Below are positions 1 to 64,000 of a stretch of 64,000 nucleotides of DNA, piece by piece (the first letter of the stretch is position 1; each line of letters opens with the position of its first letter). Both the position numbers and the translations under genes were made by a program. Below the pieces are notes generated by a model that was given only the letters and a program-made list of their open reading frames with translations, was not told where the DNA came from and searched no databases. Source of the DNA: Billgrantia sulfidoxydans (GTDB lineage Bacteria > Pseudomonadota > Gammaproteobacteria > Pseudomonadales > Halomonadaceae); NCBI RefSeq assembly GCF_017868775.1, contig NZ_CP053381.1, forward strand, positions 4,278,001 to 4,342,000. Reading direction: 5' to 3'.

Positions 1-801
1 GGCGGCCTTGGCCAGGATGGCGTTGATCTCTTCCTTGGTGGTATCGCGCCCGGCGGTGAAGACCAGGTCCACCAGCGAGACGTTGATCACCGGCACCCGC
101 ACCGCCAGGCCGTCGAACTTGCCGGCCAGCTCCGGCAGCACCAGGCCGACCGCGGCGGCAGCGCCGGTCTTGGTCGGAATCATCGAGTGCGTGGCGCTAC
201 GCGCCCGGTAGGGGTCGCTGTGATAGACGTCAGACAGGTTCTGATCGTTGGTGTAGGCGTGCACCGTGGTCATCAGGCCGTTCTCGATGCCCACCGTGTC
301 GTTGAGCGCCTTGGCCACGGGGGCCAGGCAGTTGGTGGTGCAGGAGGCGTTGGAGACCACCTTGTGCTCGGGCTTGAGCACGTCCTCGTTGACGCCGTAG
401 ACCACGGTGGCATCGGCGTCCGGGCTCGGCGCGGAGATGAGCACGCGCTTGGCGCCCGCGTCGAGATGCTTGGCGGCGGCCTCGCGCTTGGTGAACAGGC
501 CGGTGCACTCCATCACCAGGTCGACGCCCAGCGTCTTCCAGGGCAGCGCAGCCGGGTCGCGCTGGGAGAGGATGGCGATGCGGTCGCCATCCACGCTCAG
601 GCTCTCCTCGTCGTGCTCCACCTTGAAGGGAAAATGACCGTGCACAGTGTCGTGGCGCAGCAGGTGGGCGTTGAGGGCAGGGTCGCCCAGGTCGTTGATG
701 GCCACCACTTCCACCCGGTTGCGGTAGCCGTTCTCGTACAGAGCACGCAGCACGTTACGACCGATACGACCGAAGCCGTTGATGGCGATCTTGAGCGTCA
801 T
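1..801 (-). CDS. gap: Glyceraldehyde-3-phosphate dehydrogenase, type I (C-terminus cut by window edge)
   Basis: Cytosolic NAD-dependent oxidation and phosphorylation of glyceraldehyde-3-phosphate to 1,3-bisphosphoglycerate. The 267 visible residues start at the CAT at 799-801. The Rossmann motif GFGRIGR is at residues 9-15, the Asp of INDLGD near residue 37 fits NAD rather than NADP preference, and the catalytic cysteine is Cys154 in SNASCTTNC. About 65 C-terminal residues are missing because the gene runs off the left edge. It is transcribed away from pykA; the 366-bp gap between the two holds HexR-like sites, suggesting shared control by sugar-phosphate signals. Confidence 0.97.
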
Positions 802-956
802 GTCCTCTCTCCTCCAGAGCGTCTCTGTCGTTTTCAGGTAGCGGATAGAGCCGGTGGGCAGAGATCGGGCATCGGTGATGCCGGCTGGGCAGCCTGCGGC
901 TCCTGTTAAGTCTGTCTCCTAAATGTGACGCAAACCGATCAGGGACTCAAGAATTT

Positions 957-971
957 TTTAGTAACTTTACA
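957..971. promoter_or_regulatory. Candidate HexR operator on the gap side
   Basis: TTTAGTAACTTTACA matches 12 of 15 positions of the HexR consensus TGTARTWWWAYTACA known from gammaproteobacteria. It lies in an AT-rich patch 156 bp upstream of gap in an otherwise GC-rich region. HexR controls gap and pyk in many gammaproteobacteria, so the location is expected; binding is inferred only. Confidence 0.4.
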
Positions 972-1093
972 ACATAAGCGGTTGGGTGAATCGATACACC
1001 TAGATTGGCCCGCGCACCTCGAGACGCTTCGCAACCTAGCAAAATCGCCATGCCGGGCAGGGCGGAGGGAGGCCATCTCATGCCGCGGCACAA

Positions 1094-1139
1094 TGTAGTA
1101 AACTTACCGCAAAACCGATATGGTTGTAGTCTGACAACA
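1094..1139. promoter_or_regulatory. Two candidate HexR operators upstream of pykA
   Basis: TGTAGTAAACTTACC at 1094-1108 matches the HexR consensus TGTARTWWWAYTACA at 13 of 15 positions, and TGTAGTCTGACAACA at 1125-1139 matches at 12 of 15 and is itself an inverted repeat. The two centres are 31 bp apart, about three helical turns. With the site at 957-971 they make a three-site divergent control region. The rest of 802-1167 shows no gene. Confidence 0.5.
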
Positions 1140-1167
1140 TTTCCTTCCCTTCAGGAGGCGCCTCGAC

Positions 1168-2634
1168 ATGCCGAAGCCACCGCCGCACACTCCCATCCGC
1201 CGCACCAAGATCGTCGCCACCCTGGGCCCGGCCAGCGACCGCGAGGGCGTGCTGGAGGCGATGATCCGCGCCGGCGTCGACGTGGTGCGCCTCAACTTCT
1301 CCCACGGCAGCGCCGCCGACCACCGCCGCCGGCTGATCGCCGTGCGCCAGATCGCCGACCGCCTGGGGCGCAGCGTCGCCGCCCTGGGCGACCTGCAGGG
1401 GCCCAAGATCCGCATCGCCCGCTTCCAGGACGGCGCCGTGGTGCTCGAGGAGGGCCAGCCCTTCGTCCTCGACATGGCGCTGGCCGGCGACGCCGGCGAC
1501 ACCACCCGCGTCGGCTGCGACTACAAGCAGCTGATCGACGACGTCGCCCCCGGCGACCGCCTGCTGCTCGACGACGGCCGCCTGGTGCTCGACGTGGAGC
1601 GGGTCGAGGGGGCGCAGGTCCACACCACCGTGGTCACCGGCGGCAAGCTCTCCAACAACAAGGGCATCAACAAGCAGGGCGGCGGGCTCTCGGCCCCGGC
1701 GCTCACCGACAAGGACAAGGCCGACCTCGCGACCGCCATCGAGATCGGCGTGGATTATCTCGCCGTCTCCTTCCCGCGGCATGCCGAGGACATGCACGAG
1801 GCGCGCCGGCTGCTCGGCGAGGCGGGCAAGGAGATCGGCCTGGTCGCCAAGCTCGAGCGCGCCGAGGCGGTGGCCGACGACGCCACGCTCAACGGCATCA
1901 TCGAGGCCAGCGAGGCGGTGATGGTGGCGCGCGGCGATCTCGGCGTGGAGATCGGCGACGAGAAGCTGATCGGCATGCAGAAGCGCATCATCAAGCGCGC
2001 CCGCACCCTCAACCGCGCGGTGATCACCGCGACCCAGATGATGGAGTCGATGATCGGCTCGCCGCTGCCCACCCGCGCCGAGGTGTTCGACGTCGCCAAC
2101 GCCGTGCTCGACGGCACCGACGCGGTGATGCTCTCGGCCGAGACCGCCGCCGGCGACTACCCGGTGGAGACGCTGGAAGCCATGCGCCGGGTGTGCCTCG
2201 GCGCCGAGCGCGAGCGCATCGCCCAGGAGTCGGGCCACCGCATCCACGAGGGCTTCTCGCGCATCGACGAGACCATCGCGCTCTCCGCCATGTACGCCGC
2301 CAACCACCTCAGCGGGGTGGCCGCCATCGCCTGCATGACCTCGACCGGCTACACGCCCTTGATCGCCTCGCGCATCCGCTCGGGGCTGCCCATCGTCGGG
2401 CTCGCCCACAGCCCCGTGGCCCAGCGCCGCATGGCGCTCTACCGCGGGGTGGTCTCGCTGCCGTTCGACACCACGGCGATGGCGGCCGGCGAACTCAACG
2501 ACCGGGCGCTTTCGCTGCTGGTGGAACAGGGGATTGCCGAACCGGGCGATCATGTCATCCTGACCCGGGGCGACCACATGAACGCCCACGGTGGAACCAA
2601 TACCCTGAAGATCCTCGAGGTAGGCCAGCCATGA
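1168..2634 (+). CDS. pykA: Pyruvate kinase
   Basis: Transfers phosphate from phosphoenolpyruvate to ADP in the last step of glycolysis and the Entner-Doudoroff route. The 488 residues carry the family signatures in order: RLNFSHG near residue 43, GDLQGPKI near 78, the catalytic region [12 protein letters not shown] near 250 and [10 protein letters not shown] near 290, followed by the C-terminal allosteric domain. The length fits the PykA type. An AGGAGG ribosome site lies 10 bp before the ATG. It overlaps mgsA by 4 bp (ATGA), so the two are translationally coupled. Confidence 0.97.
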
Positions 2635-3119
2635 CCGACAGCCGCCCCCAACGCAGCGTGCGCCGCACCCTGCCGGCACGCAAGCGCATCGCCCTGATCG
2701 CCCACGACGGCAAGAAGGCAGAGCTGCTGGAGTGGGCCGAACGCTGGCGCGACACCCTGGCCGCCCACCAGCTGGTGGGCACCGGCACCACCGCCGGGCG
2801 CCTCTCGGCCAGCCTCGGGCTCGAGGTGGAGGGGTTGATGAGCGGCCCGCTGGGCGGGGACCAGCAGATCGGCGCGCGCATCACCGAGCAGCGTCTCGAC
2901 CTGCTGATCTTCTTCTGGGACCCGTTCGCCCCGCAGCCCCACGACCCCGACGTCAAGGCGCTGCTGCGCCTGGCCGCGCTGTGGAACGTGCCGGTGGCGT
3001 GCAATGCCGCCAGCGCCGATTTCCTGGTCAGCTCGCCGTGGCTCGCCCAACCTTACGAGATGGCCATTCCCGACGCCGCTGCGTGGGTGGCCTCTCGCCG
3101 TCCCGAACAGGCTCCGTAG
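2631..3119 (+). CDS. mgsA: Methylglyoxal synthase
   Basis: Converts dihydroxyacetone phosphate to methylglyoxal and phosphate, a bypass that relieves sugar-phosphate build-up. The 162-residue protein has the family landmarks [10 protein letters not shown] near residue 20, GTGTTAGRL near 46, [14 protein letters not shown] near 66 and the catalytic-region FFWDP near 90. It is close to the 152 residues of E. coli MgsA with a short basic N-terminal extension. The ATG overlaps the pykA stop. Placement between pyruvate kinase and glucose-6-phosphate isomerase suggests an overflow valve at the triose level. Confidence 0.93.
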
Positions 3120-3181
3120 AAAAGAACTCGTACAGAACAAAGCGACCGGCGGGCCCGGCCCGCGACTCTTGTGAGGACACC

Positions 3182-4837
3182 ATGTTCCAGCTCACCCGCA
3201 GCGTTACCTGGCAGGCTCTCGAGCGGCTGCAACAGGCCACCGCCAACGACCGCATCAGCGACTATTTCACCGCCGACCCGCAGCGCTTCGACAAGATGAG
3301 CCTGCGCGTCGGCGGGCTGTTCCTCGACTACTCCAAGCACCACGTCTCCGAGGCGGTGCTGACCAAGCTGCTCGAGCTGGCCGACCATTCGGCGCTGGTG
3401 CAGCGCCGCGCACAGATGTTCTCCGGCGACATCATCAACGTCACCGAGGACCGCCCGGTGCTGCACACCGCGCTGCGCAACCTCGGCGAAGGGCCGCTGA
3501 TGGTCGACGGCAAGGACGTGATGCCCGAGATCCAGCGCACCCGCGAGCAGCTCCGCCGCTTCTCCGAGGCGGTGCGCAGCGGCGAGTGGCGCGGCTACAG
3601 CGGCGAGCGCATCCGGGACGTGGTCAACATCGGCATCGGCGGCTCGGACCTGGGCCCCAACATGGCCTGCCGCGCGCTGCTCAAGTACCGTCAGAGCGAC
3701 CTCAACTTCCACTTCGTCTCCAACGTCGATGGCGCCCACATCCAGAAGGTGCTGTCGCGCCTCGACCCGGCCACCACGCTGTTCATCGTCTCGACCAAGA
3801 CCTTCTCCACCCAGGAGACGCTGCTCAACGCCAAGACCGCGCGGCGCTGGTTCGTCGAGACCGCGGGCGAGGACGCCGACGTGGGCGCCCACTTCGTCGC
3901 CGCCTCGACCAACCGCAAGGCGGCCATGGAGTTCGGCATCCGCGAGGAGAACGTGTTCGAGTTCTGGGCCTGGGTCGGCGGGCGCTACTCGATGTGGTCC
4001 TCCATCGGCCTGCCCATCGCGCTCTCCATCGGCTTCGACGGCTTCATGGAGATGCTCGAGGGCGCCTACGAGATGGACCAGCACTTCATCGAGGCGCCCA
4101 ACGCCCGCAACATGCCGGTGCTGATGGCGCTGATCGGCATCTGGTACATCAACTTCCACGGCGCCGAGACCCAGGCGATCGTGCCCTACGACCAGGCGCT
4201 GCATCAGCTGCCCGCCTTCCTGCAGCAGCTCGACATGGAGTCCAACGGCAAGTCGGTGGACATCTTCGGCCATCCGGTCAACTACAAGACCGGGCCCATC
4301 GTCTGGGGCCAGACCGGCTCCAACGGCCAGCACGCCTTCTTCCAGCTGCTGCACCAGGGCACCCGCTATGTGCCGATCGACTTCATCGCCTCGCTCAAGC
4401 CCGAGCCGGGCATGGAGGAGCACCACTTCGCCCTGCTCACCAACATGCTGGCCCAGGCCAACGCCTTCATGATGGGAAGCCAGGAGGGTAGCCAGCTCGA
4501 CCCCTACAGCTGCCCCGGCAACCGTCCCTCCAGCGTGCTGCTGCTCGACGAGCTGACGCCGCGCAATCTCGGCGCGCTGATCGCGCTCTATGAGCACAAG
4601 GTGTTCGTCCAGGGGGTGATCTGGAACATCAACTCCTTCGACCAGTGGGGCGTGCAGCTGGGCAAGCGCATCGCCGGCGAGATCAGCGAGCGCATCGACG
4701 AGCACAGCCAGGACTTCGACGCCTCGACCCAGGGCCTGCTGGCGCTGGTGCGCGAGCGCTTCCGCTCCGCTCCCGAGAGGGTTGAACCCGCCAAGGCGGG
4801 CAAACCGGAAAAGAAGACGGCAAAGACCAGGCGCTGA
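3182..4837 (+). CDS. pgi: Glucose-6-phosphate isomerase
   Basis: Interconverts glucose-6-phosphate and fructose-6-phosphate in the cytosol. The protein is 551 residues, close to the 549 of E. coli Pgi. It shows the phosphate-binding stretch NIGIGGSDLGP near residue 148, the loop around STKTFSTQET, and the signature GQTGSNGQHAFFQLLHQGT near residue 378. The start is chosen at the ATG after GAGGAC, which gives the canonical length. A short lysine-rich tail follows the last domain. It sits 62 bp after mgsA and probably belongs to the same transcript; it converges on the crcB pair. Confidence 0.97.
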   Translation: MFQLTRSVTWQALERLQQATANDRISDYFTADPQRFDKMSLRVGGLFLDYSKHHVSEAVLTKLLELADHSALVQRRAQMFSGDIINVTEDRPVLHTALRNLGEGPLMVDGKDVMPEIQRTREQLRRFSEAVRSGEWRGYSGERIRDVVNIGIGGSDLGPNMACRALLKYRQSDLNFHFVSNVDGAHIQKVLSRLDPATTLFIVSTKTFSTQETLLNAKTARRWFVETAGEDADVGAHFVAASTNRKAAMEFGIREENVFEFWAWVGGRYSMWSSIGLPIALSIGFDGFMEMLEGAYEMDQHFIEAPNARNMPVLMALIGIWYINFHGAETQAIVPYDQALHQLPAFLQQLDMESNGKSVDIFGHPVNYKTGPIVWGQTGSNGQHAFFQLLHQGTRYVPIDFIASLKPEPGMEEHHFALLTNMLAQANAFMMGSQEGSQLDPYSCPGNRPSSVLLLDELTPRNLGALIALYEHKVFVQGVIWNINSFDQWGVQLGKRIAGEISERIDEHSQDFDASTQGLLALVRERFRSAPERVEPAKAGKPEKKTAKTRR

Positions 4838-4883
4838 AAAGGAGGCGTAAAAGGCAGGCCAGGAAGGCAGCGAAAGCGGCCCG

Positions 4884-5276
4884 TCAGCGGTGGCGGGCCC
4901 GCCCGAAACGGTCGCCCCACCAGGCCGCCGCCAGCCACAGCGGCACGCTTAGCACAACGTAGGCCAGCGCCAGTCCGGGACGGCCGCGCTCGAGCAGATG
5001 CAGCGTCTCCAGGCCGAACAGCGAGAAGGTGGTGAAGCCGCCGCAGAAGCCGGCCACCAGGAACGGCTGCCAGCGCGCCACCCGGCCCGTGCGGCGACAG
5101 GCGGCATGGGCGGCAAACGCGGCAATCAGCCACGAGCCGAGCAGGTTCACTGCGAGCGTGCCCCAGGGAAAGGCGGGGCCCAAGGCCGCCAGCGAGCCCA
5201 GCGACAGCAGCCAGCGCAGCACGCTGCCCAGCGCGCTGCCGACGGCGACCGCCGCATAGCGCTGCCAGCCGCTCAT
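4884..5276 (-). CDS. crcB: Fluoride ion channel subunit CrcB/Fluc, second gene of the pair
   Basis: Small four-helix membrane protein (130 residues) of the Fluc family, which exports toxic fluoride as a dual-topology dimer. The pore asparagine is at residue 44 in PWGTLAVN, and the phenylalanine box is intact in GGFTTFSLF. The start overlaps the stop of the upstream crcB copy by 4 bp. With its partner, whose phenylalanine box is altered, it probably forms a heterodimer. The gene converges on pgi. Confidence 0.9.
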   Translation of the reverse strand: MSGWQRYAAVAVGSALGSVLRWLLSLGSLAALGPAFPWGTLAVNLLGSWLIAAFAAHAACRRTGRVARWQPFLVAGFCGGFTTFSLFGLETLHLLERGRPGLALAYVVLSVPLWLAAAWWGDRFGRARHR

Positions 5277-5665
5277 GCCAGCCCCTCCACCAGCCGCCAG
5301 CCCAGCGCGGCCAGGGCGAGCCCGGCGATCAGCGTCGCCGATACGTTGGCCAGCGCCGCGCGCCAACGCCCGCTCTGCCACAGCGCCAGGCTCTGCAGGC
5401 TCAGCGAGGAGACGGTGGTATAGCTCCCCAGCAGCCCCACCACCAGCAGCGCCCAGCCGCCTGACAAGCCCGCATCCGCGGGCAGGCCGAACCAGCCGGC
5501 CAGCCCGCCCGCCAGCAGCGCCCCGCTGAGATTGACGACCAGCGTGCCCCACGGAAACCCCGTGCCCGCCCGCTGGGCCAGTAGATCGGACAGCGCCAGC
5601 CTCGCCATGCCGCCCAGCGCGCCCCCGGCTGCCACGATCAGCAGCAGCCCCGTATGTGACCCCAT
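5273..5665 (-). CDS. crcB: Fluoride ion channel subunit CrcB/Fluc, first gene of the pair, divergent phenylalanine box
   Basis: A 130-residue four-helix Fluc-family protein with the conserved asparagine at residue 45 in PWGTLVVN. The segment equivalent to the fluoride-lining TTFSTF box reads TTVSSLS, so both family phenylalanines are replaced by Val and Leu. Known two-gene Fluc systems make heterodimers in which one subunit loses ion-track residues, and this pair fits that pattern. The start is the MGSHT methionine. A hairpin with a T tract ends 56 bp upstream; I could not fit the crcB (fluoride) riboswitch consensus to that leader. Confidence 0.88.
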   Translation of the reverse strand: MGSHTGLLLIVAAGGALGGMARLALSDLLAQRAGTGFPWGTLVVNLSGALLAGGLAGWFGLPADAGLSGGWALLVVGLLGSYTTVSSLSLQSLALWQSGRWRAALANVSATLIAGLALAALGWRLVEGLA

Positions 5666-5717
5666 GTCGTCCCCTCGCCGACCCTGCCAGCCGATGCTAG
5701 CCGAGTCGGCGGATGCA

Positions 5718-5802
5718 AACAAAAAAAGAGGCCATCCGGAGGGAGGATGGCCAAGGGGATGTAGAGCTTCGTTCAGGGAATCGCGCCCTGGGGAAGGGCG
5801 CA
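5718..5802 (-). ncRNA. Candidate small RNA with C-rich loops, or attenuated leader of crcB
   Basis: Read on the minus strand, a promoter at 5809-5837 points to a start near 5802, and the predicted RNA folds at once into a hairpin (5795-5801 with 5783-5789, 7 bp, loop UCCCC). A 30-nt linker leads to an intrinsic terminator: GGCCATCC (5745-5752) pairs with GGATGGCC (5730-5737) around a C-rich loop, followed by T residues at 5721-5727. No open reading frame fits inside. Both loops are complementary to GGAGG/GGGGA-type ribosome sites. It may act in trans, or end transcription ahead of crcB. Confidence 0.55.
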
Positions 5803-5808
5803 GGACAA

Positions 5809-5837
5809 ATATGACACATTAACTTCATCGTGTACAA
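5809..5837 (-). promoter_or_regulatory. Promoter for the small RNA upstream of crcB
   Basis: On the minus strand the -35 element TTGTAC (5832-5837) and -10 element TCATAT (5809-5814) are separated by exactly 17 nt. The predicted start falls directly at the first base of the 5-prime hairpin. It lies in an AT-rich patch between divergent genes. Confidence 0.55.
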
Positions 5838-5948
5838 TGCCTGCACAAGTAATCGTTGCCATTCGTTCCCGGCGCCCTGACGCCCTATCATGAGCGGGAC
5901 GGAATATATATTGCTCCCTGCCCGACACGCCCGAGACGGAGGTCACGC

Positions 5949-8264
5949 GTGATAGCACACCGGTTTGTCCCCTGGCTGTTCGGCTGGCTGATCCTCGCCC
6001 TGCTGGTCACCGCACCGGCCCTGGCCCAGCCCGCCGACGACGCCGCCGTTCCCGCCCCCGAAGCCCTTGCCGAGCTGCTCGAGAACGAGCAGACACGACA
6101 GCAATTGATCGACCATCTGCGCCGCCAGGCGGCCGACCCGGCACTGGCCGATGCCGAGTCGGCCCCGGAGCAGATCTCGCTACCCAGGCGGCTGGCCGAA
6201 ATGACCAGCCGCGTCGTCAGCGATGTCGGCGGCGAGGTGAGCAACCTGTTCGGCATCGTGGCGGGGCTGTTCAGCGCCGACACCGATACCGCCGCCCTGG
6301 ACTGGGGCGACTTCGCCACGGCCGTGATCAACCTGGGGCTGGTGATCCTGGCCACCTTCGTCCTGTTCCTGGCGTTCCGGCACCTGTCGCGACCGCTCTT
6401 CTCGCGTCTGAGCCGATGGTCGCGGCACGAGGGCAGCGGCCTCAATCCGATCATTCGCCTGGTGCTCTGCGTCGCCGTCGCTGCGCTGGTCGACGTGCTG
6501 GTGGTCGCGCTGGCCTACGTGGGAGGCAACCTGATCGCCACCTTCGCCGTGGGCGAAACCGGCGAACTGTCGACCCGCGCCTCGCTGTTCCTCAATGCCT
6601 TCCTGATCATCGAACTGATCAAGGCGGCCCTGCGCATGCTGTTCTCGTCGCGCTACGAGGGGCTCAGGCTACTGCCCATCTCGGCCGGCGAAGCCTCCTA
6701 CTGGAACCGCTGGATGGCACGCCTGGTCGGCCTGGTCGGCTACGGCCTGCTGGTGGTGGTGCCGCTGGTCGGTTTCTACCTGGCGCCCACGCTGGGCCAG
6801 GGTCTCGGCGCGCTGATCATGTTCATCGCCTTCCTCTATGCCGTGGGCGTGGTCCTCAAGAACCGCACCCGTATTCGCGATGAACTCTTTGCCATGGCGG
6901 CCCGCTCCGACTTCACCGCCACCCGGATCTCGCTGCAGCTGTTCGCCCGCACCTGGCACCTGTTCGCCCTGGCCTATTTCCTGATGGTGCTGGTGCTGAC
7001 CCTGACGCGACCGGCGGATGCCCTGCCCTTCGTGCTCTTCGCCACGCTCAAGACGGTGGCGGTGGTCGTGGTCGGCATGCTGCTGTCGAGCCTGCTGACC
7101 CAGTCCATCGGACGGCGTATCCGGCTCTCCGACGACCTGCGCCGCAAGCTGCCGCTGCTCGAGCCGCGCCTCAACAGCTACGTGCCCAACGCACTGAGGG
7201 TCATCCGTACCGTGATCCTGGCGGCGGTCGTGCTGCTGGTGCTCAACGCCTGGGGCGCCTTCGACCTGGCCGCCTGGTACGCCTCCGAGGCGGGACGCGG
7301 ACTGGTCGGCAAGCTGATCAGCGTGGCGGTGATCCTGCTGGTCGCCATCGCCGTGTGGCTGGCCCTGGCCAGCCTGATCGAGCACAAGCTCAACCCCGAG
7401 ACCGGCAAGGGCGAGCCCGATGCCCGCGCCAAGACGCTGCTGTCGCTGTTTCGCAACGCCCTGGCGATCGCCCTGATCACCATGACCGGGATGATCGTGC
7501 TATCCGAGATCGGCATCAACATCGGCCCGCTGATTGCCGGCGCCGGCGTGCTCGGCCTGGCCATCGGCTTCGGCGCCCAGAAGCTGGTACAGGACATCAT
7601 CACCGGTATCTTCATTCAGGTGGAGAACGCCATGAACACCGGCGACGTGGTCACGGTGGGAGGGATCACCGGCACCGCCGAGCGGCTCAGCATCCGCTCG
7701 GTAGGCATCCGCGACCTGGCGGGGGCCTATCACATCGTGCCCTTCTCCAGCGTCGACACCGTCTCCAACTACATGCGCGAGTTCGGCTACCACGTGGGCG
7801 AGTACGGCATCGCCTATCGCGAGAGCATCGACGAGGCGATCGTCGCACTGCGCGACGCCTTCGACGAACTGGCCGCCGACGACGACCACAAGATGAACAT
7901 CGTCGCCCCGCTGGAAGTGGCCGGCGTCGTGGCGCTGGCCGACAGCTCGGTGAACATCCGCGTGCGCATCAAGACCACCCCGGGTACCCAGTGGGGCGTG
8001 GGGCGCGCCTACAACCGCCTGGTCAAGCTGCACTTCGACGCCAAGGGCATCGAGATCCCCTTCCCCCACACCACGCTCTACTTCGGTGTGGGCAAGGAGG
8101 CCGAGGCACCGCCGGCCAACGTGCGCCTGATGCGGCAGGACTTCGACATCGACGGACGCCCCGGCGGCCAGCCCCGCTCCGGCGAGAGCAGCCGCGAAGG
8201 CGAGGACGATCCGCGCGCGAAGCCCAACCCCGAGTTCAGGGGCGACTACGAAGAGCGGGAGTGA
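5949..8264 (+). CDS. Large MscS-family mechanosensitive channel, YbiO-like
   Basis: Inner-membrane channel that should open under membrane tension and release solutes after hypo-osmotic shock. I chose the GTG at 5949 because GGAGG lies 5 bp before it and a signal peptide ending in ALAQ (about residue 27) follows at once; 771 residues result. After a periplasmic acidic stretch come multiple membrane helices, then the MscS pore helix GLAIGFGAQKLVQDII near residue 540, the beta domain near TGDVVTVGGITGTAE, and a soluble C-terminus ending in a charged tail. Size and layout resemble E. coli YbiO; the exact subfamily is inferred. Confidence 0.88.
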   Translation: MIAHRFVPWLFGWLILALLVTAPALAQPADDAAVPAPEALAELLENEQTRQQLIDHLRRQAADPALADAESAPEQISLPRRLAEMTSRVVSDVGGEVSNLFGIVAGLFSADTDTAALDWGDFATAVINLGLVILATFVLFLAFRHLSRPLFSRLSRWSRHEGSGLNPIIRLVLCVAVAALVDVLVVALAYVGGNLIATFAVGETGELSTRASLFLNAFLIIELIKAALRMLFSSRYEGLRLLPISAGEASYWNRWMARLVGLVGYGLLVVVPLVGFYLAPTLGQGLGALIMFIAFLYAVGVVLKNRTRIRDELFAMAARSDFTATRISLQLFARTWHLFALAYFLMVLVLTLTRPADALPFVLFATLKTVAVVVVGMLLSSLLTQSIGRRIRLSDDLRRKLPLLEPRLNSYVPNALRVIRTVILAAVVLLVLNAWGAFDLAAWYASEAGRGLVGKLISVAVILLVAIAVWLALASLIEHKLNPETGKGEPDARAKTLLSLFRNALAIALITMTGMIVLSEIGINIGPLIAGAGVLGLAIGFGAQKLVQDIITGIFIQVENAMNTGDVVTVGGITGTAERLSIRSVGIRDLAGAYHIVPFSSVDTVSNYMREFGYHVGEYGIAYRESIDEAIVALRDAFDELAADDDHKMNIVAPLEVAGVVALADSSVNIRVRIKTTPGTQWGVGRAYNRLVKLHFDAKGIEIPFPHTTLYFGVGKEAEAPPANVRLMRQDFDIDGRPGGQPRSGESSREGEDDPRAKPNPEFRGDYEERE

Positions 8265-8294
8265 GTCCTCGAGGTTCGTGATCCCGCCGGCATG

Positions 8295-8327
8295 AACGCC
8301 TCCCACCGCCCTGCGGTGGGAGGCGTT
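8295..8327 (+). terminator. Strong hairpin after the MscS-type gene
   Basis: AACGCCTCCCACCGC pairs perfectly with GCGGTGGGAGGCGTT over 15 bp around a 3-base loop, 30 bp after the stop codon. The following bases are only moderately T-rich, so it may be a terminator or a 3-prime stabilising hairpin. Confidence 0.6.
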
Positions 8328-8471
8328 GTCGTCTCGGCCCTCGCATCGCCCGGCGCGGCAGGAAGAATCCCGCCACGTGCCTATACTGTTGCTGAGTTCC
8401 GGCGCAGCGCAGCCTGCACTCCGCCAGAGCCATCGCGCATGCTTCGAAGGCGTTCAAGGGATGGGACCACC

Positions 8472-8873
8472 ATGACAAGCAAAGCACGAGGCACCGCCTA
8501 CGGTGCCTGGCTGCTGCTCGCGATTTCAGCCATCTCGCTGATTCTCGCGGCAGTCGCCACGTTCAACGAAGGCAACGGCATCGCTCATACTCCGGGCACC
8601 TATCTGGTGCTGACCTCCACCGCACTGCTGCTGGTCGGGTCGCTGCTGCTGGCCCTGTGGCACGGCTTGCCACGCTGGCTGGGCGGGCTGCTCACTTTCC
8701 TGCTGTTGCTCGACCTGCTGGGTACGGGCCTGGCGGCCTACCTGCTGCAGACCGAGTGGCTGCTGGGCGCCGTGGGGGTCGGGCTCGTGGCGTGGCTCAT
8801 TCATGTGATTGCCGATCCCGCTACGGGCACGCGCAACCAGCACAAGACGCAACGCCAGGGGGCCGCTTCATGA
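8472..8873 (+). CDS. Small four-helix membrane protein, likely membrane partner of the PQQ dehydrogenase
   Basis: The 133-residue protein has hydrophobic helices at about residues 12-31, 43-64, 68-88 and 93-115 and a basic cytoplasmic tail. Its stop overlaps the start of the PQQ dehydrogenase gene by 4 bp. Classical membrane glucose dehydrogenase (Gcd) has an N-terminal membrane domain of about this size fused to the propeller; here the propeller has its own signal peptide, so this protein is probably the detached anchor and quinone-facing module. This is inferred from layout, not residue matches. Confidence 0.7.
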   Translation: MTSKARGTAYGAWLLLAISAISLILAAVATFNEGNGIAHTPGTYLVLTSTALLLVGSLLLALWHGLPRWLGGLLTFLLLLDLLGTGLAAYLLQTEWLLGAVGVGLVAWLIHVIADPATGTRNQHKTQRQGAAS

Positions 8874-11014
8874 CACGCCAGGACGTCATCACCCTTTTCT
8901 CCTCGCTGCTGCTGGCGGGCGCCATCGGCTACGCACAGGCGCAGGAGGCCCCCTCCACCGACGAGGAAGGCGGCCAGCCACAGGGTATCACCGAGACCCA
9001 AGACGACGAGTCCGAACAGGACGCCAGCGACGACGAAGCGCAAGCGGACCAGGACGCGGACGACAGCGAAGAATCCTCGGTGACGCCGACCGGCCCCGGC
9101 GGACGCGTCGAGACCGGGCCCGCCGGCGACGCGCCCGACGGCGGGGAGCCCTCGCCGCCCCGCACCGGACCGGACGCCTGGATGGAATCGCCGGACAGCT
9201 GGGCGACCTTCAACGGCGACCTGCGCGCCCAGAAGTACACGCCGGCCGACCAGATCACGCCGGAGAACGTCGGCGAGCTCGAGCCGGCCTGGGAGTACCA
9301 CACCGGCGACGTCGCGGATGGCAGCGACGAGATTCCGATGTCGGTGTGGTCGGCGACCCCGCTGTTCGTCAACGACACGCTCTACCTGGGCACCCCCTTC
9401 TACCGCATCATCGCTCTCGATCCCGGCAGCGGCGAAGAGAAGTGGACCTTCGCCCCCGAGGCGCCCCTCGAAGCGCTGACCCAGCCCAACATGAAGGGCC
9501 GCGGCGTGGCCTACTGGGAGGCCGACGAGCCCCGTGCGGGCGAGGCCTGCGAGAAGAGGGTCTACGTCGGCACCATGGACGCCAAGCTCTATGGCGTCGA
9601 TGCCGACACGGGAGAGCCCTGTGCCGACTTCGGCGACGGCGGCATGGTCGACGTCAACCAGTGGAACACCGTCAACGACAAGTGGCCGCTGTCGCTGTTC
9701 CAGCCGCCCACGGTGTACAACGACACCCTGTTCCTCGGCTGGGCCGGCAAGGACTGGGAGGACGCCGTCGCGCCGCCAGGAACCGTCTTCGCGCTCGATG
9801 CCCGCACCGGCGAGCGCAAGTGGACCTTCCATGCGCTGCCCGAGGAGGTGGTCGAGCGGACCGGCACGGCCAATGTCTGGGCCTCGATGTCGCTGGACCC
9901 CGAGAGCGGACTGCTGTATATCCCGATCAGCTCGCCGAGCCCCAACTACTACGGCGGCGAACGCACCGAGGAGCTGCCGTTGGCCACCTCGGTGACGGCG
10001 CTCGACACCGAGACCGGCGAGGTGGTGTGGAGCCGGCAGCTCGTGCATCACGACATCTGGGACTACGATACCGTCGCCCCTCCCACCCTGGTCGACATCG
10101 AAAAGGATGGCGAGACGGTGCCCGCCCTGGTGCAGCCGTCCAAGCAGGGCTTTTTGTTCGTGCTGAACCGGGAGACCGGCGAACCCGTGTACCCGATCGA
10201 GGAGCGCGAGGTGCCGGCTTCGGATGCCGAGGGGGAGCAAGCCGCGCCGACCCAGCCGTTCGTCGACGTGCCCGAGCCGGTGATCCCCGACGAGTGGCCG
10301 GGGATCTCGAAACTGGCCGACATCGTCGGCCTGGGCGAGTGCAGCCGCAAGGCCGAGGGGCTGCGCTACGAAGGGCGCTTCACGCCGCCGAGCGTCGAAG
10401 GTACGCTCGCCTACCCACCGACGACGGGAGGCTCGCAGTGGGGCGGTGGCGCCGTCGATCCCGAAAGCGGCGTGTTCGTGATCAACTCCAACAGCGTGGT
10501 GCAGATCTACCGCCTCATTCCGCGCGACGAGTATGAGCAGCGGGAGCAGTCGGGCGAGACGGGCGGCTACTACGCCCAGGGCGACACGGCCTACGGCTTC
10601 CAGCTCGAGACATTCCTCAACTGGGCCGGCATGCCATGCTGGAAGCCCCCCTACGGCACCCTTGCCGCCTACGACCTCACCACCGGCGAGCGCTTGTGGA
10701 ACGAACCGTTCGGCCAGGTGCAGAAGCACGGCTTCTATATGCCGGAGTCGTGGGGGTCGGTCACCATCGGCGCGCCGGTGATCACCCGCTCGGGGCTGAT
10801 CTTCATCGGCGCCTCGATGGATTCACGCGTGCGCGCGATCGACCTGGAGAGCGGCGAGGTGCTGTGGAAGCATCTGGTCGATGCTCCCGCCGTCTCGATG
10901 CCGGCGGTCTACACCTACCAGGGCAAGCAGTACGTCACCTTCGCGGTGGGCGGCAATTCCATCCTGCTGCCCAAGGTGAGCGATCAGGTCATCGCCTTCG
11001 CCTTGCCCGATTGA
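8870..11014 (+). CDS. Secreted PQQ-dependent dehydrogenase, Gcd-like
   Basis: Periplasmic quinoprotein oxidising a sugar or alcohol; the substrate cannot be read from sequence. The 714 residues begin with a signal peptide cleaved after about residue 25 (AQAQ), then about 70 very acidic residues, then the eight-bladed propeller. Landmarks of the membrane glucose dehydrogenase type are ATPLFVNDTLYLGTPFYRII near residue 165, the catalytic-aspartate region VHHDIWDYD near 398 and the PQQ-contact lysine region QPSKQGFLFVLNR near 424. It lacks the fused membrane domain, supplied by the coupled upstream gene. No PQQ synthesis genes are in the window. Confidence 0.88.
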   Translation: MTRQDVITLFSSLLLAGAIGYAQAQEAPSTDEEGGQPQGITETQDDESEQDASDDEAQADQDADDSEESSVTPTGPGGRVETGPAGDAPDGGEPSPPRTGPDAWMESPDSWATFNGDLRAQKYTPADQITPENVGELEPAWEYHTGDVADGSDEIPMSVWSATPLFVNDTLYLGTPFYRIIALDPGSGEEKWTFAPEAPLEALTQPNMKGRGVAYWEADEPRAGEACEKRVYVGTMDAKLYGVDADTGEPCADFGDGGMVDVNQWNTVNDKWPLSLFQPPTVYNDTLFLGWAGKDWEDAVAPPGTVFALDARTGERKWTFHALPEEVVERTGTANVWASMSLDPESGLLYIPISSPSPNYYGGERTEELPLATSVTALDTETGEVVWSRQLVHHDIWDYDTVAPPTLVDIEKDGETVPALVQPSKQGFLFVLNRETGEPVYPIEEREVPASDAEGEQAAPTQPFVDVPEPVIPDEWPGISKLADIVGLGECSRKAEGLRYEGRFTPPSVEGTLAYPPTTGGSQWGGGAVDPESGVFVINSNSVVQIYRLIPRDEYEQREQSGETGGYYAQGDTAYGFQLETFLNWAGMPCWKPPYGTLAAYDLTTGERLWNEPFGQVQKHGFYMPESWGSVTIGAPVITRSGLIFIGASMDSRVRAIDLESGEVLWKHLVDAPAVSMPAVYTYQGKQYVTFAVGGNSILLPKVSDQVIAFALPD

Positions 11015-11032
11015 CCCGGCGTCGCATGACGA

Positions 11033-11060
11033 CGCAGGGGCGCCTCACGGCGCCCCTGCG
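11033..11060. terminator. Bidirectional hairpin between the PQQ dehydrogenase and hemY
   Basis: CGCAGGGGCGCC (11033-11044) pairs perfectly with GGCGCCCCTGCG (11049-11060) around TCAC. It lies between two converging genes and could end both transcripts, although T tracts are weak. Confidence 0.6.
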
Positions 11061-11077
11061 GTCCCGGTGTCGGCGAA

Positions 11078-12331
11078 TCAGTCCTTCGCCCCGCCGGCCT
11101 TCTCCGGCTGGACGGCCGGCTCGACCGGCTGCGGCAGTGAGGGCAGCGACTTGTCGAGCAGCTCGACGCTCTGGCGATAGTAGAGCTGGCTCTTGTTGTG
11201 CTCGCCCAGGTTGGCATAAAGCCGCGCCAGCTCGGCACACACCACGCCGCTGGGGCGCTGCCGCTGGCTCGCCTCGAAGTACTCCTGGGCCTTGCCCCAG
11301 TAGGCGTTGCGCAGCGCCAGGCGGCCCAGGGTGAGCAGCAGGTCGGGGTCGTTGGGGCGCTCCTGCAGCCACTTCTCGGCATGCACCAGTTGACGCGCCG
11401 GGTCGACGTCGAGCAGCCCGTAGCGCAGCACCAGGCGGCTGTCCCAGTGCTCCTTGAGCGAATGGCGCAGCAGGCGCTCGGCGATCCCCTCCTCGTTGCC
11501 GCGCACCAATGCCTCGGTATAGAGCACCACCAGCTCGACGTTGCCGCGCAGCGCATCCGGCATGTCGGCCCACAGGTTGCGGATGCGTTCGACGTTGCCC
11601 GGGTCGCGCGCCTCGTGAACCAGCAGCTCCTTGTAGGCGCGCAGCTCCAGTTGGGTGCGCTCCTGGGGCGAGATCAGCTGACGCGACGCCAGCCGCGGCA
11701 TCAGCCGGCGCAGGCCGTCCCAGTCGTTGACGCTGAGATAGGCCTGCTTGAGCTGCTTGAGCACCTGGGGGTGGTTGGGCATCTGACGATCGAGGCGGGT
11801 CAGGATCGCCAGGGCCTCCTCGTACTGCTGGCGATCCAGCATCAGTTGGACCTGCATCAGGCCCACCGCGCTATCGGCCCCCTCGGTGGAGAGATGGGCC
11901 CGCTTGAGCAGCGTGTCGGCCTGTTCGTAGCGCCCCTGATAGTGGGCTGCCAAGGCGGCGGAGAGGTAGTTGACCAGCGGCGTGCTGGAGTCGTCGGCCG
12001 CCTTGACCAGTGACTTCTCGGCACGCTTCCAGCGGCCTTCGGCCAGCGCCACCAGCCCGCGCACGGTACGCTTCATGGCGTTACGGTGACGGGTGCGGCG
12101 GTTCCACACCTTGAGCCGGCTGACAGGATGACGCAGGCGCATCAGCACCCGCAGGGCGAAGTGCAGAATCAGGAATACCGCCAGCAGCAGCACCAGACCG
12201 AACCAGAAGGAGGTCTGGTAGGAGGTGTCGCCCACCCGCACCAGCCAGTAGCCCGGCAGCGAGACCATCAACTGGCCGAACAGGGCTCCCAGCGCCAGGC
12301 CGAGGAGAACGATCAGCAGCAATTTTCTCAT
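11078..12331 (-). CDS. hemY: HemY, TPR membrane protein of the heme operon
   Basis: Inner-membrane protein encoded with the tetrapyrrole genes in gammaproteobacteria; proposed to scaffold late heme enzymes, but its precise role is unsettled. The 417 residues start with two membrane helices (about residues 4-26 and 42-64), followed by a helical TPR-rich region. It is unrelated to the oxidase also called HemY in Gram-positive bacteria. Its start overlaps the hemX stop by 4 bp, making it the last gene of hemC-hemD-hemX-hemY. Confidence 0.92.
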   Translation of the reverse strand: MRKLLLIVLLGLALGALFGQLMVSLPGYWLVRVGDTSYQTSFWFGLVLLLAVFLILHFALRVLMRLRHPVSRLKVWNRRTRHRNAMKRTVRGLVALAEGRWKRAEKSLVKAADDSSTPLVNYLSAALAAHYQGRYEQADTLLKRAHLSTEGADSAVGLMQVQLMLDRQQYEEALAILTRLDRQMPNHPQVLKQLKQAYLSVNDWDGLRRLMPRLASRQLISPQERTQLELRAYKELLVHEARDPGNVERIRNLWADMPDALRGNVELVVLYTEALVRGNEEGIAERLLRHSLKEHWDSRLVLRYGLLDVDPARQLVHAEKWLQERPNDPDLLLTLGRLALRNAYWGKAQEYFEASQRQRPSGVVCAELARLYANLGEHNKSQLYYRQSVELLDKSLPSLPQPVEPAVQPEKAGGAKD

Positions 12332-13899
12332 GCCTCATCTCCCTGGCCGCCGCGCGAACCGAAACGACGCTCGATGAATTCGGCCAGGGCCTGCTGGGAA
12401 CCGCTGATGTCGGGGAGCTCGGGCTGGATGGTCTCGCCCTTGAGCGCCCGGAGCCGCTCGACGACGGCCTGCACCTCGCTGCGCTCGGTGTCGTAGTAGC
12501 CCTCGATCAGGGCCAGCGCCTTGTCGATGCTGGCTTCATAGAGCTCCTGTTCCTCCTTGAGCAGCGCCAGCTGGGCCTGCTCCAGCACCAGGCGCGCGCT
12601 CTGGCGCAGGTAGGACTCCTGTTCCGGTGTGATCAGCCCCTCGAGCGCCTCGTCGTGATGGCGAATGACGACCAGCTCCTTGAGCTCCTGGCCGAAGCGC
12701 GAGAGCTGATCCTGCCAGCCGCCGCTGGGGGCCTCCTCGATGCCGGAACGTGCCGGGATCTCCTCCAGCTCGCGCGACAGCGGCAGCTGCGCCAGGCGCT
12801 GCTGCTGGGCGTCGAGCGCCAGGTAGAGGCCGGTTCGGTCGACCTGGGGCACGCCGTCGAGGATGGCAAGCTCCGAGGCGATGGCGCGACGGATGGAGAG
12901 CAGTGCCGGGTTGTCGGCCTCGTTCAGGCGCGCATCGGCGGTGCGCAGCAGCGCCTTGGCCCCTTCCACGTCGCGCTCGAGCTGCAGGCGCTGGTTGGCC
13001 AGGCGCAGCAGGTAGGCGGCCTCGGCATGGATCCATTCTCGCTCGTCGGTGTCCTGGGTGCTGGACAGCTCGTCGAGCACCTGGTCGAGCGCCTCGTCGA
13101 CCTCGCTGCGGTAGCTGGCGAACTCGCCCTGCATGGCGTCGATCGCCTCCGACAGGGCGGCGTCGCGCTCCTGCTCGCCGCTCTCGAGGCGTTCGCGCAG
13201 GCTGGCGAGTTCGTCGGCCGAAGCGGCCCCGCCGGCGCGCTCCTCCAGTTCGGCCAGGCGCTGCTGCTGGGCGTCGAGCCGCTCCCAGGTATTCCACGCG
13301 AACAGCCCCGCACCGATGCCGAGGAACAGTACCAGGATCAGCGCCAGCACACCGGCGGCACGACCGGCCCCTTTGCCGCCACCGCCCCCCGTGGCAGGCA
13401 GGGTCGAGCCGCCGCCGCCCCCCGGGGCCGCCGGCTTGCCCGTGCTGTCGTCGGGCTTGCTCGCGCCCGTGGTCTTGCCCGTGGCGGCGGGCTTGTCAGG
13501 TCCGGCGTCCTTCGGCTTCGCGCTATCGGACTCGGCGCCCTTCGGCTTCGCGCTATCGGACTCGGCGCCCTTCGGCTTCGCGCTATCGGATTCGGCGCCC
13601 TTCGGCTTCGCGCCAGCACCGGAGTCGTCGCTGGCCTTGGCCGGGGCCGCCTTGGCCTCTCCCGGCGTGGCCGTAGAGGCAGGCTTGCTCGAGCTTGCGG
13701 AAGCATCGGCGGAGGCTGCCGGGGACGTCTCGCCGGCCTTGGCGGTCGTAGGCGGCGTCGATGAGCTGCCACGCGGAGAACGACCCTTGCCGGCATCGCT
13801 GCCGGACTTGTCCTTGGCTCCGGCCTCTCGCCCCCTGTCATCCTTGCCCTTTGCGGAAGGCGCCTTCTGTTCGTCCTGCTCGTTGGTCTGCTTGCTCAT
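12328..13899 (-). CDS. hemX: HemX, membrane protein of the heme operon with repetitive N-terminus
   Basis: The 523-residue protein has a cytoplasmic N-terminus of about 170 residues rich in Ala, Lys, Pro, Asp and Ser, one membrane helix near residues 180-205, and a periplasmic coiled-coil/helical domain. HemX is annotated as a uroporphyrinogen-III methyltransferase-like protein but lacks that enzyme fold. A decapeptide related to SAKPKGAESD recurs three to four times at about residues 95-135, encoded by 30-bp repeats. The N-terminus is longer than in E. coli HemX. It lies 6 bp after hemD and is coupled to hemY. Confidence 0.9.
   Translation of the reverse strand: MSKQTNEQDEQKAPSAKGKDDRGREAGAKDKSGSDAGKGRSPRGSSSTPPTTAKAGETSPAASADASASSSKPASTATPGEAKAAPAKASDDSGAGAKPKGAESDSAKPKGAESDSAKPKGAESDSAKPKDAGPDKPAATGKTTGASKPDDSTGKPAAPGGGGGSTLPATGGGGGKGAGRAAGVLALILVLFLGIGAGLFAWNTWERLDAQQQRLAELEERAGGAASADELASLRERLESGEQERDAALSEAIDAMQGEFASYRSEVDEALDQVLDELSSTQDTDEREWIHAEAAYLLRLANQRLQLERDVEGAKALLRTADARLNEADNPALLSIRRAIASELAILDGVPQVDRTGLYLALDAQQQRLAQLPLSRELEEIPARSGIEEAPSGGWQDQLSRFGQELKELVVIRHHDEALEGLITPEQESYLRQSARLVLEQAQLALLKEEQELYEASIDKALALIEGYYDTERSEVQAVVERLRALKGETIQPELPDISGSQQALAEFIERRFGSRGGQGDEA
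13501..13620. repeat. 30-bp in-frame tandem repeat inside hemX
   Basis: Four consecutive 30-bp units occupy 13501-13530, 13531-13560, 13561-13590 and 13591-13620. The middle two are identical, and the outer two carry a few changes. The unit preserves reading frame and encodes a lysine/proline/acidic decapeptide. Such arrays change copy number by slippage. Confidence 0.9.
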
Positions 13900-13905
13900 C
13901 TGTCG

Positions 13906-14703
13906 CTAGCCCTTTTCGAGATCATCTTGATCGACATCGGCATCCTCCTGGTGACAGGCCGCGGCCACAGCGCCGGCAAGCGCTGCCGGCGTGGCGCCCG
14001 GCGCCACCACGGGGGTGCGAAACCCCAAGTCGCCGGCCAGTGTAGCCAACCGGCGACTGGAGACGATTAACGGTGGGTTCAAGGTGGCCCTGGTGCTCCA
14101 TCTTGCCAGATGTTCGAGGATTTCTCCGCTACTCACTACCAGCGCCCGAAACTCGCCCCGGGCGAGGCGTTCACGCAGGGCCGGGGGCGGCGGCTGCAGG
14201 CGCCGCCGATAAAGCGACAGCCGCGTGATTCGCGCCCCGCGTGCCGCCAGGGTGTCGGCCAGTAGCGCACGGCCGCCCTCGCCGGCCACCAGCAGCACGC
14301 GCTGGCCCGCGAGCGAGCGCAGCGAGGCGAGCTCGAGCAGCGCCTCGCTGGTATCCTCGCCGGCGGCGGCCGGCGGCAGGTGCACCCTGACCCCGAATCG
14401 CTCGTGCAGCACCTCGGCGGTGGCCGCCCCCACCGCGTACCAGGCCGTGCCCAACGGCAGCTGCGGCCAGTAGCGGTCGAGCGCCTGGTAGAGGCACTCG
14501 GCGGCGAAGGGGCTGACCACCACCACCTTGTGAAAGTGATCGAAGTCGAGCCACGCCTGGCGCATCGCGGGAGTCTCCGGCAGCGCCTCCAGCGTCATGG
14601 CCTCGAGGTTCGCCACCGGAAAGCCGGCGGCCTCGATGGCCGCCGCCAGGGCCGCCGCCCGCTCGCCGGGCCGGCAGATCAGCACGGGAGCCCCGCCAGA
14701 CAT
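13906..14703 (-). CDS. hemD: Uroporphyrinogen-III synthase
   Basis: Closes hydroxymethylbilane to uroporphyrinogen III with inversion of ring D. The 265 residues show the two-lobed HemD pattern: N-terminal LICRPGERAAALAAAI, the hinge region VVVSPFAAECLYQAL near residue 70, VGAATAEVL near 100, and LVVSSGEILEHL near 190. The family is poorly conserved, but position directly after hemC (the start codon abuts the hemC stop) supports the call. It is followed by hemX. Confidence 0.92.
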   Translation of the reverse strand: MSGGAPVLICRPGERAAALAAAIEAAGFPVANLEAMTLEALPETPAMRQAWLDFDHFHKVVVVSPFAAECLYQALDRYWPQLPLGTAWYAVGAATAEVLHERFGVRVHLPPAAAGEDTSEALLELASLRSLAGQRVLLVAGEGGRALLADTLAARGARITRLSLYRRRLQPPPPALRERLARGEFRALVVSSGEILEHLARWSTRATLNPPLIVSSRRLATLAGDLGFRTPVVAPGATPAALAGAVAAACHQEDADVDQDDLEKG

Positions 14704-15642
14704 TCAGGCGCCGTAGACCTGTGCCAGGATCTCGCCGGCGCCCTGCTCCAGCAGGTCTTCCGCCACCCGCACGCCCAGCGCCTCCGGCTCGTGGATCGAA
14801 CCGCGCCCCTCGGCGCGCAGCACCTCGGTGCCCTCGGGGTTGCCCACCAGCGCCCGCAGCCACAGGGTCTGACCGTCCTCCTCGAAGACGGCATAGCCGC
14901 CGATGGGCACCTGGCAGCCGCCCTCCAGACGGGTGTTCATGGCGCGCTCGGCGCGCACCCGGGTCGCCGTGACGGGGTCGTCCAGCGGCGCCAGCAGCGA
15001 GACCAGCTCCGGGTCGTTGATGCGACACTCGATGCCCAGCGCACCCTGGCCGCAGGCCGGCAGGCACACCTCGGGGGGCAGCTCCTGGGCAATGCGCTCG
15101 CCCAGCCCAAGGCGCTTGAGCCCGGAGGTGGCCAGGATGATGGCATCGAACTCGCCGGCGTCGAGCTTGGCCAGGCGGGTCTGGACGTTACCGCGCAGGG
15201 TGAGGATCTCCAGGTCGGGGCGCTGCTCGCGCATCTGCAGGCCGCGGCGCAGGCTGGAGGTGCCGATGCGCGCCCCTTCGGGCAGCGCGTCGAGCGAGGC
15301 GTAGTGGTTGGAGACGAAGGCATCGGTGGGCTCGGCCCCGGCGAAGATCACCGACAGCCCCAGCCCCTCGGGGAAGTGCATCGGCACGTCCTTCATCGAG
15401 TGCACGGCGATGTCGGCGCGGCCGTCGAGGATCGCCTCCTCCAGCTCCTTGACGAACAGCCCCTTGCCGCCGATCTTCGCCAGCGGCGTGTCGAGGATCT
15501 TGTCGCCGCGGGTGGAGAGCGCGACCAGTTCCACCTCGAGCCCCGGATGCTCGGCCATCAGCAGGTCGCGAACGTGTTCGGCCTGCCACAGGGCCAGCAG
15601 GCTCTTGCGGGTGGCTATGCGCAGCGTAGTGTTGGATCGCAC
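14704..15642 (-). CDS. hemC: Hydroxymethylbilane synthase (porphobilinogen deaminase)
   Basis: Polymerises four porphobilinogens into hydroxymethylbilane. The 312 residues include [13 protein letters not shown] near the N-terminus, STRGDKILD near residue 44, the catalytic aspartate region VHSMKDVP near 80, [13 protein letters not shown] near 150, and the cofactor-binding cysteine in [11 protein letters not shown] near residue 241. It is the first gene of hemCDXY and diverges from argH across a 242-bp control region. Confidence 0.97.
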
Positions 15643-15812
15643 GTGGTTCTCCCCTGCAGCGGGCCCGGCTGCCCCTGCTCAGCTGTAGTTGCCGTGCCAT
15701 TATCGGTCACGGCCGGTAGACGGTCATTGACGATCATCATAAAGCACCGGGCGAAGCAGGAAAAATTGGCCCTCTCGTCGCCCGCCGCGCCCCTCGCCAC
15801 TCGCGCCGACTC

Positions 15813-15821
15813 TGGTACACT
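15813..15821 (+). promoter_or_regulatory. Extended -10 promoter for argH
   Basis: TGG followed by TACACT (15816-15821) forms an extended -10 element 64 bp before the argH ATG. I see no good -35 hexamer, as expected for extended -10 promoters. It lies in the hemC-argH divergent gap, which otherwise shows no gene. Confidence 0.4.
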
Positions 15822-15884
15822 GCAAGACTTGACCTCCGCCGCCGCACGCGGCTCCCGAGAACGCCACAGCACGCAACACGCAGG

Positions 15885-17309
15885 ATGTCCACGCCGATGA
15901 GCTCTAGTTCCCCAACCCCCGGCACCAACCAGTCCTGGGGCGGCCGCTTCAGCGAACCCACCGATGCCTTCGTCGAACGCTTCACCGCGTCGGTCGACTT
16001 CGACCGGCGCCTGGCCCTTCAGGACATCCAGGGCTCCATCGCCCATGCCACCATGCTGGCCCGGGTGGGCGTACTGACCGACGCCGAGCGTGACGCCATC
16101 GTCGCGGGGCTGACCGAGATACGCGGCGAGATCGAGCGCGGCGAGTTCCAGTGGTCGGTGAAGCTCGAGGACGTGCACATGAACATCGAAGCACGCCTGA
16201 CCGACAAGATCGGCGTCACCGGCAAGAAACTGCACACCGGGCGTTCGCGCAACGACCAGGTGGCCACCGACATCCGCCTGTTCCTGCGCGACGAGATCGA
16301 CGTGGTCGAAGGTGAGCTGGCGCGCCTGCGCGCAGGGCTGATCGAACTCGCCGAGCGCGAGGCCGACACCATCATGCCCGGCTTCACCCACCTGCAGACC
16401 GCCCAGCCGGTGACCTTCGGCCACCACCTGCTGGCCTGGCAGGAGATGCTCGCCCGCGATCACGAGCGGCTGCTCGACTGTCGCAGGCGGGTCAACGTGA
16501 TGCCGCTGGGCGCCGCCGCGCTGGCCGGCACCACCTATCCCATCGACCGCCACGTCACCGCCGAGCTGCTGGGCTTCGAGCGCCCCGCCGAGAACTCGCT
16601 CGACGCCGTGAGCGATCGCGACTTCGCCATCGAGTTCGCCAGCTTCGCCAGCATCCTGCTGATGCACCTGTCACGCATGAGCGAGGAGCTGGTGCTGTGG
16701 ACCAGCGCCCAGTTCGACTTCATCGACCTGCCCGACCGCTTCTGTACCGGCAGCTCGATCATGCCGCAGAAGAAGAACCCCGACGTGCCCGAGCTGGTGC
16801 GCGGCAAGACCGGGCGCGTCTACGGCCACCTGATGGGCCTGCTGACGCTGATGAAGTCGCAGCCGCTGGCCTACAACAAGGACAACCAGGAGGACAAGGA
16901 GCCGCTGTTCGACACCCTCGACACGGTGCGCGACTGCCTCAAGGCGTTCGCCGACATGGTGCCGGCCATCGAGGCGCGCAAGGCGAACATGCATGAGGCC
17001 GCCCGCCGCGGCTTCTCCACCGCCACCGACCTCGCCGACTACCTGGTGCGCCGCGGCGTGGCCTTTCGCGATGCCCACGAGATCGTCGGCCAATCGGTGG
17101 CCTTCGGCATTCGCGAGAAAAAGGATCTCTCCGAGATGAGTCTCGACGAGCTGCGCCAGTTCTCCGAGGTGATCGAGGCCGACGTCTTCGAGGTGCTGAC
17201 GCTGGAGGGCTCGGTGGCGGCGCGCAACCATATCGGCGGTACCGCCCCGGACCAGGTGCGCGCCGCGGCGAGCCGCGCCCGCGAGGCCCTGGCGAACCTG
17301 GGCCGCTGA
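15885..17309 (+). CDS. argH: Argininosuccinate lyase
   Basis: Splits argininosuccinate to arginine and fumarate. The 474 residues match the fumarase/aspartase superfamily: [12 protein letters not shown] near the N-terminus, [21 protein letters not shown] near residue 110, [14 protein letters not shown] near 160 (catalytic histidine) and the signature [13 protein letters not shown] near 291. The first ATG is used; a second ATG 12 bp later would also serve. It leads lptM, lysA and dapF, an arrangement shared with pseudomonads. Confidence 0.97.
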
Positions 17310-17311
17310 CC

Positions 17312-17512
17312 ATGCGCATGACGAGCACACGCGCGGCACCGCGGGCCCGCCCGCTGGCGCTGGCGCTGGCGCTGGCCGCGCTGCTGCTGGCCGGCTGCGG
17401 CCAGAAGGGGCCGCTCTACCTGCCCGGCGACGAGGCCGCCGAGGAGCGCTACGGCAGCGGGGCGGCACACCAGGGCGAGCGGCACGACGCCGACGACGAG
17501 GACACGGACTGA
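17312..17512 (+). CDS. lptM: LPS-assembly lipoprotein LptM (YifL family)
   Basis: Small outer-membrane lipoprotein that in E. coli assists maturation of the LPS translocon LptD. The 66 residues comprise a basic start, a hydrophobic Leu/Ala stretch and the lipobox LLAGC, followed directly by the family-diagnostic GQKGPLYLP. The tail is short, acidic and histidine-containing. It begins 2 bp after argH and ends 3 bp before lysA, which is the usual genomic slot for this gene. Confidence 0.93.
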   Translation: MRMTSTRAAPRARPLALALALAALLLAGCGQKGPLYLPGDEAAEERYGSGAAHQGERHDADDEDTD

Positions 17513-17515
17513 ATC

Positions 17516-18808
17516 ATGGATCACTTCGAATATCGCGACGGCGTGCTCTACGGCGAGGAGGTACCGCTGTCGCGGGTGGCCGAGGCGGTCGGCACGCCCT
17601 GCTACGTCTACTCCAAGGCGACCCTGGCGCGCCACTTTCGCGCCTATACCGAAGCACTGGGCAGCCACCCCCACCTGATCTGCTACGCGGTCAAGGCCAA
17701 CTCCAACCTGGCGGTGCTGGGTCTGCTGGCGCGCCTGGGCGCCGGCTTCGACATCGTCTCCGTGGGCGAGCTCGAGCGCGTGCTGGCCGCCGGCGGCGAC
17801 CCGGCCAAGGTGGTGTTCTCCGGCGTGGCCAAGCAGGAAGCCGAGATGGCCCGCGCGCTCGAGGTCGGCATCAAGTGCTTCAACGTCGAGTCGCGCCCCG
17901 AGCTCGAGCGGCTCAACGCCGTGGCCGAGCGGCTGGGCCGGGTGGCGCCGGTGTCGCTGCGGGTCAACCCCGACGTCGACGCCGGCACCCACCCCTACAT
18001 TTCCACCGGGCTCAAGGACAACAAGTTCGGCATTCCGGTGGACGAGGCGCTCTCCGTCTACGAGCTGGCTGCGCGCCTGCCGGGGGTGAGGATCGTCGGC
18101 CTGGATTGCCATATCGGCTCGCAGCTCACCGAGCTCGCCCCCTTCCTCGACGCCCTGGACCGCCTGCTGGTACTGCTCGAGCGCCTGCGCGAACGCGGCA
18201 TCACGGTGGAACACCTCGACCTCGGCGGCGGGCTCGGCGTGCCCTACCGCGGCGAGCGCCCGCCGCAGCCCTTCGACTACGCCGCCTCGCTGCTCGAGCG
18301 CCTGTCGCGCTGGGAGCACGGCGCCGGCCTGACCCTGCTGTTCGAGCCGGGCCGCTCGATCGCCGCCAATGCCGGCGTGCTGCTGACCCGGGTGGAGTAC
18401 CTCAAGCCCGGCGAGACCAAGAACTTCGCCATCGTCGACGCCGGCATGAACGACCTGATTCGCCCCTCGCTCTACCAGGCCTGGCAGGCGATCATCCCGG
18501 TGGACACCCGCCCCATGCGTGAAAGCGCCACCTACGACGTGGTCGGCCCGGTGTGCGAGACCGGCGACTTCCTGGGCAAGGAGCGCGAACTGGCGATCGA
18601 CGCCGGCGACCTGCTGGCGGTACGCTCCGCCGGCGCCTACGGTTTCGTCATGGCTTCGAACTACAACAGCCGGCCGCGCCCCGCCGAGGTGATGGTCGAC
18701 GGCGAGGCCTTCCATGTGGTGCGCCACCGCGAGAGCGTGGCGTCGCTGTGGGCCGGCGAGTCGCTGCTGCCCGAACCGGCAGCGGCACAGGACGGAGAGA
18801 GGCGCTGA
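17516..18808 (+). CDS. lysA: Diaminopimelate decarboxylase
   Basis: PLP-dependent last step of lysine synthesis: meso-diaminopimelate to lysine. The 430 residues carry the PLP-lysine motif CYAVKANSN near residue 60, [12 protein letters not shown] near 80, HIGSQL near 198, the glycine loop [10 protein letters not shown] near 237, FEPGRSI near 280 and the catalytic CETGDFL near 348. Its stop overlaps the dapF start by one base, coupling it to the enzyme that makes its substrate. Confidence 0.97.
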
Positions 18809-19641
18809 TGCTGCTGCACTTCACCAAGATGCATGGCCTCGGCAACGACTTCATGGTGGTCGACCTGATCACTCAGCGCGCCCGCCTGCGCGACGAACAG
18901 ATCCGCCGGCTCGCCGACCGCCGCTTCGGCGTGGGCTTCGACCAGCTGCTGCTGGTCGAGCCGCCGCGCAACCCCGACATGGACTTTCGCTATCGCATCT
19001 TCAACGCCGACGGCAGCGAAGTGGAGAACTGCGGCAACGGCGCGCGCTGCTTCGCCCGCTTCGTGCGCGACCAGCGCCTGACCCACAAGCGCGAGATCCA
19101 CGTGGAGACCGCCGGCGGCCCGCTGACGCTGGTGGTACAGGAGGACGGCCAGGTCACGGTAAACATGGGCAGCCCGCGCTTCGCACCGGCGGCGCTGCCC
19201 TTCGATGCCGCCGAGGATCGTCCGCTGCACGCCCTCGAGGTCGACGGCGAAAGCTACTCGATCGGTGCCGTCTCGATGGGCAACCCGCACGCGGTGCTGC
19301 GGGTCGACGACGTCGATTCGGCTCCGGTCGAGCGTCTCGGCCCGGCCATCGAGGCCCACCCCCGCTTCCCGCGGCGGGTCAACGTGGGCTTCATGCAGGT
19401 AGTCTCGCCCCACGAGATCCGCCTGCGAGTCTTCGAGCGCGGCAGCGGCGAGACTCTGGCCTGCGGCACCGGTGCCTGTGCCGCCGTGGCCAGCGGCATG
19501 CGCCAGGGCCTGCTCGAGAGCCCCGTCACGGTCCACCTTCGCGGCGGCGACCTGCGCATCGAGTGGCCCGGCGGCGAAGCGCCGCTGTTGATGACCGGGC
19601 CCGCCGAACGCGTCTTCGAGGGACGCATCGCCCTGGCCTGA
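18808..19641 (+). CDS. dapF: Diaminopimelate epimerase
   Basis: Converts LL- to meso-diaminopimelate by a two-cysteine proton transfer. The 277 residues include KMHGLGNDF at the N-terminus, the first catalytic cysteine in NCGNGARC near residue 74 and the second in ACGTGACAA near residue 221. Start chosen at the ATG overlapping the lysA stop, the canonical [15 protein letters not shown]. Located upstream of DUF484 and xerC as in pseudomonads and enterics. Confidence 0.97.
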
Positions 19642-19674
19642 CCAGCCGGGCCCACCCGAACCGAGGAGCCAAGC

Positions 19675-20394
19675 ATGACCCGAGCCGTCCCCGAACCGCG
19701 CAAGACCCTCGATCCGGACCGGGTCGCCGAGTGGCTGGCCCGCCACCCGGACTTCTTCGTCGGCCGCGAAGGGCTGCTGCAGCAGCTCAAGGTGCCGCAC
19801 CCCGAGGCCCATGGCACCACCTCGCTGCTGGAGCGCCTGGTCTACGACCTGCGCCGCCGCGCGGAGCAGGCCGAGTGGCGCCTGGAGCAGCTGCTGGAAT
19901 CGGCGCGCCACAACGAAGTGCAGTATCGACGCACCCGCGAGCTGGTGCTGGCGCTGCTGGAAGCCGAGGACGCCGACGCCCTGGGCCAGGCGCTGGCCAC
20001 CCAGATGGCCGAACATTTCCAGATCCCCGCCGTGGCGCTGTGGTGCCCGGCGCAGCTCACCGACCACGAGCCGCTGCCGCCGCAGCCGCCACGCCACGTC
20101 CTCGACGAGCACGCCGGCGTGCGCCTGGCCGCGCTGCTCGACGGCCGCACCAGCCGCTGCACCCGGCTCACCCCCACCGACTGGGGGCGCCTGCTGCCGC
20201 ACGCGCGGCCGCCGCGCCAGGCCGGCTCCTGTGCCCTGGCCCGGCTGACCGTGGGCGAGCCGATGGGCTACCTGGTGCTGGCCAGCCCCGACCCCGACCA
20301 CTTCCGCGCCAGCATGGACACGCTGTTCACCGAATACCTCGGCGACGTGCTGGCGCGGCTGCTGCTGCGCCATGCCCCGGCCAGCCATGGCTGA
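19675..20394 (+). CDS. DUF484 family protein
   Basis: 239-residue cytosolic protein of the DUF484 family, which sits between dapF and xerC in many gammaproteobacteria. It starts with a helical segment containing WLARHPDFFVGREGLL near residue 23, continues through a coiled coil rich in Arg and Glu (about 50-85) and ends in a GAF-like domain. No catalytic motif is visible and the molecular role is not established. It is preceded by GAGG and overlaps xerC by 8 bp. Confidence 0.88.
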   Translation: MTRAVPEPRKTLDPDRVAEWLARHPDFFVGREGLLQQLKVPHPEAHGTTSLLERLVYDLRRRAEQAEWRLEQLLESARHNEVQYRRTRELVLALLEAEDADALGQALATQMAEHFQIPAVALWCPAQLTDHEPLPPQPPRHVLDEHAGVRLAALLDGRTSRCTRLTPTDWGRLLPHARPPRQAGSCALARLTVGEPMGYLVLASPDPDHFRASMDTLFTEYLGDVLARLLLRHAPASHG

Positions 20395-21310
20395 GGCTCC
20401 GCTGCGCCGACAGCTGGCGGCCTGCCTGGAGGCCCTGGCGCGCACCGCCAGCCCGGCCACGCTGAGTGCTTACCGCCGCGACCTCGAGGCGCTGGCGGCC
20501 TTCCTCGAGGCGCGCGGCATCGCCGACGGCGCCGGGCTCGACGTCGGCCTGGTGCGCCGCTTCCTCGGCGCCGAGCGCAGCCGCGGCCTCGCTCCGCGCA
20601 GCCTGGCGCGACGCAGGGCGGCCATCTCGCACTTCGCCGGCTTCCTGGTGCGCGCGGGCGTGCTCGGGCACAATCCCGCCGAGCTGGTGCCCACCCCGCG
20701 CCAGGGGGCGCACCTGCCCAAGCCGCTGGACGTCGACCAGCTCGCCCGGCTGCTCGATACACCCCACGACGGCTCGCCGCTGGCACTGCGCGACCAGGCG
20801 CTGCTGGAGCTGTGCTACTCCAGCGGGCTGCGCCTGGCGGAGCTCGCCGGCCTCGACCTCGACGACCTGGAGCCGCGTCGCGTGCGGGTGCTCGGCAAGG
20901 GCGGCAAGCCGCGCCAGGTGCCGGTGGGGCGCAGCGCCCGGCGCGCGCTCGACGCCTGGCTGGCCTGCCGCTCGGCGCTGGCCGCCCCCGGCGAGACGGC
21001 GCTGTTCGTCGGTGCCCGCGGCCGGCGCCTCGGGCACCGCGCCATCCAGAAGCGGATGACCGAGGTGGCCCGTCGGCGCGGCCTGCCCGAGCACCTGCAC
21101 CCGCACCGCCTGCGCCACTCCTTCGCCAGCCACCTGCTGGAATCGAGCCAAGACCTGCGCGCGGTGCAGGAGCTGCTGGGCCACGCCAACCTCTCGACCA
21201 CCCAGGTCTACACCAAGCTCGACTGGCAGCACCTGGCGGCGAGCTACGACGCCGCTCACCCTCGTGCCCGGCGGCGCCACACCGAATCACGCGACAATGA
21301 CCATGGCTGA
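20387..21310 (+). CDS. xerC: Tyrosine recombinase XerC
   Basis: Resolves chromosome dimers at dif with XerD. The 307-residue protein has the N-terminal SAM-like core-binding domain (about 1-90) and the catalytic domain with Arg in CYSSGLRLAEL near residue 150, HPHRLRHSFASHLLE (His and Arg) near 245, LLGHANLSTTQ near 267 and the nucleophile Tyr in QVYTKL near 277. The ATG at 20387 gives MAEAPLRRQ; an ATG 15 bp upstream is possible. No sign of mobile-element context: it is housekeeping by position. Confidence 0.95.
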   Translation: MAEAPLRRQLAACLEALARTASPATLSAYRRDLEALAAFLEARGIADGAGLDVGLVRRFLGAERSRGLAPRSLARRRAAISHFAGFLVRAGVLGHNPAELVPTPRQGAHLPKPLDVDQLARLLDTPHDGSPLALRDQALLELCYSSGLRLAELAGLDLDDLEPRRVRVLGKGGKPRQVPVGRSARRALDAWLACRSALAAPGETALFVGARGRRLGHRAIQKRMTEVARRRGLPEHLHPHRLRHSFASHLLESSQDLRAVQELLGHANLSTTQVYTKLDWQHLAASYDAAHPRARRRHTESRDNDHG

Positions 21311-22073
21311 CCTCTTGCCTCTCCAGGCCATCACCTTCGACCTCGACGACACCCTGTGGGACAACCACGGCGTGATGGTGGCCACCGAAACCGGCCACTA
21401 CGCCTGGCTCGACCGCGAACTCGCCGCCTGGCGGCAGACCCGCGGCGAAGCCGCTTCGCCACGCTTCACCGAGCGCTTCCCGCTGGAGAGCTTCGAGCTG
21501 CGCCGTCGCGCGCTGGCCCATGCGCACCCGCTGCATCGCGGCCACTTCACCTGGCTGCGCGAACGGGCGCTCAGGGAGATGCTGGGAGAGTACGGCCTCG
21601 AGCCGGCCACGGCGGAGCAGTGGGCCAGGGCGGCAATGGCGCGCTTCATGGAGCTGCGCCATCGGGTCGAGCCGCACCCCGAGGTGGAACCGCTGCTGAC
21701 CGGGCTGGGCCGGCACTACCGCCTGGCCAGCATCACCAACGGCAACGTCGACGTGCGGCGTCTGGCCGTCGGCCGGCACTTCCCGGTGGCCATCGCCGCT
21801 GGCGAGATATTGGCCCCCAAGCCCGACCCGCGGCCCTTCCTGGCGGCACTGGCGCGGCTCGATGCATCGCCGGCCCGTGCCCTGCACGTGGGCGACTCCT
21901 GGCGCGAGGACGTCGAGCCGGCCCGGCGCCTGGGCATGCAGGTGGCCTGGATCTCGCCCCAGGTGGAGGAGCTCCCCCTGCCGCCGGGGATTCATCGCCT
22001 CGATCACGTGCGCGAACTGCCCGCGCTGCTGCGCCGGCTGGGCCAGCCGGCGCCGGCGTGTGAGTCGCGCTAG
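21297..22073 (+). CDS. HAD-family phosphatase, YigB-like
   Basis: 258-residue haloacid dehalogenase-fold hydrolase. Motif I is [10 protein letters not shown] near residue 14, motif II lies in SITNGNVD near 145, motif III contains the lysine of [14 protein letters not shown] near 172, and motif IV is [17 protein letters not shown] near 200. In E. coli the gene after xerC is yigB, a flavin mononucleotide phosphatase; orthology is supported by position, but substrate use is inferred. Its 3-prime end overlaps the convergent engB by 4 bp. Confidence 0.87.
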
Positions 22074-22687
22074 GCGGGTTCGGGGCCGGCCAGCCAGGCG
22101 TCGAGGCGGGCACTGGCCTCGTCGACCCCTTCGCGCTTGAGCGACGAGAACAACTGCACCGTCACCAGGTCCTCCCATTCGCGCAGGCGGCTGCGCACCT
22201 GCTGCAGGGCGTTCTTGGCCGCGCCCGACTTCAGCTTGTCGGCCTTGGTCAGCAGGATGTGGACCGGCATGTCCTGGTCGTCGGCCCAGCCCAGCAGGGT
22301 CTGGTCGAATTCGGTCAGCGGATGACGCACGTCCATCACCAGCACCAGGCCGCGCAGGGCGCGGCGCCCCCGCAGGTAGTCGGCGAGGTGACGCTGCCAC
22401 TCGCGCTTGACCGCCTCCGGCACCTTGGCATAGCCGTAGCCGGGCAGGTCGACCAGTCGGCGGCTGGTGTCATCGCCCAAGGCGAAGAAGTTGATCAGCT
22501 GGGTGCGCCCCGGGGTGCGCGAGGTGCGCGCCAGCGCCTTCTGCCGGGTCAGGGTATTGATGGCACTGGACTTGCCGGCATTCGAGCGCCCGGCAAAGGC
22601 GACCTCGGCGCCCTCGTCGGGCGGGCACTGGGCCAGCGTGGGCGCGCTGGTCAGGAAGCGCGCGCTCTGGTAGTTCATGCGGATCAT
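22070..22687 (-). CDS. engB: Ribosome-biogenesis GTPase EngB/YihA
   Basis: Essential GTPase for 50S subunit maturation. The P-loop is [12 protein letters not shown] near residue 33, followed by the G2/G3 region [11 protein letters not shown] and [13 protein letters not shown] near 80, and NKxD appears as LTKADKL near 140. The start is uncertain: ATG at 22687 gives MIRMNYQ (205 residues) and ATG at 22678 gives MNYQ (202); GAGG lies close upstream of both. It is transcribed away from cytochrome c4. Confidence 0.93.
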
Positions 22688-22766
22688 GACCTCAACGTTT
22701 CGCCGGCAGGAGCGCTGCGGGCAGCGCGGGTGGCCGCCCTGCATTTCCGATGCCGGCTTGTTTCGT

Positions 22767-22913
22767 TATAATGCGATGTCTTTTTTCTGCGACCTGGGCG
22801 CGCTAGTGTAGCACCGTGCTCTGGCCGGCAGCGACCGACGCTGCGGCAGCAGGGCAAGGCCGGCCTGGCATCAGCAAGGCGGGACAGCCCCCAGGAATGC
22901 GTACCGGTATAAT
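22767..22913 (+). promoter_or_regulatory. Two TATAAT elements ahead of the cytochrome c4 gene
   Basis: Perfect -10 hexamers TATAAT occur at 22767-22772 and 22908-22913 in the engB-cytochrome c4 divergent gap. Neither has a strong -35 hexamer at the standard distance. The second lies 24 bp before the ATG. No gene or small-RNA fold is evident between them. Confidence 0.35.
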
Positions 22914-22937
22914 CCATAACGGCATAGTGAATCAGCG

Positions 22938-23558
22938 ATGAGAAAGTTACTGGCAAGCCTGGCAATCACCCTCGGCGCCGTAGGCGTCGCTCACGCCGAC
23001 CTGGAAGCAGACGCCGACGCTGCCGCTGGTCGCGAAAAAGCCCAGAGCTGTGCGGCCTGCCATGGCCAGAACGGCATCAGCTCGGCCCCCTCCTTCCCGC
23101 ATCTCGCCGGCCAGCAGACGACCTACCTGGCCAAGCAGATCATCGACATCCGCGACGGCAACCGCGTGGTGCCCGAGATGGCCGGGCAGGTCGACGACTT
23201 CTCCGACCAGGACGCCTGGGACGTCGCCGCCTACTTCTCCGAGCAGGACGCCAACGTCGGCCAGGCCGACCCGGCCGAGGAAGCGCTGATGCGCGGCCAG
23301 GAGCTCTATCGTGCCGGCGACATGGCCAAGGGCATCCCCGCCTGTGCGGCCTGCCACGGCCCCACCGGTGCCGGTATCAATACCGCCGTCTACCCGGCGC
23401 TTTCCGGCCAGTTCCCCCAGTATGTCGTCGCCTCGCTGCAAAAATTTGCCGCCGGCGAGCGCACCAACGACCCCAATGGCATGATGGGCGACATCGCCGC
23501 CAAGATGAGCGACACCGACATGCAAGCCGTGGCCAACTACATCAGCGGCCTGCACTGA
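22938..23558 (+). CDS. Cytochrome c4, diheme periplasmic electron carrier
   Basis: 206-residue secreted protein with a signal peptide cleaved after about residue 20 (AHA) and two class I cytochrome c domains. Heme is attached at CAACH 38-42 and CAACH 136-140, with methionine ligands expected in the PEMAGQ and GMMGDIA regions. Cytochromes c4 feed electrons to terminal oxidases. Position next to dsbA and opposite engB matches pseudomonads, where this protein is encoded in the same cluster. Confidence 0.95.
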   Translation: MRKLLASLAITLGAVGVAHADLEADADAAAGREKAQSCAACHGQNGISSAPSFPHLAGQQTTYLAKQIIDIRDGNRVVPEMAGQVDDFSDQDAWDVAAYFSEQDANVGQADPAEEALMRGQELYRAGDMAKGIPACAACHGPTGAGINTAVYPALSGQFPQYVVASLQKFAAGERTNDPNGMMGDIAAKMSDTDMQAVANYISGLH

Positions 23559-23599
23559 GCGTCTCGTCGTCTGGCAATGGTCGGCCACGGCCGGCATGA

Positions 23600-23620
23600 A
23601 AGGCGGCCGCTGGCCGCCTT
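23600..23620 (+). terminator. Hairpin after the cytochrome c4 gene
   Basis: AAGGCGGCC pairs perfectly with GGCCGCCTT around GCT, 42 bp after the stop. A TTTT run comes only 6 bp later, so termination strength is uncertain. Confidence 0.55.
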
Positions 23621-23743
23621 CGCCGTTTTGGATCGTCAGCCGAACCGGGAACCGTGAGCGGTTCATGCGCTCAAAGTGATCGACACACCCGTTCTTGCTG
23701 ACAAAGCCGCTACTTACAGGCGATCTTTCAAGGAGCCTCACCC

Positions 23744-24394
23744 ATGTTCAAGCCCTTGCGCATCCTCCAGTCAGCCGCTTTCGCCGTGGCCGGCCTCGGC
23801 CTGGCGACGCTGGCCGCCGCCGACAACCTGGTCGAGGGCCAGCACTACGAGAAGCTGCCCGAGCCCATCGAGACCAGCGCCGGGGGGGACCGGGTCGAGG
23901 TGACCGAAGTGTTCTGGTACGGCTGCCCGCACTGTTACAACCTGGAGGAACCGCTCAACGCCTGGGTCGCCGAGCAGCCCGAGGACGTCGCCTTCAACCG
24001 CATGCCGGCCACCATGGGCGGCGACTGGAACACCCACGCGATGATGTTCTACGCCGCCGAGGAGCTGGGCATTCGTGAGGACGCCCATGACGACATCTTC
24101 CACGCCATCCACGAGGAGGGGCAGCGCCTCAACGACGCCGACAGCATCGCCCGCTTCTTCAGCAAGTACGACGTCAGCGAGGAGGAGGCCCGCCAGGCGC
24201 TGGACGCCTTCGGTGTCAAGGCCCAGGTCAACAAGGCCCATGCGCGCATGCGTGCGATGCGCCTGATGGGCGTGCCGGCCCTGGTCGTCGACGGCCGCTA
24301 CCTGGTGACCCCGAGCAGCGCCGGCAGCCTCGAGAATATGCCGCAGGTCGCCGGCGCGCTGGTCGAGCGCGTCCGCCAGGAACGCACGGACTGA
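23744..24394 (+). CDS. dsbA: Thiol:disulfide interchange protein DsbA
   Basis: Periplasmic oxidant that introduces disulfides into secreted proteins. 216 residues with a signal peptide ending near residue 26, the active-site CPHC at 61-64 inside FWYGCPHC, the inserted helical domain, and the cis-proline loop GVPALVVDGRY near 182. AAGGAG lies upstream of the ATG. The following gene starts 2 bp after its stop. Confidence 0.95.
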   Translation: MFKPLRILQSAAFAVAGLGLATLAAADNLVEGQHYEKLPEPIETSAGGDRVEVTEVFWYGCPHCYNLEEPLNAWVAEQPEDVAFNRMPATMGGDWNTHAMMFYAAEELGIREDAHDDIFHAIHEEGQRLNDADSIARFFSKYDVSEEEARQALDAFGVKAQVNKAHARMRAMRLMGVPALVVDGRYLVTPSSAGSLENMPQVAGALVERVRQERTD

Positions 24395-24396
24395 CC

Positions 24397-25233
24397 GTGC
24401 CCGTCGAGTCATCGCACCTGGTCGACGCCAGGACGCCGCCCCTGGAGGGTGGGCACCTCAAGTTGCTCACCTTCAACATGCAGGTGGGCATCCAGACGTC
24501 GGCCTACCATCACTACCTGACCCGCAGCTGGCAGCACCTGCTGCCGCATCCCCAGCGGGTGCGGCGGCTGGACATGGTCAGCAGCGTGCTGAGCCGCTTC
24601 GACATCGTCGGCCTGCAGGAGGTCGATGGCGGCAGCTTTCGCTCCAGCCACGTCAACCAGATCGAGTACCTGGCCACGCGCGGCGGCTTTCCGCACCACT
24701 ACCAGCAGCTCAACCGCAATCTGGGGCGCTTCGCCCAGCACAGCAACGGGCTGCTGTCGCGCCTCTCCCCCTCCCAGGTCGAGGAGCACCGCCTGCCCGG
24801 CACCCTGCCCGGGCGCGGCGCCATTCACGCCCGCTACGGAGACGGCGCGGATGCGCTGCACCTGTTCGTCGCCCACCTGGCCCTGAGCCACCGGGCCCGG
24901 GTGCGCCAGCTCGACTATCTCAGCGAGATCATCCAGCCGCTGCAGCACGTGGTGGTGATGGGCGACCTCAACTGCACGCCGGACCAGCTGCACACCCATA
25001 CGCGCTTCTGCGCCTCGCTGCCGCTGCACCCGGTCCGCCCCTTGCTCAGCTACCCCTCGTGGCAGCCGCGCCGGGCGCTGGACCATATCCTGATCTCCAG
25101 CTCGCTGAAGGCGTGCGACGTCCGTGTGCTCGATCACCTGTTCTCCGACCACCTGCCCATCGCCGTCGACGTGGCGCTGCCGCCCGGCTGTCTGGCCCTG
25201 CTCGAGGGCCTGCGCAAGCGCCAGCAGCGCTAG
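24397..25233 (+). CDS. Endonuclease/exonuclease/phosphatase-family hydrolase
   Basis: 278 residues, GTG start 2 bp after dsbA. The fold's metal and catalytic residues are visible: LLTFNMQVGI near residue 23, GLQEVDGGSF near 73, FVAHLALSH near 149, GDLNCTPDQ near 188 and the terminal DHLFSDHLPIAVD near 248. No signal peptide is seen, so it is probably cytosolic or peripheral. The family covers nucleases, lipid and sugar phosphatases, and the substrate cannot be told. A homologue occupies this place after dsbA in pseudomonads. Confidence 0.85.
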   Translation: MPVESSHLVDARTPPLEGGHLKLLTFNMQVGIQTSAYHHYLTRSWQHLLPHPQRVRRLDMVSSVLSRFDIVGLQEVDGGSFRSSHVNQIEYLATRGGFPHHYQQLNRNLGRFAQHSNGLLSRLSPSQVEEHRLPGTLPGRGAIHARYGDGADALHLFVAHLALSHRARVRQLDYLSEIIQPLQHVVVMGDLNCTPDQLHTHTRFCASLPLHPVRPLLSYPSWQPRRALDHILISSSLKACDVRVLDHLFSDHLPIAVDVALPPGCLALLEGLRKRQQR

Positions 25234-25318
25234 CCGAGACGTTGAGCCGCGAGGATGACGCACGCCGCGTAATCAGCGATGATGCGTTCCCTGAAATGTT
25301 TCGACACGAGATTCCACC

Positions 25319-25867
25319 ATGCAAACCGCGAACCGCGATCCGGTCCTGCTCGCATGGCTCGACGGCTTTACCGAGGTCGTGGGCCGCTCCATCGCCTGGC
25401 TGGTGATCGTCATGATGGCGGTACAGTTCGCCATCGTGGTGATGCGCTACGTCTTCGCTCTCCACAGCATCGCCATGCAGGAGTCGGTCATGTACATGCA
25501 TGCCGTGGTGTTCATGCTGGGGGCCGCCTGGACGCTGCGCCACGATGGTCACGTCCGCGTCGACATCTTCTACCGCAAGCTCTCCGCCCGCGGCCGGGCG
25601 TGGATCGACCTGCTCGGCACGCTGTTCCTGCTGTTTCCGGTGACGCTGTTCATCGCCGTCTCGAGCTTCGGTTACGTGAAGAGCAGCTGGGCGATACTCG
25701 AACGCTCGCCGGACGGCGGCATCCCCGGGGTCTTCCTGCTCAAGTCGCTGATCCTGGTGATGATGGCCCTGCTGCTGCTGCAGGGCGTGGCGCAGGTGTT
25801 GCGCCAGGTCCTGATCCTGCGCGGCAAGGCCCCAGGCAACACGCCTGACCACGACGAGGTGATCTGA
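25319..25867 (+). CDS. TRAP transporter small permease (DctQ family)
   Basis: 182-residue membrane protein with four predicted helices (about 22-45, 58-80, 98-118, 140-162) and the DctQ-type motif WTLRHDGHVRVDIFY near residue 73. It forms the small membrane subunit of a sodium-coupled TRAP carrier with the next gene, which starts 1 bp after its stop. No DctP or TAXI binding protein is encoded beside the pair, so the substrate is unknown. Confidence 0.9.
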   Translation: MQTANRDPVLLAWLDGFTEVVGRSIAWLVIVMMAVQFAIVVMRYVFALHSIAMQESVMYMHAVVFMLGAAWTLRHDGHVRVDIFYRKLSARGRAWIDLLGTLFLLFPVTLFIAVSSFGYVKSSWAILERSPDGGIPGVFLLKSLILVMMALLLLQGVAQVLRQVLILRGKAPGNTPDHDEVI

Positions 25868-25868
25868 C

Positions 25869-27281
25869 GTGGAAGCCCTGCTCGAATTCATGCCGCTGTT
25901 CCTGTTCCTCACCGTCTGTGCCGTGCTGATGCTGGGCTACCCGGTTGCCCTGTCGCTGGCCGGCACCGCGCTGATCTTCGCCGGGCTTGGCCACCTGATG
26001 CTGCAGATGGGCGTGCCGGTGCCCTTCGAGCCGCGCATGCTGGGTGCCATGCCCAACCGCCTCTACGGCATCATGACCAACCAGACGCTGCTGGCAGTAC
26101 CGCTGTTCGTGCTGATGGGGGTGCTGCTGGAGAAGTCGCGCGTCGCCGAGACCCTGCTCGATGCCATGGCCATGCTGTTCGGCTCGCTGCGCGGCGGACT
26201 CGGCATCTCGGTGATCCTGGTCGGCATGCTGCTGGCCGCCTCCACCGGGATCGTCGGGGCCACCGTGGTCACCATGGGCCTGCTGTCGCTGCCGACGATG
26301 CTCAAGCGCGACTACTCGCCGTCGCTCGCCACCGGCACCATCTGCGCCACCGGCACCCTGGGCCAGATCATCCCGCCCTCCATCGCGCTGGTGCTGCTGG
26401 GTGACGTGCTCTCCAATGCCTATCAACAGGCACAGCTGGCCATGGGCGTGTGGAGTCCCAAGACCGTGTCGGTGGGCGACCTGTTCGTCGGCGCGCTGGT
26501 ACCGGGCCTGCTGCTGGTGGCGGCCTACATCGTCTACCTGCTGGCTGTCGCCTGGTGGAAGCCCGCAAGCGCCCCGCCCGCGGACCGCGAGGCGCTCAAG
26601 CAGGAACTCGGTCACACCGGCAGCCTGTGGCCGCTGCTGATCAAGGGCCTGATTCCCCCCGTGCTGCTGATCGTCGCCGTGCTGGGCTCGATCCTCGGCG
26701 GCTTCGCCACCCCCACCGAGGCCTCGGCGGTGGGCGCCATGGGTGCGCTGCTGCTGGCGCTGACCAACCGTCGGCTCAACGTGGCGATGCTGCGCGAGGT
26801 GGTCCAGTCCACCGCCAAGGTCACCAGCATGGTGTTCCTGATCCTGATCGGTGCCGCGCTGTTCTCGCTGGTGTTCCGCGCCTACGGCGGCGAGGAGCTG
26901 GTCAAGCACCTGTTCGAGGCGCTGCCCGGCGGCGTGGTGGGGGCCACCCTGGTGGTGATGCTGGTGATCTTCCTGCTCGGCTTCATTCTCGACTTCATCG
27001 AGATCACCTTCGTGGTGGTGCCGATCGTCGGGCCGGTGCTGCTGATGATGGGTCTCGATCCGATCTGGCTCGGCATCATGATCGCGGTGAACCTGCAGAC
27101 CTCGTTTTTGACGCCGCCGTTCGGTTTCGCGCTGTTCTACCTGCGCGGGGTGACGCCGGACTCGGTGCCGACCGCCGCCATCTATCGCGGCGTGATTCCG
27201 TTCATCCTGCTGCAGCTCGGCATGCTGCTGGCGCTGGCGCTGTTCCCGGGGCTGGCGACCTGGCTGCCGTCGGTACTGTAG
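25869..27281 (+). CDS. TRAP transporter large permease (DctM family)
   Basis: 470-residue permease with about 12 helices, starting at GTG. Family marks include LAASTGIVGATVVTMGLLSLP near residue 118, ATGTLGQIIPPS near 159, and the C-terminal FGFALFYLRGV near 417. It is longer than TeaC (427 residues) because of a hydrophilic insertion around residues 225-260. It pairs with the preceding small permease. The stop is 2 bp from the convergent yqaA stop. Confidence 0.9.
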   Translation: MEALLEFMPLFLFLTVCAVLMLGYPVALSLAGTALIFAGLGHLMLQMGVPVPFEPRMLGAMPNRLYGIMTNQTLLAVPLFVLMGVLLEKSRVAETLLDAMAMLFGSLRGGLGISVILVGMLLAASTGIVGATVVTMGLLSLPTMLKRDYSPSLATGTICATGTLGQIIPPSIALVLLGDVLSNAYQQAQLAMGVWSPKTVSVGDLFVGALVPGLLLVAAYIVYLLAVAWWKPASAPPADREALKQELGHTGSLWPLLIKGLIPPVLLIVAVLGSILGGFATPTEASAVGAMGALLLALTNRRLNVAMLREVVQSTAKVTSMVFLILIGAALFSLVFRAYGGEELVKHLFEALPGGVVGATLVVMLVIFLLGFILDFIEITFVVVPIVGPVLLMMGLDPIWLGIMIAVNLQTSFLTPPFGFALFYLRGVTPDSVPTAAIYRGVIPFILLQLGMLLALALFPGLATWLPSVL

Positions 27282-27283
27282 GC

Positions 27284-27715
27284 TCAGCCGCACAGCGGGG
27301 CCAGCCACGCCTGGGCCAGATAGAGCACCACGGCGTAGCGTGCCCCCTTGGCCAGGGTGATCAGCAGCACGGCCCGCCACCAGGGCAGGCGAAAGATGCC
27401 GGCGAGCACGGTGAGCGGGTCGCCGATCAGCGGTGCCCAGCTCGCCAGCAGGCTCCACTCGCCGAAGCGGTGGTACCAGCGCTCGGCGCGGGCCAGGCCC
27501 TCGCGCGAGGCGGGGAACCAGCGGCGGTCCTGGAAGCGGCGCGCGTAGCGCCCCAGCCAGACGTTGACCAGGCTGCCCAGGGTATTGCCCGAGGTCGCCA
27601 CCAGCCACAGCCCCAGCAGCGGCTGGCCCAGGCACCACTGGCGTGCCAGCCACACCTCCGAACCGCCCGGCAGCAGCGTGGCGCTGGCGAAGGCCACCAG
27701 GAACAGACTCAGCAT
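27284..27715 (-). CDS. yqaA: YqaA-family inner-membrane protein
   Basis: 143-residue membrane protein of the YqaA/DedA-related (SNARE-associated, VTT) superfamily. Family landmarks are ATLLPGGSEVWL near residue 12, SGNTLGSLVNVWLGR near 41 and WAPLIGDPLTVLAGIFR near 93, with at least four helices. Function is unknown; relatives are linked to lipid scrambling and envelope homeostasis. It converges on the TRAP permease and diverges from thiD. Confidence 0.88.
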   Translation of the reverse strand: MLSLFLVAFASATLLPGGSEVWLARQWCLGQPLLGLWLVATSGNTLGSLVNVWLGRYARRFQDRRWFPASREGLARAERWYHRFGEWSLLASWAPLIGDPLTVLAGIFRLPWWRAVLLITLAKGARYAVVLYLAQAWLAPLCG

Positions 27716-27758
27716 TCAGCGCCCCCCTCCTTACTTCCCGCATGCAGGACGAGACGCC

Positions 27759-28571
27759 ATGACGAACGACCGCCCCATTCCCAACGTTCTCAGCATCGCC
27801 GGCTCCGACCCCAGCGGCGGCGCCGGCATCCAGGCCGACCTCAAGAGCTTCTCGGCCTTGGGCGCCTATGGTACCAGCGTCATCACCGCGCTGACCGCGC
27901 AGAACACCCGCGGCGTGCGCGGCGTGCACCCGGTGCCGGTGGAGTTCATCCGCCTGCAGCTCGACACCCTGCTCGACGATGTCGCCATCGATGCGGTGAA
28001 GATCGGCATGGTGGCCAGCCGTGAGGTGGCCGAGACCATCCGCGACGCGCTGCAGTCACGGCGCCCGCGCTGGATCGTGCTCGACCCGGTGATGGTGGCC
28101 AAGAGCGGCGATGTGCTGGTCGACGACGCCGGCATCGCCGCGGTGCGCGAGGTGCTGGTCCCGCTGGCCGACCTGATCACGCCCAACCTGCCCGAAGCCG
28201 CGGTGCTGCTGGCGAGCCCCACACCGGCCAGTCGCGACGAGATGCTGGCCATGGCGCCGGGCCTGGCGGCGCTGGGCGCCGCCGCCGTACTGCTCAAGGG
28301 GGGGCATCTGCGCGACGAGGGCTGCCCCGACCTGCTGATCGGCAACGGCGACCCGCACTGGGTCGAAGGCCCCCGGATCGGTACCGACAACCTGCATGGC
28401 ACCGGCTGCTCGCTCTCCTCGGCCATCACCGCGCGCCTGGCGCAGGGCGACACCCTGCCGCAAGCGATCGCGACGGCCAAGCAGTGGCTGGAGGCGGCAC
28501 TGACCGAGAGCCGGCGCCTCGACGTCGGCAGGGGCCGTGGCCCGGTGCACCATTTCCACCGTTGGTGGTAG
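27759..28571 (+). CDS. thiD: Bifunctional hydroxymethylpyrimidine/phosphomethylpyrimidine kinase
   Basis: Phosphorylates HMP twice to make the pyrimidine half of thiamine. 270 residues of the ribokinase fold: SIAGSDPSGGAGIQADLK near residue 11, TALTAQNTRGV near 43, VLDPVMVAKSGD near 107 and the anion-hole/base motif GTGCSLSSAI near residue 212. The start follows a short leader downstream of the yqaA start; no TPP riboswitch is visible in the 43-bp gap. thiS and thiG lie 15.6 kb away. Confidence 0.95.
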   Translation: MTNDRPIPNVLSIAGSDPSGGAGIQADLKSFSALGAYGTSVITALTAQNTRGVRGVHPVPVEFIRLQLDTLLDDVAIDAVKIGMVASREVAETIRDALQSRRPRWIVLDPVMVAKSGDVLVDDAGIAAVREVLVPLADLITPNLPEAAVLLASPTPASRDEMLAMAPGLAALGAAAVLLKGGHLRDEGCPDLLIGNGDPHWVEGPRIGTDNLHGTGCSLSSAITARLAQGDTLPQAIATAKQWLEAALTESRRLDVGRGRGPVHHFHRWW

Positions 28572-28652
28572 CGAAACGCGCCTTGCGCCCTGGCCGAGTG
28601 CCACCCATGCTGAAGTCTGTCCCGCCCGGCTCATCCGCGATGGAGAGACGCC

Positions 28653-29498
28653 ATGACCCAGACCTTGCTGTTCGCCTGCGACCTCTCGGCCGAGAACCGC
28701 GCCGCCTTCGCCCGGGCCATTCGCCTGGCCATCGAGAGCGGTGCGCGTCTTGACGTTATCCACGTACTCGACCCCTACCTTCCCCGCCGGGTGCTGCACG
28801 ACCTGGAAGAGGCCGTAGTGGCCGACATGCAGGCCATCCTGACCGACGTGCGTGAGGACTATGCGTTGCCGGAACCGAGCGTGATGCTGCAGACGGTGGC
28901 CGGTGTGAGCTATGCCGAGATCATCCGCGAGGCGCACGATCGCGAGGTGGACATGATCGTGCTCGGCTCCCACCGCAAGCGCGGCCAGCCCGACCTGGTC
29001 GCCGGTACCACCCTGGCGCGGGTACTGCGCAGCGCGCCCTGCCCGGTGCTGTCGGTTTCCCAGCCGGCCAGTCGCGACTGGCAGGAGATCCTGGTACCGG
29101 TGGATTTCTCGCTGGCCAGCCGCAACACCCTGCGCGAGACGCTCAAGCGCTTTCCCGAGGCCCGCCTGACGCTGCTGCATGCCTGGGACATCCCCGGCGA
29201 GCGCGAGCTGGGCTCCGACAGCGACTACGCGCGCTGGCGCGACCGCGAGGTGGAGCGCCTGCGCTGCCAGATCGAGCGCGAGACCGACCAGTTGATGGGC
29301 GAGCTCGACTGCGTGCCGGAGGTGGAGCTGGTGCTCGAACAGGGCGAACCGCTGGAGGTACTGCTGACTCAGCTGCGGCGGCGGGCGCCCGACCTGCTGG
29401 CACTGAGCTGCCGCGGCCAACTGGGTCGCCAGAGCCCGATCACCGAGGCACTGCTCGCCGAGCCGCATTGCGACATCATGCTGTGCCGCGCCTGGTAA
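28653..29498 (+). CDS. Tandem-domain universal stress protein
   Basis: 281 residues made of two UspA folds (about 1-145 and 146-281). The first has a nucleotide-site-like run LGSHRKRGQPDLVAGTTLARVL near 108 with LRSAPCPVLSV; the second ends in SCRGQLGRQSPITEALLAEPHCDIML with a weaker glycine motif. Tandem Usps act in stress survival by unknown chemistry. GGAGAG precedes the ATG. It is separate from TeaD. Confidence 0.88.
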   Translation: MTQTLLFACDLSAENRAAFARAIRLAIESGARLDVIHVLDPYLPRRVLHDLEEAVVADMQAILTDVREDYALPEPSVMLQTVAGVSYAEIIREAHDREVDMIVLGSHRKRGQPDLVAGTTLARVLRSAPCPVLSVSQPASRDWQEILVPVDFSLASRNTLRETLKRFPEARLTLLHAWDIPGERELGSDSDYARWRDREVERLRCQIERETDQLMGELDCVPEVELVLEQGEPLEVLLTQLRRRAPDLLALSCRGQLGRQSPITEALLAEPHCDIMLCRAW

Positions 29499-29559
29499 CA
29501 CTCACTGTCGGGCGTGATACCCTTTCGGCCAGCTCATGGTCAGAAAGGGAAACCCGCCT

Positions 29560-29997
29560 ATGAAGGCCCTGATACAGCGCGTGCATCGCGCCAGCGTCAC
29601 GGTGGAAGGACGCCGAGTCGGCGCCATCGACCACGGCCTGCTGGCCCTGGTGGGGGTGGAGAAGGGCGACGACGAGGCCGCCGCCGAGCGGCTGCTGCAC
29701 AAGCTGTTGCGCTACCGGGTGTTCAGCGACGCGGCGGGCAAGATGAACCTCGACCTGCAGCAGGTCGACGGCGGGCTGCTGCTGGTCTCGCAGTTCACCC
29801 TGGCCGCCGATACGCGCAAGGGGCTGCGGCCGAGCTTCTCCAGCGCCGCACCGCCGGCCGACGGCGAGCGGCTGTTCCACTACCTGCTCGACCGCGCCCG
29901 GGCGGCCTGGCCCCGGGTCGAGAGCGGCGAGTTCGCCGCCAACATGCAGGTCGAGCTGATCAACGACGGGCCGGTGACGTTTCTGCTGGAGAGTTGA
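29560..29997 (+). CDS. dtd: D-aminoacyl-tRNA deacylase
   Basis: Proofreading hydrolase that removes D-amino acids and glycine mischarged on tRNA. 145 residues with the classic [15 protein letters not shown] start, the active-site motif SQFTLAADT near residue 77, and the Gly-cisPro motif in [11 protein letters not shown] at the C-terminus. The start was moved to the Met of MKAL, the canonical length. The stop lies 79 bp from the convergent yheS. Confidence 0.96.
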
Positions 29998-30076
29998 AGG
30001 GGGCCTGTCCCCGGCGCCGCTCGCCAAGGCAAGGCAAGGCAGCCATTGGCGGCCGTAATGTCTTGCCCCGTGTCTG

Positions 30077-32029
<1,953 letters not shown>

Positions 32030-32107
32030 GCAGGCTCCAACTGGCAATTCAGGGGGGCGGTCGTCGCCTCCGCTCGATCTCGAGAGAGCCGCCGACGACA
32101 GCCGATC

Positions 32108-32632
32108 ATGAGTGACGATTCTACCGCAACCACAGCCGCGCTGCGGGCCGGGCTTGGCGCCGACCCGCTATGGGACTTCGCCCTGGCCTTCTACGCTCGC
32201 CCCGGCGTGGAAGCCGCCTGCCTGCGGCTGCAGGACGAAGCAGGGGTCGACGTGTGCGAGCTGCTGTGGCACTGCTGGCTGTACCGCCACGGCCTGACCC
32301 TGGCCGCCGAGCCCGTCGAACTCGAGGCCATTCGCCACTGGCAGTGCGAGGTCACACGACCGCTGCGCCGCCTGCGTCGTCAGCTCAAGGCCGAGGCCGC
32401 CTGCAGCCGCGGCGTCGCCGAGGTGCGCCGGCAGATCCAGCAGGCCGAGCTGGCGGCCGAGCGTGAAACCCTGGAGCGACTTCAGCGCCTGGCCGAGCAG
32501 GCCAGGGAGATCGCCCCTCTGCCCGCCCCCGCTAAAAGTCTCGAAATTTCTCTGGCAAGTCGCTGGAAATTACAGAAAAAAGCGCAACTTTTGGCAGTAC
32601 AAACCCTCGAATACCGCCTTGACCCTCTGTAG
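32108..32632 (+). CDS. TIGR02444 family protein
   Basis: 174-residue cytosolic protein with the family pattern LWDFALAFYARPGVEAACLRLQ near residue 20 followed by DVCELLWHCWLY. The rest is helical and Arg/Glu-rich with a predicted coiled coil at about 95-135. The role is unknown; homologues usually lie next to yheS in pseudomonads and Halomonas, as here. Its last codons contain the -35 element of the likely teaA promoter. Confidence 0.82.
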   Translation: MSDDSTATTAALRAGLGADPLWDFALAFYARPGVEAACLRLQDEAGVDVCELLWHCWLYRHGLTLAAEPVELEAIRHWQCEVTRPLRRLRRQLKAEAACSRGVAEVRRQIQQAELAAERETLERLQRLAEQAREIAPLPAPAKSLEISLASRWKLQKKAQLLAVQTLEYRLDPL

Positions 32633-32647
32633 GGGGCACGCTAGCCT
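32619..32647 (+). promoter_or_regulatory. Candidate sigma-70 promoter of teaA
   Basis: TTGACC (32619-32624) and TAGCCT (32642-32647) are 17 bp apart, giving a start near 32654 and an 80-nt leader. The leader carries a hairpin, GTAGCC/GGCTAC with a TTTTT loop at 32660-32676, which could influence translation or serve as an operator. The -35 lies inside the preceding coding region. Osmotic control is known for the H. elongata system; the mechanism here is inferred. Confidence 0.45.
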
Positions 32648-32733
32648 GAAAAAAGCTGTGTAGCCTTTTTGGCTACCGATGCCTGTTGATGTCGCTATTT
32701 TCACCGGGCCAAACCTGCGAGGAGAAGATAATA

Positions 32734-33750
32734 ATGAAGGCAACCAAGCTGTTGACCACTGCCAGTATCGGCGCAATGCTGTTCGGCATGTCGGCTGCCG
32801 CTCATTCCGCTGAATGGCGTTACGCGCATGAGGAATTCGAGGGTGACGTACAGGACGTATTTGCCGTCGCCTTCAAGGAATATATCGAGGAAAACTCCGA
32901 CCACACCGTACAGGTTTATCGTTTCGGCGAGCTGGGTGAGTCCGACGATATCATGGAGCAGACCCAGGCCGGCATCCTGCAGTTCGTCAACCAGTCGCCC
33001 GGCTTTACCGGCGCCCTGATTCCCGAAGCCCAGATCTTCTTCATCCCCTATCTGCTGCCCACCGACGAAGAGACCGTGCTCGAGTTCTTCGACGAGAGCA
33101 AGGCCATCAACGAAACGTTCCCGGAACTCTATGCCGAGCAGGGCCTCGAGCTGCTCAAGATGTATCCCGAAGGCGAGATGGTCGTCACCGTGGACGAGCC
33201 GATCCGCACCCCGGAAGATCTGCGCGGCAAGAACATCCGCACCATGACCAACCCGCTGCTCTCCGAGACCTACCGGGCCTTCGGCGCCACACCGACCCCG
33301 CTGCCCTGGGGTGAGGTGTACGGCGGCCTGCAGACCGGCATCATCCAGGGCCAGGAGAACCCGATCTTCTGGATCGAGTCCGGCGGCCTCTACGAGGTTT
33401 CCCCGCACCTGGTGTTCACCGGCCATGGCTGGTTCACCACCGCGATGATGGCCAACAAGGACTTCTTCGACGGCCTCTCCGAGGAGGACCAGGAACTGAT
33501 CCGCGAAGCCTCAGAAGCGGCCTACGACCACACCATCGAGCATATCCAGGGCCTGGCCGAAGAGTCGCTCGAGAAGATTCAGGAAGCCTCCGACGAGGTC
33601 ACCGTGACGCGCCTCGACGAGGACGAGATCCAGGCCTTCCGCGAGCGCGCACCACAGGTCGAGGAGCGTTTCATCGAGATGACCGGCGAGCGCGGCGAGG
33701 AGCTGCTCGAGCAGTTCAAGGCCGACCTGGAAGCCGTGTCAGGCGAGTGA
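32734..33750 (+). CDS. teaA: Ectoine/hydroxyectoine-binding protein TeaA of a TRAP transporter
   Basis: Periplasmic DctP-type receptor that captures ectoine for osmoprotection and recovery of leaked solute. 338 residues with a signal peptide cleaved near residue 25 (AHSA) and mature start EWRYAHEEFEG, where the tandem glutamates include the ligand-contacting Glu9 reported for H. elongata TeaA. The arginine of NIRTMTNPLLSETYRAFG and the aromatic region PTPLPWGEVYGGLQTG also fit. Similarity to the remembered H. elongata sequence extends over the whole length. AGGAGA precedes the ATG. Confidence 0.95.
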   Translation: MKATKLLTTASIGAMLFGMSAAAHSAEWRYAHEEFEGDVQDVFAVAFKEYIEENSDHTVQVYRFGELGESDDIMEQTQAGILQFVNQSPGFTGALIPEAQIFFIPYLLPTDEETVLEFFDESKAINETFPELYAEQGLELLKMYPEGEMVVTVDEPIRTPEDLRGKNIRTMTNPLLSETYRAFGATPTPLPWGEVYGGLQTGIIQGQENPIFWIESGGLYEVSPHLVFTGHGWFTTAMMANKDFFDGLSEEDQELIREASEAAYDHTIEHIQGLAEESLEKIQEASDEVTVTRLDEDEIQAFRERAPQVEERFIEMTGERGEELLEQFKADLEAVSGE

Positions 33751-33785
33751 CCCCGCAAGCACGGGCAACTTGCCGTGAAACGCAT

Positions 33786-33813
33786 GAAGGGGTAGCCGGC
33801 CGGCTGCCCCTTC
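33786..33813 (+). terminator. Long hairpin between teaA and teaB
   Basis: A 14-bp arm from 33786 (GAAGGGGTAGCCGG) pairs with CCGGCTGCCCCTTC with a single G-U pair; GTGTTT follows. It begins 36 bp after teaA. It could partially terminate or stabilise the upstream message, giving more binding protein than permease. The remaining 150 bp to teaB show no gene. Confidence 0.55.
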
Positions 33814-33964
33814 GTGTTTCCGGCCGGCGCGTTCCCCCGGCCAATCAGCGTTGAAGCCGGCACGCTCTTGCCGGGCTCATGTTGTTACCCTTTGGTGAGG
33901 GAAACACGCTTCACTATCTTGCGGGGGAGCCCCTTGCAGGCAAGTCCCCCAGGAGACCGGTCGC

Positions 33965-34543
33965 ATGACAGAAGAAGATTCGGAAAAGAACTACCGCTCC
34001 ACGCTCCCCGGCCCGCTTGGCATCGTCGACACCTGGATCAGCCGCGCCGAGTCGGCCATTCTGGCGCTGGGCGTTATCCTGATGGCACTGAACACCGTGG
34101 CCAACGTGGTCAGCCGCTTCGCCCTGGGCGAAAGCCTGCACTTCTCCGAGGAGATCAACCGCATCCTGATCGTGATGATCACCTTCGCCGGGCTCGGCTA
34201 TGCCGCCCGCCATGGCCGCCATATTCGCATGTCGGCGATCTATGACGCCCTGCCCACCGGGGGCCGGCGCGCCCTGATGGTCGTCATCTGTCTGTTCACC
34301 TCGCTGGTGATGTTCGTGCTCTGCTACTTCTCGATCGGCTATATCGAGACTTTGTATGGTCGCGGCCGCGTGCTGCCTTCACTGAGCATTCCGGTCTGGA
34401 TCATCTACCTTTGGGTACCCGTCGGCTTCACCATTACCGGCATTCAGTATCTGCTTACCGCCATCAAGAATCTCACCTCCCGTGACGTCTATCTGTCGAC
34501 CCATGTGGTCGATGGCTACAAGGATACCGAAACGGAAGTCTGA
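33965..34543 (+). CDS. teaB: Ectoine TRAP transporter small permease TeaB
   Basis: 192-residue DctQ-type subunit with four helices (about 28-50, 65-85, 107-127, 148-170) and the family motif [15 protein letters not shown] near 78. It joins TeaC in the sodium-driven carrier. Position between teaA and teaC, plus the tea-type order ending in a stress protein, identifies it. AGGAGA lies upstream of the ATG, and teaC follows after 24 bp. Confidence 0.93.
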
Positions 34544-34567
34544 CGCAGGGCGCGAGGAAACATCACC

Positions 34568-35851
34568 ATGACAACCATCATAGTCTCCATCATGATCGTG
34601 CTCCTGCTGCTGGGGTTTCCGATGATGATCCCGCTGGCGACGGCTGCCTTCGTCGGCTTCTTCATGACCTTCGGCGGCCTCGGGCAGATGGAAACCCTCA
34701 TCCAGCAGATGATGGGGGGTATTCGTCCCACGGCACTGATCGCCGTGCCGATGTTCATCCTGGCCGCCGACATCATGACCCGCGGTCAGTCCGCCGGGCG
34801 CCTGATCGATATGGTCATGAGCTTCGTCGGCCACGTGAAGGGCGGGCTCGCCGTCAGCACCGCCGCCTCCTGCACCCTGTTCGGCGCCGTCTCGGGTTCG
34901 ACCCAGGCCACCGTGGTGGCGGTGGGCTCGCCGCTGCGGCCACGCATGCTCAAGGCCGGCTACTCGGACTCCTTCACCCTGGCGCTGATCATCAACTCCA
35001 GCGACATCGCCTTTTTGATACCGCCGAGCATCGGCATGATCATCTACGGGGTCATCTCGGGCACCTCGATCGGCGAGCTGTTCATCGCCGGCATCGGCCC
35101 GGGGCTGCTGATCCTGGCGATGTTCTCCGTCTACTGCATCGCCTATGCCGTTCTCAACCATGTGCCCACCGAGCCCAAGTCGAGCTGGAGGGAGCGAGCC
35201 CGCGCCGTGCGCGACGCGCTGTGGCCGCTGGGCTTCCCGGTCCTGATCGTGGGTGGTATCTACGGCGGCATCTTCAGCCCCACCGAGGCCGCCGCCGCCT
35301 GCGTGCTGTATGCGGTGCTGCTCGAGTTCGTGGTCTTCCGCTCGCTGAAGCTGCCGGACATGTATACCATTGCCAAGTCCACCGGCCTGATCACCGCGGT
35401 GGTGTTCATCCTGGTGGCGGTGGGCAACGGCTTCTCCTGGATCATCTCGTTCGCCCAGATCCCGCAGACCCTGCTGGGGGCATTCGGCATCAACGAGGCC
35501 GGGCCGGTCGGCGTGCTGGTGGCCATCTCGGTGGCCTTCTTCATCGCCTGCATGTTCGTCGACCCCATCGTCGTGATCCTCGTACTCACGCCCATCTTCG
35601 CCCCGGCAATCTCGGCCTCGGGCCTCGACCCGGTGCTGGTGGGCGTGCTGATCACGCTGCAGGTGGCGATCGGCTCGGCGACGCCACCCTTCGGCTGCGA
35701 TATCTTCACCGCCATCGCGATCTTCAAGCGACCCTACTGGGAGGTGATACGCGGCACGCCGCCCTTCGTGTTCATGCTGATCCTGGCGGCGGCGCTGATC
35801 ATCATGTTCCCGCAGATCGCCCTGTTCCTGCGCGACCTGGCCTTCCGCTAA
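34568..35851 (+). CDS. teaC: Ectoine TRAP transporter large permease TeaC
   Basis: 427-residue DctM-type permease with about 12 helices that couples sodium entry to ectoine uptake delivered by TeaA. Family signs are LIAVPMFILAADIMTRGQ near 57, the FGAVSGSTQATVVAVG helix near 105, IPPSIGMIIYGVISGT near 153 and the C-terminal GSATPPFGCDIFTAIAI near 372. GAGGAAA precedes the start. teaD follows after 30 bp. Confidence 0.94.
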   Translation: MTTIIVSIMIVLLLLGFPMMIPLATAAFVGFFMTFGGLGQMETLIQQMMGGIRPTALIAVPMFILAADIMTRGQSAGRLIDMVMSFVGHVKGGLAVSTAASCTLFGAVSGSTQATVVAVGSPLRPRMLKAGYSDSFTLALIINSSDIAFLIPPSIGMIIYGVISGTSIGELFIAGIGPGLLILAMFSVYCIAYAVLNHVPTEPKSSWRERARAVRDALWPLGFPVLIVGGIYGGIFSPTEAAAACVLYAVLLEFVVFRSLKLPDMYTIAKSTGLITAVVFILVAVGNGFSWIISFAQIPQTLLGAFGINEAGPVGVLVAISVAFFIACMFVDPIVVILVLTPIFAPAISASGLDPVLVGVLITLQVAIGSATPPFGCDIFTAIAIFKRPYWEVIRGTPPFVFMLILAAALIIMFPQIALFLRDLAFR

Positions 35852-35881
35852 CGGACCGCCCGATACTGAGGAGTTGCTGAG

Positions 35882-36325
35882 ATGTTCAATCGCATATTGG
35901 TACCGGTGGACGGTTCGAAGGGTGCCCTCAAGGCGCTGGAGAAGGCCGTCGGCCTGCATCTGCTCACCGGCGCCGAACTCTACGTGCTGTGCGTGTTCAA
36001 GCACCACAGCCTGCTCGAGGCATCGCTCTCCATGGTGCGTCCGGAGAGGCTCGACATCCCCGACGACGCCCTCAAGGAGTACGCCACCGAGATCGCCGTG
36101 CATGCCAAGAGCGAGGCGGTCGAGCTGGGCGCCGACCCGGCCCGCCTGCGCGCCTTCGTCAAGGGCGGGCGCCCTTCGCGCACCATCGTGCGCTTCGCAC
36201 GCAAGCGGGAGTGCGACCTGATCGTGATCGGCGCCCAGGGCACCAACGGCGAGAAGAGCCTGCTACTGGGCAGCGTGGCCCAGCGCGTTGCCGGCTCCGC
36301 TCACTGTCCCACCCTGGTGGTGTGA
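35882..36325 (+). CDS. teaD: Universal stress protein TeaD, regulator of the ectoine transporter
   Basis: 147-residue single-domain UspA protein. It has the ATP-site motif G-2X-G-9X-G-S in [18 protein letters not shown] near residue 118, so it should bind ATP. In H. elongata the equivalent protein is encoded after teaABC and lowers transport activity when present; the same role is inferred from identical placement. TGAGGAG precedes the ATG. Confidence 0.92.
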
Positions 36326-36428
36326 GCCTGCCGGGCGGGCAGCGTGCGGCAAGTGCGGAACCGGCCCCGCCCTGATAGAGTCCGAATACTGTTGCACGCC
36401 GCTCAATGACTAATCGATAGGACTCTGC

Positions 36429-37112
36429 ATGAAGACACTGCTGACTTCCGCCTCCTTGGTTGCCCTGGTGGCCACGACGCCGTTCGTTCTGGCCGCGCCG
36501 GAAACCGAGGACGAACGTCTCAGCTACAGCCTGGGTGTCGCCTACGGGCAGAGCATCGCCCAGGAATACCCCGAGCTCGACATCGACGCCTTCACCGATG
36601 CCATTCGCGACCTCATCGAGGGCAACGACCTGGCCATGGAAGCCGACGAGATGGCCGAGACCCTGAGCCAGTTCCAGCAGGATGCGCTGGCGGCGCGCCA
36701 AGCCGAGGCCGAGGAGATAGCCGAGCGTAACCTCACCGAGGGGCAGGCGTTCATGGAAGAGAACGCCGAGCGCGAGGAGGTCACCACCACCGACTCGGGC
36801 CTGCAGTACGAAGTGCTGGAGAGCGGCGATGGTGAGAGCCCCGGGCCGAGCTCCCACGTCGAAGTGCACTACGAGGGCACCCTGGTCGACGGCACCGTGT
36901 TCGACAGCTCCTTCGACCGCGGCCAGCCGCTGAGCTTTCGCGTGGACCAGGTGATCGAGGGCTGGCAGGAAGCGCTGCAGCTGATGAGCGTGGGCGACAC
37001 CTGGATGCTGTTCATTCCACCGGAGCTGGGCTACGGCGCCCAGGGCCAGGGACCCATCGGCCCCAACGAGACGTTGATCTTCCGCGTCGAACTGCTCGAT
37101 GTCGTGGAGTGA
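36429..37112 (+). CDS. Periplasmic FKBP-type peptidyl-prolyl isomerase, FkpA-like
   Basis: Secreted proline isomerase/chaperone. 227 residues: signal peptide to about residue 22 (VLAA), an N-terminal helical dimerisation domain with LSYSLGVAYGQSIA and a Gln/Glu-rich helix (about 75-110), then an FKBP domain with TDSGLQYEVL, VHYEGTLVDGTVFDSSFDRG near 147, VIEGWQEAL and FIPPELGYG near 200. Very acidic, as usual for exported proteins of halophiles. Confidence 0.93.
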   Translation: MKTLLTSASLVALVATTPFVLAAPETEDERLSYSLGVAYGQSIAQEYPELDIDAFTDAIRDLIEGNDLAMEADEMAETLSQFQQDALAARQAEAEEIAERNLTEGQAFMEENAEREEVTTTDSGLQYEVLESGDGESPGPSSHVEVHYEGTLVDGTVFDSSFDRGQPLSFRVDQVIEGWQEALQLMSVGDTWMLFIPPELGYGAQGQGPIGPNETLIFRVELLDVVE

Positions 37113-37122
37113 CGCCGGTCGC

Positions 37123-38157
37123 ATGCGCGTCGCGCCCCTGATCGCCGCCGGGCTGCTGCTGGCGTCCGCCGCGAACGCCGAGGAGCGCCTGCCGGAGCTG
37201 CCCCGTCTCGCCGTTGTCCCTGACGATACCAGCGTGATCGGCGTCTCCTCGGGCGGCTACATGGCCACCCAACTGGCCATCGCCTGGCCCGAGCGCTTCC
37301 GGGGCCTGGCCGTGCTCGCCGCGGGCCCCTGGAGCTGCGCCGAGGGCGGCCTGGGGCAGGCGCTCGGCCAGTGCATGTCGCTGCGCCGCGGGCGCCCCGA
37401 CCTCAACGCCCTGGACGTGCGCCGGCGCGACTATCAGGCGCGCGACCTGGTGGGCGAGGCCGATGACATTGCCGAACTGCGCGCCTTCGTCTGGCATGGA
37501 GAGGCAGATGGCGTGGTAGATCCCTCGCTCGGCGGTGCGCTGGCCGAGCAGTTGGCCGGCTGGCTGAACGACCCCGAGGAGCAACTCAAGGTGGTGCAGT
37601 CGCCCGATGTCGGCCACGGCTGGCCGATCGAGGCCGATGAGCGGATCCCGCCCAGCTGGCTGGCCCCGTGCGGCAGCGGCGGCGGCTCGCACATGCTGGC
37701 CTGCGGCCTGGATATCGCCGGCGAGGCGCTGGCGTGGCTGCATGGGTCGCTGGAGCCGGCGCAGCCCATTTCGCCGGCCCGGTTGCTACGCTTCGACCAG
37801 GCCCCCTTCGACGCCCGCGGCCTGGGCGATGTCGGCTACGTGCTGGTGCCGGAGGAGTGCGAGGCGGGAGGCTGCGGCCTGACCGTGGCGCTGCACGGCT
37901 GCGGCATGACCGAGGAGCAGATCGACGAGGCCTTCGTACGCTACAGCGGCCTCAACGAATGGGCCGCGGCCAACCGCCGCGTCGTGCTCTACCCTCAGGC
38001 CAGCCCCAGCCTGGCCAATCCTCAGGGCTGCTGGGACTGGTGGGGCTTCGCCGAGAGCACCTGGCAGCTCGATCCGTTGCACGACACTCGCGAAGGCACC
38101 CAGGTGAAGGCGCTGATGGCCATGGTCGAGCGACTCGAGGAAGCTTCCGAGGAGTAG
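37123..38157 (+). CDS. Secreted esterase of the poly(3-hydroxyalkanoate) depolymerase-like family
   Basis: 344 residues with a signal peptide ending near residue 20 (ANA), then an alpha/beta-hydrolase core. The nucleophile is the second serine of GVSSGGYMATQLA near residue 42, with DVGHGWP as a candidate histidine region near 165. A second part contains LTVALHGCGMTEEQ and NRRVVLYPQASPS near 290, typical of PHB depolymerase-like esterases. I see no polymer-binding domain, so it may act on oligomers or another ester. Start chosen to avoid overlap with the isomerase gene 10 bp upstream. Confidence 0.75.
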   Translation: MRVAPLIAAGLLLASAANAEERLPELPRLAVVPDDTSVIGVSSGGYMATQLAIAWPERFRGLAVLAAGPWSCAEGGLGQALGQCMSLRRGRPDLNALDVRRRDYQARDLVGEADDIAELRAFVWHGEADGVVDPSLGGALAEQLAGWLNDPEEQLKVVQSPDVGHGWPIEADERIPPSWLAPCGSGGGSHMLACGLDIAGEALAWLHGSLEPAQPISPARLLRFDQAPFDARGLGDVGYVLVPEECEAGGCGLTVALHGCGMTEEQIDEAFVRYSGLNEWAAANRRVVLYPQASPSLANPQGCWDWWGFAESTWQLDPLHDTREGTQVKALMAMVERLEEASEE

Positions 38158-38178
38158 GTGCGGGCGGGGCTTGCGCCG

Positions 38179-38772
38179 CTAGCCGCCGAGCTCCTGCTCC
38201 AGCGCCGCACGCAGTGCATGCGGCGTCGGCGAGTAGAGTACCCGCTGCCGGATCGTGCCGTCACGATCGACCAGGTAGAGCGAGGAGCTGTGGTCGATGG
38301 TATATGCCATGGCCGAGTCGGGCGTCTCCACCCGACGCCACACCACGCCGTAGCGCTCGGCCAGCTCCTCGAGCTGGGCCTGACTGCCGGTGGCGCCGAT
38401 GAAGGCGTCGCCGAAATAGCCGACGTACTCGCCGAGACGCGCCAGCGTATCGCGCTCGGGGTCCAGCGACACCAGCAGCGGCACCACACGCCGCCGTTGA
38501 TCTTCGTCCAGCCCCTGCATCACCTGGCGCATGACCGACAGGCTCATCGGGCAAACGTCCGGGCAGTGGGTGTAGCCGAAGAACAGCACGGCCAGCTGGT
38601 CGTCTTCGAGCTGGGTCAGCGAAAAATCGCCCTGGGTCGAGGGCAGCTCCACCGGCCCGCCCTTCGGGCTGCCGTCGTCGGCCCGGTGCAGCTGCTGGTA
38701 GCCGAACAGCCCGCCAAGGGCCACCAGTATGACCAGCGCACCTACCGCCCCCCAGATACGTTGCCGCTTCAT
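38179..38772 (-). CDS. Sco1/SenC-family copper chaperone
   Basis: Membrane-anchored thioredoxin-fold protein that loads copper into cytochrome c oxidase. 197 residues: N-terminal helix at about 7-25, then the metal motif CPDVC with Cys70 and Cys74, and the conserved histidine in YTIDHSSSLYLVD near 158. Its start overlaps the stop of the upstream membrane protein by 4 bp. No oxidase genes are in the window. Confidence 0.93.
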   Translation of the reverse strand: MKRQRIWGAVGALVILVALGGLFGYQQLHRADDGSPKGGPVELPSTQGDFSLTQLEDDQLAVLFFGYTHCPDVCPMSLSVMRQVMQGLDEDQRRRVVPLLVSLDPERDTLARLGEYVGYFGDAFIGATGSQAQLEELAERYGVVWRRVETPDSAMAYTIDHSSSLYLVDRDGTIRQRVLYSPTPHALRAALEQELGG

Positions 38773-39281
38773 GGCACACTCCGCTCCACCGTGAAATCGA
38801 ACCGGCTTCCCAGCCGGCCTGCGGGGGTTTCCACGATCACCTGCGCCTGCCAGGGCATGGCCGACTGGGTGCAGATCGGCACTTGGCCGACCCCCTCGAA
38901 ACGCCCCTTATCCTGCTTGCTCAGGGGGAAGCGATGCAAGCCCATGTCCATGTCGCGGCCGACGAAGTCGACGCTTGCCGCCTCCACCTCGACGCCGTCC
39001 ACGCGGACCGTCAGCGGCAGCCGCTCCAGCGCCCGGATCCCCGCAGGAGCGTCGATGCTCAGGGTCAGCGTGCGCCCCTCGCCGAGGCCGGCGCTGCAGG
39101 CCGCGCGGTGCAGGTCGCAGGGCAGCGTGGCGTAATGCCAGTCGACGTCGGACTCGCCGCGCAGCAGGTGGGCCGCCAGGTACCACAGCGCCACGCTGAG
39201 CGTCACCAGCGTGGCCAGCATCATCAGGCGCAACCTCGGGAAGCGGGATTTGTCCGCATCGGGCAGGGAGGAGGAGGTCAT
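38769..39281 (-). CDS. Membrane-anchored hypothetical protein coupled to the Sco gene
   Basis: 170 residues with one N-terminal helix (about 20-40) and a periplasmic beta-rich domain. The visible motif is DMDMGLHRFPL near 108, rich in Met and His as in copper-handling proteins, plus cysteines in LPCDLHRAACSAGLG and VPICTQSA. The 4-bp overlap with the Sco gene argues for a shared role in oxidase copper insertion. I do not recognise the family beyond its usual place beside Sco genes. Confidence 0.7.
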   Translation of the reverse strand: MTSSSLPDADKSRFPRLRLMMLATLVTLSVALWYLAAHLLRGESDVDWHYATLPCDLHRAACSAGLGEGRTLTLSIDAPAGIRALERLPLTVRVDGVEVEAASVDFVGRDMDMGLHRFPLSKQDKGRFEGVGQVPICTQSAMPWQAQVIVETPAGRLGSRFDFTVERSVP

Positions 39282-39409
39282 GGCAGCGAAGGCAGCACTT
39301 CAAAGGATAGAGCGGTAAGCTTAACAGCATTTGGCTTCCGGCCAGGCGTGTACCGTTGTCGCAGGGTTTAACGCTCAATTGATGGCCAACAAACCACAAG
39401 GATACCGCT

Positions 39410-40327
39410 ATGCAAGGCGTCGCCGATGCGCTGGGGCCCCTGTTTCTGCTGATTCTGCTCGGCGCCGCGCTGGGCCGGCTGCGCCAGCCGAACGGAGAAT
39501 TCTGGGCTCAGCTCGAAAAGGTGATCTATTTCCTGCTGTTCCCCGCCATGCTGGTCGCCACCCTGGCGACCGCCGACGTGGGCGAAGTTCCCGTGGTCCG
39601 GCTGGCCACCGCCCTGCTCGGCGGGCTGGTCGCGTTCGCCGTCCTGCTGTGGGCCGTGCAAGGGCGGCTGAGCCTCGAGCCGGCGGCCTTCACGTCGGTG
39701 TTCCAGGGCGCGCTGCGCTTCAACACCTACGTCGGCGTGGCCGGCGCCGCGGCCCTGCACGGTTCCGCCGGTGCCACGGTGGCGGCGGTCGCCGTGGCGC
39801 TGATGGTGCCGGTGGTCAACGTGCTGTGCGTGGCCAGCTTCATCGCCGCCGGTACCCTCGGCCCCTCGAGCCTGGGCAAGAGCCTGGCGGCACTGGTGCG
39901 CAACCCCCTGATCCTCGCCTGCCTGGCCGGCATCGGCCTCAATCTCTCCGGCATCGGCCTGCCCGGCTGGAGCGCCTCCGCCGTGGAGCTGCTGGGCCGC
40001 GCCGCCCTGCCGCTGGGGCTGGTCGCGGTGGGTGTTGCCCTGCGCCCCCAGGCGCTGCTGCGGGTGGATCGCGGCGTGTGGACTGCCAACCTGGTCAAGC
40101 TGCTGTTGATGCCGGCGCTGGTGCTGGCCGTGGCGCTGCTGCTGGGGCTGGATGCCGTGAGTCGCGACGTGGCGCTGCTGTTCGCCGCCCTGCCCACCGC
40201 CACGTCGGCCTATATCCTGGCGCGCCAGCTGGGTGGCGATGCCGAGCTGATGGCCGCCCTGATCACCGGCCAGACGCTGCTGGCCATGGCGACGCTACCC
40301 CTGTGGCTGCATCTCGCCGGAAGCTGA
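39410..40327 (+). CDS. AEC (auxin efflux carrier) family transporter
   Basis: 305-residue permease with about ten helices in the bile/arsenite/AEC fold. It shows the family-like half repeats with KVIYFLLFPAMLVATL near residue 42, GALRFNTYVGVAGA near 105 and the C-terminal PTATSAYILARQLGGD near 263. Bacterial AEC proteins carry small organic acids; the substrate here is unknown. The gene ends 23 bp before a Fur-type promoter. Confidence 0.88.
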   Translation: MQGVADALGPLFLLILLGAALGRLRQPNGEFWAQLEKVIYFLLFPAMLVATLATADVGEVPVVRLATALLGGLVAFAVLLWAVQGRLSLEPAAFTSVFQGALRFNTYVGVAGAAALHGSAGATVAAVAVALMVPVVNVLCVASFIAAGTLGPSSLGKSLAALVRNPLILACLAGIGLNLSGIGLPGWSASAVELLGRAALPLGLVAVGVALRPQALLRVDRGVWTANLVKLLLMPALVLAVALLLGLDAVSRDVALLFAALPTATSAYILARQLGGDAELMAALITGQTLLAMATLPLWLHLAGS

Positions 40328-40350
40328 AATAAAAAACATTCGCATTCGTG

Positions 40351-40379
40351 TTGACGGCGATAATGAGAATGGCTTACAT
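40351..40379 (+). promoter_or_regulatory. Sigma-70 promoter overlapped by a Fur-like box
   Basis: TTGACG (40351-40356) and TTACAT (40374-40379) are separated by 17 bp. Between and over them lies GATAATGAGAATGGCTTAC (40359-40377), matching the 19-bp Fur consensus at 13 positions, with the first two hexamers matching at 11 of 12. Just upstream, CATTCGCATTCG (40337-40348) looks like a further inverted hexamer pair, so the operator may be extended. No coding region follows; the predicted start at about 40386 opens a structured RNA. Confidence 0.7.
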
Positions 40380-40385
40380 TGAAGG

Positions 40386-40502
40386 CGTGGTGTTGATGAG
40401 GCACCACGGCCATTAGGGGAACCGCCAGTTTCCCGCTATGGTTTCTCCCCCTCATTGCTAGTCACGGTCTTGCCTGCGCCTCCCCTGGAGGCGCTTTTTT
40501 TT
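40386..40502 (+). ncRNA. Candidate Fur-controlled small RNA, RyhB/PrrF-like in layout
   Basis: Predicted 117-nt RNA. Hairpin 1 starts at the predicted first base: CGTGGTG (40386-40392) with CACCACG (40402-40408). Hairpin 2 spans 40410-40441 (CCAT...ATGG outside, GGGAA...TTCCC inside). Then 40442-40475 is single-stranded and pyrimidine-rich and contains CUCAUUGCU, sharing CAUUGCU with the conserved core of E. coli RyhB. It ends in an intrinsic terminator (GCGCCTCC/GGAGGCGC, loop CCT, T8), a typical Hfq-binding tail. The Fur box implies synthesis under iron starvation. No homology search was possible. Confidence 0.72.
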
Positions 40503-40711
40503 GCTTGGAAGGTCCCTCATTGCTGCTTTTTACAAGGCCAGGGTCTTGCCTGCACCTCCTCTGGAGGCGCTTTTTTTTGCTTGGAAGGCCCCTCATTGCT
40601 GCTTTTTACAAGGTCAGGGTCTTGCCTGCGCCTCCCCTGGAGGCGCTTCCTTGTTCAGAAACACCCCCTCATTGCTGCTTTTTACAAGGTCAGGGCCTTG
40701 CCTGCGCCTCA
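40451..40711 (+). repeat. Tandem array of four seed-plus-terminator modules
   Basis: CTCATTGCT starts at 40451, 40516, 40592 and 40668; the last three are at exactly 76-bp spacing. Copies 2 and 3 differ at 3 of 57 positions. Copy 1, within the promoter-proximal RNA, lacks 11 bp after the seed. Terminator stems recur at 40552-40570 (one A/C mismatch, T8) and 40628-40646 (perfect stem, T tract broken to TTCCTT); copy 4 breaks off in the left arm next to the lysR stop. Only copy 1 has an obvious promoter, so later copies need readthrough or weak promoters of their own. Confidence 0.93.
40476..40502 (+). terminator. Intrinsic terminator of the Fur-box small RNA
   Basis: Perfect 8-bp stem GCGCCTCC/GGAGGCGC with a CCT loop, followed by eight T residues. 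A near copy with one stem mismatch and T8 is at 40552-40578. Confidence 0.9.
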
Positions 40712-40718
40712 CCCACCC

Positions 40719-41624
40719 TCATCCCGCTCCTGCGCCGCGCCAGGGCCCACGCCCCCGCAGGCGCTCGCGCAGCAACTCAGCCAGCGCCTGGGCGGCAGGC
40801 CGCGAGCCCGGCTCGATGGCGCGGGCGAAGTGCAGCTGCGCTTCGCAGCGCCCGAGCACGGGCAACCCTTCGGCCTCGCCCAGCTCACGCATGGCGGGGG
40901 TCAGACGCTCGCGGTCGAGCACGCTGATCGCCAGGCCCGTCTCCACCGCGCGTTCGATGGCGTGGATGCTGGTGCTGGTGAACACCGCGTGCCAGGGCCT
41001 GCCCAGCCGCTTCAGGGCTTCGGCGGCCAGCGCCCGGTAGGGACAATCGACCTCGTGCAGGGCCAGCGGCAGGCTGTCCCGCTCGGTCAGGTTGGCGATA
41101 CGTGGCGCGGCCCATACCGGCCGGGTGCGCCACAGCGGCTCGCCCCCGGGCAAGGCGATGGGGCGGTCCAGCACCACCGCCAGGTCCAGCCGCGCGCGCT
41201 CCAGCTGGCGTGCCAGCTCGCCGCTGGTGGCCGTCACCGCCTGCAGCAGCACCTCGGGGTGGCGCGCGGTGAACTCGGGCAATACGTCGCCGAGCAGCTC
41301 GCGGGCGTAATCCTCGGGCAGGCCGAAGCGCACCTTGCCCCGCAGGCCACGCCCGGCGTAGCGAGCGACAATGCCGTCGTGCATACGCAGCAGTTCGCGC
41401 GCCTCCTGCAACAGCGCCTCGCCGGTGGCGGTCGGCACGACGCCGCGCGGCCCGCGCTCCAGCAGGCGGGCATCGAGCAACGCCTCCAGGCGCTTGATCT
41501 GCATGCTGATGGCGCTGACGGTGCGGTGCCGCTGTTCGGCCGCCGCCGCCAGCGAGCCAAGCCGGGCCGCTGCCTGGAAGCTGCGCAGCAGTTCGAGATC
41601 CAGCGTCGCCGAGACTTCAACCAT
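40719..41624 (-). CDS. LysR-family transcriptional regulator
   Basis: 301 residues with an N-terminal winged helix-turn-helix (LDLELLRSFQAAARLGSLAAAAE, then SAISMQIKRLEALL near residue 36) and a C-terminal effector domain starting near 90. The Met of MVEVSATLD is chosen because the upstream in-frame extension is not typical for the family. It diverges from an EamA exporter, which is the most likely target; a palindrome lies between them. Its 3-prime end abuts the last small-RNA repeat. Confidence 0.9.
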   Translation of the reverse strand: MVEVSATLDLELLRSFQAAARLGSLAAAAEQRHRTVSAISMQIKRLEALLDARLLERGPRGVVPTATGEALLQEARELLRMHDGIVARYAGRGLRGKVRFGLPEDYARELLGDVLPEFTARHPEVLLQAVTATSGELARQLERARLDLAVVLDRPIALPGGEPLWRTRPVWAAPRIANLTERDSLPLALHEVDCPYRALAAEALKRLGRPWHAVFTSTSIHAIERAVETGLAISVLDRERLTPAMRELGEAEGLPVLGRCEAQLHFARAIEPGSRPAAQALAELLRERLRGRGPWRGAGAG

Positions 41625-41650
41625 ATTGAACCCTGCCTGCAAACAATATC

Positions 41651-41663
41651 GCTTCATTGAAGC
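41651..41663. promoter_or_regulatory. Palindrome between the LysR regulator and EamA gene
   Basis: GCTTCATTGAAGC is a perfect 6-bp inverted repeat around one base in the 85-bp divergent gap. Position and symmetry suit a LysR operator, although the T-N11-A core is not obvious. Confidence 0.4.
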
Positions 41664-41709
41664 CTCGATAGCCGTCAAGCTCAAGCTCCCGTAACCGAGG
41701 AGCACAACA

Positions 41710-42705
41710 ATGCCTCAGCAGATCCTGTCGCTACTGATCGCCGCCGGCTTCGTGGTGTGCTGGAGCTCCGGCTTCGTTGGTGGCCGACTTGCCAGCGCAC
41801 TGGATACGCCAGTGCTCAGTCTGTTCGCCTGGCGCTTTCTGCTCGCCGCCCTGCTGGTGGCGCTATGGTGCCGGTGGCGGCTCGACGAAGCGCCGAGGGC
41901 GAGCGATATGCGGCGGGAGATGGCGGTCGGCAGCCTGACCATGGGCGGCTACCTGCTGGGCGTGATCGTGGCCATCGACCTGGGCGTCAGCGCCAGCGTC
42001 ACGGCGCTCGTCACCGCCCTGCAGCCGCTGCTGGCAGCGGCACTGGCAGGCCCGCTGCTGGGAGAACGCCTGCAGCCGCGTGGCTGGCTGGGAATGGCCA
42101 TCGCCAGCCTGGGCGTGGCGCTGTGCGTGGCCGACGACATGCAGCAACCGCTGGCCGCGCCGTGGTGGGCCTATCTAGTGCCGCTGTTGTCGGTGGTCTC
42201 GGTCACGCTCGGCAGCGTACTGGCGGTGCGTCAGGCACCCGCCATGCCGCTACCGGCGGCGCTGCTGGCCCAATTGCTCGCGGCCGCGGGAATCTTCCTG
42301 CTGGCCGCGCTGGTAGTGGGGGGAGGCAGGCTGTCGCCGCCGACGCTGGCCCCCCCTTTCCTTGCCGCCATCGGCTGGCTGGTGGTGCTGTCGAGCCTGG
42401 GCGGCTACGGCTTCTTCATCGCCAGCCTGCGGCGCCTCGGCGTCACGCTGACCTCGGCGCTGGTGCACCTGACGCCGGGAGTGACGCTGCTGTGGGCCGC
42501 GGCGATGTTCGGCGAGCGCCTCGGCCCGACCGGGCTCGCCGGCATGGTGCTGGCCGGCGGCGGTGCCGGCCTGGCTATTCGCTACGTTCGAAGATCAGGT
42601 CCCACACCCCGTGACCGAGACGCTCGCCGCGTGCCTCGAACTTGGTCAGCGGGCGAAACGCCGGACGCGGCACATAAGGTGCCGTCTCGGGCGTCGCAGA
42701 GTTGA
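41710..42705 (+). CDS. EamA/DMT-family transporter with 3-prime extension overlapping trmB
   Basis: 331-residue drug/metabolite-type permease with ten helices in two EamA repeats: [10 protein letters not shown] near residue 19, [21 protein letters not shown] near 98, and [22 protein letters not shown] near 252. The normal fold ends near residue 296 (AIRYVRR); the last 35 residues are hydrophilic and arginine-rich and are read antisense to trmB, giving a 131-bp tail-to-tail overlap. The original stop may have been lost. The substrate is unknown; the divergent LysR gene suggests regulated efflux. Confidence 0.85.
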
Positions 42706-43315
42706 CGTAGCCCGGCGCGGCCGCCATCACCTCGGCCATCCACTCGGCGTAGGCCTGCCAGTCGGTGGCCATGTGCAGCTTGCCACCCAGCTTCAAGCGG
42801 GTACGAATCAGCTCGACGAAAGCGGGCTGCACGATGCGCCGCTTGTGGTGCTTCTTCTTTGGCCAGGGGTCGGGGAAGAACAGCTGCAGGGTGTCGAGGC
42901 TGGCTTCCGGCAGGCACTGTTCGAGCACGGCCAGGGCGTCCTCGCGATAGACGCGAAAGTTGGTCAGGCCGCGCTTGTCGGCCTCGTCGAGCAGCTTGCC
43001 CACCCCCGGGGCGTGCACCTCGATGCCGATGAAGTCGGTGTCGGGGTGGGTCTCGGCCTGCTCAACCAGCGAGGCGCCCATGCCGAAGCCGACCTCCACC
43101 ACCCGCGGTGCCCGGCGCCCGAACAGGGCGTCGAGGTCCTGCCGACCGTCGGCCAGGGTCAGGCCCAGCCGCGGCCAGACCTCTTCCAGGCCGCGGGTCT
43201 GGGCCTGGGTCATGCGCCCGGCACGCAGCACGTAGCTCTTGATGCCGCGACGATGCAGCGGGGCGTCCGGCCCTTCCGGGCCGGTGGTGGCGGTATCGCG
43301 TTGCGGGTCACTCAT
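42575..43315 (-). CDS. trmB: tRNA (guanine-N7-)-methyltransferase
   Basis: Makes m7G46 in tRNA using S-adenosylmethionine. 246 residues: disordered N-terminus, SAM-binding [12 protein letters not shown] near residue 72, [15 protein letters not shown] near 94, the catalytic motif [16 protein letters not shown] near 145 and a C-terminal [19 protein letters not shown]. The 3-prime end overlaps the convergent EamA gene. It lies 24 bp after thiG, so it probably shares its transcript. Confidence 0.96.
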
Positions 43316-43339
43316 GGATTCGTTGCGGCTCCGGTGGGT

Positions 43340-44134
43340 TCAGCCGTTGATGCGGCCGGCAAAGGGCGAGGAAGGCTCGGCGGTCTGGCGACGCGGCATG
43401 CGTCCGGCGAGGAAGGCCTCGCGCCCGGCCTCGACGGCCTTCTTCATGGCGCTGGCCATCAGCACCGGCTGGCGGGCGTGGGCGATGGCCGAGTTCATCA
43501 GCACGCCGTCGCAGCCCAGCTCCATGGCCATGGCGGCGTCAGAGGCGGTGCCGATCCCGGCATCCACCAGCACTGGCACCTGCGCCTGGTCGATGATCAG
43601 GCGGATGTTGTGCGGGTTCTGGATGCCGTGACCGGAGCCGATCAGCGAGCCCAGCGGCATGATCGCGCAGCAGCCCAGGCGCTCGAGCTCCTTGGCCACG
43701 ATGGGGTCGTCGCTGGTGTAGACCATCACGTCGAAGCCGTCCTTGAGCAGCTCCTCCGCCGCCTTGAGGGTTTCGACCACGTTGGGATAGAGGGTCGAGT
43801 CGTCGCCCAGCACCTCGAGCTTGACCAGCTTGTGGCCGTCGAGCAGCTCGCGCGCCAGCTTGCAGGTGCGCACGGCGTCCTTGGCGGTATAGCAGCCGGC
43901 GGTATTGGGCAACAGGGTGAAGCGCTCCGGCGGTACCACGTCGAGCAGGTTGGGACCGGCTTCCTGGCCGAGATTGGTGCGGCGCACGGCGAAGGTGACG
44001 ACCTCGGCGCCTGAGGCGGCGATGGCCTCGGCGGTCTCGTCGAAGTCCTGGTACTTGCCGGTGCCGACCAGCAGGCGCGAGGCGAAGGCGTGGCCGGCAA
44101 TCCGCAGCGGCTGGTCCTGGAAGAAGTCTGTCAT
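43340..44134 (-). CDS. thiG: Thiazole synthase
   Basis: Builds the thiazole phosphate of thiamine from deoxyxylulose phosphate, dehydroglycine and ThiS thiocarboxylate. 264 residues with the TIM-barrel signatures [13 protein letters not shown] near residue 18, [22 protein letters not shown] near 80, the lysine of [10 protein letters not shown] near 102, [12 protein letters not shown] near 157, and [23 protein letters not shown] near 186. Start set at MTDFFQ; an upstream ATG at 44173 is less likely. It follows thiS by 59 bp. Confidence 0.96.
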
Positions 44135-44193
44135 CGTTTGGGCCTGTGTCTGTAGCGAAGTCTGGATCGGCAAGCGGGCGGACGACGTAGGCG

Positions 44194-44394
44194 TCAGCCA
44201 CCGCCGATGGCGTGGACGATCTCGATGCGGTCGCCGTCGGTCAGGGAGGTGGTGTCGTGCTCGCTCTTGGGCACGATCTCCTCGTTGCGCTCGACGGCGA
44301 TACGCCGCCCGCTCAGACCAAGGCTGTCGATCAACTGCGCCAGCGTGAGACCGGGGGCTAGGTCTCGGGCCTCACCGTTGAGCTGAATCTGCAT
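44194..44394 (-). CDS. thiS: Sulfur carrier protein ThiS
   Basis: 66-residue ubiquitin-fold sulfur carrier. It has [11 protein letters not shown] at the N-terminus, the [13 protein letters not shown] stretch mid-protein and the essential C-terminal glycines (HAIGGG), whose carboxylate becomes a thiocarboxylate. It is first in thiS-thiG-trmB. The leader lacks any TPP riboswitch that I can recognise; a TACAAT -10-like element lies at 44432-44437. Confidence 0.94.
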
Positions 44395-44498
44395 GGCGTG
44401 CTCTCCACGTTGACGAGTGTCGCGGGCCGATATTGTAGCCCCTTAGCGCTCCCCGCGGTACGGTAGGCGGCAATGCCTTGTCCGCAGGAGGAGACACG

Positions 44499-44903
44499 AT
44501 GCATGACCGCGGTTGGTGGTGCCTGGCGGCGCTCTCGGGTGGCATGACGGTGATGGCCGGCGCCTTCGCCGCCCACGCCCTGCAGGGCCAGCTGCCCGAA
44601 CGGTTGGCGGCGGCCTTCGAGACCGGCGTGCGCTACCAGATGTGGCACACCCTGGCGCTACTCGGCGTGCTGGGCTGGCGCGCCGCGCGTCCCACCCGCG
44701 GCCAGTACCTCGTGCTGGGTCTTTGGACAGCGGGGATCCTGCTGTTCTCCGGCTCCCTCTACGCGCTGGCACTCAGCGGCCTCGGCGGCCTGGGCATGGT
44801 GACGCCGTTCGGCGGCGTGCTGCTGATCGCCGGCTGGCTGGCGCTGGCCGTCTGTGCGCTGCGCGGCCTGCCCGAGGCTCAGTCCGAATCCGGGATGGCG
44901 TAG
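44499..44903 (+). CDS. DUF423 (YgdD-type) membrane protein
   Basis: 134 residues with four helices. The DUF423 hallmarks are GAFAAHAL near residue 24, then the Tyr/His-rich stretch RYQMWHTLALL near 46, FSGSLYAL and a C-terminal glycine-rich GMVTPFGGVLLIAGW near 104. Function unknown. AGGAGGA sits 6 bp before the ATG. The 3-prime end overlaps the convergent thioesterase gene by 25 bp. Confidence 0.9.
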   Translation: MHDRGWWCLAALSGGMTVMAGAFAAHALQGQLPERLAAAFETGVRYQMWHTLALLGVLGWRAARPTRGQYLVLGLWTAGILLFSGSLYALALSGLGGLGMVTPFGGVLLIAGWLALAVCALRGLPEAQSESGMA

Positions 44904-45292
44904 GTCGCGGTGACGTGGGCCACGGGGCGCTCGTCGCCGGCGGAGAACAGCTGCACCTCACCCACCGCCAGGCGGCGCCCCAGCTTGATCACGCGGGCGT
45001 TGGCGATCAGGTCGCGGTCGCCGCGGGCGCGGCGCAGGAAATGGCAGTTGAGGTCGGTGGTCACGGCCATCGGCTCGGGGCCGATCTGGGCCAGGATCGC
45101 CACGTAGAGGCAGACGTCGGCGAGCCCCATCATGGTCGGCCCGGACACGCTGGAGCCCGGCCGCAGGTGCTCGTCCTCGATGGCCAGGCTCATGGTCGCC
45201 CGCATGTGATCGACCGCCTCGATGGTGCCGGCGCGCTGGGGAAACACCTCGTCGAGAAAGTCCTCGATGGCGGCGGCGGTCATCACGGGCAT
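44879..45292 (-). CDS. PaaI-like hotdog-fold thioesterase
   Basis: 137-residue protein of the acyl-CoA thioesterase/PaaI group. Family pattern: LRPGSSVSGPTMMGLADVCLY near residue 48 (the catalytic acid lies in this helix), followed by AVTTDLNCHFLRRA near 79 and the VGEVQLFSAGDERPVAHVTATYAI strands. Start moved to MPVMTAAA, which AGGAGAG precedes. The thioester substrate cannot be told. Confidence 0.85.
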   Translation of the reverse strand: MPVMTAAAIEDFLDEVFPQRAGTIEAVDHMRATMSLAIEDEHLRPGSSVSGPTMMGLADVCLYVAILAQIGPEPMAVTTDLNCHFLRRARGDRDLIANARVIKLGRRLAVGEVQLFSAGDERPVAHVTATYAIPDSD

Positions 45293-45518
45293 GAGACTCT
45301 CCTGGCAGTAGGCGATGGAAGCGAGGCTCAAGATAACGCAAGCCAACCCTTCCGCACAGTCGTCCTCCACAGGAAACCGTACGCCCCCGCACGACGACAG
45401 CATGAACCGAATCGTTCAATGGTCGAGCATACCGCTAACGGTGAAATCTTCCATTAACATGCCGGGGCAAGGATACCCTCGACAGGTTGGGGGCGCGTGC
45501 GCCCTGGCGGGAGAGACA

Positions 45519-45890
45519 ATGACAATACCCAGCCCCGTGACGAACCAGGCCCGCTACCACATTGCCGTGGTGGACGACGAAGTCGACATGCTGGATGTGC
45601 TGCAGGATGTCCTTCAGGAGGAGGGCTACCGGGTCAGCGCCCTGCGCAGCGGCCAGGCCCTGCATGAACTGCTCGCCCGCGACCCGGCCGACCTGGTCGT
45701 GCTCGACCTGAAATTGGCCGGCGAGAACGGCCTGCAGGTGGCTCGCGAGGTTCGCGCGACCAGCCCGGTGCCGATCATGATGCTGACCGGCAAGGGGGAT
45801 GAAACCGATCGCATCCTGGGCCTGGAGGTCGCGGCCGACGACTTCCTGATGAAGCCGTTCAACCTGCGCGAACTGATGGCGCGGGTGGGT
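45519..45890 (+). pseudogene. Truncated response regulator: intact receiver domain, no output domain
   Basis: From the ATG at 45519 (GGGAGAG upstream) a full receiver domain is encoded: acidic pocket DDE at residues 19-21, phosphoacceptor Asp63 in VVLDLKL, Thr90 and Lys112 in FLMKPFN. At residue 123 (about 45885), where regulators continue into a linker and DNA-binding domain, similarity stops after LRELMARV. The frame then runs on to 47033, antisense-like and out of frame with the next gene, giving an arginine-rich tail unlikely to be real. I infer a deletion that removed the output domain and possibly a kinase gene. Confidence 0.75.
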
Positions 45891-45930
45891 GATCCGCCAA
45901 TACGCTTCACCCCAATCGAAGGGAGCCCGT

Positions 45931-46866
45931 GTGCGCAAGCTGTTCATCCTCCTGGTGGCGCTGTATGCCGCTCCTCTTCACGCCGAGCCGCTCAGGATCG
46001 GGGTCAGCGTGGCGGATCTGGGCAATCCCTTCTTCGCCACCCTGGCAGAGGCCATCGGCGACTCGGCGCAGGCGCTGCATCCCGGCGACGTGGCGCTGGA
46101 GGTCAGGTCGAGCGCCTACGACCTCGAACGCCAGGTCCACCAGCTCGACGCCTTCACGCAAGCGGGCATGGACATCATCGTGCTGGCCGCCGCCAACAGC
46201 GAGGCCATCGGGCCGGCCGTGCGCCGGGCCCAGCAGGCCGGCATCGTGGTGGCAGCGGTCGACATCGATGCACAGGGGGCGGATGTCACCGTCACCACCG
46301 ACAACGTTCAGGCCGGGGAGGTGGCCTGCGCTTACATGGCCGAGCGTCTGGGGCACGCCGGGCGAGTGGCGATCATCAACGGCGCGCCGGTGTCGTCGGT
46401 GACGGATCGCGTGAGCGGTTGTCGCGCGGTGCTGAACCGGCACCCCGGGATCGAACTGCTCAGCGACGACCACAACGGCGGTGGCACCTACAGCGGCGGC
46501 CTCGAGGCCATGACCTACCTGATCAGCGTCTACCCCGAGCTGGATGCGGTGTTTGCCATCAACGACCCATCGGCCATCGGGGCGGCCAGCGCCGCTCGCC
46601 TGGCCGGGCAGTCGGGCCTGTTCATCGTGGGGGTGGATGGTTCACCCGAAGGCATCGCAGCGCTGCAGGAGTCCCCGGCGCTGCTGGTCGCCACCGCCGC
46701 GCAATCCCCGCGCCGCATGGCGGAAACGGCCATTCGCGAAAGCCTGGGTCAGCTGGCCGCGAGCGGGCGCCAGGAGCGCCAGGCGATCCGGCTCGCCACG
46801 CAGCTGATCACGCGGGAGAATGCCGGGCATTTCGACCCTTGGGGAGACGGCGCCGCAGCCAAGTAG
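45931..46866 (+). CDS. Periplasmic sugar-binding protein (RbsB/type I PBP family)
   Basis: 311 residues, GTG start 9 bp after AAGGGAG. The signal peptide ends near residue 18 (LHA). The type 1 periplasmic-binding fold is clear: RIGVSVADLGNPFFATLAEAI near 23, AGMDIIVLAAANSEAIGPAVRRA near 75, VTTDNVQAGEVACAYM, AIINGAPVSSVTDRVSG near 152 and AVFAINDPSAIGAASA near 205. No ABC permease is adjacent, so it may feed a sensor instead of a transporter; its partner could have been lost with the deletion in the preceding gene. Confidence 0.87.
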   Translation: MRKLFILLVALYAAPLHAEPLRIGVSVADLGNPFFATLAEAIGDSAQALHPGDVALEVRSSAYDLERQVHQLDAFTQAGMDIIVLAAANSEAIGPAVRRAQQAGIVVAAVDIDAQGADVTVTTDNVQAGEVACAYMAERLGHAGRVAIINGAPVSSVTDRVSGCRAVLNRHPGIELLSDDHNGGGTYSGGLEAMTYLISVYPELDAVFAINDPSAIGAASAARLAGQSGLFIVGVDGSPEGIAALQESPALLVATAAQSPRRMAETAIRESLGQLAASGRQERQAIRLATQLITRENAGHFDPWGDGAAAK

Positions 46867-46898
46867 CGATGCGCGGGACGCCGCCTTGCCGCAATGCA

Positions 46899-46932
46899 CA
46901 GCGCCCCCGCCGGTCTCCCGACGGGGGCGCTG
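46899..46932. terminator. Bidirectional terminator hairpin
   Basis: CAGCGCCCCCG (46899-46909) pairs perfectly with CGGGGGCGCTG (46922-46932), 11 bp, followed by TTT. It separates the converging sugar-binding protein gene and glcB. Confidence 0.75.
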
Positions 46933-46956
46933 TTTCAGGGCCGGCGTCGGCCGCGA

Positions 46957-49131
46957 TCACTTGGCCTTGTGCACGGCGCGCCAGTGGTGCAGCAGCGGCT
47001 CGGTGTAGCCGGAAGGCTGCACGCGACCCTTGAAGATCAGGTCGCTGGCGGCCTGGAAGGCGCTGGAGCCGGCGTAGTCGGCCGACATCGGCGTATAGGC
47101 CGGGTCGCCGGCGTTCTGCTCGTCGACCACCTTGGCCATGCGCTCCAGGGTCTTCTGCACGCGCTCGGCGTCGACCACGCCGTGGTGCAGCCAGTTGGCG
47201 ATGTGCTGGCTGGAGATCCGCAGCGTGGCACGGTCCTCCATCAGCCCCACGTCGTGGATGTCGGGCACCTTGGAGCAGCCCACGCCGTGCTCGACCCAGC
47301 GCACCACGTAGCCGAGGATGCCCTGACAGTTGTTGTCGAGCTCCTGCTGCCGCTCGGCGTCGGACCACTCGGCCTTCTCGGCCACCGGCACGGTGAGCAG
47401 GTCGTCCAGGAAGTCCGGCTCGCCCTGGGCCTCCAGCTCGCGCTGGATGGCGGCAACATCGATCTGGTGGTAGTGCAGCGCGTGCAGGGTCGCGGCGGTG
47501 GGCGACGGCACCCAGGCGGTGTTGGCCCCGGCCTTGGGATGGCCGACCTTCTGCTCGAGCATGGCGGCCATCAGGTCGGGCATGGCCCACATGCCCTTGC
47601 CGATCTGGGCGCGGCCGCGCAGGCCGCAGGCCAGGCCGACCTGGACGTTGTTGCGCTCGTAGGCGCCGATCCAGGCGGCATTCTTCATGTCGCCCTTGCG
47701 GATCATCGGGCCCGCCTCCATGGCGGTGTGCATCTCGTCGCCGGTGCGGTCGAGGAAGCCGGTGTTGATGAACACCACTCGCGAAGCGGCCTCGGCGATA
47801 CACGCCTTGAGGTTGACCGAGGTGCGGCGCTCCTCGTCCATGATGCCCATCTTGAGGGTGTCGCGGGCCAGGCCCAGCAGGTCCTCGATGCGGCCGAACA
47901 GCTCATTGGCGAAGGCGACCTCCTTGGGACCGTGCATCTTCGGCTTGACGATGTAGACCGAGCCCTGGCGCGAGTTGCGCGCCTCACCTTCACCCTTCTT
48001 CAGGTCGTGCATGGCCAACAGGCTCGTCACGATGCCGTCGAGGATGCCTTCAGGCAGCTCGTTGCCGTCGGCGTCGAGCACCGCCGGGGTGGTCATCAGG
48101 TGGCCGACGTTGCGCACGAACATCAGCGAGCGGCCCGGCAGCGTCAGGCTGCCGCCGTCCGGCGTGGTGTAGTCGCGGTCGGCGTTGAGGCGGCGGGTGA
48201 AGGTCTTGCCGCCCTTCTCGATGGCTTCCGCCAGGTCACCCTTCATCAGCCCCAGCCAGTTGGCATAGACACCGACCTTGTCCTCGGCGTCGACCGCGGC
48301 CACCGAGTCCTCGCAGTCCATGATCGCGGTCAACGCGGCCTCGACCAGCAGATCCTTGACGCCGGCGGGATCGGTCTTGCCGATCGGGTGGCTGGGGTCG
48401 ATCTGGATCTCCAGGTGCAGGTCGTGGTTGGCCAGCAGGATCGCCTCGGGGCTGGCGGCGTCGCCCTGATAGCCGATCAGCTTGCCCGGCTCCTTCAGGC
48501 CGGTCTCGCGGCCACCCTCGAGGGTTGCCACCAGATGCCCGTCGCGCAGCGCATACTTGACCGCGTCACGATGGCTGCCGGTGGCCAGCGGGGCGGCCAG
48601 GTCGAGCACGCCGCGAGCGTAGGCGATGACCTTCTCGCCGCGCTTGGGGTTGTAGCTCGCGCCCTTCTCGGCGCCGTCCTCCTCGGAGATGGCATCGGTG
48701 CCGTAGAGCGCGTCGTAGAGGCTGCCCCAGCGGGCATTGGCGGCATTGAGCGCATAGCGGGCGTTGCTCACCGGGACCACCAGCTGCGGGCCGGCCTGGA
48801 GGGCAACCTCGCGATCGACGTTGGCGGTGGAGACCGTGACCTGGGAGGGCGCCTCCGCCAAGTAGCCGACCTCCTCGAGGAAGGCGCGATAGACGCTCAT
48901 GTCGCGCACGGGACCGGGGTTCTCGCGGTGCCAGGTATCCAGCTGCTCCTGCAGGCGCTCACGCTCGGCGAGCAATTCCCGGTTTTTCGGTGTCAGATCA
49001 TGAAAGATGGCATCGACCCCGGCCCAGAAGCTCTCGGCATCGAGACCGGTGCCGGGGAGAGCCCGGTCGTTGATGAAACGGTCCAGTTCAGCGGCCACCT
49101 GGAGACGATGGCGTGTGACGCGTTCGGACAT
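46957..49131 (-). CDS. glcB: Malate synthase G
   Basis: Condenses glyoxylate and acetyl-CoA to malate. 724 residues, the size of the monomeric G isoform. Signatures: [18 protein letters not shown] near residue 268, the catalytic arginine region [22 protein letters not shown] near 385, [17 protein letters not shown] near 425, and [34 protein letters not shown] near 520. Start fixed at MSERVTRH, with AGGAGGAG upstream. No isocitrate lyase or glycolate oxidase gene is in the window. The 304-bp upstream gap holds several dyads. Confidence 0.96.
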
Positions 49132-49219
49132 GGAAAAGTCTCCTCCTGCGTGGCGGCCGATGTCATGCGCTCGGCCAGCCGCAATTCGTGGGGTGATACC
49201 ACTGCGAAGGCGCCAATTC

Positions 49220-49333
49220 TGTGGAAAACTGTTCCACATGTAAACCCGAAGGAGGGGCTACCCTACTAGACATAGGGTTAAGAACCGGCATTTTGACCAA
49301 ATGGTCAGAAAAATGTGGCTTATCACAGTGATA
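49220..49333. promoter_or_regulatory. Cluster of perfect inverted repeats upstream of glcB
   Basis: Four dyads lie in the 304-bp glcB/hydrolase gap: TGTGGAA-N5-TTCCACA at 49220-49238 (core resembles the IclR-type TGGAAATNATTTCCA at 11 of 14 fixed positions), ACCCTA-N7-TAGGGT at 49260-49278, TGACCA-AA-TGGTCA at 49294-49307 (TetR/GntR-like), and TATCACAGTGATA at 49321-49333. IclR-family proteins control glyoxylate genes in other bacteria, which fits glcB. The remainder of 49132-49435 shows no gene. Confidence 0.5.
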
Positions 49334-49435
49334 GCTCACCCACAGCATGGTCGGTAGGTAAACTTACTGCACGCTTTATGCCGCGGTAGACGAAAGGATT
49401 CGAGGGGACAATGTCTTGATTCGCTGGAGAACGCC

Positions 49436-50419
49436 ATGACCGACTTCACCCCGCTGCAGGCGCTGGGGCCGATTGCCCCCTTCCGGGCCGATGGAGAACC
49501 TTCGCTGGCCGGCTACCTGGCCCACTATGGCCTGGCGCCGCTGCTCACCGAGCGGGTCGGGCTCTACGTCGGCTACGTGGATGCCCAGCGCTACCAGCTC
49601 TGGACCCAGGTGTGGAACCCGACAGCGCCGATCGGCACGGTCTTCGTCGTGCACGGTTACTACGACCACCTCGGCCTCTATCGCCACCTGCTGGAACGGC
49701 TGCTGGAACGCCACTGGCGGGTGGTGCTGTGGGATCTGCCGGGGCATGGCCTGTCCAGCGGCAAACGCGCCTGCATCGACGATTTCGCCCACTATGGCGA
49801 ATGCCTCCATGCGCTGCAGGAGCAGCTGGATGCCGGGGGCCTGGCCCCCCGCCCGTGGCTCGGCATCGGTCAGAGCACCGGCGCCGCCATTCTCGCCACC
49901 GACGCCTTGAGCCGACCTGGCGAAGGGCACTGGTCGGGCCTGGCCCTGCTCGCCCCCCTGGTGCGCCCCTTCGGCTGGCCCCAGGCGGGCTGGCTGCACA
50001 CCCTGGTGGGCCCCTTCGTGCAGAGCGTGCCGCGGCGCTTCGCGGCCAACTCCACCGACGCCGAGTTCGCTGCCTTCCTGCGTGAGCACGACCCGCTGCA
50101 GCCGGAGCACCTCTCGCTGAACTGGGTCAGCGCCATGCGCCGCTGGATGCCCCAACTGCTCGCCCTGCCCCCCAGCGAGGTGCCCACCCTGATCCTGCAG
50201 GGGGAGCAGGACGTCACGGTGGACTGGGAGTGGAACCTGGCGGTGCTCGAGCGCAAGTTCCCCCATGCCCGTATCCACCGCCACCCGGAAGCACGTCATC
50301 ACCTGGTCAACGAGGCCGAGCCCATTCGGGCCAGCCTGTTCGCCATCCTCGATGCCTTCGTCGCCGAGCTGGAACAAGGCCTGACGCCGACCGCCCAGGA
50401 GCGCCTCTCCCGATGCTGA
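49436..50419 (+). CDS. Alpha/beta hydrolase, lysophospholipase/monoglyceride lipase-like
   Basis: 327 residues of the serine hydrolase fold. VVHGYYDHLGLYRHLLERLL near residue 70 is the oxyanion-hole strand, DLPGHGLSSG near 100, and the nucleophile serine is in GIGQSTGAAIL near 144. LILQGEQDVTVDW near 252 supplies the acid and HRHPEARHHLVNE near 282 the histidine. No signal peptide. Homologues hydrolyse lysophospholipids or monoglycerides; the exact substrate is inferred. A lipoprotein gene overlaps its end by 7 bp. Confidence 0.85.
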   Translation: MTDFTPLQALGPIAPFRADGEPSLAGYLAHYGLAPLLTERVGLYVGYVDAQRYQLWTQVWNPTAPIGTVFVVHGYYDHLGLYRHLLERLLERHWRVVLWDLPGHGLSSGKRACIDDFAHYGECLHALQEQLDAGGLAPRPWLGIGQSTGAAILATDALSRPGEGHWSGLALLAPLVRPFGWPQAGWLHTLVGPFVQSVPRRFAANSTDAEFAAFLREHDPLQPEHLSLNWVSAMRRWMPQLLALPPSEVPTLILQGEQDVTVDWEWNLAVLERKFPHARIHRHPEARHHLVNEAEPIRASLFAILDAFVAELEQGLTPTAQERLSRC

Positions 50420-50892
50420 GACCGATCGCCCTGCTCCTGCTGCTCGCCCTGTTCACCGGATGCGCCGCCCCGCCCCCCGAGCCCGACCCCATTCGCCGTG
50501 CCCTGCAGAACCTGAGCGACCGCGCCGTCGCTCGGGTGATGGACGTGGACGCCCTGCAGCCCACCCAGGAGCAGGTGTTGCTACTGGTGACACCCGAGGT
50601 GGATGCCAGTCTCGAGATCGGCAGCGAGCGCTTCCTGGAGAGCCTCACCCGCGCCCTGCTGGCGGCGAGCGACGGCCCCCAGGTGCTCGACTGGCGGCCC
50701 GCCATGAGCGGCGAGGGCGGCGACCACCAGTGGCGCATGGAGAGCCGCCTGGAAGCCACCGCCCCCCGCCTGACCCTCTCCGACCGAGACCTGTTGCCCT
50801 ACCGCCTCACCCTGTCGCTCTATCGCCCCGACGCGGAGAGTGCACTGTGGGAGACCGAGATCGAGGGTGCCTTCGACGCCACGGCGTTGTAG
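50413..50892 (+). CDS. Small predicted lipoprotein
   Basis: 159 residues starting with a lipoprotein signal: LLLLLALFTGC with the modified cysteine at residue 17. The mature part has alternating charged and hydrophobic strands (EQVLLLVTPEVDASLEIGSE near 60, YRLTLSLYRPDAESALWETEIEG near the end), suggesting a beta-rich domain. I do not recognise a family. It overlaps the upstream hydrolase by 7 bp, so the two are likely co-expressed; the stop is 6 bp from convergent comM. Confidence 0.75.
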   Translation: MLRPIALLLLLALFTGCAAPPPEPDPIRRALQNLSDRAVARVMDVDALQPTQEQVLLLVTPEVDASLEIGSERFLESLTRALLAASDGPQVLDWRPAMSGEGGDHQWRMESRLEATAPRLTLSDRDLLPYRLTLSLYRPDAESALWETEIEGAFDATAL

Positions 50893-50898
50893 CAGCCC

Positions 50899-52404
<1,506 letters not shown>

Positions 52405-52479
52405 CGCGCAGTCCCTCGCAGTCCATGTGCGTAAGGGCTAGATACTAGCACTCTGCCGCAACGGGCTCTCCACGCTGGC

Positions 52480-52836
52480 TCAGCGCTCGGCCTGGTCGTC
52501 CTCCGCGTTGCTCGGTGCATCCTGCGGGGGAGAGGCATCTGCGGCGCCCTGCCCGGCCGGCGCGAGGGTCGCCTGGGTCACCGGCGTCTCGCGGGCCGCC
52601 AGCGCCTTCTCCAGTGCCGCTACCTGCTGCTCGAGGGCCTCGACGCGGATTCGCGTGCGCTGCATCACGTCCATGAGGATGTCGAAATCCTCCCGCGACA
52701 CCAGCTCGAGGCGGTCGAAGGCACCGCGTACGACCTGCTGAATGCCCTTCTGGAACTCTTCCGGCGCCTGGGCCGCGCCCTGCAGGCGCTCGCCCAACTG
52801 CTGCGCTAGCCGGCTGATGGGGTCCTGACTCGCCAT
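52480..52836 (-). CDS. ubiK: UbiK, accessory factor for ubiquinone synthesis
   Basis: 118-residue BMFP-type coiled-coil protein that helps the Ubi complex handle lipid intermediates. SRLAQQLGERLQGA near residue 7, the conserved LVSREDFDILMDVMQRTRIRVEALEQQVAALE near 45-78, then a disordered acidic tail. Start chosen at MASQDPISR, with AGGAGA upstream. It lies beside comM and glnK, a neighbourhood common in pseudomonads. Confidence 0.9.
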   Translation of the reverse strand: MASQDPISRLAQQLGERLQGAAQAPEEFQKGIQQVVRGAFDRLELVSREDFDILMDVMQRTRIRVEALEQQVAALEKALAARETPVTQATLAPAGQGAADASPPQDAPSNAEDDQAER

Positions 52837-52943
52837 GGTGCGCTTCTCCTGTTGGCCTGAATGTTGCCCTACAGCATACGCAAGGCCCCGCCGTGGCGCA
52901 TGCCCTTCTCCCGCCCCCTCATGGCGCAGCCGCACCACACGCC

Positions 52944-52993
52944 AGCACCACCTTGGTGCACATCCCCGGCACCCGCTGCGCCATTGCGGCGCA
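52944..52993. promoter_or_regulatory. Two NtrC-like enhancer sites upstream of glnK
   Basis: AGCACC-N5-GGTGCA at 52944-52960 matches the NtrC consensus TGCACC-N5-GGTGCA at 11 of 12 positions, and TGCGCC-N5-GGCGCA at 52977-52993 matches at 10 of 12. Their starts are 33 bp apart, about three helical turns, allowing cooperative binding on one face. They lie 60-105 bp before the sigma-54 promoter. Confidence 0.7.
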
Positions 52994-53039
52994 AGACACG
53001 CCGAAAACCGCCCGCAACGTTATGTTTCCGCGAAAATAA

Positions 53040-53462
<423 letters not shown>

Positions 53463-53507
53463 CGGCTCCCCTCAAGAGAAGAGCAGACAAGAGCGATGGA
53501 GACCCCC

Positions 53508-54833
53508 ATGAATGAACTTGCCGAGTTGAGCTACGCGCTCGACACCTTCTATTTCCTGATATGCGGCGTGCTGGTGATGTGGATGGCCGCCGGCTTCTCG
53601 ATGCTCGAGGCGGGCCTGGTACGGGCCAAGAACACCGCCGAGATCCTGACCAAGAACATCGCCCTGTTCGCCATCGCCTGCACCATGTACCTGCTGGTGG
53701 GCTACGCCATCATGTACTCGAGCGACGCCGGCGGCATCCTGCCCAACCTGGGCGTGCTGATCGGCGCCGAGAACGGCGTGGACGCGGTCACCGCCGGCGG
53801 CGACGACGCCCCCTACTACTCCATGCGCGCCGACTTCTTCTTCCAGGTGGTGTTCGTCGCCACCGCCATGTCGATCGTCTCCGGCGCCGTGGCCGAGCGC
53901 ATGAAGCTGTGGGCCTTCCTCGCCTTCGCGGTGGTCATGACCGGCGTCATCTATCCGGTCTCGGGCTACTGGACCTGGGGCGGTGGCTGGCTCTCCGAGC
54001 TGGGCTTCTCCGACTATGCCGGCTCCGGTATCGTGCACCTCGCCGGAGCGGCCGCGGCGCTGGCCGGCGTGCTGATCCTCGGCCCGCGCAAGGGCAAGTA
54101 CGGCAAGGACGGCAGCATCCACGCCATCCCCGGCGCCAACCTGCCGCTGGCCACCGTCGGCACCTTCATCCTGTGGATGGGCTGGTTCGGCTTCAACGGC
54201 GGCTCCGAGCTCAAGCTCTCCGACGTCGCCTCGGCCAACAACGTGGCCCAGGTGCTGGTCAACACCAACGCCGCCGCCGCCGGCGGTGTGATCACCGCGC
54301 TGGTCCTGGCCAAGCTGTGGTTCCGCAAGGCCGACCTGACCATGGCGCTGAACGGCGCCCTGGCCGGGCTGGTGGCGATCACCGCGGGTCCGCTGACCCC
54401 CTCGGCGCTGGGCGCCACGCTGATCGGCGCCGTGGGCGGGATGATCGTGGTGGCCGCCATCGTCACCCTCGACAAGCTCAGGATCGACGACCCGGTCGGC
54501 GCCATCTCGGTGCATGGCGTGGTGGGCATCTGGGGCCTGCTGGCGGTACCGCTGTCCGACGCCGACACCTCCTTCGGCGCCCAGATCGTCGGCGCGATCG
54601 CCATCTTCACCTGGGTCTTCGTCGCCAGCCTGGTGGTATGGCTGGCCATCAAGGCGCTCATGGGCGTTCGCGTCAGCGAAGAGGAGGAGTACGAGGGGGT
54701 CGACCTGGCCGAATGCGGCATGGAGGCCTATCCCGAGTTCAGCGTCGCCCGGGTCTACGGCGGCAGCAGCGGACGCCCGCAATCCGGCGGCTACGGCGTC
54801 GGCGCACCGCTCGGCCAGCCCCACGTCGAGTAG
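53508..54833 (+). CDS. amtB: Ammonium transporter
   Basis: Inner-membrane ammonium channel, about 441 residues and 11-12 helices. Family features: FWMLCGVLVMWMAAGFSMLEAGLV-type first helix reading LDTFYFLICGVLVMWM, AIMYSS, GGGWLSELGFSDYAGSGIVHLAGA near 160 (pore His) and GAISVHGVVGIWGLL near 325 (second pore His). I prefer the Met at 53508, which GGAGA precedes, over the ATG 12 bp upstream. The acidic cytosolic tail is where GlnK docks. A strong terminator follows. Confidence 0.95.
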   Translation: MNELAELSYALDTFYFLICGVLVMWMAAGFSMLEAGLVRAKNTAEILTKNIALFAIACTMYLLVGYAIMYSSDAGGILPNLGVLIGAENGVDAVTAGGDDAPYYSMRADFFFQVVFVATAMSIVSGAVAERMKLWAFLAFAVVMTGVIYPVSGYWTWGGGWLSELGFSDYAGSGIVHLAGAAAALAGVLILGPRKGKYGKDGSIHAIPGANLPLATVGTFILWMGWFGFNGGSELKLSDVASANNVAQVLVNTNAAAAGGVITALVLAKLWFRKADLTMALNGALAGLVAITAGPLTPSALGATLIGAVGGMIVVAAIVTLDKLRIDDPVGAISVHGVVGIWGLLAVPLSDADTSFGAQIVGAIAIFTWVFVASLVVWLAIKALMGVRVSEEEEYEGVDLAECGMEAYPEFSVARVYGGSSGRPQSGGYGVGAPLGQPHVE

Positions 54834-54853
54834 GCACGACAGGCTTGTCAAAG

Positions 54854-54877
54854 GGCTCCCCGCGGGGAGCCTTTTTT
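54854..54877 (+). terminator. Intrinsic terminator of glnK-amtB
   Basis: GGCTCCCC pairs perfectly with GGGGAGCC around GC and is followed by six T residues, 20 bp after the amtB stop. Confidence 0.92.
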
Positions 54878-54905
54878 CTTCCTGCCGAGGGCGGTGTATG
54901 CTTGA

Positions 54906-55310
<405 letters not shown>

Positions 55311-55335
55311 ACCCAGGTCGCGCCTACACATTCAG

Positions 55336-55438
55336 CAAGATCGGCGACGGCAAGATCTTCATCACCCCGCTGGAGCAGGTGATCGGGAAGCCGCACCTCC
55401 GCATCCGCACCGGCGAAACCGGCAAGGATGCAGTCTAA
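55336..55438 (+). pseudogene. Partial tandem duplicate of the glnB 3-prime end
   Basis: About 80 bp of the glnB end (from the GKIGDGKIF codons to the stop) recur 26 bp after the glnB stop, interrupted by a 15-bp in-frame insertion (codes for GKPHL) and ending in TAA instead of TAG. The fragment has no start codon and lies in a different frame from glnB, so it should be silent. Confidence 0.9.
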
Positions 55439-55515
55439 GCTCGAAGCTCGAAGCTCGAAGCTCGAAGCTCGAAGCTCGAAGCTCGAAGCTCGAAGCTCGA
55501 AGCTCGAAGCTCGAA
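55439..55515. repeat. Heptanucleotide microsatellite, 11 copies of GCTCGAA
   Basis: Eleven perfect consecutive copies of GCTCGAA start right at the end of the duplicated glnB fragment and stop 22 bp before the shared terminator. The unit length of 7 rotates the frame, so apparent Ser-Lys-Leu-Glu-Ala-Arg peptides are artefacts. Likely slippage-prone. Confidence 0.97.
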
Positions 55516-55537
55516 GCCAGACAGCTTATACAAAAAA

Positions 55538-55564
55538 CCCCGGGGGCCTGCCCGGGGTCTTTTC
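55538..55564. terminator. Bidirectional intrinsic terminator between glnB and fpr
   Basis: CCCCGGG (55538-55544) pairs with CCCGGGG (55551-55557); TCTTTTC follows on the plus strand and AAAAAA precedes it at 55532-55537, serving the convergent fpr. Confidence 0.9.
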
Positions 55565-55585
55565 TTCAATCTTGCAACTCAAGGC

Positions 55586-56362
55586 TTACTTCTCGACGAA
55601 GGCGCGCTCGATGACGTAATCGCCGGGTTCGCCCATGCGCGGCGAGATGTTGAAGCCCAGGTCGTCGAGCAGCGCGCTGGTCTCGTCGAGCATCGCCGGG
55701 CTGCCGCAGATCATGGCGCGGTCCTGCTTGGGGTCCATCGGTGCTACGCCGGTGTCCTCGAACAGCTTGCCGCTGCGGATATGATCGGTGAGGCGGCCCA
55801 TGGTGTGGAACTCTTCGCGGGTCACGGTGGGGTAGTAGACCAGCTTCTCCTTGATCTCGTCGCCCAGGTACTCGTGGGCCGGCAGCTCCTTCTGGATGAA
55901 GTCGGCATAGGCCAGCTCGCTGACGCTGCGCACACCGTGCACCAGGATCACCTTCTCGAAGCGCTCGTACACCTCGGGGTCCTGGATCAGGCTCATGAAC
56001 GGGGCCAGGCCGGTACCGGTGGAGAGGAAATAGAGGTTGCGCCCCGGCAGCAGGTCGTCGGTGACCAGGGTGCCGGTGGGCTTGCGGCTGACCATGATCG
56101 AATCGCCCACCTTGAGGTGCTGCAGGCGCGAGGTCAGCGGGCCGTCGGGCACCTTGATGCTGAAGAACTCGAGATGGTCCTCGTAGTTGGGACTGGCGAT
56201 GGAGTAGGCCCGCATCAGCGGCTTGCCGTTCACCTCCAGGCCGATCATCACGAACTGACCGTTCTTGAAGCGCAGGCTGCGCTCGCGGGTGGTGCGGAAG
56301 CTGAACAGGGTGTCGTTCCAGTGATGGACGCTAAGCACCTCTTCCAACGCAAACTTGCTCAT
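55586..56362 (-). CDS. fpr: Ferredoxin-NADP reductase
   Basis: FAD flavoenzyme passing electrons between NADPH and ferredoxin or flavodoxin. 258 residues of the bacterial subclass: FAD motif RAYSIASPNYEDHLEFF near residue 51, LSTGTGLAPFMSLI near 113 (NADP site), VILVHGVRSVSELAY near 138, ICGSPAMLDE near 218 and the C-terminal YVIERAFVEK. Divergent from a LysR gene, as fprA and finR are in pseudomonads. Confidence 0.95.
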   Translation of the reverse strand: MSKFALEEVLSVHHWNDTLFSFRTTRERSLRFKNGQFVMIGLEVNGKPLMRAYSIASPNYEDHLEFFSIKVPDGPLTSRLQHLKVGDSIMVSRKPTGTLVTDDLLPGRNLYFLSTGTGLAPFMSLIQDPEVYERFEKVILVHGVRSVSELAYADFIQKELPAHEYLGDEIKEKLVYYPTVTREEFHTMGRLTDHIRSGKLFEDTGVAPMDPKQDRAMICGSPAMLDETSALLDDLGFNISPRMGEPGDYVIERAFVEK

Positions 56363-56458
56363 GCCGGCTCCTTCCTATTCCAATATCGAATAAATCAAAG
56401 GGCAAAACGATTTGCTTGCATTATAAGAGCGCAAGGTTTATCTGTTAATTGGATTGTA

Positions 56459-56475
56459 TGGATAACCTTTATCCA
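56459..56475. promoter_or_regulatory. Candidate operator between fpr and its LysR regulator
   Basis: TGGATAA-CCT-TTATCCA is a perfect 7-bp inverted repeat in an AT-rich part of the 146-bp divergent gap, 34 bp before the regulator ATG. Length and T-N11-A-like layout suit a LysR-type binding site. Confidence 0.55.
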
Positions 56476-56508
56476 GACTACTGATATAGATCAACGACGA
56501 GCCGCTTC

Positions 56509-57435
56509 ATGCATTTCACCCTGCGCCAGCTCGAGGTCTTCGTCGCCGTCGCCCAGCACGAGAGCGTCTCGCGTGCGGCGCGCGCCCTCTCCTTGTCGCA
56601 GTCGGCCACCAGTACCGCCCTGGCCGAGCTCGAGCGCCAGTTCGACTGCCAGCTGCTCGACCGCGTCGGCAAGCGACTACGGCTCAACGCGCTGGGCTTC
56701 CAGCTGCTGCCCAAGGCGGTGGCGCTGCTCGACCGCGCCGAGGAGATCGAGGAGATTCTGCACGGCCAGCAGGGCATCGGCTCCCTCGACGTGGGCGCCA
56801 CCCTGACCATCGGCAACTACCTGGCCACCCTGCTGATCAGCGACTTCATGCAGCGCCACCCGGGCAGCCGGGTGCGCCTGGCGGTGCGCAACACCCGCGA
56901 GATCGTCGACCGCGTGCGTCAGCACGAGCTCGACCTGGGGCTCATCGAGGGGCACTGCGAGGAGGAGGACGTGATCACCCAGCCGTGGGTGGAGGACGAG
57001 CTGTCGGTGTTCTGCTCACCGCGTCATCCGCTGGCCGGGCAGGGGCCGGTGGAGCTGGATCGCCTGCTGCGCGAAGCGTGGATCATGCGCGAGCAGGGCT
57101 CGGGGACGCGCATGACCCTGGAGCAGGCCGCGCGCCACCGCCGCGGGCGCTTCAATACCCTGCTGGAGCTGGAGCACACCGAGGGGATCAAGCGGGCGGT
57201 GGAGTCGGGGCTCGGCATCGGCTGCGTCTCGAGGCTGGCGCTGCGCGACGCCTTCCGCCGCGGCAGCCTGGTGCCGATTCCCACCCCCGAGCTCGACCTG
57301 AGCCGCCAGTTCGCCTTCATCTGGCACCGCCACAAGTACCTGGCTACCGGCATGCGCGAGTTCCTGCGCCTGTGCCGGCAGATGACCGAAGGGGTCAGGC
57401 GCAGCGACGAGATCGACCTGCCGCCGGTGTCCTGA
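56509..57435 (+). CDS. finR: LysR-family regulator, FinR-like
   Basis: 308 residues. The helix-turn-helix spans about 3-60 (LRQLEVFVAVAQHESVSRAAR then SQSATSTALAELERQF), and the effector domain follows from about 90. In Pseudomonas, FinR is encoded divergently from fprA and activates it under oxidative and sulfite-related stress; the identical arrangement supports the name, while orthology by sequence could not be tested. A palindromic site lies between the two genes. Confidence 0.85.
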   Translation: MHFTLRQLEVFVAVAQHESVSRAARALSLSQSATSTALAELERQFDCQLLDRVGKRLRLNALGFQLLPKAVALLDRAEEIEEILHGQQGIGSLDVGATLTIGNYLATLLISDFMQRHPGSRVRLAVRNTREIVDRVRQHELDLGLIEGHCEEEDVITQPWVEDELSVFCSPRHPLAGQGPVELDRLLREAWIMREQGSGTRMTLEQAARHRRGRFNTLLELEHTEGIKRAVESGLGIGCVSRLALRDAFRRGSLVPIPTPELDLSRQFAFIWHRHKYLATGMREFLRLCRQMTEGVRRSDEIDLPPVS

Positions 57436-57456
57436 CCCCTCCCGCCCCTCTGCCCG

Positions 57457-59520
57457 TCAGCGTTCGCGCAGGCGGAAGCCGCCGACGACCTGCGCCAGGC
57501 GGTCGGCCTGCTCGCTGAGACGCTCGGCGGCGGTGGTCGACTCTTCCACCAGCGCCGCGTTCTGCTGGATCGTGCGGTCGAGATCGGCCACCGCCACGCT
57601 GACCTGGCCGATGCCGTCACTCTGCTCGCCGGCGGCCATGCTGATCTCGCCGAGCATGTTGGCCACCCGGTTCACGCTGGCTACCAGCTCGCTCATACGC
57701 TCCCCGGCGCGGCTCACCAGCTCGGTGCCGTTGGCGACCCGCTGGGTCGAGGCGTCGATCAGCGCGCGAATGTCGCGCGAGGCCTCGGCGCTGCGGGTGG
57801 CGAGCTGGCGCACCTCGCCGGCGACCACGGCGAAGCCGCGACCGTGCTCGCCGGCCCGCGCCGCCTCGACCGAGGCGTTGAGCGCCAGCAGGTTGGTCTG
57901 GAAGGCGATGCCGTCGATGACCTTGACGATCTCGCCGATCTGCTCCGACGAGCGGCTGATCTCGTCCATGGTATCCACCACCTGGCCGACCGTTTCGCCC
58001 GAGCGCTGGGCCACCTCGGCGGCTGTTTTCGACAGGCCGTTGGCCTCCCGCGAGGAGGCCGAGGTGTGCTCGACGGTGGCCGAGATCTGCTCCATCGAGG
58101 CGGAGGTCTGCTGCAGGCTGGCGGCGGCCCGCTCGGTGCGCCGCGACAGGTCCTCGCCGCCGCTGGCGATCTCGCTGGCCGCCACGCGCACCGATTCGCT
58201 GCTGTCGCGCACGTCGAGCAGCACGTCGTGGATCTTGTCGACGAAGGCGTTGAACTGGGTGGCGAGCCTGGCGCTCTCGTCGCGCCCGCGCACCGGCAGC
58301 CGCTGGGTCAGGTCGCCGTTGCCGCTGGCGATCTCGCGCATGCGCTCGGCCAGCAGGCGCAGCGGCCGCGAGACCCGGGTGCCGACCCACCACAGCGCGG
58401 CAAGGCCCAGCGCCGCCAGCAGCAGGCCGACCAGCGCCATGCCCAGGGTGTCGGCACGGCGCTGCTCGCCCATGACCTCTTGCAGCGCGACCAGTTCGGC
58501 CATCACGGCTTCTTCGGGCAGGCGGATCAGCAGCGTCCAGGGCGCGTCGCTGGCGCCAATGGTGAACGGCTGGTAGCGCTCCAGCATGCCGTCCCGCGCC
58601 AGGCTGACACTGATGCCCTCCTCTCGCGCCCGGTCGATGGCGCCGAGCACCTCGGCGTCGAAGGTCTCGCTCGCCGCCGCGCCGAGCCGCCCGGCATCGC
58701 CGGTATGGGCCACCAGGCCGCCGCGCCCGGCGATCAGCGCCATCTCGCCGGCGCCGCCATAGAGCGTCTGGTTGGCCTCGAGCAGCAGTGCCTGGATGAA
58801 GTCGAGTGCCAGGTCGACCCCCGCCACGCCGCGGAATTCGCCGTCGACGAGGACCGGCACGTTGAACGAGGTGACCAGCAGCGTCTCATCGCCGTACTCG
58901 TAGGGTGCCGGATCGATGATGCAGGGCGCCAGGGTCTCGCGCGGGCAGAGATAGTATTCGCCTTCGCGTACACCGCTGGCGAGCAAGGTCGTGCTCTCCA
59001 TGGTCTCGCCCAGCGGCAGCACCTCGACCGCTCCTTCGCCGCTGCGATACCACCAGGGCATGAAGCGCCCGCTGCCGTCGTAGCCGTCGCTCTCGCCGAG
59101 GTCGGCATGCAGCGCATCGCGGCCGAAGGCGTCGGGCTCCCAGCCGATGAAGGCATCGAGCAGCGAGGGGTTCTCGACCACGGTCTGGCGCACCAGGTTG
59201 GAGAGTTCGCGCCGGCTAAGCGAGAGGGCGCGCCGCCCGCTGGCGTCCTGCTGACCCATCAGGGCGTTGGTGTCGGCCAGTTGGGTGGCCAGCGTCAGGG
59301 CATGCTCGAGTTCGCGCTGGATGCGGCCGGCCTCGGCGTCGGCCAGCACCGCCAGGCGCTCGTCGATGGCGCCCTCGAGCAGCTCGCGGGTATGGGTCTC
59401 GGCGGTCTGCTGGGTGCGCGCCGAGGAGAACAGGCCATAGAGAACCAGGGCCACGACCACGGCCAGCAGGCAGGGGCCGGCCAGCAGGATCACGAACTGG
59501 CGGATCGATCTGAGATGCAT
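57457..59520 (-). CDS. Methyl-accepting chemotaxis protein with dCache-type sensor
   Basis: 687-residue chemoreceptor. N-terminal helix at about 8-30, a long periplasmic sensor (about 31-360) with the Cache pattern [15 protein letters not shown], a second helix near 365-390, a HAMP domain with [22 protein letters not shown] near 400, and the signalling domain with the hairpin [42 protein letters not shown] near 530. ATG at 59520 preferred over a GTG 24 bp upstream. The ligand is unknown; no CheR/CheB site was checked residue by residue. Confidence 0.93.
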
Positions 59521-59621
59521 GGGCGCTCTCGCTGAGGTGGACACGGTGGCAGCGAAGACAACTTCGCACCGGTGTCCGCTTTATCGGCAAGAGCGGCCCT
59601 AGCTTGAGACGAAAGTCGCGA

Positions 59622-60050
59622 TCAACGCATATCGCTGACGGCCTCCTGGATGTCACCCAGCGGCGCCTTGGACAGGTCCTTGTCCAGGGTGTGGATGACC
59701 AGCTTGCTGGTCGGCCCGTCGAGCTTGTCGCGCAGCACGCCGAGAAAACGCGGCGGGGCGACCAGGATCAGCTTGTCCATGCTGTTGTCGACCCGGGCCT
59801 TGTAGATGCGCTCGGCGATCTGCTTGGCGAAGATCTCCGCCTCGTGGTCCAGGGCGACGCTGTCGCCGCGGCTGGCACGCCGCGTATGGGACGTCGACTC
59901 ATCGACGCTACCGGTGGTGCCGGTGACCAGATCACCCTCATGCAGGCGACCCTCGGCGTGCACCAGGCTCTCCCTCTCCTCCAGCTTGAGCGCATCGCGG
60001 GTGAACAGGCGTGCCCGCGCCGCATCGGCCACCACGATATACGTTGTCAT
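59622..60050 (-). CDS. Host-attachment protein family (baeRF-type) protein
   Basis: 142-residue cytosolic protein with MTTYIVVADAARARLFT at the start and LILVAPPRFLGVLRDKL near residue 100, the two landmarks of the family annotated as required for attachment to host cells, which is related to the archaeal-eukaryotic release-factor (baeRF) fold. Actual function is unknown; a translation or stress role is as likely as attachment. AGGAGA precedes the ATG. Confidence 0.85.
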   Translation of the reverse strand: MTTYIVVADAARARLFTRDALKLEERESLVHAEGRLHEGDLVTGTTGSVDESTSHTRRASRGDSVALDHEAEIFAKQIAERIYKARVDNSMDKLILVAPPRFLGVLRDKLDGPTSKLVIHTLDKDLSKAPLGDIQEAVSDMR

Positions 60051-60146
60051 AGCCTCTCCTTGAGTCGGGTTGAAGGAAAAAGTCCGCCATCCGGTTGCGG
60101 ACGTCCTTGCTTCAACATGGCAATCAGACTCTCCAGGGTCAACCGG

Positions 60147-60956
60147 CTAGAGCACCTTGCCGCGCAGCAGGCTGGTGATTGCCTCGCCGATCAGCACCAG
60201 CACGACGATGGCGATCAGGATGGTAGCCACGGTGGGCCAGGCGAAGGTATCGATGGCGCCCTGCAGGATCACCCCGATGCCCCCGGCGCCGACCAGGCCC
60301 AGCACCGTCGACTCGCGGATGTTGATGTCCCAGCGCAGGATGACGATGGCGAAGAAGGCCGGCATCACCTGCGGCACGATGGCGTAGGCGATCACCTTGG
60401 CCTTGGAGGCGCCGGTGGCCTCCATCGCCTCGACCGGCCGTCGATCGATCTCCTCGATCGCCTCGCCCATCAGCTTGCCGATGAAGCCCACCGAGCGGAA
60501 CATGATGGCAAGTATCCCTGCCAGCACGCCCGGGCCGAAGATCGCCACGAACAGCAGCGCCCAGATGATGGTGTTCACCGAGCGACTGGCGACCAGGATG
60601 AAGCGGCCCAGCCACAGGCAGGCGCGGTTGGGCGTGGTGTTCTGCGCGGCGATGTAGGAGACCGGCAGCGCGATGAAGATGGTCAGGGCGGTGGCCAGCG
60701 TGGCGATATGCACCGTCTCGAGCAGCGCATTGACGATCGCGGCGAGCCGCGAGGGGTCGGGCGGCCACATGCGCGCGCCGAGCCGGGAGATCTGGTTCGG
60801 GGCGTCCCACACCCAGGGCCAGAAGATGTCGATGTCGCGCACCGCCCAGTAGATCACCAGCACGGTGGCCAACAGCACGGCGTAGCGAATCAGACGCTGC
60901 TTGCGGTCGTAGCGTCGCCACACGCGGTCGGCGAGGGCATCGGCATGGTCTACCAT
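60147..60956 (-). CDS. phnE: Phosphonate/phosphite ABC transporter permease PhnE (second)
   Basis: 269-residue inner-membrane permease with about six helices. It carries the PhnE motif IEEIDRRPVEAMEATGASKAKVIAYAIVPQVMP near residue 162, the EAA-loop contact for PhnC, and IRESTVLGLVGAGGIG near 210. Its start overlaps the first phnE by 7 bp; two permeases probably form a heterodimer. The gene ends the phnD-phnC-phnE-phnE operon. Confidence 0.93.
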   Translation of the reverse strand: MVDHADALADRVWRRYDRKQRLIRYAVLLATVLVIYWAVRDIDIFWPWVWDAPNQISRLGARMWPPDPSRLAAIVNALLETVHIATLATALTIFIALPVSYIAAQNTTPNRACLWLGRFILVASRSVNTIIWALLFVAIFGPGVLAGILAIMFRSVGFIGKLMGEAIEEIDRRPVEAMEATGASKAKVIAYAIVPQVMPAFFAIVILRWDINIRESTVLGLVGAGGIGVILQGAIDTFAWPTVATILIAIVVLVLIGEAITSLLRGKVL

Positions 60957-61759
60957 ATCTGCTTCCTCACCCAGCCGCTGATGCCCTCGCTGACCAGGAT
61001 CACGGCGATGATCGTGAGCAGGATGGCGAAAGCGAAGTCATAGTCGTAGCGGCCGAAGGCGTTCATCAGGGTCCCCCCGATGCCCCCGGCACCGACGATG
61101 CCGACCACCGCCGAGGCGCGCAGATTGCTGTCGAGCTGGTACATCGAGAGTCCCACCTGGCGCGGCAGGATCTGCGGGAAGACGGCATAGACCAGGGTCG
61201 CGAGGTAGCCCGCCCCGGCGGCCTTCATCGCCTCGACCTGGCCCCAGTCGATCTCCTCGATCTCCTCGGCCAGCAGCTTGCCGACGAAGCCGATCGAATA
61301 GATCGTCAGGGTGAGGATGCCGGCCAGCGGACCGAAGCCCACCGCGGCGACGAACAGGATGGCGACGATCACCGGATGGAAGCTGCGCGACACGATGATC
61401 ACCGCACGGCCGAACAGGTAGATCGGCCTGGGCGCGACGTTCTTCGCCGCCATCACGGCGAACGGGATCGACAGCGCCACGCCGAGCAGGGTGGCCAGAA
61501 TGGCGATCTGGAAGCTCTCCTTGAAGCCGCTGATCAGCAGGCCGCTGCGCTCGAAGCTGGGCGGAAAGCCACCGCCGAAGATACGTGCCGCCCGCGGCAG
61601 CCCCTCGCCGATGCGCTCCCAGTTGAACGGCAGCGACCCCAGGGCCCACACCAGGTAGACGGTCGCCGCCAGCCACAGCCCGTAGCGCAGAGCGGGATTG
61701 GCGATGAAGGGCGGCTTGCGCCAGGTGCGCGGCAGGCCTGTGCCGTCAGGTCGAGTCAT
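60950..61759 (-). CDS. phnE: Phosphonate/phosphite ABC transporter permease PhnE (first)
   Basis: 269-residue permease with about six helices. EAA-type loop EIEEIDWGQVEAMKAAGAGYLATLVYAVFPQILP near 165 and LRASAVVGIVGAGGIGGTL near 215 parallel the second phnE. Start set to MTRPDGTG, giving a 14-bp overlap with the phnC end. Works with PhnC and PhnD. Confidence 0.93.
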   Translation of the reverse strand: MTRPDGTGLPRTWRKPPFIANPALRYGLWLAATVYLVWALGSLPFNWERIGEGLPRAARIFGGGFPPSFERSGLLISGFKESFQIAILATLLGVALSIPFAVMAAKNVAPRPIYLFGRAVIIVSRSFHPVIVAILFVAAVGFGPLAGILTLTIYSIGFVGKLLAEEIEEIDWGQVEAMKAAGAGYLATLVYAVFPQILPRQVGLSMYQLDSNLRASAVVGIVGAGGIGGTLMNAFGRYDYDFAFAILLTIIAVILVSEGISGWVRKQIW

Positions 61760-62552
61760 GCGCCACCCCCTGGGTCGAGCGGCCGGGTTCCGCAGTGAGT
61801 TCGTCACCGGCCGCCTCGATGCCGCCATAGATGGCGTCCAGCGCCGCCTTGTCGAAATCGGTCGGCACGCCGTCGAAGATCATGCGCCCATGGCGCAGGC
61901 CGACGATGCGCTCGGTGTAGGCCTTGGCCTGGGCGACGTTGTGGATGTTGATCAGTACCGGCAGCGAGAGCTCACTGGCCAGGCTCTGCAGCAGTTTCAT
62001 GATCTGCTCGGAAGTGCGCGGATCGAGCGAGGCCGTCGGCTCGTCGGCGAGCAGGATCTCCGGCTCCTGCATCAGCGCCCGCACCACGCCGACCCGCTGG
62101 CGTTCACCGCCGGAGAGCTCGTCGGCACGCTTGTTGGCGTAGTGGGCGATGCCCACCCGCTCCATCAGCTGGAAGGCGCGCTCGATGTCGCTCTGCGGAT
62201 AGCGCCGGGTGATCGCCTGGAACAGATTGACGTAGCCGAGCCGGCCGGCCAGCACGTTCTCCATCACCGTCAGCCGGTCGATCAGGTTGAAGCCCTGGAA
62301 GACCATGCCGATCTTGCGCCGGGCCCGGCGCAGTTCGCGCCCCTTGAGCGTCACCAGCTCGGTGCCGTTGAGCCTGATCGAGCCCGAGCTGGGTTCCACC
62401 AGGCGATTGATGCAGCGCAGCAGAGTACTCTTGCCGGCCCCGGAGGCACCGACGATGGAGACCACGCTGCTGCCCTCCACCGTCAGGTCGAGCCCCTCCA
62501 GCACCGGCTTGTCACGGCCGTAGCGCTTGACCAGTTGCGAAATCTCCAGCAT
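61746..62552 (-). CDS. phnC: Phosphonate/phosphite ABC transporter ATPase PhnC
   Basis: 268-residue ATPase with Walker A GASGAGKSTLLRCIN near residue 34, Q-loop IGMVFQGFNLIDRL near 82, signature LSGGERQRVGVVRAL near 145 and Walker B ILLADEPTASLD near 165. Powers uptake of phosphonate, phosphite or a phosphate ester with the adjacent PhnE pair. It lies between phnD (80 bp upstream) and phnE. Confidence 0.94.
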   Translation of the reverse strand: MLEISQLVKRYGRDKPVLEGLDLTVEGSSVVSIVGASGAGKSTLLRCINRLVEPSSGSIRLNGTELVTLKGRELRRARRKIGMVFQGFNLIDRLTVMENVLAGRLGYVNLFQAITRRYPQSDIERAFQLMERVGIAHYANKRADELSGGERQRVGVVRALMQEPEILLADEPTASLDPRTSEQIMKLLQSLASELSLPVLINIHNVAQAKAYTERIVGLRHGRMIFDGVPTDFDKAALDAIYGGIEAAGDELTAEPGRSTQGVAHDST

Positions 62553-62632
62553 TCATCGACCTCACTCACAGGGAAAGGAGCGCCCCCGACCGTGCCGGGG
62601 GCGCCGGGCGCTGCTGGCGTGGCGCGCCGGAC

Positions 62633-63640
62633 TCACTCCTGTTCCAGGTCCTCGCGGGTGTAGCGCACGCCGTTGGCTTCCTGGATGGTGCGGATGACCT
62701 TCCAGTGCTCCTGGTAGTTGATGGGGATGAACTTCTCGACGCCCTCGAATTCATCGCCCAGCGCCGTGCCGGCGAAATCGAAGGAGAAGAAGGCCTCCTC
62801 GATCTTGTCGACCAGATCGGGATGCAGGTTGTGGGCATAGGTGTAGGAGGTGGTCGGGAAGCGGTCCGACTCGAAGATCATGCGCACCTCGTCCTCGTCG
62901 TAGAGGCCGCGCGCTGCCATGCGCTCGACCACTTCGGAGGCCACCGGGGCGGCGTCGTAGTCGCGGGCGACCACGCCCAGCATCGACTGGTCATGGCTGC
63001 CCGAGTAGACCACCTCGTAGTCCTCGTCGGGCACCACGCCGAGCTCGGGGAACAGCGCTCGCGGCGCCTGGTTGCCGGAGTTGGAGGTCGGCGAGGTATG
63101 CGCCACGCGCTTGCCCTTGAGATCCGCCATCTCCTCGATGTCCGAGTCGACATGGGTGTAGACCTGCAGGGTGTAGCCGAACTGGCCGTCGTCGGAGCCC
63201 ATCAGGGCGAAGGGCACCGCCCCCGCCAGGTTGACGGCAAACGGCGTCGGCCCGGTGGAGAAGCCGGCGATGTGCAGCCGCCCGCTGCGCATCGCCTCGA
63301 CCTGGGCCGAGTTGGATTGCACGGCGAAGAAGCGCACGTCGCGCCCGGTGACTTCCTGCAAGTGGTCGATGAAGGGCTGCCAGATGTCGGCGTAGATCGC
63401 CGGATCCTCCACCGGGGTGTAGGCAAATATCAGCGTATCGGGATCGACCCACTCGGATTCGTCGGCGGGTCGGTCGGCGACCAGGTCACCGTCCTCGTCG
63501 CAGTAGAGCGCATCCAGGGCGCCGCGCTGGCAATCGGACTGAGCCTGGGCCTGGGCGGACACCAGCAGGGCCAGCGGCAGCAGCGAGGAGAGGACCAGCA
63601 TGGCGAAGGGGGAACGACCGAGCTTGTGGGAAGTTGTCAT
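62633..63640 (-). CDS. phnD: Phosphonate/phosphite-binding protein PhnD
   Basis: 335-residue periplasmic receptor. Signal peptide ends near residue 34 (AQAQA). The PhnD fold is marked by FAYTPVEDPAIYADIWQPFIDHL near 70, RVAHTSPTSNSGNQAPRALFPEL near 175 (anion site) and the closing VEKFIPINYQEHWKVI. Oddly, the mature N-terminus starts with an acidic cysteine-bearing segment, CDEDGDLVADRP, resembling a calcium-binding loop. Start set at MTTSHKLG. Ligand (phosphonate, phosphite or another) is not decidable; no C-P lyase or ptxD gene is in view. Confidence 0.92.
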   Translation of the reverse strand: MTTSHKLGRSPFAMLVLSSLLPLALLVSAQAQAQSDCQRGALDALYCDEDGDLVADRPADESEWVDPDTLIFAYTPVEDPAIYADIWQPFIDHLQEVTGRDVRFFAVQSNSAQVEAMRSGRLHIAGFSTGPTPFAVNLAGAVPFALMGSDDGQFGYTLQVYTHVDSDIEEMADLKGKRVAHTSPTSNSGNQAPRALFPELGVVPDEDYEVVYSGSHDQSMLGVVARDYDAAPVASEVVERMAARGLYDEDEVRMIFESDRFPTTSYTYAHNLHPDLVDKIEEAFFSFDFAGTALGDEFEGVEKFIPINYQEHWKVIRTIQEANGVRYTREDLEQE

Positions 63641-63797
63641 TGGCGTGTCTCTCTGTATCACTGTCATTATGTTGTTTTCAGCGACGGCGGGGGCGAGGAC
63701 GCCCAGAGGATCCGCTCATCTGCTCGAAAGCGAACACGAAACCATCCGAATGATCGCAAACGAAACTAACCACCAATCTAGGTAGTATGACAAGACG

Positions 63798-64000
63798 ATG
63801 TCAATTCGATTTCACTCGGCGCCGGGCCGGCGCCACAACCGCTACCTGCTGATGCGTCACGGCCACAGCCAGGCCAATGCCCGGCGCCTGATCATCAGCA
63901 CCCCGGCCCGCGGCCTGGCGGATTATGGCCTTTCCGAGCAGGGCGAGGCACAGCTGGAAGCGCTGCTCGCCGACTGGCACTGGCCGGCACCCACCCGCAT
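63798..64000 (+). CDS. Histidine phosphatase superfamily protein (runs off right edge)
   Basis: 67 visible residues of a phosphoglycerate-mutase-like phosphatase: the catalytic motif LLMRHGHSQAN is at about 18-28 (RHG at 20-22), followed by DYGLSEQGEAQLEALL. The C-terminal half is outside the window. It diverges from phnD across 157 bp, so it may process the phosphorylated compound imported by PhnCDE; this is inference. Confidence 0.85.
   Translation, partial: MSIRFHSAPGRRHNRYLLMRHGHSQANARRLIISTPARGLADYGLSEQGEAQLEALLADWHWPAPTR

What the first reader, a model, noticed from the sequence alone, without database searches (positions are those of the whole stretch)
40336..40502. Undescribed Fur-controlled small RNA, a probable RyhB/PrrF counterpart
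A well-spaced sigma-70 promoter is overlapped by a Fur-like box (13/19, first two hexamers 11/12), yet no gene follows. The predicted start coincides with the first base of a 7-bp hairpin, a second hairpin follows, then a 34-nt pyrimidine-rich open stretch and a perfect terminator with T8. That is the layout of an Hfq-dependent regulator. The open stretch contains CUCAUUGCU, sharing CAUUGCU with the RyhB core. Halomonads need an iron-sparing RNA, and I know of none described at this locus. Sequence observations are direct; iron control and function are inferred.
Basis: partly seen in the sequence, partly recalled or inferred. Interest (0 to 1): 0.92.

Follow-up and report, generated by a model that had tools for sequence, protein, structure and literature searches.

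The report
Halomonad PrrF iron-sparing small RNA
This stretch encodes a small regulatory RNA, a distant and apparently undescribed cousin of the Pseudomonas iron-saving RNA PrrF, found widely in salt-loving Halomonas-type bacteria and here followed by extra promoter-less copies of its own targeting and stop signals.

Summary
Window 40351-40502 holds a sigma-70 promoter, an overlapping Fur-like box, two hairpins, a core and a terminator. It is a divergent PrrF (Rfam RF00444: full length, 37.9 bits, E 6e-5, but below the curated cut-off of 90). A model of the RNA hits 256 of 275 genomes and 21 of 24 genera of the family. In 17 of 23 sampled genomes of other genera the exact classical core CUCAUCAAGCUAGUCACGG is present, so the RyhB-like CAUUGCU here is a secondary change, not RyhB descent. 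Hairpins covary. The core is complementary to the Fe-superoxide dismutase (sodB) leader in this genome and to the sdhC start codon in 24 of 24 genomes read. Hfq and a Fur-family protein are encoded. Best reading: an iron-sparing, Fur-repressed, Hfq-type sRNA of PrrF descent; the array's function is open. No transcript was seen; iron control and repression are inferred.

The parts
39410..40327 (+). AEC-type transporter gene (Mem_trans), the usual upstream neighbour
   Evidence: Pfam PF03547 63.5 bits; upstream in 32 of 34 same-genus loci and 14 of 24 other-genus loci examined
40338..40348 (+). conserved ATTCGCATTCG element just upstream of -35; often ATTCTCGTTTG or ATTCGCATTTG in relatives, resembling an inverted Fur half-site
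   Evidence: promoter listing of 40 same-genus copies; the Fur reading is inference
40351..40380 (+). sigma-70 promoter TTGACG-18-TACATT
   Evidence: TTGAC in 91 of 97 copies with enough upstream sequence, from 80 of the 119 fetched named stretches
40359..40377 (+). Fur-like box GATAATGAGAATGGCTTAC, overlapping the -10 hexamer
   Evidence: 13/19 to a recalled consensus; lies in the stretch that RF00444 aligns with the PrrF promoter region
40386..40502 (+). predicted sRNA transcript, about 115 nt (start inferred from the -10 box and the first hairpin base)
   Evidence: RF00444 full-length match 40351-40502; R1 match in 256 of 275 family genomes
40386..40408 (+). hairpin 1, 7 bp, loop UUGAUGAGG
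   Evidence: changes on both sides at 6 of 7 pairs, 93.4% of cells paired
40410..40441 (+). hairpin 2 with a CCAU/AUGG outer stem
   Evidence: changes on both sides at 6 of 10 pairs, 74.7% of cells paired with a stem that I drew on an unrefined alignment; RNAalifold's own consensus on it did not contain this stem
40442..40469 (+). PrrF-type core UUUCUCCCCCUCAUUGCUAGUCACGGUC, the presumed mRNA-pairing region
   Evidence: nearly invariant in 40 copies; complementary to sodB leader and sdhC start
40476..40502 (+). intrinsic terminator, 8-bp stem and T8
40516..40578 (+). array unit 2: seed CUCAUUGCU at 40516-40524, altered core, terminator-like hairpin followed by a T run
40592..40646 (+). array unit 3: seed at 40592-40600, stem 40628-40646 with a degraded T run
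40668..40713 (+). array unit 4: seed at 40668-40676, no terminator seen
40719..41705 (-). LysR-type regulator gene, convergent with the sRNA and its array
   Evidence: Pfam PF03466 91.3 bits, PF00126 64.5 bits

Best explanation
A Fur-repressed, Hfq-type small RNA of PrrF descent. When iron is short, Fur leaves the box and a roughly 115-nt RNA is made. Its core (UUUCUCCCCCUCAUUGCUAGUCACGG) pairs with the ribosome-binding regions of mRNAs for dispensable iron proteins: the Fe-SOD leader over its Shine-Dalgarno sequence, and sdhC across its GUG start codon. This blocks translation, while the Mn-SOD is mostly spared. Shown: gene anatomy, homology, conservation, covariation, complementarity. Inferred: transcription, Fur binding, Hfq binding, repression.
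For: RF00444 aligns end to end with promoter, hairpins, core and terminator. In 22 of 37 same-genus genomes RF00444 reports, at E<=1, the same locus that DNA similarity finds. 19 of 20 other-genus loci match RF00444 at 39.9-73 bits and no other of 4227 families at E<=0.01. R1 hits 256 of 275 family genomes. Covariation 0.355 against 0.168 shuffled and at most 0.154 slid. In this genome 4 non-self sites match the core complement with up to 3 mismatches, and one is the sodB leader. Fe-SOD leaders score at least 24 in 14 of 23, Mn-SOD in 0 of 15, background 17 of 531. sdhC start 27.5 in 24 of 24, background 0 of 531; sdhC codons 2-6 have no synonymous variation in 24 of 24. Hfq (100.9 bits) and two Fur-family proteins (152.5 and 53.1 bits) are encoded. 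AATGAGAATNNNT occurs 3 times in the genome (reversed control 1): here, about 40 nt before the first possible start of a FecCD permease gene, and once inside an ORF.
Against: Below the RF00444 cut-off (37.9 against 90), and RF00444 also gives weak hits in 3 of 14 unrelated control genomes at E<=1; that stricter scan did not report G000 itself. The Fur box of this copy alone is not striking; 7 of 40 copies score under 12/19 at the box position, G024 has lost it and G011 lacks TTGAC. Two of the five covariation measures are reached by 23 and 34 of 500 shuffles. The sodB site is weak in 9 of 23 genomes. Duplex energy alone did not separate sodB from 400 background starts except in G022 (3/400), while a Mn-type SOD leader, G013, ranked 8/400. 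A SOD leader of the MPHSLPELAY type in G017 carries a 12-nt complement, CAATGAGGAGGA. The number of core-complement sites in the genome is at chance (4 non-self, reversed control 5). The sdhC motif is nearly present in G043 (score 24), where no PrrF was reported. No transcript evidence.
Confidence: 0.88

Rival explanations
1. An iron-responsive sRNA that only resembles PrrF, arisen independently like NrrF or BrrF.
For: Sub-threshold Rfam score; the seed differs from PrrF; an independent low-iron sRNA without similarity to known ones exists in Burkholderia (BrrF, PMC7377471, passages).
Against: Relatives in other genera of the family carry the classical PrrF core, many beside the same AEC gene; end-to-end alignment including the promoter region.
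Confidence: 0.05
2. Not an independent RNA: a terminator region or 3' untranslated region of the AEC transporter gene.
For: Promoter begins about 24 nt after the AEC stop codon; AEC is the usual neighbour.
Against: Own promoter, second copies elsewhere in G022 and G026, 10 of 24 other-genus loci without AEC found in the stretch held, which is mostly 1.5 kb either side, a nearly invariant core not explained by termination.
Confidence: 0.04
3. For the array only: the promoter-less units are neutral, decaying tandem duplicates with no function.
For: Terminators decay in units 3-4; the number of extra units varies from 0 to 5 among 20 loci; units within a genome are near identical, as fresh duplications would be; no target enrichment seen for the altered core GCAGCAATGAG (2 non-self sites, reversed control 0).
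Against: 24 of 27 units recognised by their non-seed part keep exact CTCATTGCT; two species keep the seed although the rest of the unit is gone; arrays of another kind occur in Vreelandella-type genomes.
Confidence: 0.55

Closest known systems
PrrF1/PrrF2 of Pseudomonas (Rfam RF00444)
   Same: Fur-box promoter, about 115 nt, two 5' hairpins, UCUCC..CUCAU..GCUARUCACGGU core, terminator; tandem or distal siblings in some relatives (PMC2851614 and PMC4211561, passages).
   Different: Scores far below the family cut-off; CUCAUCAAGCUA became CUCAUUGCUA; hairpin loops differ; seed-plus-terminator array downstream.
PrrH of P. aeruginosa
   Same: Read-through of a PrrF terminator into a tandem copy gives a longer RNA (PMC2851614, PMC4211561, passages); the array here could do the same.
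   Different: Here downstream units lack promoters and hairpins 1-2; read-through is not shown.
RyhB of enterobacteria
   Same: Function predicted alike; shares CAUUGCU and the sodB/sdhC targets (RyhB sequence recalled).
   Different: No match to RyhB; CAUUGCU here derives from a PrrF core.
Co-transcribed sibling sRNAs such as CcsR1-4 of Rhodobacter (recalled)
   Same: Tandem homologous sRNAs behind one promoter.
   Different: Unrelated sequence and regulator (recalled).

Membership tests
PrrF (RF00444) | Covariance-model score at or above the curated gathering score (90 bits) | tested here: not met
   37.9 bits, E 6.1e-5, full length 1-150. So it is filed as a divergent homologue outside the curated boundary, not as a curated RF00444 member. 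The 27 matches in 19 of 20 sister-genus loci are below the cut-off too, 39.9-73 bits.
PrrF (RF00444) | Conserved core CUCAU..GCUARUCACGG | tested here: met
   GCUAGUCACGG intact; the upstream half is CUCAUUG instead of CUCAUCAAG or CUCAUCAGG
PrrF (RF00444) | Own promoter overlapped by a Fur box | tested here: met
   by sequence only, no binding shown
PrrF (RF00444) | Two 5' hairpins and an intrinsic terminator, about 115 nt | tested here: met
   PrrF1/2 are 116 and 114 nt (PMC2851614 abstract passage)
PrrF (RF00444) | Induced by iron starvation through Fur | not testable with these tools
   needs RNA data
PrrF (RF00444) | Represses sodB and sdhCDAB | tested here: inconclusive
   complementarity found; repression not testable here
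RyhB | Match to the Rfam RyhB model | tested here: not met
   not among the matches at E<=10 in the region
Hfq-dependent sRNA class | Hfq in the genome, U-rich 3' end | tested here: met
   Hfq 100.9 bits, T8 tail; binding not tested

The most novel reading that the evidence does not exclude
The promoter-less seed-plus-terminator array is a working read-through device. Each leaky terminator lets a fraction of polymerases add another CUCAUUGCU seed, so that a single Fur-controlled promoter makes a ladder of one- to four-seed RNAs, a modular PrrH-like multivalent sRNA. Halomonads evolved such arrays at least twice: seed-plus-terminator units of about 72-84 bp in Billgrantia, and nearly whole sRNA units of 136 or 183 bp in Vreelandella.
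Probability: 0.25. Interest if true: 0.75.

Novelty: new variant of a known kind. Interest (0 to 1): 0.6.

Why it matters
It gives a large family of halophiles, including industrial chassis strains, a native iron-sparing RNA with two concrete predicted targets. P. aeruginosa PrrF1 has been used as an engineering scaffold in Halomonas bluephagenesis (PMC12164125, PMC13414033, PMC13101641, passages); the passages I saw mention no native relative. It shows that the RF00444 cut-off misses the halomonad copies tested, and how a PrrF seed can drift into a RyhB-like one. The recurrent promoter-less arrays make it directly testable whether terminator read-through is a way to build multi-seed sRNAs.

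Tried and rejected
Duplex energies (ViennaRNA duplexfold) of core against 80-nt start regions did not separate Fe-SOD leaders from 400 background starts except in G022; the other low rank was a Mn-type leader, G013. I replaced them by a local complementarity score, chosen after the sodB leaders had been seen.

Loop-seed pairing: the hairpin-1 loop UUGAUGAG can pair with CUCAUUG (7 or more contiguous pairs in 32 of 40), and 24 of 40 whole-transcript folds pair loop and core. Both scripts misread the core of G030, whose fold does show the pairing. 7-13% of shuffled loops do as well, so I claim nothing from it.

Targets of the array's altered core (GCAGCAATGAG): 2 non-self sites. Other CGTGANNAGCAA sites near starts (L296, L297, L300; 12 non-self sites in all, reversed control 3) are not distinguished from chance. 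One further core-complement site, L290, lies 25 nt inside an ORF and was not followed.

First sdhC scans failed because I required an ATG start; the gene starts with GTG (then 47, 48, 51).

Rows dropped: five same-genus SOD loci are missing from the 23 and 15 (L219, L222, L229, L232 gave no start; L227 had one but escaped one search's pattern), and the other-family loci L228, L230, L231, L236, L239 are left out (L239 scored 26). G002, whose sRNA was not found, is counted in both. Fe or Mn type rests on N-terminal motifs recalled from E. coli SodB and SodA. One search leaves out second copies (names ending in b) and the window itself. One search leaves out G031b. Searches cover 80 of 119 fetched stretches; 4 of 101 copies lie too near an edge. 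One search took 20 of 23 loci (not L331, L341, L342), all of them chosen because R1 matched.

Full report
What is there. The window (G000:C1:4278001-4342000, one 4.49-Mb contig) carries, about 24 nt after the stop codon of an AEC-type transporter gene, a promoter TTGACG-18-TACATT (40351-40380), the one promoter-like site in 39500-41500. A 19-base Fur-like box, GATAATGAGAATGGCTTAC (40359-40377), overlaps it with 13/19 matches. A hairpin starting at 40386, a second hairpin, a pyrimidine-rich core and a terminator with T8 ending at 40502 follow. It overlooked that the segment from 40461 is the first copy of a 76-bp tandem array of 3.3 units, in which CTCATTGCT returns at 40516, 40592 and 40668.

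What it is. No Rfam family reaches its cut-off in the window, but a permissive scan of the locus puts PrrF (RF00444) first: full length 1-150, 37.9 bits against a cut-off of 90, E 6.1e-5, with the promoter region, hairpins, GCUAnUCACGGU core and terminator in register. DNA similarity finds the locus in 35 of 37 same-genus genomes, the window's own included; the two misses are under 90% complete. RF00444 alone picks the same locus in 22 of 37 at E<=1; G000 itself was missed by that scan's stricter filters, and 3 of 14 control genomes give weak hits too. A model of the transcript alone, built from 40 same-genus copies, finds it in 256 of 275 genomes and 21 of 24 genera of the family at E<=0.001. 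In a laxer look at 26 genomes of 23 genera, the g36 representative (G177) also carries two PrrF-type copies (63.1 and 59.2 bits to RF00444); the g34 and g45 representatives (G155, G295) showed no such core.

The family bridge. Of 23 genomes of other genera whose best R1 loci I read (L320-L342, one genus twice, the Vreelandella-type genus g44 left out), 17 hold the exact core CUCAUCAAGCUAGUCACGG and 4 more a close variant; this is essentially the PrrF core of G056, which passes the RF00444 cut-off with 127.5 bits. Of 20 of these loci, 19 match RF00444 with 39.9-73 bits and no other family at E<=0.01; L336 does not match. AEC lies upstream in 32 of 34 same-genus and 14 of 24 other-genus loci. 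So the RNA is a PrrF by descent.

Conservation of the parts. Of 97 named copies with enough upstream sequence, 91 have TTGAC, 87 a Fur-like score of at least 12/19 and 96 a terminator T run. In the 40 same-genus copies 39 reach 12/19 somewhere in the 75 nt upstream, against 5.6% of dinucleotide shuffles; at the box position itself it is 33 of 40. G024 has lost the box and G011 lacks a clear -35. Hairpins 1 and 2 covary: 82.7% of cells paired against 32.9-52.1% when slid, covariation 0.355 against at most 0.154 slid; no shuffle of 500 reaches the observed cells paired, double changes or covariation score, but 23 and 34 of 500 reach the two measures that count pairs and pair types. RNAalifold on the same alignment did not choose the inner stem of hairpin 2. 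AATGAGAATNNNT occurs 3 times in the genome: here, about 40 nt before the first possible start codon of a FecCD permease gene, and once inside an ORF. Hfq and two Fur-family proteins are encoded; which of the two is Fur proper is inferred from score.

Targets. The complement of the core with up to 3 mismatches occurs at four non-self places in the genome. One is the leader of the Fe-SOD gene (CCGTGAAAAGCAAGGAG, over the Shine-Dalgarno sequence); one lies 25 nt inside an ORF; the other two are not at a start I could see. The reversed control pattern has five sites, so the count is at chance and only the position is telling. With a local complementarity score, Fe-SOD leaders reach at least 24 in 14 of 23 loci and at least 27 in 8 of 23; the background has 17 of 531 and 1 of 531. 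Mn-SOD leaders reach 24 in 0 of 15. Against a clean split: by duplex energy a Mn-type leader (G013) ranked 8/400, and one SOD leader of the MPHSLPELAY type in G017, outside the count, carries a 12-nt complement. The sdhC start, GCCGTGAATAGCAA around a GUG codon, scores 27.5 in 24 of 24 same-genus genomes read, background 0 of 531. Codons 2-6 show no synonymous variation in the 24, while 34 of the 43 amino-acid-conserved codons among the first 60 do vary. Start regions are constrained for other reasons too, and G043 has nearly the same sdhC start (score 24) without a reported PrrF, so this is support, not proof.

The array. Among 20 distinct loci with the UUUCUCCCCC-type core, 11 carry one to five extra seed units downstream, counting degenerate seeds. 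24 of 27 units recognised by their non-seed part keep CTCATTGCT exactly, while terminators and flanks decay, and two species keep the seed alone. The listing was anchored on the seed, so seed conservation there is partly by selection of rows; one search is the less biased count. In most extra units the core is altered, with about 12 nt such as GCUUUUUACAAG after CUCAUUGCU. The 136- and 183-bp units share sequence and may have one origin. Full siblings with their own promoters also exist (G029, G033, G035, L148). The precedent for read-through is PrrH of P. aeruginosa (PMC2851614 and PMC4211561, passages). Whether the arrays are transcribed is unknown.

Literature. Searches for PrrF, RyhB, Fur or small RNAs with Halomonas, Halomonadaceae, Chromohalobacter, Cobetia or Salinicola showed in their listings no description of a native PrrF in this family. 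Several listings were cut at 15-20 papers, and the library holds openly licensed PMC papers only. Of the seven papers that hold both PrrF and Halomonas, three concern P. aeruginosa PrrF1 as an engineering scaffold in H. bluephagenesis (passages), one mentions the two separately (passages), and for the remaining three I saw the listing only.

Verdict. A real, conserved, divergent PrrF with two well-supported predicted targets and an unusual promoter-less array. Anatomy, homology and complementarity are shown; expression, iron control and repression are inferred. On checking, the number of independent array origins was lowered from three to two and the Fur-box count at the box position was added; neither changes the odds.

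Noticed in passing
40461-40710: 76-bp tandem array of seed plus terminator-like units without promoters, downstream of the sRNA; 0 to 5 extra units among 20 related loci.
   Followed up: yes
L096, L317 (G255), L318 (G260), L319 (G214), L169: Promoter-less tandem copies of nearly the whole sRNA (136- or 183-bp units) in Vreelandella-type genomes, the last copy degenerate.
   Followed up: partly
40393-40401 and 40451-40457: Hairpin-1 loop UUGAUGAG is nearly invariant and can pair with the seed CUCAUUG; it is also the exact reverse complement of CUCAUCAA, the core of sister genera. Not significant in a shuffled-loop test.
   Followed up: partly
40424-40428: Hairpin-2 loop GCCAG is nearly invariant in the genus, and GCCAG or GUCAGG recurs in sister genera; reason unknown.
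   Followed up: no
L352 (G000:C1:1650711-1650723): The same Fur-like core motif lies just upstream of a FecCD siderophore permease gene, about 1.4 kb from the Mn-type SOD gene.
   Followed up: partly
L074 (G024), promoter: One species has lost the Fur-like box while keeping TTGAC and the RNA: a natural test of Fur dependence.
   Followed up: no
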